Below are positions 1-33,666 of a DNA stretch of 33,666 nt, piece by piece. Each line of letters opens with the position of its first letter. Position 1 is the stretch's first letter. A program made the position numbers and the translations under genes. Below the pieces are notes generated by a model. That model had not been told where the DNA came from and ran no database searches. It saw only the letters and a program-made list of their open reading frames with translations. The stretch is from an uncultured Amphritea sp. (GTDB lineage: Bacteria > Pseudomonadota > Gammaproteobacteria > Pseudomonadales > Balneatricaceae), in contig NZ_CAKZLP010000007.1 of assembly GCF_937127095.1 (NCBI RefSeq), positions 1 to 33,666 on the forward strand, read 5' to 3'.

Positions 1-3
1 GTT

Positions 4-2091
4 ATGACAGACCTCTCTAAATACAGAAACATAGGTATCTTTGCCCACGTTGACGCGGGTAAAACTACCACCACGGAACGTATCCTGAAGCTGACCGGTA
101 AAATTCACAAAACCGGTGAAGTACACGACGGCGAATCCACTACTGACTTCATGGAACAGGAAGCTGAGCGTGGTATTACCATTCAGTCTGCTGCTGTTAC
201 CTGTGAATGGGCAGGCCACCGCCTGAACGTTATTGACACCCCTGGACACGTTGACTTCACCGTTGAAGTTTATCGTTCCCTGAAAGTACTTGATGGCGGC
301 ATCGGCGTATTCTGTGGTTCAGGCGGCGTTGAGCCACAGTCTGAAACCAACTGGCGTTACGCGAACGACTCAGAAGTTTCGCGTATCATCTTCGTGAACA
401 AGCTGGACCGTCTGGGTGCAGACTTCTACCGCGTTGTTGAGCAGGTGAAGAAAGTACTGGGCGCCAAGCCACTGGTTATGGTTCTGCCAATCGGTACTGA
501 AGACGAGTTTGTTGGTGTTGTTGATCTGCTGACTCAGAAAGCTTACGTATGGGACGACACTGGCCTGCCAGAAAACTTCGAAGTGCAGGACATCCCAGCG
601 GACATGGCTGATGATGTAGAAATGTACCGTCAGGAGCTGATCGAAACTGCTCTTGAAATGGACGAAGATCTGCTGATGGAATACCTCGAAGAAGGCACTG
701 AGCCATCTATCGATGACCTGAAGCGCTGCATCCGCGAAGGTACCCGCACTCTGGCGTTCTTCCCTACTTACTGTGGTTCTGCATTTAAGAACAAGGGTGT
801 TCAGCTGGTTCTGGACGCAGTTGTTGATTATCTGCCAAGCCCAACAGAAGTTGATCCACAGGATCTGACCGATGAAGAAGGTAACCCGACTGGCGAGAAA
901 GCCATCGTATCTGCTGACGAGCCATTCCGTGCTCTGGCATTCAAGATCATGGACGACCGTTTCGGCGCCCTGACCTTTATCCGTATCTACTCAGGTAAGA
1001 TCAATAAAGGTGACACCATACTGAACTCTGCAACCGGCAAGACTGAGCGTATTGGTCGCATGGTTGAGATGCAGGCAGACGACAAGAGCGAACTGACCTC
1101 TGCACAGGCCGGTGACATCATCGCCGTCGTAGGTATGAAGAACGTTCAGACCGGTCACACCCTGTGTGATCCTAAGCACGAATGTACTCTGGAAGCCATG
1201 GTGTTCCCAGATCCGGTTATCTCTATCGCAGTTAAGCCGAAAGACAAAGGCGCTGTTGATAAGATGGGTATCGCGATCGGTAAGCTGGTTGCTGAAGATC
1301 CATCATTCCAGGTTGAAACCGACGAAGATTCTGGTGAGACCATCCTGAAAGGTATGGGCGAGCTGCACCTGGATATCAAGGTCGACATTCTGAAGCGTAC
1401 TTACGGTGTTGAACTGATCGTAGGTCAGCCACAGGTTGCTTACCGTGAGACTATCACTCAGGCGCTTGAAGACAGCTACACTCACAAGAAACAGTCTGGT
1501 GGTTCAGGTCAGTACGGTAAGATCGATTACCGCATTAAGCCGGGCGAGCAGAACACTGGCTTCAAGTTCACTTCAGTTGTTGTGGGCGGTAACGTACCTA
1601 AGGAATTCTTCCCGGCTATCGAGAAGGGCTTCAAGAGCATGATGGATACCGGTCCGCTGGCTGGCTTCCCTGTACTGGACGTTGAGATCGAGCTGTACGA
1701 CGGTGGTTACCACGCGGTTGACTCCTCTGCGATTGCATTTGAGATCGCTGCTAAAGGTGCTTTCCGTCAGTCCATGCCTAAAGCGGGTCCACAGCTGCTG
1801 GAACCGATCATGAAGGTTGACGTGTTCACCCCTGAAGATCACGTAGGTGATGTTATCGGTGACCTTAACCGTCGTCGTGGCATGATCTCTGGTCAGGAAG
1901 CTGCGGGTTCAGGCGTTCGTATTAAAGCTGACGTGCCGCTGTCTGAGATGTTCGGTTATATCGGACACCTGCGTACTATGACCTCTGGTCGTGGTCAGTT
2001 CTCTATGGAGTTCGCACACTACTCAGCGTGCCCTGCGTCTGTATCTGACAAAGTTATTGCTGAAGAGAAAGAGCGTAAAGCGAACAAGTAA
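4..2091 (+). CDS. fusA: Elongation factor G, second (FusA2-like) type
   Basis: This encodes a 695-residue translational GTPase that drives ribosomal translocation and, with RRF, ribosome recycling. The G1 P-loop [12 protein letters not shown] (residues 14-25), the switch motif RGITI, DTPGH and NKLD are all present, followed by the beta-barrel, the [14 protein letters not shown] region of domain IV and the C-terminal RRRGMISGQ region of domain V, so the protein is complete. The wording of the N-terminus ([31 protein letters not shown]) is that of the stand-alone second EF-G found in Vibrio and Shewanella relatives rather than the copy in the str ribosomal operon; consistent with this, no rpsL, rpsG or tuf follows. 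The ribosome binding site lies before the window. A strong terminator follows 20 bases after the stop. The assignment as EF-G is near certain; that it is the paralogue is inference from similarity and context. Confidence 0.96.
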
Positions 2092-2109
2092 TTGTTGCGC
2101 TGACGCCAC

Positions 2110-2141
2110 AAAAAAAGGCCCGCAAATGCGGGCCTTTTTTG
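2110..2141. terminator. Bidirectional rho-independent terminator
   Basis: A perfect hairpin GGCCCGCA/TGCGGGCC (2117-2124 and 2127-2134) is flanked by a run of A on the left and a run of T on the right. It can therefore stop transcription of the EF-G gene on the plus strand and of cydC on the minus strand; the two genes converge here. A shorter imperfect echo (ATGCGGGCTTTTT, near 2161-2173) follows. Confidence 0.9.
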
Positions 2142-2193
2142 TTTGTGTAACGCACGCCTGATGCGGGCTTTTTGTTGTCTGGATAAATAGAAA

Positions 2194-3813
2194 CTACAGC
2201 ACCAGCCGTATATCTGGGGTAGTCATCAGCGCGGTATCATGGCTGCTGATAATAATTATGTGACCAGACCAGTGTTGTCTGAGCCGTTGCAGAATTCGCT
2301 GGCTGCGTTCGGTATCAATGCCTGCCGTGGGTTCATCCAGTAGCAGCACCTTGCGGTCCTGCAGGATCAGGCGTGCCAGTCCCAGTCGTTTCACCTCCCC
2401 GCCGGATGGCAGGTGCGCGCCTTTGCCAAGCCAGCTGTCCAGTTGCTCCGGTAGCCCGCTGGCCCAGTGATCCAATTCGACCATTTTCAGCGTCTCCCAG
2501 AGGACAGCGTCACTGTATGGCTGATGCAGGCAGAGATTAAAGCGCAGGCTGCCCTGTAACAGGCTGATCTGTTGTGGCATCAGGCCGATCTGATTTGCCT
2601 CGATGCCTGAGAAGGTTATCCGGCCCTGTTGCGACTGCAACTGTCCGGCTAGCAGCTGCATCAGGGTGGTTTTACCCTGGCCGCTGGGGGTGGTCAGCCA
2701 GTACCAGTTAGTTTCAGTCAGTTCAGTGTTGAGCGCGGCTATCGTCGCTTCTTGCCGCGTGGGGTAGCGGTAACTGAGATTTTCCACAGTGATCATTGTT
2801 TGCGGGCTGGCCGGATCAATGAAGCGTCGCTGATCAGGTTGCGGTTCGGCAGGGCTTAATTGTCCGATACGTTGCAGTGCCTGGTAACCCAGTGCGAAAG
2901 CTGCCAGAGCACTACTGCCGGTGGTCAGCACCTCCTGTAGTCCCAGTGTCAGCAGTAACAGCATAAACACCAGTGCGCCTTCCAGCTGCCCCGTTGCGAG
3001 ACCCTCAAGTCCCTGCCACAGCACCAGCAGCAGCATCGATGCCTGCACCAGTTGATTCAGTGCGTGGACGCTCTGACGGGCGTTACTGGCCCGTTGTTCG
3101 GTCTGGTCGGCGATAGCGGCGCTGTGGCACAGTTTATCGCTCTGTGGCGTCAGCCGGTCAAACAGAATCAGCGTACGCAGGTTGCTGAACAGGGAGTGGG
3201 CATCACTCCACTGCTGGCTGCGTTGCTGGTGCAGGGTGTTCTGTGGTTGCAACACCCGGCGCAAATAGAGCGCTGGCAGCAGCACGACTGAGGTCAACAA
3301 TGGCAGTAACAGCCACAGGGCTAACTGGGGTAGAAACAGTGTCACCGTCGCCAGATACAGCAACGCGCTAAGCAGCATCACCAGGCCGGGCACCAGGGCA
3401 GAGAGATACAACGACTCAGCATGGCGTATATCGTCCAGCAGGCGGCTGCTGGCTTCATGGCTATTGAGGGGTTGCTCTTGCCAGTTATGGCGTGTCAGTG
3501 TGCCGAACATGTCGCTGCGCAGGTGAGATATCACCCGAAAAGTGGCTTCATGGGTTGCCAGTCGCTCGCCGTAACGGCCAAAGGTGCGCGCGATGGATAA
3601 CCCCCTGACGATGGCACCCGGAGCAAAGTAGTTAAACCCATGGGCGCTGGCCAGCGACAAACCAGCCAGCGCAGTGGCGCTGATAAACCAGCCGGATACC
3701 GCCAGCAGTGCGATACCGGACAGTGCGGTGATGGTTGCCAGAAGAAGACCCAGTGTGGCCATCCCCCGTTGTTGCCAGAGCAGCTGAAAATAGCGTTTTA
3801 CCAGTTCAGGCAT
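2194..3813 (-). CDS. cydC: CydC, subunit of the CydDC ABC exporter for cytochrome bd assembly
   Basis: This 539-residue protein has an ABC half-transporter layout: about six membrane segments (residues 20-310) and a C-terminal nucleotide-binding domain with a Walker A-type loop (TPSGQGKTT, Lys381), signature SGGEVKRLGLAR (470-481), Walker B VLLLDEPTAGID (489-500) and H-loop SSHD. With CydD it forms a heterodimeric inner-membrane transporter, described in E. coli as exporting cysteine/glutathione and more recently as handling haem, that is needed to assemble cytochrome bd. It overlaps the end of cydD by 8 bases, so the two are translationally coupled. One oddity is the Walker A loop, where the usual first glycine is Thr375 (TPSGQGK instead of GxxGxGK). 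The oxidase genes cydABX lie about 3 kb away on the same strand, which supports the call. Confidence 0.92.
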   Translation of the reverse strand: MPELVKRYFQLLWQQRGMATLGLLLATITALSGIALLAVSGWFISATALAGLSLASAHGFNYFAPGAIVRGLSIARTFGRYGERLATHEATFRVISHLRSDMFGTLTRHNWQEQPLNSHEASSRLLDDIRHAESLYLSALVPGLVMLLSALLYLATVTLFLPQLALWLLLPLLTSVVLLPALYLRRVLQPQNTLHQQRSQQWSDAHSLFSNLRTLILFDRLTPQSDKLCHSAAIADQTEQRASNARQSVHALNQLVQASMLLLVLWQGLEGLATGQLEGALVFMLLLLTLGLQEVLTTGSSALAAFALGYQALQRIGQLSPAEPQPDQRRFIDPASPQTMITVENLSYRYPTRQEATIAALNTELTETNWYWLTTPSGQGKTTLMQLLAGQLQSQQGRITFSGIEANQIGLMPQQISLLQGSLRFNLCLHQPYSDAVLWETLKMVELDHWASGLPEQLDSWLGKGAHLPSGGEVKRLGLARLILQDRKVLLLDEPTAGIDTERSQRILQRLRQHWSGHIIIISSHDTALMTTPDIRLVL

Positions 3814-5581
3814 GGGCGCTCTCCGAAGTCGTTAAGCTGTCGAGACAGATCACCCGGTCAAACTGCTCCGCTTCATCCCGGTGGCTGCTGATCAGCACGA
3901 TGCCGCCCGCCGCCGAGAAACGCTTCAGGCTCTCCATAAACTGCTGCGCGGTGTCATGGTCAAGGTTGGCGGTGGGTTCATCCAGTAGTAGCAGTTCAGG
4001 TTTATGCAGGAACACCCGGGCCAGGGCGATACGCTGTGCCTGCCCCCCTGACAGAAAACCGCCGCTGTCGCTGATGTGATAATCAAGCTGTCCGGGTAGC
4101 GCCCTGACCAGATCATCCGCGCGGGCCTGTTGCAGTGCGTCGAACAGCTCTGTATCGGTGAACTCCCGTCCCAGACAGAGGTTATTGCGCAGCGTGTCGA
4201 ACAGCAGCTCTGGCTGCTGAGTCATATAGCCCACTTTTTGCTGCCAGCTGCGATTGTTATAAAGGTTGATACCGATCTCATTCAGCAATATCAGCCCACT
4301 GATGGCTGGCAGCACGCCCGCCAACGTATCCAGCAGGGTGCTTTTACCCGCCCCCGAGGGGCCTTTTAGGAGTACATTCTCACCCCGCTTCAGGGTGAAG
4401 CTATAGGGCTTGCCGACAGGCGTTTCACCATAGCCAGTCTGCAGTTGTTGCAGGCTGATCTGCTGCAGCGGATTGTGTTCAGACAGCGGCGTCTGATCGG
4501 TCGCAGCGGAGCCTGTTGGAGGCTTAAGCTGTATCAGTCTGAGCAGATGATCGGCAACGCTGCTGGCGTCAGCACGGGCGTGATAGAGCGCGCCCAGACG
4601 GCGTAGCGGCAGGTAAAATTCCGGTGCCAGCATTAGCAGGAAGATACCGTGAGTCAGGGTGAGCTGCTCCTGCCACATACCAATCTGGTATTTATCGAGA
4701 TAGAGCAGGCCCAGGTACACCGCCACCATAGCGATACTGATGGCGCTGAAAAACTCCAGTAGAGTGCCCGACAGGAACGCCAGGCGCAGCACCTGCATGG
4801 TGGAGTGGCGAAACTGTTCCGATTGGCGGAACAGGTTGTGCTGTTCCTCAGAGCAGCTGTTCGCCAGTTGCAGCGCAGAGATCCCTTTGATGCGGTCAGA
4901 CAGCAGATTGCCCAGCCGCGTCAGCTCGGTCAGGTTGCGTTTACTGGCGGCGGCAGCCTTGTGCCCGACGATGATCATAAACAGCGGCACCAGCGGTGCT
5001 GTGAGCGCCAGCAGCAGGGGAACCAGCCAGCCGCTCCAGAGACAGGCCGCGATAATCATCAGAGGTGCCAGCATCGCCAGCCGCTGCTGCGGTAAAAACT
5101 CGGCAAAATAATCCCGGGTGCTATCGATCTCTCCGCTGAGCAGGTTACTCAGCTCTGCACTGCTGAACTGCTGCTCTAAACTCAGCTGCAAGCCTGCGCA
5201 ATGGGTCAGGACGATTGATCTCAACTGGTTGCGCACCCTTATGCTGGCTCGATCTGCCAGTCGCGTCTGCCACAGGGGTAGCAGCGCCCGTAGCACCAGT
5301 AACGCAGCCAGTAGCAGCCACCATGAGCCGTGCTGCCAGAGGTCTGACTGGTTGATGATGCTTGGCTGAAACAGAGTGGGTGCGTTAACTGATCCGCTAT
5401 ACACGGCGCTATTGATCAGCAGTGCGATCAGTCCGGTGATGGCAATGGTGATGGCGGTCTGTAACGCGCCGGTCAGGGTCAGCCAGAGATTTTCGCGGCG
5501 GCTGATCTTGCCCGCCTGACGCAGCAGTTGCTGGCCGTTAATACACTGCTGCAGTGTCGAAATGTTGATCTGGCTCATCAA
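3806..5581 (-). CDS. cydD: CydD, subunit of the CydDC ABC exporter for cytochrome bd assembly
   Basis: This 591-residue half-transporter has a hydrophobic N-terminal membrane domain (segments around residues 35-60, 85-103, 170-206 and 268-320) and a nucleotide-binding domain with canonical Walker A GPSGAGKST (407-415), signature LSGGQAQRIALAR (510-522) and Walker B LLLLDEPTANLD (530-541). It is the first gene of the cydDC pair, and its stop overlaps the start of cydC. Two adjacent ATG codons (5581 and 5578) could serve as the start; a GAGG element lies about 9 bases upstream of the first. Its promoter must sit in the 94-base gap shared with the divergent sigma-54 activator gene. The family name is secure from the pair arrangement and the nearby bd oxidase genes. 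Confidence 0.92.
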   Translation of the reverse strand: MMSQINISTLQQCINGQQLLRQAGKISRRENLWLTLTGALQTAITIAITGLIALLINSAVYSGSVNAPTLFQPSIINQSDLWQHGSWWLLLAALLVLRALLPLWQTRLADRASIRVRNQLRSIVLTHCAGLQLSLEQQFSSAELSNLLSGEIDSTRDYFAEFLPQQRLAMLAPLMIIAACLWSGWLVPLLLALTAPLVPLFMIIVGHKAAAASKRNLTELTRLGNLLSDRIKGISALQLANSCSEEQHNLFRQSEQFRHSTMQVLRLAFLSGTLLEFFSAISIAMVAVYLGLLYLDKYQIGMWQEQLTLTHGIFLLMLAPEFYLPLRRLGALYHARADASSVADHLLRLIQLKPPTGSAATDQTPLSEHNPLQQISLQQLQTGYGETPVGKPYSFTLKRGENVLLKGPSGAGKSTLLDTLAGVLPAISGLILLNEIGINLYNNRSWQQKVGYMTQQPELLFDTLRNNLCLGREFTDTELFDALQQARADDLVRALPGQLDYHISDSGGFLSGGQAQRIALARVFLHKPELLLLDEPTANLDHDTAQQFMESLKRFSAAGGIVLISSHRDEAEQFDRVICLDSLTTSESAHA

Positions 5582-5624
5582 TGACGGCCTCTGCCGGTAA
5601 GGAGCTGGTAATATTTTCTGCTAC

Positions 5625-5640
5625 TTGACACTATTGACAC
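5625..5640. promoter_or_regulatory. Tandem TTGACAC repeats in the divergent cydD/activator promoter region
   Basis: TTGACAC occurs twice, 9 bases apart (5625-5631 and 5634-5640), in the only intergenic space between cydD and the divergent activator gene. Either copy could be a -35 element reading toward the activator, or the pair could be an operator. The same TTGACA core recurs in the palindrome upstream of cydA. Function is not shown by the sequence alone. Confidence 0.35.
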
Positions 5641-5675
5641 ACTTTAGACATAAGTGACGGAAAAGAAGCAAGGCT

Positions 5676-6992
5676 ATGACAAAAATAAGCTGGTTAAGGA
5701 CCATGCGCAATGTGCTGGAAAGCTATGCTGATCCTGCGGTTTTGATTGATGCTGATTATAACGTGGTTGCCACCAACAACAGTTACGATTTTCGCTTTGG
5801 CGGGCTGAATGGTCGTCGCTCGGCGAAATGTTTCTTTCTTTCTCATGGTTATCAGCGCCCCTGTGATCTTGAAGGTGAAACCTGTCCGATGCAGGAAGCC
5901 CGTGACAGCGGTCACCGGGCCAGTGTGCTGCATATTCATAATACGCCACAGGGCAAAGAGCATGTGGGTATTGATACGATCCCGATCAGTGACGAAGAGG
6001 AACACCCCTATTTTATTGAGGTGATGAAGCCGATTCGGGAGGTCAGCGCCGAACCGATTGCCAATAAAATGATTGGTCGTAGCAAGCCCTTTAACGAGTT
6101 GGTTAATCTGATTCAGCGGGTTGGCAGAACCGACATCAATGTGCTGTTGATGGGGTCTTCCGGGGCTGGTAAAGAGCTGGCTGCGCAGGCGATTCATTCT
6201 GCCAGTCCGCGGGCTAGTAAGCCCTTTGTTACCGTGGAATGTTCCGGCCTTACCGACAGTCTGTTTGAGAGTGAGTTGTTTGGCCACATGAAAGGCGCTT
6301 TTACCGGTGCGATCAACTCCCGCACTGGTCTGGTTCAGTCGGCCCACGGTGGCACGCTGTTTCTTGATGAGGTGGGCGATGTGCCGCTGCATCTGCAGGT
6401 CAAACTGCTGCGCCTGATCGAAACCAAAACTTTCCGTCCGGTGGGTGATAGTAAGGCGGTCGCGGCTGATTTTCGCCTGATCTGCGCTACTCACAAAAAC
6501 CTGCCCGCCATGGTTGAGCGGGGCGAGTTCCGGGTTGATCTGTTTCATCGCATCAGTACCTTCCCTATTCGCTTGCCGTCACTGGCTGAGCGTCGTGATG
6601 ACCTGCCGTTACTGGTGGAGAGCATTCTCTTGCGTATCGAAGATAAAACGCCATTGCAGCTCACCGACGAGGCGTTGCAGCTGCTGGCTCAGCAATCGTT
6701 CCAGGGTAACGTGCGGGAACTGAAAAATATTCTCGAGCGCGCGGCCGTGTTGCGTCATGATGATCTGATCGGGGTTGATGTTATCCAGCGCAGTCTTGAT
6801 CTGATGCCTGTTTCTGCCATGAGTGATGAACCTGCCGATGGCTTGCGCCAACTGGCAGAGCAGGGACTTAGTCTGGATCAGGTTGAGCAGCGTTATCTTA
6901 AGGCGCTGATGCATACCTGTCCGGATAAAGGCCGCGCTGCTGAGATAGCGGGGTGTAGCCTGCGTACTCTGTACCGCAAGCTGGAACAGTGA
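5676..6992 (+). CDS. Sigma-54-dependent activator with cysteine-bearing PAS sensor, linked to cytochrome bd genes
   Basis: This 438-residue bacterial enhancer-binding protein has an N-terminal PAS domain (about residues 10-120), an AAA+ domain with Walker A GSSGAGKE (160-167), the sigma-54-contacting GAFTGA loop (207-212), Walker B GTLFLDE (226-232) and arginine-finger region, and a C-terminal Fis-type HTH (about 419-437, [18 protein letters not shown]). The PAS domain carries a distinctive Cys/His cluster: Cys52, His57, Cys63 and Cys70 in a CFFLSHG...PC...CP pattern, suggesting a metal, haem or redox-sensing site. The gene lies between cydDC and cydABX and is transcribed away from cydD, so it most likely controls the bd oxidase genes in response to oxygen, nitric oxide or redox state; that role is inference. 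A sigma-54-like promoter upstream of cydA supports it. A purine-rich GCAAGG lies before the ATG. It resembles NorR in layout, but NorR has a GAF domain. Confidence 0.85.
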
Positions 6993-7005
6993 TTGACTGC
7001 TCCAG
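6981..7005. terminator. Hairpin at the convergent end of the activator gene and cydX
   Basis: CTGGAACAGT and ACTGCTCCAG form a stem with one mismatch around a five-base loop, spanning the activator's stop codon. A second small stem (CCGA/TCGG, 7018-7032, loop TTTTTAT) lies next to it. Neither has a strong U-run on the plus strand, so termination is possible but not proven. Confidence 0.35.
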
Positions 7006-7024
7006 CTCCGCATCTGTCCGATTT

Positions 7025-7123
7025 TTATTCGGCGTCATCCATCTGGTTTTCCAGCCACATGGCATTGATAATGCCGAAGCTGCAAGCCAGAAGAACCCCG
7101 AGTATCCATGCGAAATACCACAT
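7025..7123 (-). CDS. cydX: CydX, small subunit of cytochrome bd oxidase
   Basis: A 32-residue single-span membrane protein begins MWYFAWILGVLLACSFGII, which is almost identical to the start of E. coli CydX (YbgT). In the family this peptide binds CydA and stabilises the haem site of the bd oxidase. Start choice is clear: a GGAG ribosome binding site lies six bases before the ATG (complement of 7121-7123). It follows cydB by 75 bases on the same strand, the usual position. The C-terminal tail (NQMDDAE) is short and acidic, a little shorter than the E. coli protein (37 residues). It is too short to be picked up by ordinary ORF length cut-offs. Confidence 0.93.
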   Translation of the reverse strand: MWYFAWILGVLLACSFGIINAMWLENQMDDAE

Positions 7124-7198
7124 ATTATTCTCCTAAGTCTTTAAAGCATTGGTAGTGGTCTGACTCGTTAAATAGTCAGGCACGCTTATAGTCATAAC

Positions 7199-8335
7199 TT
7201 AATAGTTAGACACATTATTCTGTTCAATAAAATCGGGCTCGATTCGACGCCACATCTTCACATAACACCAGATGGTGTACAGCAGAATGATGGGGACGAA
7301 AATTACCGCAACCCAGAGCATGATCTCCAGCGTCAGTTTACTGGATGTCGCATCCCATAGGGTCAGGCTGCTAGCCATATCAGTAGAGGATGGCATGACA
7401 AACGGGAACAGGGTGACCCCTGCCAACAGAATGATACTGCTGATACCCAAACTACTGGTTAAAAACGCCAGACCATAGCGACCGGCCCAGGCTAGCAGGC
7501 TGGTCAGCAGCGGCAGAGCCACCGCCGCTAGCGGCAGCAACCAGAGCTGCGGATAGAGGGCAAAATTACCAAACCAGTCAGCGCTCTGCTCCACGGTTTT
7601 GTTCAGCGGATTGGAGCTGGCATCGGTAATCACATGACTGCTGATGCTATAGCCAGGAATGCTGCTGTAGAGCCACAGTCCCGCAACCACTAACAGGACG
7701 CTGAGCAACAGACCGGAAAAGCCTGCCGTGCTGCGGCTGCGCTGCTGAACTTCACCGCCCGCCCGCATCTGCAGCCAGACGGCTCCATGCAGTACCAGCA
7801 TCATTACGCTGACCAGGCCGCAGACAATCGCGAATGGGTTTAGCAGCGCCCAGAACGAACCGGTGTAGGTCGAACGGGTCAGTTCATCAAAACTGAAGGG
7901 CAGGCCCTGAAACAGGTTGCCGAAGGCCACACCAAACACCAGAGCCGGGACAAAAGATCCCAGGCAAAGGGCCAGGTCCCAGTTATACCGCCAGCGTTTG
8001 CCCGGCATTTTACTGCGGTATTCAAAGCCGATCGGACGGAAGAACAGGGCAAACAGTACCAAGAGCATGGCCCAGTACAGGCCTGAGAACGCGGTGGCAT
8101 AGACCAGCGGCCAGGCGGCAAAAATGGCGCCCCCTGCGGTGATCAGCCAGACCTGATTACCATCCCAGTGAGGCCCTATGGTGTTGATAATAACCCGTCG
8201 TTCAGTATCATTTTTGCCCAGTAGGGGCAGCAGCATTGCCACGCCCAGGTCAAAGCCATCGGTAATAGCAAAACCAATTAGCAGGACGCCCACCAGTAAC
8301 CACCAGACCAGGCGCAAAGTTTCATAATCAAACAT
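7199..8335 (-). CDS. cydB: Cytochrome bd ubiquinol oxidase subunit II
   Basis: This 378-residue membrane protein starts [19 protein letters not shown] and contains the family's [16 protein letters not shown] and [19 protein letters not shown] motifs, including the conserved Trp-Asp-Gly-Asn stretch. About eight membrane helices are evident. Its length matches E. coli CydB (379). CydB forms the pseudo-symmetric partner of CydA in the inner-membrane quinol oxidase, which reduces oxygen to water at high affinity. It overlaps the end of cydA by eight bases and has an AGGAG ribosome binding site about nine bases upstream of its ATG, then is followed by cydX. Nothing appears broken. Confidence 0.97.
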
Positions 8336-9896
8336 GCTGAGTTTCTCCTAGTGCTTCATAGTGATAACGGCCAGTTTCCAGGGCGCTGGGGCCTTTACGG
8401 ATATATTTGACCATCAGGAAAATTTCGATCAGGAGGAACGAAGTATAGAGTGCGGCAAAACCGGCAATGCTCATCCATAGATCGGTTTCGCTCAGTGTCG
8501 AGGTGGCCACATAGGTTGGCAGAATCTCACCAATCGCCCAGGGTTGACGACCAAATTCAGCAATAAACCAGCCGGTTTCCACGGCAATCCAGGGCAGTGG
8601 CAGACAGAGTACCGACAGCTTAAGTAACCACCTGGTCTTGTACTCGCGGCGGCGCGCGGTGTAATAGAATGCAGCGGCAAAGGTGAACAGCATGATGACG
8701 CCGGTGGCTACCATGATACGGAAGGTCCAGAACATGGGGGCTACCGAAGGAATGGTGTCACGTGCAGCAGCCTTGATCTGCGCTTCAGTGGCATCACTGA
8801 CATTAGGCGTAAAGCGGGTTAGCAGCAAACCGTATCCGAGATCGTCGCTCACTGCACTGAAGGCTTCCCGGTTAGCCGGCGTATCATTGCCCTTGCGCAG
8901 TTGCTGCAACAGGTCGTAGGCGATCATACCGTTACGGATGCGGACTTCGTTCATCGCGATAAGGTCTTTAATGCCAGTAACCTCTTCATCCACCGAACGG
9001 GTGGCGATCAGGCCCAGTACCCACGGAATGCGCACGGCATAGTCGGTGACTTGCTGCTCCTGATCGGGCAGGCCGATAAGTGTAAATGCCGCTGGGGCTG
9101 GGTGGGTGTCCCACTCGGCTTCAATGGCTGCCAGTTTTACTTTCTGCACATCACCGATCTCATAACCGCTTTCGTCGCCGAGCAGAATAACTGACAGTAC
9201 TGACGCCAGGCCGAACGCGGAGGCGATAGCGAAAGAGCGGCGGGCAAAGCCGACATCCCGGTTACGTAGGAGGTAGAGCGCACTGATAGAGAGAACAAAC
9301 ATGGCGCCGGTGACATAGCCAGCGGAAACGGTATGGACAAACTTAACTTGTGCCACCGGGTTGAGGATAACATCGGCAAAGCTGTCCATCTCCATGCGCA
9401 TGGTTTCGAAGTTAAAGTAAGCCCCAACCGGGTTTTGCATCCAGCCGTTAGCGATCAGAATCCACAGTGCGGAGAAGTTTGAGCCGATGGCGACCAGCCA
9501 GGTGACACTCAGGTGCTGCACCCGGGTGAGCCGGTCCCAGCCGAAGAAAAACAGGCCGACAAAGGTCGATTCGAGAAAGAACGCCATCAACCCTTCAATC
9601 GCCAGCGGCGCCCCGAATATATCGCCCACGTAATGGGAGTAATAGGCCCAGTTGGTGCCGAACTGAAATTCCATGGTGAGTCCGGTGGTGACTCCGAGCG
9701 CAAAGTTGATACCAAACAACTTGCCCCAGAAGCGGGTCATATCTTTATAGACCTGTTTGCCGGTCATCACATAGACAGATTCCATGATCGCCAGCATAAA
9801 AGACAGCCCCAGTGTCAGGGGCACAAACAGAAAGTGATACATCGCGGTCAGGGCAAATTGCCACCGCGATAGCTCGACAACCGTTTCAGAAACCAT
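8328..9896 (-). CDS. cydA: Cytochrome bd ubiquinol oxidase subunit I
   Basis: This 522-residue membrane protein carries the haem and quinol sites of cytochrome bd. Visible hallmarks are the haem b595 ligand region [14 protein letters not shown] (His21), [11 protein letters not shown] with the conserved Glu, the [15 protein letters not shown] region with the b558 His ligand, the quinol-binding Q-loop motif [18 protein letters not shown], and GRQPWAIGE near the C-terminus. The Q-loop extension (about residues 300-375) is long, so this is the E. coli-like L-subfamily rather than the cyanide-insensitive Cio form. It heads cydABX; a long 478-base upstream region holds candidate control sites. The ribosome binding site is a modest AAGG about 11 bases before the ATG. 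Confidence 0.97.
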
Positions 9897-10224
9897 AGTT
9901 CAAATACCTTCATTGATTCGGCACAAGCCGAAGAGAGCAACAAACGTGCAGAGCACAGCGTAATGGCTTGTAGACAAAAGCTATAATGTCAATTTAGCAC
10001 AGACTGTACCAATCATGTAAAAAAAACTAACCTATTGTTTTATATGTTTTTATTGTGAGGGCTTCTCTTTCTTTAAGAGAACTTTTCTAGTAATTTATGA
10101 CATTATGGCGCAAAAAATGACAAAAATAGCTGTGGCATATGGTCACAGGTCGCATTAAGACAAAATTGTCGCGCAATCTGAACTAAAAACGCTGATATGG
10201 AAGTCGGCTGACGCGTGAGGGGAT

Positions 10225-10239
10225 GCATATTCATTGCCA
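10225..10239 (-). promoter_or_regulatory. Candidate sigma-54 (-24/-12) promoter for cydABX
   Basis: Read on the minus strand the bases are TGGCAATGAATATGC, matching the TGGC-N8-TGC spacing required for sigma-54 promoters, with A following the -12 TGC. It points toward cydA with a leader of about 315 bases. A sigma-54 activator gene lies just beyond the cydABX operon, which makes a functional link plausible; a short motif of this kind can also occur by chance. Confidence 0.45.
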
Positions 10240-10323
10240 TAAATAAGCAGTGCGACAATATGTAGCGGGGCTTTAGTTTAGGCGCGGCTTGGTCAGCTAA
10301 GGGATGCTAGGGTTTCGATGATT

Positions 10324-10342
10324 ATGTCAAAAAATTTGACAT
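10324..10342. promoter_or_regulatory. Palindromic ATGTCA-N7-TGACAT element upstream of cydA
   Basis: Perfect 6-base arms, ATGTCA and TGACAT, are separated by seven A/T bases. The element sits about 85 bases upstream of the candidate sigma-54 promoter, a typical enhancer distance for a sigma-54 activator. The core TTGACA also occurs twice in the activator's own promoter region. The binding protein is inferred, not shown. Confidence 0.4.
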
Positions 10343-10374
10343 TTTTGTCTAGAAACCTTGTAGATTATATGGAT

Positions 10375-12453
10375 TTAAATGGCTAGTGTTTTGTCTTGCT
10401 TCTCCATCAGCTGGATAAGCTTTTCCAGTGGTATAGGCGGACTGAACAGATAGCCCTGTACCTGATCGCAGTTATATCGTTCGACAAAGGCCAGCTGTTG
10501 CTCTGTTTCAACCCCTTCCGCAACGACTTTCAGGTTAAGGTTATGGGCCATATCGATGATGGTTTTCACGATCACTTCATCATCGTGGTCGCTACCGATA
10601 TCGCGAATGAATGAGCGGTCGATCTTCAGCGTATTCAGCGGCAGGCGTTTCAGGCGACTGAGCGATGAGTATGCGATGCCGAAGTCATCAATGGATATCT
10701 CCACCCCGAGACTACGAATCTGGTTGAGTTGCTCAAGCAGTGACTCATTCTCGGTGGCCATAAAGGTCTCGGTGATCTCCAGCTCCAGAGCGGTCCCCGG
10801 AAAACCGGTCTTTGTGAGTATTTCGGCAATCCGTTTGTAGAGGTCCCGGCGAATGAAGTGTGCTGGTGAGAAGTTAACCGAAAGCTGAATGTGATCGCCA
10901 AACTGCTCGCGGACTGTGAGTATATCCTGACAGGCTTTCTTGATAACCCACTGATCGACCAGGCCGATCAGCCCCTGATCCTCAGCCAGCGGGATAAATT
11001 CGTCCGGAGGGATTGCACCCTCCTGATCGTCGAACCAGCGAATTAGCGCCTCTACACCGACAATCGCTCTGCGACGTGTACACCATTTTGGCTGATAGTA
11101 GACTTGAAAAAGTTGTTCATCGATTGCGTGTCTGAGCTTTTGTGCCAGGAAAATACGCCGTTCAGAACGAATATTCATCTCCTGGGCAAAAAAGCTGAAC
11201 TGATTACGCCCGGCGGCTTTGGAGCAATACATCGCGGTATCAGCGTGTTTAATAAGGGTTGTTGCGTCACGGCCATCGGTTGGATAGATACTGATGCCAA
11301 TACTGGTGGTGACCTGCAGGTTAAACTCACGAATCTCAATTGGGTCCTGGATCGCCTGGATCAGTTTAGCCGCGATATCCGCTGCGTGATCCTGAGAGGT
11401 ATTGACCGCCAGAACGGCAAACTCATCCCCGCCGAGTCGGGCCAGGGTGTCACTGCTGCGCAGGCATTTGCTCAGTCTGGATGAGATCTCTATCAACAGC
11501 TGATCACCCATATCATGACCCAGTGTGTCATTGATATCTTTAAAACGGTCGAGATCAAGGAACATAATGGTCAGTTGCTCGTTGCGCCGTTCAGCATAAT
11601 TGATCGCTGTGCTGAGGTTATTATCGTAAGTGGCGCGGTTGGGCAGGCCAGTCAGACTGTCATGGAAAGCCTGGTGTTCCAGTTGTTTTGTCAACAGGAG
11701 CAACTCGGCGGTGCGATCTTTTACTTTCTCTTCCAATAGCTGGCGAGCTTGCTCAAGTTCATTATCCCGTGCCTGAATCTGACCAATCATCTGGTTGAAG
11801 TCGGTCGCCAGACTGCCGATCTCATCTTTTGACCGGTTGCGTACCCGTAACTGATAGTTGCGGGTACGGGTTATTTTTCGTGCAGTACTTGCCAGCTCAG
11901 AGATCGGCTGGGTAATGATTCGTTGTGCAACACTTGAGAGCAGCAGGGCAACAACCAGTGACAGCAGAAACACCACAAACGCGATACCCATCTGATCTAT
12001 CTGTCGCGCTTTAAGGCTGCTGAGGTCAGAGAGTAGCAGGGTATAACCGATGATATCGTTATCGATGGTTATCGGGCGTATCACATAGAGCGCATTATCA
12101 ATCTCACCTTCGCTGTTGCTGGGCAGGACAGGTATTGGGACGTTATCGGGCGAGTATTTTGCAAACAGCTGCTTGTCGGCATCATAGAGCACCGCCATGA
12201 CAATATTCTGGACATTATTCAGTGATGTAAGGGTTATCCGGGCGGACTCCGCATCGCCAAAGGTGAGTGCGGCAATGGAGTTTGTACTGATTATATCCGC
12301 TTGAGAGCGAAGCGTTTCGGTAACCTGAACTTTCGAATCAAACCAGTCATGCAGGGCAAAACCGGTGGTGGCCAGCGCCAGTACCGTACTGCTTATCAGC
12401 AGTAGCAGCGACATCAGTTTGCGCCGCAGCGGGAGGTGTTTAAAGATGGACAT
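10375..12453 (-). CDS. Membrane GGDEF-EAL c-di-GMP enzyme, YfiN-like sensor part
   Basis: This 692-residue protein has an N-terminal membrane helix (residues 12-32), a periplasmic sensor domain of about 115 residues (40-150) resembling the YfiN/CHASE8 type, a second helix (155-175), HAMP (about 175-230), a coiled linker, GGDEF and EAL. The synthase site GGDEF (341-345) is intact with an inhibitory RxxD site (332-335) five residues upstream. The phosphodiesterase residues also look intact: EAL (468-470), LSVNFS, LEITET, DDFG, KIDRSF and AEGVET. Both making and breaking c-di-GMP are therefore possible. It starts eight bases after a YfiR-like gene, and YfiR is the known periplasmic repressor of YfiN, so it is likely held in check by that partner. 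The DDFGIAYSS loop differs slightly from the common DDFGTGYSS. Confidence 0.9.
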   Translation of the reverse strand: MSIFKHLPLRRKLMSLLLLISSTVLALATTGFALHDWFDSKVQVTETLRSQADIISTNSIAALTFGDAESARITLTSLNNVQNIVMAVLYDADKQLFAKYSPDNVPIPVLPSNSEGEIDNALYVIRPITIDNDIIGYTLLLSDLSSLKARQIDQMGIAFVVFLLSLVVALLLSSVAQRIITQPISELASTARKITRTRNYQLRVRNRSKDEIGSLATDFNQMIGQIQARDNELEQARQLLEEKVKDRTAELLLLTKQLEHQAFHDSLTGLPNRATYDNNLSTAINYAERRNEQLTIMFLDLDRFKDINDTLGHDMGDQLLIEISSRLSKCLRSSDTLARLGGDEFAVLAVNTSQDHAADIAAKLIQAIQDPIEIREFNLQVTTSIGISIYPTDGRDATTLIKHADTAMYCSKAAGRNQFSFFAQEMNIRSERRIFLAQKLRHAIDEQLFQVYYQPKWCTRRRAIVGVEALIRWFDDQEGAIPPDEFIPLAEDQGLIGLVDQWVIKKACQDILTVREQFGDHIQLSVNFSPAHFIRRDLYKRIAEILTKTGFPGTALELEITETFMATENESLLEQLNQIRSLGVEISIDDFGIAYSSLSRLKRLPLNTLKIDRSFIRDIGSDHDDEVIVKTIIDMAHNLNLKVVAEGVETEQQLAFVERYNCDQVQGYLFSPPIPLEKLIQLMEKQDKTLAI

Positions 12454-12461
12454 CTGTTTTA

Positions 12462-13043
12462 TTACCTCCTGATCCGGGCTAATTTGAGGAGTTCGGAACT
12501 GATGGTTAGTCCGTTACGGGTGACTTCGGGAAGGTAGATGTCGAGTCCTATACGTGAACCCTGGCGGATAAGGTTAACTGCCGCCCGGGAATCCGATGGC
12601 CCGACAGCGTCGCTTTCTGTCAGATCCGCTATGGTTAAAACAGGCAATGGGCCATGGTGAGCCTGGTCTTCAGCGAAAATACTGAGCTGATTCAGCGGGA
12701 TGAACAGCATAGCACACTGGTCAGTCTTAGCTAATGAGCCAATCAGCTTATCGTCGACTTTTCTGTGCTGTACCTGTTTGCCTAGAATCGACTGAATGGC
12801 CGGGTGGAGGCTGTTTTCCCGATAGTGACAGATCGTTAGAAAATCCGGGTTTTCAGATAGGGCCTCTTCCGGCCAGCGAACGAACTTCGCGATATTAAAC
12901 AAAATCGCTGCTTTCACCTGCTGTAACTTGTGTTCATGGGACTCGGCCCTGAGGTTGAGCGGAAACAGACAGACAAACAGGAGCAACAGCGCTGCTGTAT
13001 GCCGGAGGTGAAAGAGTAAAAAACTGTGCAGAGTCTGAATCAT
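12462..13043 (-). CDS. YfiR-family periplasmic protein (DUF4154)
   Basis: A secreted protein of about 193 residues has a hydrophobic signal segment (AALLLLFVCLFPLNLRA) followed by the family's opening pattern QQVKAAILFNIAKFVRWPEEA, a CHYR segment and a late NLIRQGSRIGLDIYLPEV region leading to ISSELLKLAR. In Pseudomonas aeruginosa, YfiR sits in the periplasm and represses the diguanylate cyclase YfiN, the OmpA-like lipoprotein YfiB relieving it. Here it lies between a TonB-dependent receptor gene and a YfiN-like gene. I prefer the ATG at 13043 because it forms an ATGA overlap with the receptor stop; an ATG at 13061 would add six residues. Neither has a strong ribosome binding site, which fits translational coupling. 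Two cysteines (in TICHYR and DQCAML) could form a stabilising disulfide. Confidence 0.85.
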   Translation of the reverse strand: MIQTLHSFLLFHLRHTAALLLLFVCLFPLNLRAESHEHKLQQVKAAILFNIAKFVRWPEEALSENPDFLTICHYRENSLHPAIQSILGKQVQHRKVDDKLIGSLAKTDQCAMLFIPLNQLSIFAEDQAHHGPLPVLTIADLTESDAVGPSDSRAAVNLIRQGSRIGLDIYLPEVTRNGLTISSELLKLARIRR

Positions 13044-15013
13044 AGAAAGTCGTGATTCCATTGCAGCCGGAACCAGAGCTCTCTTTCACTGCGCTCATTG
13101 TTGTACTGTTTGCCAAAGTCAGCGGCAGGGTCCATCACCCGCTTATCAAATAGATTATCAATACCAAATGAGTAATCCAGCTGCCGGGTCAGTTTGCCAG
13201 AGCCAAACAGGTTGACGGTGGTAAATGAATCGGCGGCATCATCATAACTGTTGGTATCAGTACGGCTGCTGTTATAGATCAGGCTGGCACCGAGCAGATG
13301 TTCGGGCGTTAACTGGTAATCGGTTTGCAGGCTACCGGTCCAGGCTGCCAGGTAGGGCAGTGATCCTTCATCTGAGTCGTTTTCAATATAACTGATGCCC
13401 AGCCGGGAGTGGAGTTTTTGTATCGGCCGCAGGTTTAATAACAACTCCGCCCCGCGAATGCGATAAACAAGATTGCTATTGGCAAAGTATTCATCGGTAC
13501 TGACCAGACCCGGAGTCGGTACTTCCTGAATAAAATCATCTATCTGGCTTCTGAACAGATTGATATTCATGCTGGCCTCATCCCACTGGTACAGATAACC
13601 CAGTTCGGTCATCGCTATCCGCTCCGCATCCACCTGAGGTGGCTGGAAACTGGTCCCCTCCAGTACTTTCAGGTATTCCCTGAATCCCGGGGTGCGAATT
13701 GCGGTGCCATGCTGCAACTTCCAGGTTTGCTGATTATCCGGTGTATAAACCAGAGCAGTCCGATGGTTAAAATAACCGCCAAACTGTTCAAAGTAATCAT
13801 AGCGCCCGCCAATGGTCAGGCTCAGATCCGGACGCAGCTGCCAGATGTCCTGAATAAATGCCGCATAGTCATTGTTGGTTATGCCCGGCTCAGAGAGCAG
13901 GTTTCCGGTTTCGGGGGGCGATAGAAAACCGCTGGAATAATGGTAATTGCGGGTATAGTCACTCCGTTCGGCTTTCTCATAGCTCCAGCTGATACCGCCT
14001 GCCAGGGTGTGCTCCTGAAGCTGCTTGAGCAGGGTTAGCGAGGCCCCGGCCATAATGCCGTTCTGATGCTCCTCATAGCCTGACGACTGTGTCTTCTGCT
14101 CCAGCTCATATTCCCGGGTATTATCTTTCTGATAGTAGAATGTACTTTCCAGCTGTCCCTCCTGGATAGACCCCACCTCATAATGCGCCGACAGGCTCAG
14201 ATAATCACTGTCGATATAAGCATCCTGAGTTGAAGGGATGAAGAGAAAGGGTGTTTCACTGTGGTTGTAATCCAGTTGCAGTGTCAGTCGTGGCAGCGGC
14301 TGCGCTTTAATATGGATATTGCTGTAGTCTTCATCCAGTGGCTGAAGTGAGTCACTTCCGATGAAGCTCTTCCGGTCAGAACGGAAGGGTGCGTCCTGCT
14401 GCAGATGGCTGGCAAATAGCTGCAAGTTTTCACTGTTATAGAGTGCAGTGCCTTTAGCTCTCTGATTGACTCCCGCTTCGATTCCCGCTTCCAGCTGTTC
14501 AGTCTCGCTGAAACTGCGGGTAGTCACTGAGATGATGCCGGCAAAAGCGTTGGCGCCATAGAGGCTCGACGCGGGGCCGAGAATAACCTCAACCGTTTCA
14601 ATGTACTCCAGTGGCAGGTTATCCCCGAGACTGAAATGGTTGTAGTAGAGCTGGCGAACCCGAACGCCGTCAACCATCAGCACCATCTTATCGTTGGAGC
14701 GGTCCAGCACGCCTCTGGCCCAGATTGAGCGGTGCCGTTTACGGTACTGATTAAGCTGCAGACCCGGTACGAACTGTAAAAGATCATCCAGTCGACGCAC
14801 ACCATAACGGTTAAAATCATCACGGCTGAAGGTGTACACCGTGCCCGGCGCTTTGTTGACCTGAGTCGGCACCAATGAGGCCGAGGTGAATACATCCATC
14901 GCCACCAGCTCTTTCAGTGATAAATTACTGAAATCCTGCTCGGCAGCCCGTGCGCTGGTGGAAGTAAAGAATACTGAGTACATAAGCAGTGGTATGACAC
15001 TGTTTCTCGACAT
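13040..15013 (-). CDS. TonB-dependent outer-membrane receptor
   Basis: This 657-residue protein has a signal peptide (MSRNSVIPLLMYSVFFTSTSARA), a plug domain (about residues 45-175) with the typical DDFNRYGVRRLDDLLQFVPG, RGVLDRSNDKMVLMVDGVRV and ILGPASSLYGANAFAGIISV segments, and a beta-barrel to the C-terminus with many aromatic-alternating strands. The family imports siderophores, vitamin B12, sugars or other ligands using TonB energy, and some members signal. The ligand cannot be told. It is the first gene of an operon with a YfiR-like and a GGDEF-EAL gene; no ABC importer is nearby, which favours a sensing role. The final residues (WNHDFL) do not end in the usual aromatic residue, a small departure. 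A GGA-containing ribosome binding site precedes the ATG. Confidence 0.9.
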   Translation of the reverse strand: MSRNSVIPLLMYSVFFTSTSARAAEQDFSNLSLKELVAMDVFTSASLVPTQVNKAPGTVYTFSRDDFNRYGVRRLDDLLQFVPGLQLNQYRKRHRSIWARGVLDRSNDKMVLMVDGVRVRQLYYNHFSLGDNLPLEYIETVEVILGPASSLYGANAFAGIISVTTRSFSETEQLEAGIEAGVNQRAKGTALYNSENLQLFASHLQQDAPFRSDRKSFIGSDSLQPLDEDYSNIHIKAQPLPRLTLQLDYNHSETPFLFIPSTQDAYIDSDYLSLSAHYEVGSIQEGQLESTFYYQKDNTREYELEQKTQSSGYEEHQNGIMAGASLTLLKQLQEHTLAGGISWSYEKAERSDYTRNYHYSSGFLSPPETGNLLSEPGITNNDYAAFIQDIWQLRPDLSLTIGGRYDYFEQFGGYFNHRTALVYTPDNQQTWKLQHGTAIRTPGFREYLKVLEGTSFQPPQVDAERIAMTELGYLYQWDEASMNINLFRSQIDDFIQEVPTPGLVSTDEYFANSNLVYRIRGAELLLNLRPIQKLHSRLGISYIENDSDEGSLPYLAAWTGSLQTDYQLTPEHLLGASLIYNSSRTDTNSYDDAADSFTTVNLFGSGKLTRQLDYSFGIDNLFDKRVMDPAADFGKQYNNERSERELWFRLQWNHDFL

Positions 15014-15172
15014 GTGATTTTCCGGAGCAGGAGGCCTGTTTTAAACGATGGCAATATTATTTAAACGTGCTTGTATTGAGAGACTCCGTTCTCTTGCAGC
15101 TGCAATGCCCTCCCATGATACAGAAAACCAAACAGGGGAGAAGGGTTCCGTTACTAAAGGCTATAGAAATAG

Positions 15173-15188
15173 TCTGTCTGCAGACAGA
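15173..15188. promoter_or_regulatory. 16-base perfect palindrome upstream of the TonB-receptor operon
   Basis: TCTGTCTGCAGACAGA is a perfect palindrome in the 223-base gap between the PAS-GGDEF-EAL gene (ending at 15237) and the receptor gene (starting at 15013). It could be an operator for the receptor operon or, as a stem without a loop and without a strong T-run, a weak terminator for the upstream gene. The rest of the gap shows no gene and no recognised riboswitch. Confidence 0.35.
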
Positions 15189-15236
15189 TTACAATTGGCA
15201 ATCAGGTCTGTTTATATCATTCAGTATGATAAGACC

Positions 15237-17456
15237 TCACTCCTGACAGTAATCCGTGAGTAGTTCGATGATCTGATTTGCAGGCATTGGTTTGTAGAAG
15301 TAGTAACCCTGGAAGCTCGTACAGCCGATCTGTAGCAGTTGGTTTAACTGCTCTTCGGTTTCGACGCCTTCGACGACACAATCGATTTCCAGTACTTTAC
15401 TCATAGCGACAATTGCCTCAATAATTGCTTTATTTCGTTCAGAGGAGATCAGGTCCTGAACAAATGAACGATCAATTTTGATTTCATCGATATCAAGGTC
15501 TTTCAGATAGCTAAGGGATGAATAACCGGTGCCAAAATCGTCCAGAGAGATCTGAAACCCCATCTCTTTCAAGAGTGCGATATTGCGAATCGACTGTTCT
15601 ATATCAGACATCAGCACATCTTCCGTAATCTCCAGTTTGATATTGGAGGGGGAGATACTCTGAGCATCGGTCACCTGTTTGAGCGTTGTGACTAAGTTAA
15701 CATCCTGAAGCTGTGATGCGGACAGATTTACAGACAACCCAAACGCCGGATAAATGGCCCTGATGGTTTTGAATTTTTTCAGTGCAACATGGTAGATCAA
15801 CTCACTGAGATCATTGATTAATCCGGTCTCTTCTGCAACCTGAATAAACTTTTGAGGAGGTACTTGTCCAAGAACTGGGTCATGCCAGCGAGCCAGTGCT
15901 TCAAGACCGCAAATGGTTGACCCTTGGCAAACCTGCGGCTGGAAATGAACATCAATCTGGTTTTCTTTGATAGCAACCCGCAGACGGTTTTCGATCTCCA
16001 TGCTTTCCAGTAATACTTCATGATGAGCAGGTGAGAATATTTCAAAACGGTTTTTACCCCGTTTCTTTGACTGGAACATTGCAATGTCGGCATTACGGAT
16101 CAGTTCAGCGGAGCTATGCGCGTCATCGCCATAGATGCTGACCCCCATGCTGGCGGTTATGCTGAGTTCACGGCCATTGATCAGAAAGGGCCGTTTCAGT
16201 GATTTCAGGTGCTTTTTACAGAATGTATCGATCCCTATGTGGCTGTCGGAGACCTCAATCGCCATAATGAATTCGTCACCGCCCCAACGGGCAATCGTAT
16301 CCTCTTCTCGACAGGTTTCCTTTATTCGATTGGCAATGGCAACAAGAAGCTGGTCGCCTATGTGATGGCCCAGGGTATCATTGATCCGCTTAAAACCGTC
16401 AATGTCGAAGAATATAACGCAGAGCTGCTTTTCATTATTATTCGTTACCAGGCGCTGCAGGTGTTCGTTAAACAGCGTGCGGTTTGCCAGCGATGTCAGG
16501 CCATCGTAGTAGGCCAGTGTACGCAGCTTCTCTTTAACCCGTTCCTGGGCAGTGAACTCCGAGAACATGCCGATGTAGTGTGTGCTTTTGCCCTGCTCAT
16601 CTTTCAGGGCAGAGATGGAGAGCCATTCCAGATAAATATCGCCATTGCGTTTGCGATTCCAAATCTCTCCTTGCCAGGAGCCTTCATTTTCCATTATCTG
16701 GTACATCTGTTTATAGAAATCGGCTCCCTGTTTTCCTGAGCTGAGGATAGAGGGGAAATGCCCGAGAACTTCCTGGGTGTTGTATCCTGTGACCTGCTCG
16801 AAAGCTGGATTAGTATACTGAATTCGCTTGTCCGGGCCGGTAACCATTACACCGATAGGGGTGCTTTCGATAATTTTTTCAGAAATAGAGAGCCTGTCCT
16901 GCTCCTCCAGTTGTTGGGTTATATCGCGGCCCGAGAGGAATAGGTGGTTATTCGAACGGTGCAGTTGCCACTCCAGGCATATCAGCGGTGCGCCATCGGC
17001 CTGAATTCGCTGTAGTAGGGTCGGACTTTGCTGATCACTGTTTTGCTCCAGTTGGTTAAACAGTTGCTCTATTTGTTGCTGTATAGATGGTAATCCCTGC
17101 AACGTTGATATCTGTCTGAATGCATCGTTGGAATGATGGATGACCCTGTGCGAATCAAGTTCCGCAATGGCATAGGGCAGCTTGTTCAGCAGCTGAACAT
17201 GTCGGGCATGATGTTTTTTTAGTTTCAGGCCGACCATATAGAGACGCCGGGTCTGACGTAGTTCAAACAGTAGCAAACCAATGGCGGTAAACAACAAGCC
17301 GAGAATAATGTCAGCCAGGTGTAGCGCATCAACTCCAGAGTACCGTTGTAAATACAGTGCTATGAGTTGAGAGGGCTGAACTTGCACCGAGATAAGCGAT
17401 ACGATGATCAGTATGCCGCTAATAATTGCCAGCCGGTGAATTCTTATCTGTTTCAT
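15237..17456 (-). CDS. PAS-GGDEF-EAL c-di-GMP enzyme, membrane-anchored
   Basis: The protein has 739 residues from the preferred start. Two membrane helices lie near residues 8-24 and 48-64; then come a weak PAS-like domain (about 85-180), a clear PAS domain (about 190-310, IIESTPIGVMVTGPDKRIQYTNPAF style), GGDEF (392-396, preceded by an RxxD inhibitory site) and EAL (519-521). EAL catalytic segments LSVNLSASQ, LEITED, DDFGTGYSSLSYLK, KIDRSF and VEGVET are intact. It can therefore in principle make and degrade c-di-GMP. The start at 17456 (MKQIRIHRLA) is chosen because an AAAGGA ribosome binding site precedes it; an upstream in-frame ATG at 17492 would add 12 polar residues. The preceding gene is a cut-down aerotaxis receptor 59 bases upstream on the same strand, so the two may form a redox- or energy-sensing pair. 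Confidence 0.9.
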   Translation of the reverse strand: MKQIRIHRLAIISGILIIVSLISVQVQPSQLIALYLQRYSGVDALHLADIILGLLFTAIGLLLFELRQTRRLYMVGLKLKKHHARHVQLLNKLPYAIAELDSHRVIHHSNDAFRQISTLQGLPSIQQQIEQLFNQLEQNSDQQSPTLLQRIQADGAPLICLEWQLHRSNNHLFLSGRDITQQLEEQDRLSISEKIIESTPIGVMVTGPDKRIQYTNPAFEQVTGYNTQEVLGHFPSILSSGKQGADFYKQMYQIMENEGSWQGEIWNRKRNGDIYLEWLSISALKDEQGKSTHYIGMFSEFTAQERVKEKLRTLAYYDGLTSLANRTLFNEHLQRLVTNNNEKQLCVIFFDIDGFKRINDTLGHHIGDQLLVAIANRIKETCREEDTIARWGGDEFIMAIEVSDSHIGIDTFCKKHLKSLKRPFLINGRELSITASMGVSIYGDDAHSSAELIRNADIAMFQSKKRGKNRFEIFSPAHHEVLLESMEIENRLRVAIKENQIDVHFQPQVCQGSTICGLEALARWHDPVLGQVPPQKFIQVAEETGLINDLSELIYHVALKKFKTIRAIYPAFGLSVNLSASQLQDVNLVTTLKQVTDAQSISPSNIKLEITEDVLMSDIEQSIRNIALLKEMGFQISLDDFGTGYSSLSYLKDLDIDEIKIDRSFVQDLISSERNKAIIEAIVAMSKVLEIDCVVEGVETEEQLNQLLQIGCTSFQGYYFYKPMPANQIIELLTDYCQE

Positions 17457-17515
17457 ATGAGATTCCTTTCGCTGCTTATTGCGGCAGAGCAATTGTCATA
17501 TCCATTAATTTCTCT

Positions 17516-18349
17516 TTATTCATACTGTCTGGCCCAGAACTGAGATGACAGTTCGGAGAAGCTCTGAGAAACGGATAACATCTGCGCGCTGGTTACCGCA
17601 GTTTGTTCAACCGCTACAGCGATCTGGGTATTCATATTGCATATCAGTTCGACTGTGTTGTAGATTGCATTCAGCGTTATTACCGTTACCTCATTCTGGC
17701 TAACACAGGTAGTTGTTTTGATCTGCCAGGCCTGCTGCGATAACCGGTTTAGCGGAGTGAAGAAGAAGCAGATAAGCGCAGTAGAGATGAGTAGCGCGGT
17801 GAAAAAAATGATAAGCAGCGTTGACGGTAGTTCGAGAAAAATGCTGCCTGCAACGAAAGCAAAAAAAATTGGAAGATAGAGACTCAGCAGGGTTCGGGTT
17901 AGTAATGATGGTGTTTTTATAATTTGTCGGGGTTTTTTCCCCTGCATCAGGCTGGGATAGATCTTCTTAGCGCGCTCCACATACTGCGGGTCAGGCTTGC
18001 GGCGGACTGATTGGTATTCAGCTCTCTGTCCATTCCGCTCTACGGGTGTCACATAAGCATCCACCCAGTAGTGATCACCGTTTTTGCTGCGATTTTTTAC
18101 GATCCCCATCCAGGATTCGCCGGTTTTCACTGTAGACCAGAGGTCGCTGAACGCTGCTGGAGGCATATCAGGATGACGGACCGTATTATGATTTTTGCCA
18201 ACTAACTCGCTAACTTCAAAGCCGCTTAGCTGAATAAAATCTCGGTTTACGTAGGTGATAGCGCCTTTGGCATCTGTAGTCGAAAGAATATTGAGAGCGC
18301 TGTCATATGGCACTTCATAATCACTAACCGGAAGGTTCTTTCTCATCAA
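17516..18349 (-). CDS. Shortened aerotaxis receptor (Aer-like PAS protein lacking the chemotaxis signalling tip)
   Basis: The 277-residue product starts like Aer: a PAS domain (about residues 12-125) with NVLST-TDAKGAITYVNRDF-like and SGF-ELVGKNHNTVRHPDMPP segments, then WMGIVKNRSKNGDHYWVDAYVTP and a linker leading to two membrane helices (about 150-195). In Aer the PAS binds FAD and senses redox state, and a C-terminal methyl-accepting domain of roughly 250 residues contacts CheA/CheW. Here only about 60 residues remain after the membrane, with a fragment (MNTQIAVAVEQTAVTSAQM) resembling the descending arm of a chemoreceptor and no hairpin tip. It cannot signal to CheA in the usual way. Either it is a decaying gene after an internal deletion, or a repurposed membrane redox sensor for the adjacent c-di-GMP protein. 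The reading frame itself is intact. Confidence 0.75.
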   Translation of the reverse strand: MMRKNLPVSDYEVPYDSALNILSTTDAKGAITYVNRDFIQLSGFEVSELVGKNHNTVRHPDMPPAAFSDLWSTVKTGESWMGIVKNRSKNGDHYWVDAYVTPVERNGQRAEYQSVRRKPDPQYVERAKKIYPSLMQGKKPRQIIKTPSLLTRTLLSLYLPIFFAFVAGSIFLELPSTLLIIFFTALLISTALICFFFTPLNRLSQQAWQIKTTTCVSQNEVTVITLNAIYNTVELICNMNTQIAVAVEQTAVTSAQMLSVSQSFSELSSQFWARQYE

Positions 18350-18617
18350 TATCCTCTATGTTTGTTTTTAGTATGAGAGCTATTGCTATAGTGTTCAGGT
18401 CAAAAACCGTACAAATAGTATGCAAATCAATATAACTAAAGGCCTAATTGATATCTACTATATTTTATCAAATTTATCATATTATGATCTGGGTTAATGT
18501 TACTTATCTGTGTATAGGTTATGGCTTGAGTCTATGAAGCTTGCCTTTTAGTTGCTATCGGGTGCTTGATACTACAAGAATTTGAAATTTATTATCAAAT
18601 TTCTGTTGTATCAAATA
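18350..18617. other. AT-rich intergenic region with repeated TTATCAAAT words
   Basis: No gene is visible in these 268 bases between the histidine kinase stop and the Aer-like start. TTATCAAAT occurs at about 18466 and 18592, and GTATCAAAT near 18608. The same word also occurs upstream of the kinase gene near 21345. It must include the Aer-like gene promoter. Confidence 0.4.
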
Positions 18618-21248
18618 TTAAAGTTTGTTTCTGTACAGCCCGATGATTATCGGGTTCGGGAGCAGCAGGAAGCTCAAACCAGAGATTGCTCCTTCGCCTG
18701 GCTGACTACTCACACTGACTTCGCCTCCCATTAGTTCGACCAGCTCCTGGCTGATTGTCAGTCCTATACCTGAGCCCTCTACTTTCGCGGAGGTTTGATC
18801 CAGACGCTGGAACGGGATGAACAATTTATCAATTAATGCTGCGGGAATACCGGGGCCGTTATCGATGAATTCAACCTTTATGCGACCGTTATCTGATTCG
18901 AAGGCGTTGATCGTTACCTCCTCATCCGGCGGTGAGTAGATAATCGCGTTGGTAAGCAGGTTCAGGATCACCTGCTTCAGACGTAGTCGATCTGTGAATA
19001 CTATACAGTCCTGAATATTGTCAGAGAGTAACCTGATCTGACGTGCCTGTGTCATAGGTCGAAGCAGCGCTTCACATTCAGCGATAACATGATTTAGCGA
19101 TACCTGCTCCATATGCAGACGTATCTGGCCCGATTCGATTTTAGAGAGATCGAGAAGGTCGTTGATGAGTTGCAGCAGGTGACTGCCAGCCCTGAATATC
19201 TCCCTGGCATCCTGTTGCAATGCAGACGCTAACTCTGGATCTTGCAGCAGCAGTTGTGCAAATCCGAGTATAGAGTTCATGGGGGTACGCAGCTCATGAC
19301 TCATCCGCGTTATGAATTCTGACTTGGCCCGGTTAGCTTGCTCAGCCGTCGCTTTTGCCTGTGTTAACTCCTGTTGGTTCTGTAACTCCTGGGTGATATC
19401 GGTGAATGTTACGTACAGGTGGGTAATTGTGCCTGACTCATCTTGAATAGGGCCTGCCAGATTCAGTGCAATGAACTCAGAGCCATCTTTACGTCGCCTT
19501 GTTGTCGTGCCTTTCCAGTTCTGCTTTTCTCTGAGGAGCTTGTCCACCAGTTGTGTGGCTATTGTATAGTTACTACTAACCAGATCTCTGCAATCCAGGC
19601 CAATGACCTCTGCAGCACAGTACCCCATCACGCGTGTATAAGCAGGATTAATGAATACTATTTTGCCCCGGGAGTCCGCTATCGCTATGCAGTTGTCGCT
19701 GGAGTTAAACATCTGGCGGAACAGACTGAGGCTGCCGGAAATCATTTTTTCAGCTATTTTCTGTGCATTTATATCTTCCAACACCCCCTGAATGTGGACT
19801 GGTTGGTCATCCTTATCATATATCGTCAGACCTTTAGCACTGAACCAGCGCTTTGAACCATCAGGAGCGGCTATTCTGAGCTCTGTTTCGAACTGAGTCC
19901 GCTTTTTCATAGAGGTTATCAGCGCACCTTTTACCCTCTTTCGATCATCGGGGTGAATCATTGATAGCAGTTGATCAGCGTTTAACGGGGCGTTGGCCTC
20001 TTTGAATCCAAGTACTCTTACAGCATGCATTGACCAGCAAATATTCTGGTTCTTTACATCCATAACCCAGGGAACCAGTTGAGCCTGGCCCTGTATATTT
20101 GACACCAACTGATCGAACTCATGCAGCAGTGATCGACTTTGTTGCAGAGATGATATATCTGAGCCAATGCAGATATATGATGTGACTTTACCGCTACTGT
20201 TTCTGAGAGGAAGCATGCGGGAGCAGACCCAGTAAAGCTGTCCGGATTTATTTCGGTTACAGAACACTCCATGCCAGACTTCGCCATTTTTTATCGTCTG
20301 CCACAGCTTTTTATAAAAGCTGATTGAGTGGTGGCCCGATTTTAAAATACGATGGGTCTGGCCGATCAGGTCGTGCTGAGAATAGCCACTGATGCTGCAG
20401 AAGTTTTTATTGGTGTATATGATTCTTCCTGCACGGTCAGTGGTGCTGATGATGGCGTGCTGACCAAGAACCCGGGTTAATCGTTGAATTGAATTTAAAT
20501 ACGGGCTGTTCTGTGCGTCGCTCCGTTGTTCTGTTATATCCTGCTGGAATTGCTTTAGTATGTCTGGCAACAGTGTTTCTGCCAGGTCGTTGGGAATCAT
20601 TGCGTAAGTATCGGGTAGAGACAGCGGGTCCTGAGCCGCTGACGTCTCAGTCAGGTATATGACCGGCAGAGCTGCAAAGCCCTGTTGTGATTTAAGTATT
20701 CTGACCTGATTAACACCAAACCTATCTATGGCGAGTATCAGGTCAGCTGCTATCTGGTCTGGAGAAACAGTGGTGCTATTTCGGTTAATCGAAATACTGC
20801 TTATATTCTGTTTTTGCAGAAGGCTCTCAAATCGGCTGGTTGTCTGTTTTGCTTCTGCAAGCAGGAGTACCACTGCCTGGTCTGACTCTGATACAGGCTG
20901 GTAACGGGTCAGCAGCCTGAGGAGTGGTTGCTCAAGTTCGGGGGGAAGTAGATGGTTTATGCCGGATTCTAACCAGTGCAGCACTGTATCATTGTTAACC
21001 CCCACGTCATTGATGCCAATCCATTGCCAACACTTCCCGGCTGCCTGAGTCAGCTGTTTTTTTTCCGACTTCGAAAGCGTCTCAAGCCAGAGAATGCTGG
21101 TTATGATAATAGAGGTGTCGAGCGATGCAGGAAGCTGGCTCAGGTCTGTACAGCACAGTAATCTGATGTCGGGACGAAGTGCTCTGATATAGCTGTACTC
21201 AGGTGGACTATGGAAGGTACCAACGAACAGCAATTGAGCATGTTTCAT
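18618..21248 (-). CDS. Multi-PAS sensor histidine kinase with two degenerate receiver-like N-terminal domains
   Basis: This 876-residue cytoplasmic kinase has no membrane segment. Residues 1-115 and 125-240 look like two receiver-fold domains without the phospho-accepting aspartate (LLFVGTF..., VVLLLAEAK...), so they are probably structural or ligand-binding. Three PAS domains follow: about 255-370 (GYSQHDLIGQTHRILKSGHH, the Aer/NifL-like type), 385-500 (with the IHPDDR motif of PAS_3) and 505-625. The HisKA domain carries MSHELRTPMNSI (His651). The ATPase domain has the N box (NLLTNAIIYS, Asn767), G1 DNGPGIP and G2 GSGIGLTIS. The next gene upstream, 232 bases away on the same strand, encodes an HTH-receiver protein that is a candidate partner. 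The signal is unknown; PAS similarity suggests redox or small ligands. Confidence 0.88.
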   Translation of the reverse strand: MKHAQLLFVGTFHSPPEYSYIRALRPDIRLLCCTDLSQLPASLDTSIIITSILWLETLSKSEKKQLTQAAGKCWQWIGINDVGVNNDTVLHWLESGINHLLPPELEQPLLRLLTRYQPVSESDQAVVLLLAEAKQTTSRFESLLQKQNISSISINRNSTTVSPDQIAADLILAIDRFGVNQVRILKSQQGFAALPVIYLTETSAAQDPLSLPDTYAMIPNDLAETLLPDILKQFQQDITEQRSDAQNSPYLNSIQRLTRVLGQHAIISTTDRAGRIIYTNKNFCSISGYSQHDLIGQTHRILKSGHHSISFYKKLWQTIKNGEVWHGVFCNRNKSGQLYWVCSRMLPLRNSSGKVTSYICIGSDISSLQQSRSLLHEFDQLVSNIQGQAQLVPWVMDVKNQNICWSMHAVRVLGFKEANAPLNADQLLSMIHPDDRKRVKGALITSMKKRTQFETELRIAAPDGSKRWFSAKGLTIYDKDDQPVHIQGVLEDINAQKIAEKMISGSLSLFRQMFNSSDNCIAIADSRGKIVFINPAYTRVMGYCAAEVIGLDCRDLVSSNYTIATQLVDKLLREKQNWKGTTTRRRKDGSEFIALNLAGPIQDESGTITHLYVTFTDITQELQNQQELTQAKATAEQANRAKSEFITRMSHELRTPMNSILGFAQLLLQDPELASALQQDAREIFRAGSHLLQLINDLLDLSKIESGQIRLHMEQVSLNHVIAECEALLRPMTQARQIRLLSDNIQDCIVFTDRLRLKQVILNLLTNAIIYSPPDEEVTINAFESDNGRIKVEFIDNGPGIPAALIDKLFIPFQRLDQTSAKVEGSGIGLTISQELVELMGGEVSVSSQPGEGAISGLSFLLLPNPIIIGLYRNKL

Positions 21249-21480
21249 AATTATGACCTGACTCCAGCTTTGATAATTCAGACCATCATTTAATGATTGA
21301 TAGTGTAAGAATAGAATAATGGTTATCGATTTATTATCAATTCTTTATCAAATATTTCTATATCTCAATCTGAGAACGTATTTAATTGATACCAGGGTGT
21401 GTCAGATGAGTAGAGAAACCCGTTCTGGTGTGACGCATTGATGAGGTGAAATTGATATGGGGCTTGTTAGGGGGGATGGG

Positions 21481-22056
21481 CTATTGTATCTGTGTAAGAT
21501 AATTCGCCAGGAGGTCGATATTCAAGGGTTTGTGAAACACCTTGGCAACATAGGGTGGGATTGGCGACAGGCTTTTCAGTTCTTCTGAATCGTAAGCTGT
21601 GGTTATGATCAGAATGGGTTTTTCGTTACCGAGTTGCTGATGGATCGCTTGAATCATTTGCAATCCGTTCATATTCGGCATATCCAGATCGGCAAGCAGT
21701 ATATCGGGCGGGTTTTTGCCTACGCGGATTAGTGCTTCAAAGCCATCCTCGGCTTCAGTAATCTCAGCATCTGGAAAAACGCTGAGGATAATCCGGGTTA
21801 ACAGGCGTGAATCCGCTTTGCTGTCATCGACAATCAGGAACTTCTTAATCGCTTTGCCGGGTGAGGGTTCTGTACTTAATACGTCGGGTGTAGGGTCGGA
21901 GTTATGCAGTGCATGAACCGACTTTCTTGATAAGCGTCGATGACCGCCGGATGTTTTCCAGGATTCTATCCGTCCAGCTTCTCCCCATAATTGTACCGTG
22001 CGAATACACACACCTAGAACTTTGGCAGCCTGTCCAGTCGTATAATATTTTGTCAT
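21481..22056 (-). CDS. Excisionase/MerR-type HTH fused to a response-regulator receiver domain
   Basis: The 191-residue protein opens with a helix-turn-helix of the excisionase (HTH_17) or MerR type: YYTTGQAAKVLGVCIRTVQLW, followed by the wing GRIESWKTSGGHRRLSRKSV (residues 4-50). A linker of 20 residues leads to a receiver domain (about 70-190) with the acid pair Asp77-Asp78, phospho-acceptor Asp123 in LLADLDMPNMNG, Thr152 and Lys176. This is an inverted order compared with OmpR or NarL regulators, whose receiver is N-terminal. It probably binds DNA in response to phosphorylation by the kinase encoded just downstream; the pairing is inference from adjacency. The single small HTH would normally need dimerisation. 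The 246 bases upstream of the start hold no gene. Confidence 0.85.
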   Translation of the reverse strand: MTKYYTTGQAAKVLGVCIRTVQLWGEAGRIESWKTSGGHRRLSRKSVHALHNSDPTPDVLSTEPSPGKAIKKFLIVDDSKADSRLLTRIILSVFPDAEITEAEDGFEALIRVGKNPPDILLADLDMPNMNGLQMIQAIHQQLGNEKPILIITTAYDSEELKSLSPIPPYVAKVFHKPLNIDLLANYLTQIQ

Positions 22057-22302
22057 AGGCTGCCCTATTTTATTTGCTACTACCGCACATGAAACAACAT
22101 ACCATATTCGGACACAAACGGAATAAAAAACTGATGCCTGAGTTAAGTTGTTAATTGTAAGTTAAATATGGATTAATAAAATCCGCAAATGGTAGTTGAT
22201 AATTGTTATGTACCTGGGTTTTATTTAGTCATCTGTTCAGGGATCATAACTATCAATAGTCCGGATTTACTTTTCGAACCACTCTTATTGAGGAGCAGAG
22301 CT

Positions 22303-23910
22303 TTAGTTCTGCTGTTTATTAATACTCATGGCAATCGCTTCAGCGATCTTAATACCGTCGATTGCCGCTGACATAATGCCACCTGCGTAACCGGCACCCT
22401 CACCGGCCGGGAATAAGCCTTTGGTGTTGATGCTTTGCATCGTATGGTCACGTTTGATGGAAACAGGTGATGATGTGCGGGTTTCCACGCCGGTGAGCAG
22501 GGCGTCATCCTTGGCAAAGCCTTTGATCTTCTTATTAAATTCCGGGATCGCTTCACGAATCGCTTCGATGCAGAAGTCCGGCAGGGCTTTAGACAGGTCG
22601 GTGAGTTTAATGCCCGGCTTAAATGAGGGTTGTACGCTGCCGAGTTTCTCTGAGGCCGAGCCTTTCAGAAAGTCGCCGACTTTCTGTGCCGGGGCGTCGT
22701 AGTTCTCGCCGCCCATCAGGTAGGCGTTGCTTTCTAACTGGCGCTGCAGGTCTATCCCAGCCAGCGGGTTGCCGGGGTAATCTGATGGGTCGATGCCCAC
22801 CACGATAGCGCTGTTGGCGTTGCGTTCCTGACGGGAGTACTGGCTCATGCCGTTGGTGACCACCCGGCCCTCTTCCGATGATGCCGCTACCACTGTACCG
22901 CCGGGGCACATGCAGAAGCTATAGACCGAACGACCACTTTTGCAGTGGTGTACCAGTTTATAATCCGCGGCACCGAGAATCGGGTGTCCGGCATTTTTGC
23001 CGAAACGGGCCTTATCGATCAGTGACTGTTCATGTTCTATGCGAAAGCCCACCGAGAACGGTTTGGCTTCCATATACACACCTTTGTCGAACAGCATCTG
23101 GAAGGTATCCCGGGCGCTATGGCCGATCGCCAGGGCGACATGCTTTGAGCGGATCGTTTCGCCGCTGGACAGGGTGATACCGGTGACCTGGCCCTCCTCA
23201 ATATGCAGATCATCAACTCGGGCGCTAAAGCGGATCTCGCCGCCCAGTTCGATAATCTTAGCGCGCATCTTTTCCACCATCGACACCAGACGGAAGGTGC
23301 CGATATGGGGTTTGCTGACGTACATGATCTCTTCCGGTGCGCCGGCGGTAACAAACTCAGTCAGTACTTTACGGCCATAATGGTTCGGGTCTTTGATCTG
23401 CGTCCAGAGTTTGCCATCGGAAAAGGTGCCTGCGCCGCCCTCACCAAACTGCACATTGGATTCGGTATTCAGTTTTTTCTGCCGCCAGAAACCAAAGGTG
23501 TCTTTAGTCCGTTGGCGCACCTCTTTACCCCGTTCGATAATCAGCGGCTTATAGCCCATCTGTGCCAGTACCAGACCGGCGAGGATACCGCAGGGGCCAA
23601 AACCGATCACCAGCGGGCGCTCCTGCAGATCGGCCGGAGCCTGAGCAACAAACTTGTACTCCATATCCGGGGTTGGGCGAATCGACTGATTACCCACATG
23701 CTTTTGCAGCAGCTGTTCGTTAATAGTGGTGTCGACATCGAGGGTATAGATCAGAAAGATGGTGTTCTTTTTCCGTGCATCGTAACCCCGGCGGCATATG
23801 TTAACCGCCGTTAACTGCTCAGCGGTAATGCCGAGAGTGGTTAAAATAGCATCGGTGAGCGCCTGATCATCATGATCAAGTGGCAGTTTAATATTAGAAA
23901 CACGTATCAT
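22303..23910 (-). CDS. FAD-dependent oxidoreductase of unknown substrate (COG2509 type)
   Basis: The 535-residue protein has a short N-terminal alpha/beta domain (residues 1-90, MIRVSNIKLPLDHD...) and then a Rossmann FAD-binding fold, VIGFGPCGILAGLVLAQMG (101-119) ending in the ribose-binding Glu126 of IIERG. Later motifs include QFGEGGAGTFSDGKLWT, VALAIGHSARDTF, GGTVVAASSEEGRVVTNGMS and the C-terminal LFPAGEGAGYAGGIMSAAIDG flavin-contact region. These are characteristic of the uncharacterised FAD-dependent dehydrogenase family found widely in bacteria. The substrate is not known. A CMCPGG segment holds two cysteines. An inverted repeat (AGCAGA/TCTGCT, 22294-22313) overlaps its stop codon. 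Its neighbour upstream, fhs, is on the same strand 129 bases away and may be co-transcribed, though no shared function is evident. Confidence 0.88.
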   Translation of the reverse strand: MIRVSNIKLPLDHDDQALTDAILTTLGITAEQLTAVNICRRGYDARKKNTIFLIYTLDVDTTINEQLLQKHVGNQSIRPTPDMEYKFVAQAPADLQERPLVIGFGPCGILAGLVLAQMGYKPLIIERGKEVRQRTKDTFGFWRQKKLNTESNVQFGEGGAGTFSDGKLWTQIKDPNHYGRKVLTEFVTAGAPEEIMYVSKPHIGTFRLVSMVEKMRAKIIELGGEIRFSARVDDLHIEEGQVTGITLSSGETIRSKHVALAIGHSARDTFQMLFDKGVYMEAKPFSVGFRIEHEQSLIDKARFGKNAGHPILGAADYKLVHHCKSGRSVYSFCMCPGGTVVAASSEEGRVVTNGMSQYSRQERNANSAIVVGIDPSDYPGNPLAGIDLQRQLESNAYLMGGENYDAPAQKVGDFLKGSASEKLGSVQPSFKPGIKLTDLSKALPDFCIEAIREAIPEFNKKIKGFAKDDALLTGVETRTSSPVSIKRDHTMQSINTKGLFPAGEGAGYAGGIMSAAIDGIKIAEAIAMSINKQQN

Positions 23911-24039
23911 CTGAAAAATCCGGAGTTAGGCGAGCTGGAAAAACAGCTCTGGCGTTACTTGGTTATAGTAAAGCCGGCATTTTACTGTATTTCTGAAGCG
24001 GATGCCGAAAAGTTTGGCGTCATCAGGCCGTTGTTTTGG

Positions 24040-25704
24040 TTACTCCAGCCCTTCGATCACCCCACTTTTCAATAATCGCATCTTATTGGCGGCAGGCTCT
24101 TTCGGTAGCCCCGGCATGCGCAGGATATCGCCGGTCAGAATCACCAGAAATCCGGCACCGGAATTGATCTGAATCGCTCGCACGGTGACTTCAAAGTCTC
24201 TGGGTCTGCCATGCAGTAACGGGTCATCTGACAGCGAGCTGGGTGCTTTGGCGATACAGACCGGCAGATGGGTCAGTCCCAGCTGCTCGACCAGTTGCAG
24301 GTCTTTTGCCGCCTCTTTGGTAAAGGCAACATCATCCGCACCATACATCTGTTTGCACACCGCCCGCACTTTTTCCAGTACGGTCATATCCAGATCATAC
24401 AGGGGTTTAAATGGCCGGTTCTGCGCCACTGAATCGATCACCGCCCGGGCCAGTTCAAGTGCCCCTTTGCCGCCATCGGCATGGTGAGTGGTCTCCGCGA
24501 ATGCTACCCCCAGTTCGCTGCAGCGCTGACGAATAATAGCGACTTCGGCATCGGTGTCGGTGGCGAAACGGTTGAGCGCTACCACCGGTTGCTTATTGAA
24601 CAGCATGACACTCTCAATATGTTTATCCAGATTGCCGAGGCCCAGTTTTACGGCGGTGAGGTCTTCATCGTCCAGCGCGCTTTTGTGCTTACCGCCATGC
24701 ATCTTCAGCGCCCGTACGGTGGTTACCAGAACCACTGCATCCGGGTCCAGCCTGGCGATGCGACATTTAATATCGAAGAACTTTTCTGCCCCTAGGTCAA
24801 AGCCGAAACCCGCTTCTGTAATGGCCCAGTCGGCATATTGCATCGCCATGCGGGTGGCGATAACGCTGTTGCAACCGTGGGCGATATTAGCAAAAGGGCC
24901 ACCGTGAACAAACGCCGGGGTGCCTTCAAAACTTTGCACCAGATTGGGTTGCAGCGCATCCCGCAACAGCGCCATCATCGCTCCGGTAATCTTTAGCTGC
25001 GCGGCATACACCGGCTCACCGGCATAGGTGTACCCGATCAGGGTGCGATCAAGACGCTGCTGCAGATCTTCAGCATCTTCGGCCAGACAGAGCATCGCCA
25101 TCACCTCAGAGGCGGCGGTAATATCGAAGCCGCCCTCGCGGGGAGTGCCCTGCAGCTTGCCGCCCAGGCCCAGAACGATTTTGCGCAGACTGCGGTCATT
25201 CATATCCATCACCCGGCGCCAGACGATCTGCCGCGGGTCGATACCCAGCTCATTGCCATGATAGATATGGTTATCGAGTGCGGCTGACAGCAGGTTATTG
25301 GCGCTGGTGATCGCATGGAAGTCACCGGTAAAGTGCAGATTGATGCGGTCAGCAGGCATGATCTGGCTATAACCACCACCGGTGGCACCGCCTTTCATCC
25401 CTAGGCAGGGCCCCAATGATGGCTCCCGCAGGGCCATACACACCGACTCATTCAGTTGTGAAAATGCCTGTGCCAGACCAATGGTTGTCGTGGTTTTTCC
25501 CTCACCAGACGGTGTGGGGGTGGTGGCAGACACCAGAATCAGCTTGCCTGGCGTGCGGTTGCTGTGGGTTAACGCCCGCAGATCGACCTTGGCGATGTCG
25601 CGACCATAATGGCTGAGGTAATCACTCTCGATGCCCAGTTTTCCGGTGATCTCAGTGATGGGGCTGGGTGTGAACTGTAGCGCGATCTCGACATCGGTGG
25701 CCAT
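24040..25704 (-). CDS. fhs: Formate-tetrahydrofolate ligase
   Basis: The 554-residue enzyme joins formate to tetrahydrofolate using ATP, giving 10-formyl-THF for one-carbon metabolism. The P-loop TPTPSGEGKTTTTIGLAQAF, the REPSLGPCLGMKGGATGGGYSQ segment and the FHAITSANNLLSAALDNH region are all characteristic; the length matches the family's usual 555 or so. The start at 25704 (MATDVEIALQ) is chosen because AAGGAG lies six bases upstream; an in-frame ATG at 25725 would place that ribosome binding site inside the gene. It is transcribed in the same direction as the FAD oxidoreductase. No folate-linked neighbours such as folD are in view, and no riboswitch was recognised in its 104-base upstream gap. 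Confidence 0.96.
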   Translation of the reverse strand: MATDVEIALQFTPSPITEITGKLGIESDYLSHYGRDIAKVDLRALTHSNRTPGKLILVSATTPTPSGEGKTTTTIGLAQAFSQLNESVCMALREPSLGPCLGMKGGATGGGYSQIMPADRINLHFTGDFHAITSANNLLSAALDNHIYHGNELGIDPRQIVWRRVMDMNDRSLRKIVLGLGGKLQGTPREGGFDITAASEVMAMLCLAEDAEDLQQRLDRTLIGYTYAGEPVYAAQLKITGAMMALLRDALQPNLVQSFEGTPAFVHGGPFANIAHGCNSVIATRMAMQYADWAITEAGFGFDLGAEKFFDIKCRIARLDPDAVVLVTTVRALKMHGGKHKSALDDEDLTAVKLGLGNLDKHIESVMLFNKQPVVALNRFATDTDAEVAIIRQRCSELGVAFAETTHHADGGKGALELARAVIDSVAQNRPFKPLYDLDMTVLEKVRAVCKQMYGADDVAFTKEAAKDLQLVEQLGLTHLPVCIAKAPSSLSDDPLLHGRPRDFEVTVRAIQINSGAGFLVILTGDILRMPGLPKEPAANKMRLLKSGVIEGLE

Positions 25705-25808
25705 AACTGACTCCTTCATTATCATCCACTTAACTAAACATGGGGATAAAACTGGCTGGCGTCAATTTATTCCGGGGCTTTTTCGTGTGAGTGTCATGGG
25801 TGATATCA

Positions 25809-27002
25809 CTAAACACTGTTGCTGATCGCTGCCGATAGCTCAGCCCGCTGCTCGATTCTTTGTGCGATTAACAGCGCAACGCTACCACCTAACATGACGA
25901 TCAGTGTCAGTATCAGGCCGTTGTTAAAGTTACCGTCATGCTCTGCCATCAGGCCCACTACGGCGGGAGCGATTACCTGGGCAATACCATAGCTGAAGGT
26001 GAGTCGGCTCATCGGCTTTGATGGATTGTCCGGGAATAGCCGCCCGACCATCGACAGCATCATACCGACGATACCGATAAAACTGGCGCCATAGATCAGG
26101 GCGCTGACAATCACGGCAATCAGGTCGTGGCTGAGTAACAGAATCAGAATGCTCAGCGCGTTGAGCAGGTAGGCGGCAAACAGGGCCTGCCACTGACCGG
26201 TGACATTGACGACTTTATCCCAGAGTGCGCTGGCTGGCGCGCAACTCAACCCGGCTACCAGCCAGATCATCCAGCCCTGGCCGGCCAGTGCTTCAATATT
26301 TTCAGCAATGGTGATCAGAAAAGTGGCTGAGATTACATATCCGGCACCGGCACAGAAATAGGCGAGTTGCAGAACCGGCATAAAAGAGGAGGGCATCGGG
26401 ATCTGCCGGGTATGGTGTTTAGGCAGTGATTGCTCAGCACTGAAGTCCGGCAGCCAGACCCATACGGGCAGGATCAGTAACAGGGTAACGGCGCCATAAA
26501 TCAGCCACTGTTCTTCCCAGGTGAATATATCTTTAATGATCACCGCGAGAATGGCGGTGATCACAATGCCGATACCCAGCCCGGAAAAGAAGATACCCAG
26601 TTCTGCTTTGTGATTGCGCTTCATTAGCCAGTGCATCAGTAAGCCACCTCCAAGCAGCATCCCGGCTGAGCTGCTCAGGCCAGACAGATAGCGCAGCAGA
26701 TACCAGACCGGTTCGAGTGTCGTCAGGGCCATCGCCATGCTGGTGAGCACTGCGGTGAGCAGGCCGATTTTATAGAGCCGGGCTTTCAGTGCGAGGCTGT
26801 GGATAAACGAGATCAGCAGTGCCCCACTGAGATAGCCGGCATAGTTGGCCGCCGCCAGATAGCCCGCCACCGATTCACTCAGACCGACACCCCGGGCCAT
26901 CTCCGGAATCATCGGCGTGTAGGCAAAGCGGGCGATGCCGATGGTGGCAACGACGCCTAACACACAGGTGAGTAGCATGCGAAATTTACTAATGTCTGGC
27001 AT
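25809..27002 (-). CDS. YbfB/YjiJ-family MFS transporter
   Basis: A 397-residue protein with about twelve membrane helices. The opening VLGVVATIGIARFAYTPMIPEM is the diagnostic wording of the YbfB/YjiJ branch of the major facilitator superfamily, and RLTFSYGIAQVIAPAVVGLMAEHDGNF is typical of its C-terminal half. Substrates of the branch are mostly unknown; some members are thought to export small molecules. It is divergent from an AraC-type regulator gene with 124 bases between, the usual arrangement of a transporter and its own controller, so that regulator probably governs it. No terminator was recognised after its stop. Confidence 0.88.
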   Translation of the reverse strand: MPDISKFRMLLTCVLGVVATIGIARFAYTPMIPEMARGVGLSESVAGYLAAANYAGYLSGALLISFIHSLALKARLYKIGLLTAVLTSMAMALTTLEPVWYLLRYLSGLSSSAGMLLGGGLLMHWLMKRNHKAELGIFFSGLGIGIVITAILAVIIKDIFTWEEQWLIYGAVTLLLILPVWVWLPDFSAEQSLPKHHTRQIPMPSSFMPVLQLAYFCAGAGYVISATFLITIAENIEALAGQGWMIWLVAGLSCAPASALWDKVVNVTGQWQALFAAYLLNALSILILLLSHDLIAVIVSALIYGASFIGIVGMMLSMVGRLFPDNPSKPMSRLTFSYGIAQVIAPAVVGLMAEHDGNFNNGLILTLIVMLGGSVALLIAQRIEQRAELSAAISNSV

Positions 27003-27126
27003 CTATAGTTCTCAGGCGGGTAGATGTAAAAGTTAACAGACCACAGGTTAACGGATACCTTTCCTGTTATCTTTCTATAAAATGACAGAATGTGTATAAA
27101 ACAAGACAGATGATGGAATAGAGCTT
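27003..27126. promoter_or_regulatory. Divergent promoter region between the MFS transporter and AraC-type regulator
   Basis: This 124-base gap separates two divergent starts and must hold both promoters and presumably the regulator's binding site. No clear inverted or direct repeat could be picked out by eye; the right half is AT-rich (AAAATGACAGAATGTGTATAA near 27079). Confidence 0.4.
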
Positions 27127-27912
27127 ATGACGAAGGATACTGCCCACGAACTGGGTCTGTTGGCGATGCAGTCCCTGCCCCGGGAACTGTATGTGCGTCA
27201 GGAAACGATGCCTGCCGGGCACTTTTTCCCGCCCCATCGGCATGACTGGCATCAGCTGCTCTATGCGGTATCCGGTGTGCTGGTGGTGGACCTGATCGGC
27301 GAACGCTATTTTATTCCGCCAGAGCAGGCGATCTGGCTGCCCCGGGGCTGCCAGCACAGCGTGTACACCGAGTATGGCGCTGAGCTGAAAAGTCTTTATC
27401 TTGAAGCGGACTATCAGGGCCTGACATCAGAAAAGGCGACGGTGCTGCAGGTAACGCCCTTGTTCCGGGAACTGATACTGACGGCAGCGGCGTTTGCGGT
27501 CGAGTACCCGATACAAGGCTATGAAAATGACCTGATACAACTGTTATTGCAGACACTGGAACGTCTCGAACGGAATGACCGATATCTGCCCTGGCCGGTC
27601 AGCGCAGATCTGATCAGCCTGTGTAACGGGCTTTACGAACAGTCTGACAGCAGTGCAACATCGGAACAACTGGCCGCTGAACTGGCGGTTTCGCTGCGGA
27701 CACTGGACCGCCGTTTTCGCCGCGAAACCGGTATGTCAGTGAAACAGTGGCGGCTGCAGCTACGCCTGATGCAGGCGATAGAGCTGCTGAACACAGGGCA
27801 GAGCATCACCGCAATCGCATTGGAGCTGGGCTATAGCTCACCTTCACCCTTTATCTATATGTTCCGGGAGCAGTTCGGTGTTAGCCCGGCGCAGTATCGA
27901 AAGCAGAAGTAG
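27127..27912 (+). CDS. AraC-family transcriptional regulator with cupin sensor domain
   Basis: The 261-residue protein has an N-terminal cupin-like arm (about residues 25-95) beginning HFFPPHRHDWHQLLYAVSG with several histidines, then IPPEQAIWLPRGCQHSV, and a C-terminal double HTH of AraC type (about 165-260): SEQLAAELAVSLRTLDRRFRR and later ITAIALELGYSSPSPFIYMF-REQFGVSPAQYR. This is the compact AraC subgroup that often regulates a divergently encoded MFS exporter. The neighbouring YbfB-like gene is thus the likely target. The inducer is unknown. The gene is complete; no strong ribosome binding site precedes the ATG (TAGAGCTT). Confidence 0.9.
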   Translation: MTKDTAHELGLLAMQSLPRELYVRQETMPAGHFFPPHRHDWHQLLYAVSGVLVVDLIGERYFIPPEQAIWLPRGCQHSVYTEYGAELKSLYLEADYQGLTSEKATVLQVTPLFRELILTAAAFAVEYPIQGYENDLIQLLLQTLERLERNDRYLPWPVSADLISLCNGLYEQSDSSATSEQLAAELAVSLRTLDRRFRRETGMSVKQWRLQLRLMQAIELLNTGQSITAIALELGYSSPSPFIYMFREQFGVSPAQYRKQK

Positions 27913-28028
27913 AGTGTGCTGTTGCGATAAAGTCAGCGAAAAACTTACAGCAGCAATATATCCGCTGATCACCCCTGTGTTACTGTTCGGTCAGTAGGTT
28001 TCAGAATTCTTTACCGAGGGATTGAGCG

Positions 28029-28235
28029 TTGAAAAAGTTTGAGTTGCATCTGGATGCGGTGATCGTGGTCGCCCTGTTGTTTGTTCTGTCGCTGGGCGTG
28101 AACTATGTGCTCTATACCCTCTATTCTGCTGAGGCAAAGGCTAACGTCAAACTGCAGATTCAGAGCCAGGTCGATCAGCTCAATCTGGCGTCTATGCAGG
28201 CCTATATCGATAAGATGCAGGCGAAACAGCAATAG
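28029..28235 (+). CDS. Small single-span membrane protein of unknown function
   Basis: A 68-residue protein starting at TTG, supported by a GAGGG ribosome binding site eight bases upstream. Residues 11-32 (AVIVVALLFVLSLGVNYVLYTL) form one membrane helix near the N-terminus; the remaining 35 residues are polar, rich in Gln, Ala and Lys, and probably helical (AKANVKLQIQSQVDQLNLAS). I do not recognise the family. It lies 23 bases before a cupin gene on the same strand, so the two are likely co-transcribed. The start codon is the uncertain point: no ATG is available near the helix. Confidence 0.6.
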   Translation: MKKFELHLDAVIVVALLFVLSLGVNYVLYTLYSAEAKANVKLQIQSQVDQLNLASMQAYIDKMQAKQQ

Positions 28236-28258
28236 AGTCGCTTTTCAGAGGGGGTCTG

Positions 28259-28837
28259 ATGGATAGTCCGCTTAACCGTTTTCGGCTGGAGTTACTAAGA
28301 GTGCTGAGCGGCGCTGTTGGATTATCGCCTGAGGCCTATAACACAGTAGAAGCGATCTGCCTCAGACTTGAACAGCAAGGTGATCTATCCCCGCTAACGC
28401 TAAAGACTAGTCCTTTGCATGATATTCTTCAGCAGGTGAAACAGAGCTATCCATCACTGCCAGTCGGATTACATTCATTGGCAGAATCTTTCTTCAACAT
28501 CGCCGACTCTCTGTCCTGGTACAAAAGGCCAGCACCGGGTATGGAAGACTTTACGGCTGGCCATGCGAACGCTGATATTATAGGTCCGCGGGGGCTGGTG
28601 GTGCGTGATGATATTCAGGTAGGGGTGACTCTTATGCGACCGGGGTTAACCTACCCGGATCACCACCACCTTCCGGAAGAGGTCTATATCGTGTTGAGCG
28701 AGGGTTTCTGGCGGCAAAGCAACAATGCCTGGCACTCTCCGGGCCCCGGCGGCTTCGTCTATAACCCCGCTGATATTGTTCACTCCATGAGGTCTGTGGA
28801 TACACCGTTATTTGCCCTGTGGTGTCTGAAACTATAA
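28259..28837 (+). CDS. DMSP-lyase-like cupin protein (DddQ/DddL-related family)
   Basis: The 192-residue protein has a helical N-terminal half and a C-terminal cupin. The cupin carries a histidine-rich metal motif TYPDHHHLPEEVYIVLSEG (His135-137, Glu140/141, Tyr143) and a second-motif His175 in YNPADIVHSMRS. This arrangement, with the GVTLMRPGLTYPDHHH and GPGGFVYNP surroundings, is that of the dimethylsulfoniopropionate lyase family, in which a metal-bound cupin and a tyrosine cleave DMSP to dimethyl sulfide and acrylate. Many members annotated this way have not been shown to be lyases, and no acrylate-use genes are nearby, so the activity is open. An AGGGGG ribosome binding site precedes the ATG, and a short hairpin with seven T follows the stop. 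Confidence 0.72.
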   Translation: MDSPLNRFRLELLRVLSGAVGLSPEAYNTVEAICLRLEQQGDLSPLTLKTSPLHDILQQVKQSYPSLPVGLHSLAESFFNIADSLSWYKRPAPGMEDFTAGHANADIIGPRGLVVRDDIQVGVTLMRPGLTYPDHHHLPEEVYIVLSEGFWRQSNNAWHSPGPGGFVYNPADIVHSMRSVDTPLFALWCLKL

Positions 28838-28856
28838 AAGGCCTGTTCCTTTTTTT
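28836..28856 (+). terminator. Probable rho-independent terminator after the cupin gene
   Basis: AAAAGG and CCTTTT form a weak stem around CCTGTT and run into seven T. It overlaps the stop codon of the cupin gene. The stem has only two G-C pairs, so efficiency is doubtful. Confidence 0.4.
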
Positions 28857-29038
28857 GCTGTACATCAATTCTGACTTCCAGAACCTTGCACACTTCTTGC
28901 AATCCTCTCCTATCCGGGAGCTTCTTTTTAGTCATCAACAGGATGGTTGATTCATCACCTTTACCCTGAATGCTCCTGAGCCTATATCTGACGCTGTCTG
29001 GGGGAGGTCTGAAGTGTTGTAATGAAGACAGGAATGCG

Positions 29039-29548
29039 ATGGAAAACATAGCGATACTGGAGGGTAAGCAACGTTACTTTTCCGACAATTTGTCGGACGA
29101 GTTGGGGCTGGTGCTCTATCAGGCGGCCAATCAGAGTGATCCTCTAGCAAAGGAAATCATTCTGCTGGACGCGATGCAACGCTGGCCTGACGCGCTGGAT
29201 ACCTATATCGCACTGTACAAACTTTACTTTCGAATTGCCCGGTATAAGGACTCAGAACGGCAGGTCTGGCTGACCCTGACCGAAGCGGCCCGTCAGGGTG
29301 GTTTCAGACGTAACTACCGTTTGTTAGCAAAGGACAGTGCTCCCTGGCTGGAAGACAAGTCCGTTGCCCGGCTTTATCTGTTCAGTCTTAAAGCGCTTGG
29401 GGTTATCCGTCTGAGACAGGGAAAGGTCGTTCGTGCCAGGCAGGTGTTGAGTAAACTGCTGGAACTTGACCCCACCGATGAGATCGGCGGCAGCAACTTT
29501 CTGCATATCGCTGAACGTTTTATTGAAGAGGAGATGGCGGGTGAATAG
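29039..29548 (+). CDS. TPR-like helical repeat protein of unknown function
   Basis: The 169-residue product (from MENIAILEGKQ) is all-helical in appearance, with repeat-like stretches: KEIILLDAMQRWPDALDTYI, ALYKLYFRIARYKDSERQVW, and near the end LKALGVIRLRQGKVVRARQVLSKLLELDP, which is a clear tetratricopeptide-style pair. Such folds bind proteins. I do not recognise a specific family. The start at 29039 is preferred because AGGA lies seven bases upstream; an earlier ATG at 28970 would add 23 unconvincing residues. It precedes the phosphatase gene by 56 bases on the same strand and may be part of that transcript. Confidence 0.65.
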   Translation: MENIAILEGKQRYFSDNLSDELGLVLYQAANQSDPLAKEIILLDAMQRWPDALDTYIALYKLYFRIARYKDSERQVWLTLTEAARQGGFRRNYRLLAKDSAPWLEDKSVARLYLFSLKALGVIRLRQGKVVRARQVLSKLLELDPTDEIGGSNFLHIAERFIEEEMAGE

Positions 29549-29604
29549 TCTTTCTGTGTTAAGTCTGCCGCTGACATTCTGTATCAATACGGGGAGAGCG
29601 TAAA

Positions 29605-30192
29605 ATGGTAACCCGCACTAGTCAGTCCCATCCCTTGCAGATCGCCGAAGTCCGGGCGGCACCTTCCCAGGGCCGGATCGGCATCACCTTCTGTCCGGGC
29701 AAGCACGACCCGTTTGCGATCACCGGCGCCTGGGCGCGGGATCTCGATACCGATCTTGATCTGATTGCCGAGTGGGGCGCAACGCTGGTGGTCACCCTGG
29801 TGGAAGACTTTGAGCTTAAAGAACTTAAGGTGCCCAATCTCGGGCAGCAAACTCAGCGCCGGGGGATCGGCTGGCTGCACCTGCCCATTGCGGATTACTC
29901 TGTTCCGACAGAAGCGTTTGAGCAGCAGTGGGCCACCGAGGGGCGAGAGATCCGCAACAGGTTGCGCAAGGGTGAAGCTATACTGGTGCACTGTAAGGGC
30001 GGCCTTGGCCGCGCCGGGATGATCGCTGCACGGCTGCTGGCAGAGCTGGGTATGCCGCCTAAAGAGGCGATTAAAACGGTACGTCGTGCCCGTAAAGGTG
30101 CTATCGAAACCCCGTCACAGCTGACCCTGGTGCGACAAACCCAGGCTATCGATGACGAAGAGCAGCGCTGCGTCTGTGAATCCGTTGATTGA
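29605..30192 (+). CDS. Dual-specificity/tyrosine protein phosphatase-like protein (CDKN3-like)
   Basis: The 195-residue protein carries the cysteine phosphatase signature HCKGGLGRAG (Cys130, Arg136, a CX5R loop) and an upstream general-acid Asp97 in LPIADYSVPT. The layout resembles the CDKN3 (KAP)-type dual-specificity phosphatase branch found in some bacteria. Catalytic residues are intact, so it should remove phosphate from a protein or small molecule; the substrate is unknown. GGGGAG is eight bases before the ATG. The 3' end overlaps the next gene, a kinase-like protein, by 41 bases in a different frame, which suggests coupled translation and a shared pathway. Confidence 0.82.
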   Translation: MVTRTSQSHPLQIAEVRAAPSQGRIGITFCPGKHDPFAITGAWARDLDTDLDLIAEWGATLVVTLVEDFELKELKVPNLGQQTQRRGIGWLHLPIADYSVPTEAFEQQWATEGREIRNRLRKGEAILVHCKGGLGRAGMIAARLLAELGMPPKEAIKTVRRARKGAIETPSQLTLVRQTQAIDDEEQRCVCESVD

Positions 30193-30847
30193 TACCAACA
30201 CCCTGCAACGGGTAGGCGGTCAGATCGGCAGCAACCCGGCCGGGGTTTTTCAGGACCGCAATGGCCAGCGCTACTATGTGAAATCGCTGGAATCGCCGAT
30301 GCATGCCCGCAATGAATTGATCGCAGCAAGGCTCTATCAACTGGCTGGCGCCCCAACCCTGACCTATCTCAACAGTGTCGACCCTTGTCAGATCGTCACC
30401 GAATGGTTAACCCTCGACAAAAAAGTTATTGCGCACTTTAACGAGAGCGAACGCAAACAGGCGCAGCAATGGTTCGGCGTACACGCCTGGAGCGCTAACT
30501 GGGATGCCGCCGGGTTTGATGGCGATAATCAGGGCGTGGTCGATGGTAAAGTGATAACCCTGGATGTCGGTGGGGCACTGGCCTTTCGTGCCCACGGCGA
30601 CCCCAAAGGCAAAGCGTTCGGGACTGCCGTGGAAGAGCTGAATGCATTGCGAACAGATGCAGATAATCTCCACGCCCTGAAGCTGTTCGCCGATATGACT
30701 GACGACGAGATTAAACAGGCGATCAGAGTGGTCACGCAGATCCCGGACGAACAGATCCGCCGGGTTATCCTCAACAGCGGCGGCAGTCAGAAACTGGTTG
30801 ATAAAATGATCGCCCGTAAAGCATATATGCGGGGTTGGCTGGGGTAG
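30152..30847 (+). CDS. Kinase-like protein (HipA/PI-kinase-like fold suspected), partner of the phosphatase
   Basis: The 231-residue protein has features of a compact kinase: a glycine-containing loop GGQIGSNPAGVFQD (residues 22-35), a candidate ATP-binding lysine (YYVK, Lys44), a helix ARNELIAARLYQLAG, then a catalytic-looking HAWSANWDAAGFDGDNQG (Asn115, Asp118, Asp125, Asn126) and a DxG-like LDVGGAL (Asp138). The order recalls HipA and lipid-kinase-like enzymes, but I cannot name the family with certainty and the C-terminal third (TDDEIKQAIRVVTQIPDEQI) is unassigned. It overlaps the phosphatase gene by 41 bases. The ATG at 30152 has only a weak AGG upstream; a GTG at 30176 is the alternative start. 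Function beyond probable phosphotransfer is inference. Confidence 0.6.
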   Translation: MTKSSAASVNPLIDTNTLQRVGGQIGSNPAGVFQDRNGQRYYVKSLESPMHARNELIAARLYQLAGAPTLTYLNSVDPCQIVTEWLTLDKKVIAHFNESERKQAQQWFGVHAWSANWDAAGFDGDNQGVVDGKVITLDVGGALAFRAHGDPKGKAFGTAVEELNALRTDADNLHALKLFADMTDDEIKQAIRVVTQIPDEQIRRVILNSGGSQKLVDKMIARKAYMRGWLG

Positions 30848-30994
30848 GTGTTACGATCTCTTAAACGCCGATCCCTTCCAACTCTATACTCAACATCCAG
30901 GCATTTCGCATTTAATCAGAGTAGTATTTAACGCTAATGAGGTAACGCAGAGGTTTGCAAAAGCCTCATAGAAACTACAGCATCGAGGGTAAGA
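30848..30994. other. Intergenic region before the DUF3800 gene
   Basis: No gene is seen in these 147 bases. A small inverted repeat (GAGG TTTGCAAAAG CCTC, near 30951-30967) and a GAGGG ribosome binding site for the next gene are present. Confidence 0.4.
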
Positions 30995-31566
30995 GTGTTG
31001 AACAAGGAAGAGCAGCAGTTACCGTTATTTGAGTTCGATAAAGCTAATATAGACGTTCATGCAACGAATTATAAAGTCGAGCAAGAATCCCCTTTTAGTA
31101 AGTACATTGTCTACGTGGATGAAAGTGGGGATCACAGTCTTCAAAGTATTGATCCGAACTACCCTATTTTTGTTTTAGCGTTCTGTGTTTTTCATAAACG
31201 GCACTACAGTGAAGCCATTGTCTCTGCACTTGAAAAATTCAAGTTTAATCACTTTGGGCATGACCAGGTCGTATTGCACGAGAATGAAATTCGTAAGGAA
31301 AAGGGGGTATTCAACATTTTCCGGAGTAAGGAGGAAAAGTACGATTTTCTCAACCAACTAACGGAGATTATCGAGTATAGCAATTTTATTTTGATCAGTT
31401 GCTGAAAAAGCCGAATGAGATTGATTCGAATCCGTATCACACTGCTTTAGGGTTCTGTATGGAAACTTTGTATGAGTTTCTGCAAGAGAAGGGGCAGCAT
31501 GAGAAAAAAACACATATCGTGGTCGAGTGTCGGGGTAATAAAGAAGACAAAGAGTTAATCTATTAA
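30995..31566 (+). pseudogene. Frameshifted and truncated DUF3800 protein gene
   Basis: The first part (GTG at 30995 to TGA at 31403-31405, 136 codons) begins a DUF3800 protein with the diagnostic YIVYVDESGDHSL and FVLAFCVF segments, an RNase H-like fold family often carried near mobile or defence genes. Reading then has to shift by one base: LKKPNEIDSNPYHTALGF, METLYEFLQEKG and HIVVECRGNKEDKEL continue the same family in another frame, with the expected residues between ISC and LKK missing. After KEDKEL the family match stops abruptly at about 31557 and the sequence turns extremely AT-rich. Base 31566 is only where the second frame meets a stop in foreign sequence. A GAGGG ribosome binding site supports the start. 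The gene is thus broken twice: internally and at the junction. Confidence 0.8.
31552..31562. other. Junction between bacterial and eukaryote-like DNA
   Basis: Left of this point the sequence encodes a bacterial DUF3800 protein at moderate GC. Right of it GC drops to roughly one fifth, bacterial signals vanish and a reading frame with reassigned stop codons begins. No transposon end, tRNA or target duplication is visible. The exact point may be blurred by a few shared bases around GAGTTA. A chimeric join is the simplest explanation. Confidence 0.8.
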
Positions 31567-32316
31567 TAATGTAGTAAAGGAATTGTTAAACAAATAAAGT
31601 TTTAAAGATTTATAAGATTATTCTAATCCAAATAAAGCAGTAAAGTTTTTAATCAAATCCAAATCAATAAACCAATAAGATTAATAGTTAGAAGAATAGT
31701 TTTTAGAATAGAAAAATTTATAAGAAAAAGTCAAATTATTATCCAAATAATAAACATTATAAAATCTAGTTTAAAAGAGAAAATCAAAAAAATCCTTTTA
31801 TTAAGAAACTGATGATGGAAATGTATAATGAGTAATATCAAAGGTATAACCATAAGAAGTAAGAAAAAAAAGTAAATATTATGTAAATTAGAATTATTCT
31901 TATGAATTAAAAATACCAAAAAAAGTAATAAAAATTGACTATTTTAACATAGATCCTAAAATGATACCAAATTAATGAGTTTAAGTAATTAAAGCACCAT
32001 AATTACAAAAACAATCCAATATGTAAATTGATCAATATAAACAATAAAAATAAAAGATTTTCTAATAGATATTTAAAAATAAATAAAATATTCTTAACAA
32101 AATAATTGATATATCTGAAAAGACCAAAAAATGATTAAAAGCTAAAAAATCATAAAATTTATCATAACTTGAAAATGTATCCTTTAATGAATAGAATTTA
32201 AAATAAAAAAGTTATCTAATATAAGCTAAAGAATTCCTAAAGAATAAATACTTTTAATTAATTTAAGATTTTTTATTAAATTTTTATTTAAAATTTTATA
32301 ATGAAAATCTCAAAAA
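31556..32316 (+). CDS. Ciliate-like gene with all stop codons in frame, exon 1 (5' end missing)
   Basis: In the frame starting at 31556 or 31562 the sequence reads as protein only if UAA and UAG are sense codons. Taken as Gln, they give strings such as ELLNKQSFKDLQDYSNPNK, INQQDQQLEEQFLEQKNLQ, YYVNQNYSYELKIPKKVIK and QLENVSFNEQNLKQKSYLIQ. About 34 of 254 codons are UAA or UAG. Three UGA codons (31829, 31976, 32132) also lie in this frame, each between convincing coding stretches, e.g. SEKTKK-UGA-LKAKKSQNL; Trp is the likely meaning, though Cys cannot be excluded because no UGU or UGC is present. The first UGA could alternatively lie in a 21-base GT-AG intron (31823-31843). Composition is Lys/Asn/Gln/Ile-rich with coiled-coil character; no known domain was recognised. 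The N-terminus is lost at the junction. Confidence 0.72.
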
Positions 32317-32359
32317 GTTAAAAACCGAAATTTTAATAAAATAACTTTTTCTATATCAG
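32317..32359 (+). other. Candidate 43-base spliceosomal intron
   Basis: The segment begins GTTAAAAACC and ends CTTTTTCTATATCAG, with a pyrimidine-rich stretch before the AG. Removing it joins the coding frame on the left (ending NENLK) to a different frame on the right (NQQPSLFEQTKIINQSIKKL) and so explains an otherwise unexplained frame change. Splicing is inferred from frame continuity only. Confidence 0.55.
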
Positions 32360-33470
32360 TTAATAACCATCCTTATTTGAATAGACAAAGATTATTAATC
32401 AAAGTATTAAAAAACTAAAAGAAATCAATAATGATCTTAATAGTAACAGCTCTTTTAACAAATTAGTTTCTTTTAATTAATATAGTTTTCCTAAAACATT
32501 TGGTGATTAAGGTAATTACGATTATGAATCTTTATAGACAGAAATATAAAATCTATAACAAAATATACAACTGGAAAACCAATAGAATAATAACTTAAAT
32601 AATCAAGTAAATTAGTTATAAAAAACAAATATTTTAAAAAGTAATTTTATATAAGAAAATAAGTATTTATTTGATAAGTAACAAAATCATATAAAATTAA
32701 ATTCAAAAGATAATTCTCAACTTGAACCTAATCAGAATGATTAATCCATTATCTATGCATTAAAAGAGAAAATTTAAGACCTTAAGCTACAGCTTAACAT
32801 AATCTAAACAGATAATAAAGAATTAAAAAAGACACCCATTTATTCCTAATACACAGAAACCACATAAGAAATTCAAGATATTTAAAAAGAACTTTCTCAT
32901 TATAAAGAGAATCTAAAGGATAACAATCTTCTTTTTAAGAACTTTTTTATTTTTTAAGATGATACAATTTTTGATAGAAAAAAGACTTAAGGAAACTTTA
33001 AAATAAAAAGATGAGCCAAAACAAGTAAAAAAATCAATTTTAAACAAAGTGGTCAATACCAAAATAAGAATTAACTAAAAGTAGATTTTACTTTTAAGCA
33101 TATATTAATAACACATATGAAAAGTATCAATAAGAATAAACTAAAAGAATTAATGTATACATAATCTTAAAAAAATACTTAAGAACAATCCGAGAATCAC
33201 CTAAAGCATATTTTAAAGGAATAAGAAAAGTATTATTATTAATAGAAAGAATATCTTGGATATTTAAAGAACTCTTTTAAGATTCTACAATAAAAGAACA
33301 AATTTACATAAATATTTGATCAACAAAAAAAACTCATTTAAGAAAATGAGAACAAAAAAGCAGAAATAGAATATCTTAAACAAAAGATAGAACAAACAAG
33401 GACAGTTATAGAAGATAAATAAAAAGTTAAAAATCAACTTTGGTAACAATTTAATGAGTTACAAAACTAA
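32360..33470 (+). CDS. Ciliate-like gene with all stop codons in frame, exon 2 (coiled-coil region to 3' end)
   Basis: About 369 codons continue the same protein. With UAA/UAG as Gln they give strong heptad-like coiled coils: SLQTEIQNLQQNIQLENQQ, YALKEKIQDLKLQLNIIQTD, TTQEIQDIQKELSHYKENLK and, near the end, KKAEIEYLKQKIEQTRTVIE followed by KNQLWQQFNELQNQ. Some 33 UAA/UAG codons are in frame. A fourth UGA (33012-33014) falls between NFKIKR and AKTSKKINFKQ; no GT occurs in the preceding 250 bases or so, so it cannot be hidden in a GT-AG intron. Trp (UGG) appears once. The likely end is the UAA at 33468, the first of four UAA within six codons, after which the sequence is low-complexity. Possible role: cytoskeletal or centriolar coiled-coil protein, but no family was recognised. 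Confidence 0.75.
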
Positions 33471-33666
33471 TACTAATAAATATAAAGAATATATTGTTTA
33501 TAAATTTTAATATATTTTTATATATAATTAAACCATTAAATTTATTTTAAGAATTTTATTATCTAATTTGATTAGGTTATTGTTATAGCATTTTGCTTTG
33601 TGGTATATTGTTTAAATTACACCAGTTCTTAATGCTAAATGAAAAAGGTGACTTTATTTACCTTGG
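33471..33666. other. AT-rich sequence after the ciliate-like gene
   Basis: The first half is almost pure A/T (for example TTTTAATATATTTTTATATA) and looks like an untranslated or intergenic stretch. The last 80 bases are less extreme (GGTGACTTTATTTACCTTGG at the very end) and could begin another gene on either strand, but no frame is persuasive. No ciliate telomere repeat (CCCCAA or CCCTAA type) is present. Confidence 0.45.

What the first reader, a model, noticed from the sequence alone, without database searches (positions are those of the whole stretch)
31556..33470. A protein gene that uses UAA, UAG and UGA all as sense codons
Seen directly: a continuous coding-like reading of about 623 codons, joined across one candidate intron, contains more than 60 UAA/UAG and four UGA codons, while keeping clear coiled-coil protein character on both sides of each. 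At 33012 the UGA cannot be in a GT-AG intron because no GT lies in the preceding stretch. Known: UAR=Gln with UGA=stop occurs in Tetrahymena and Paramecium; UAR=Gln with UGA=Trp and context-dependent stopping occurs in Condylostoma and karyorelictid ciliates, with similar changes in the dinoflagellate Amoebophrya and UAR=Glu in Blastocrithidia. Inference: the DNA comes from a ciliate with all three stops reassigned. Such genomes are few, so this could be a new lineage.
Basis: partly seen in the sequence, partly recalled or inferred. Interest (0 to 1): 0.95.

Follow-up and report, generated by a model that had tools for sequence, protein, structure and literature searches.

The report
Ciliate-like gene fragment in bacterial contig
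The last 2 kb of this bacterial contig is very AT-rich DNA, likely from a ciliate, whose gene-like reading runs through 68 UAA/UAG codons; that UGA is also read as an amino acid is suggested but not shown, and the join to bacterial DNA is likely an assembly mistake.

Summary
The window is one whole 33,666-base contig of a 5.1-Mb bacterial assembly. Bacterial sequence stops at about 31,554, inside a DUF3800 gene; the remaining 2.1 kb (19% GC) is foreign, likely ciliate DNA in a chimeric contig.

Three-base periodicity is strong (0 of 500 shuffles reach it in either half), so UAA/UAG are very likely sense.

UGA is undecided. UGA 33012 lies in a 195-nt stretch without periodicity (rank 10 of 562). 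The other three keep the frame. Gene models with UGA as sense score better in nearly all settings (9-23 bits for the first half with well-smoothed codon statistics from the other half), but tie with weakly smoothed ones, and all costs are my own. I put UGA-as-sense at about 0.45. No homologue turned up in the searches I ran, so UAR=Gln (versus Glu) and UGA=Trp could not be tested at conserved sites. The proposed code is already known (Condylostoma, karyorelicts, Plagiopyla frontata).

The parts
30995..31554 (+). Bacterial DUF3800-type gene, cut short by the junction; also frameshifted near 31403 (19 gap positions against L008)
   Evidence: DNA match to L008 and L009 up to 31553-31554 and to L011 up to 31402; in all three relatives the protein goes on with ELEFRR and more, while the window breaks off after NKEDKEL. 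Pfam DUF3800 only weak on the second fragment, E 0.15, and not on the first.
31555..31558 (.). Junction between bacterial and foreign AT-rich DNA (exact base uncertain)
   Evidence: Homology to L008 and L009 ends at 31553-31554; mean GC falls from 0.545 at 30001-31000 to 0.183 at 32001-33000
31559..32316 (+). First coding-like block of the foreign gene (reading frame 2 mod 3), UAA/UAG as sense
   Evidence: 3-periodicity 4.41, 0 of 500 shuffles
31823..31843 (+). Optional 21-nt GT-AG stretch that would remove UGA 31829 without changing the frame
31829..31831 (+). In-frame UGA no. 1
31976..31978 (+). In-frame UGA no. 2; right flank clearly in frame, left flank undecided
32132..32134 (+). In-frame UGA no. 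3; both flanks best in frame by codons (left only weakly, and not by composition alone); nearest upstream GT at 32023; the best single case for a sense UGA
32317..32359 (+). Candidate GT-AG intron (43 nt), or alternatively a one-base frameshift near 32357
   Evidence: frame change; chosen by the gene-model scoring
32360..32975 (+). Second coding-like block (frame 0 mod 3), no UGA in frame
   Evidence: periodicity 4.36 for 32361-32975, 0 of 500 shuffles
32976..33170 (+). 195-nt stretch without coding periodicity, holds UGA 33012 (33012-33014)
   Evidence: 404 of 500 shuffles reach the observed periodicity; 33012 ranks 10 of 562
33171..33476 (+). Third coding-like block, same frame 0 mod 3
   Evidence: periodicity 3.35, 0 of 500 shuffles
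33474..33479 (+). Tandem UAA UAA where coding signal and GC drop: a possible end of the gene if UAA can also stop
33496..33551 (+). Rival ending: 56-nt GT-AG stretch (7% GC) that would lead to a UGA at 33569
   Evidence: one of 16 of 44 GT-AG pairs tested that give a first UGA before the contig end

Best explanation
A 2.1-kb AT-rich stretch with a strong three-base coding rhythm and 68 in-frame UAA/UAG codons follows bacterial DNA inside a DUF3800 gene, likely through misassembly, and it likely comes from a ciliate nuclear gene that reads UAA and UAG as glutamine and perhaps UGA as tryptophan. The protein would be long, K/N/Q-rich and coiled-coil-like. Inferred mechanism: tRNAs with UUA and CUA anticodons decode UAR, a tryptophan tRNA decodes UGA at 31976, 32132 and perhaps 31829, and termination happens near the mRNA end, perhaps at the tandem UAA of 33474-33479. 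UGA 33012 is not counted as coding. The UGA step is the least certain part.
For: Junction: homology to L008 and L009 ends at 31553-31554 in mid-gene while their proteins go on, GC falls sharply, and the contig ends 2.1 kb later. The rest of the assembly that I saw looks bacterial: in 140 loci fetched (2,445,722 bases, overlaps included, and one 1,197-base contig that reads all N), no other 500-base window is below 0.27 GC. No histone, no AAA_6, no C4A2 telomere repeat in the whole assembly. Coding with UAR as sense. UGA as sense: frame kept around 31829, 31976 and 32132 (margins 1.4, 7.8, 13.0 bits). First half alone, codon statistics from the second half with stronger smoothing: UGA-sense better by 8.7-23.4 bits in 12 of 12 settings; with first-half codons in training, by 4.3-28.3 bits. 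Whole tail: 93-114 bits better than GT-AG introns alone, 18-41 bits better when indels are allowed to both. Coding signal ends at a tandem UAA.
Against: With weakly smoothed codon statistics from the second half the two readings tie (-1.4 to +0.8 bits); in that setting much of the first half is put into introns in several of the fits, and the first block is barely told from non-coding (+0.8 or -10.1 bits). All costs are my own choice. 33012 is in aperiodic sequence. No UGA lies in frame in the 307 codons of 32361-32975 and 33171-33476, against 3 in the first half. UGA frequency, 4 of 625 (0.64%), is above the 0.042% and 0.120% reported for Condylostoma and Parduczia (PMC4967479 passage). A 43-nt intron fits neither heterotrichs nor Loxodes (PMC11441545 passages). 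A 56-nt GT-AG pair would give a UGA stop at 33569. No homologue was found, so ciliate origin, Gln and Trp are all inferred; neighbour statistics do not separate Gln from Glu.
Confidence: 0.45

Rival explanations
1. Same chimera and same ciliate-type UAR=Gln gene, but UGA is still the stop codon: the UGAs at 31829, 31976 and 32132 lie in unrecognised GT-AG introns, 33012 lies in a non-coding or mis-sequenced stretch, and the gene may end at UGA 33569 after another intron.
For: Commonest ciliate code. Candidate introns 31823-31843, 31925-31979 and 32023-32141 (14% GC for the last) remove the three UGAs. The tie with weakly smoothed independent statistics. Aperiodic stretch at 33012. Candidate intron 33496-33551 then UGA 33569.
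Against: Scores 9-23 bits worse in the first half with better-smoothed statistics, 4-28 bits worse with first-half training, 93-114 bits worse over the whole tail with introns alone. No GT between 32680 and 33011, so a plain GT-AG intron cannot remove 33012 alone. No in-frame UGA after 33012 in the simple reading.
Confidence: 0.32
2. The ciliate gene is decayed or mis-sequenced: UGAs and frame changes come from nonsense mutations or indel errors in a low-depth contig end.
For: Indel models place changes near 32122, 32357, 32984 and 33025-33036. The adjoining DUF3800 gene also carries a frameshift.
Against: Bacterial genes in the same contig mostly give long open frames.
Confidence: 0.16
3. The AT-rich gene really sits in the bacterial chromosome, through transfer from a ciliate.
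For: The contig is continuous as assembled.
Against: Junction in mid-gene; none of the 56 other genomes and none of the 115 other family genomes holds the tail (5 of the 115 give chance-like pieces of 31-78 bases; only a few candidates per genome were scored); no second copy in the assembly.
Confidence: 0.03

Closest known systems
Ciliate nuclear code, NCBI table 6 (Tetrahymena, Paramecium, Oxytricha: UAR=Gln, UGA stop; UGA stop recalled)
   Same: AT-rich coding DNA, dense in-frame UAA/UAG (68 of 625 codons), an intron of ordinary size (43 nt here; median 57 in one oligohymenophorean, PMC10553269 passage)
   Different: Four in-frame UGAs remain unless extra introns or errors are assumed; no in-frame UGA at the apparent end
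Condylostoma magnum code (table 28, number recalled) and karyorelict code (table 27)
   Same: UAR and UGA both read through; possible UAA termination near the 3' end (Condylostoma only)
   Different: UGA five to fifteen times more frequent than reported for Parduczia and Condylostoma; candidate intron of 43 nt, not mostly 15-25 nt; coding GC here about 13-22% against 33.5% in Loxodes
Plagiopyla frontata (UAR=Gln; UGA predicted Trp, also stop)
   Different: There UGA=Trp rests on conserved Trp positions in 3 of 240 proteins; no such evidence exists here
Blastocrithidia (UAR=Glu, UGA=Trp)
   Same: All three stops as sense; Glu for UAR is not excluded by my tests
   Different: ORF GC 38.7-46.4% there (PMC12153298 passages) against about 13-22% here; UAA 2.06-2.28% of codons there against 9.1% here

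Membership tests
Ciliate UAR-sense code (any) | UAA and UAG occur in frame in coding sequence | tested here: met
   57 UAA and 11 UAG in 625 codons with strong periodicity
Ciliate UAR-sense code (any) | UAR aligns with conserved Gln (or Glu, Tyr) in homologues | tested here: inconclusive
   No homologue in three protein searches; Pfam and PDB gave only weak coiled-coil-type matches; neighbour test not decisive
Table 6 (UGA stop) | No UGA inside the coding sequence, UGA at its end | tested here: inconclusive
   Four in-frame UGAs in the simplest reading; removable by introns or errors at a cost in most settings; possible terminal UGA 33569 after a 56-nt GT-AG pair
Tables 27/28 (all three sense) | UGA inside the coding sequence read as Trp | tested here: inconclusive
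   Frame kept across 3 of 4 UGAs, not at 33012; models favour sense except with weakly smoothed independent training; Trp itself untested
Table 27 (karyorelict) | UGA is the only stop, and introns are very short | tested here: not met
   No in-frame UGA after 33012 in the simple reading; candidate intron is 43 nt. Both rest on the candidate gene model.
Any of these | Suppressor tRNAs (UUA, CUA, UCA or 4-bp-stem Trp tRNA) and eRF1 changes | not testable with these tools
   No tRNA in the window; no other ciliate contig seen in the parts of the assembly I fetched

The most novel reading that the evidence does not exclude
The tail comes from an extremely AT-rich ciliate, with ordinary-sized introns, that uses UGA as a regular Trp codon (about 0.5% of codons) together with UAR=Gln and stops at UAA near the mRNA end. 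It would be a no-dedicated-stop code outside heterotrichs and karyorelicts, with UGA used far more than in Condylostoma.
Probability: 0.33. Interest if true: 0.6.

Novelty: new member of a known kind. Interest (0 to 1): 0.36.

Why it matters
If UGA is really sense here, this is another case of a nuclear code without a dedicated stop, in DNA much richer in A+T than Loxodes or Blastocrithidia. In any case it is a warning: eukaryotic DNA with a variant code can be glued to a bacterial contig and pass into a reference assembly, where standard gene callers see nothing.

Tried and rejected
Tried without result: Rfam and tRNA scans of the window (none). PDB, Pfam and three large protein searches with UAR read as Gln or Glu and UGA as Trp (only a weak coiled-coil match at E 0.35 in PDB, and Pfam DivIC at E 0.007, below its cut-off; the PDB search used the Gln reading only). 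A scan for relatives of the last 58 residues gave one 52% match in a cyanobacterial MAG, judged a chance coiled-coil match, and none in viral contigs. Tail DNA in 56 other relatives: none; in 115 other family genomes: five short chance-like pieces. Plasmid and E. coli searches did not name the host.

Rejected: standard-code reading of either strand; Euplotes-type code (UAR must be sense here); non-coding AT-rich DNA (periodicity). The first gene-model run allowed one-base introns and was replaced. The neighbour statistic leaning to Glu was not upheld by a permutation test.

Full report
What the window is. The window is contig C7 of an assembly of 5,107,559 bases in 91 contigs (99.39% complete, 4.35% contamination), and the contig ends where the window ends. 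Up to 31 kb it is ordinary bacterial DNA of 43-59% GC by 1-kb window: ABC transporters, cytochrome bd oxidase subunit I, GGDEF/EAL proteins, a TonB receptor, a PAS histidine kinase, an MFS transporter and a DSP-type phosphatase (10 proteins scanned, 9 with a match). The tail 31559-33666 has 19.0% GC.

The junction. A DUF3800-type gene starts at 30995. Its DNA matches L008 and L009 up to window 31553 and 31554, and L011 (a second copy, on contig C75 of the same assembly) up to 31402. In all three the protein continues with ELEFRR and many more residues, while in the window it breaks off after NKEDKEL. The window copy also has a frameshift near 31403. A bacterial gene cut in its middle, a sudden change in composition, and a contig end 2.1 kb later are what a chimeric contig end looks like. 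I could not see reads, so this is inference.

Is the tail coding? Yes, by statistics internal to the sequence. Three-base periodicity is far above 500 dinucleotide shuffles in 31559-32316 (4.41, shuffle maximum 2.39) and in 32361-33476 (5.49, maximum 2.02); 0 of 500 reach it in either. G is concentrated at codon position 1 (0.17 against 0.04 and 0.06 in the first block; 0.15 against 0.05 and 0.09 in the second), which I take to indicate the plus strand. All six frames are full of standard stops; the longest stop-free run is 70 aa. Hence UAA and UAG must be sense if the tail is a gene. The 625-codon reading holds 57 UAA, 11 UAG, 4 UGA, 25 CAA, 2 CAG, 34 GAA, 5 GAG, 1 UGG and no UGU or UGC.

Which amino acid is UAR? 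Glutamine by precedent: UAR=Gln is the commonest ciliate variant (PMC10553269 passages). No homologue was found. A neighbour statistic leaned to Glu, but a permutation test on neighbours did not separate UAR from CAR (1292 of 5000) or from GAR (1568 of 5000), nor CAR from GAR (1233 of 5000). Gln versus Glu is therefore open on sequence alone.

Is UGA sense? For: around 31829, 31976 and 32132 the claimed frame is the best of three when the local codons are left out of training (margins 1.4, 7.8 and 13.0 bits; ranks 135, 266 and 388 of 562). Against: 33012 has a margin of -9.6 bits, rank 10 of 562, in a 195-nt stretch without periodicity (0.27; 404 of 500 shuffles reach it). I set the bounds of that stretch after seeing the frame profile. 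A cruder composition test finds no coding signal in any frame at 32081-32137, just left of 32132, and 0.0 bits at 31927-31990. The confident parts of the second half have no UGA in 307 codons.

Gene models. Over the whole tail, UGA as sense beats UGA as stop with GT-AG introns only by 93-114 bits (four settings); part of this comes from 33012, before which the nearest GT is at 32678. If both may use indels, the advantage is 18-41 bits. For 31559-32700 alone, results depend on training. With first-half codons included, UGA-sense leads by 4.3-28.3 bits. With second-half codons only and weak smoothing, the two tie (-1.4 to +0.8 bits), but there much of the first half is thrown into introns, by the UGA-stop model always and by the UGA-sense model in several settings. 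With stronger smoothing, which fits the UGA-sense reading better, UGA-sense leads by 8.7-23.4 bits in 12 of 12 settings. Costs for introns, indels and UGA are my own choices, so these bits are not odds.

The end of the gene. Coding signal and GC drop at about 33480, at a tandem UAA UAA (33474-33479). That would suit a code in which UAA also stops. A 56-nt GT-AG pair of 7% GC (33496-33551) would instead lead to a UGA at 33569. It is one of 16 of 44 GT-AG pairs tested that give a UGA before the contig end, so it is weak evidence.

Origin. GC of the coding blocks is about 13-22%, below Ichthyophthirius and Tetrahymena exons (24.1% and 27.5%) but near the Ichthyophthirius genome as a whole (15.9%) (PMC3341644 passages). 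No other ciliate-like DNA was seen: in 140 loci, 2,445,722 bases with overlaps (contig starts, contigs up to 20 kb whole, and most ends; one contig all N), no other 500-base window was below 0.27 GC. The middles of long contigs were not read. Histone, AAA_6 and C4A2-telomere searches of the whole assembly were negative; the AAA_6 control rang only weakly, in three prokaryotes. The eukaryotic rRNA search never ran (six failed calls). So the owner cannot be named.

Comparison with known codes. UAR=Gln with UGA=Trp is on record for Condylostoma magnum and Parduczia (PMC4967479 passages), Loxodes and karyorelicts (PMC11441545 passages; PMC10553269), Plagiopyla frontata (PMC10553269 passages) and Amoebophrya (PMC6394959 abstract); UAR=Glu with UGA=Trp is on record for Blastocrithidia (PMC12153298 passages). 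UGA frequency here (4 of 625, 0.64%) is above the 0.042% and 0.120% of Condylostoma and Parduczia. The 43-nt intron differs from the mostly 15-25 nt introns of heterotrichs and Loxodes, but suits oligohymenophorean-type introns (median 57 in one species). If UGA is sense, the owner is thus more like a Plagiopyla-type case than a heterotrich or karyorelict (inference).

Verdict. UAR as sense in ciliate-like DNA: very likely. Chimeric contig: very likely. UGA as sense: about even, unproven. A new member of a known kind at most.

Noticed in passing
window 30995-31554; L011 (own contig C75): The bacterial DUF3800 gene carries a frameshift near 31403 and is cut by the junction; a longer uninterrupted copy lies near the end of contig C75 of the same assembly.
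   Followed up: partly
window 29605-30847: A DSP/PTP phosphatase gene (Pfam PTP-SAK; weaker to Tc-R-P, described as polymorphic toxin system phosphatase) overlaps a 231-aa gene without any Pfam match, just upstream of the DUF3800 gene.
   Followed up: no
window 33560-33666: The last 100 bases have higher GC (0.21-0.30 in 90-base windows) and no clear coding rhythm in my model; they could be a second ciliate gene or another join.
   Followed up: no
window 32976-33170: 195 nt without periodicity between two blocks in the same frame, with no GT upstream for over 300 nt: an intron with unusual borders, a germline-type insert, or paired indels.
   Followed up: partly
own assembly G000: No bacterial 16S rRNA was found in a 99%-complete assembly; one 1,197-base contig reads all N.
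   Followed up: no
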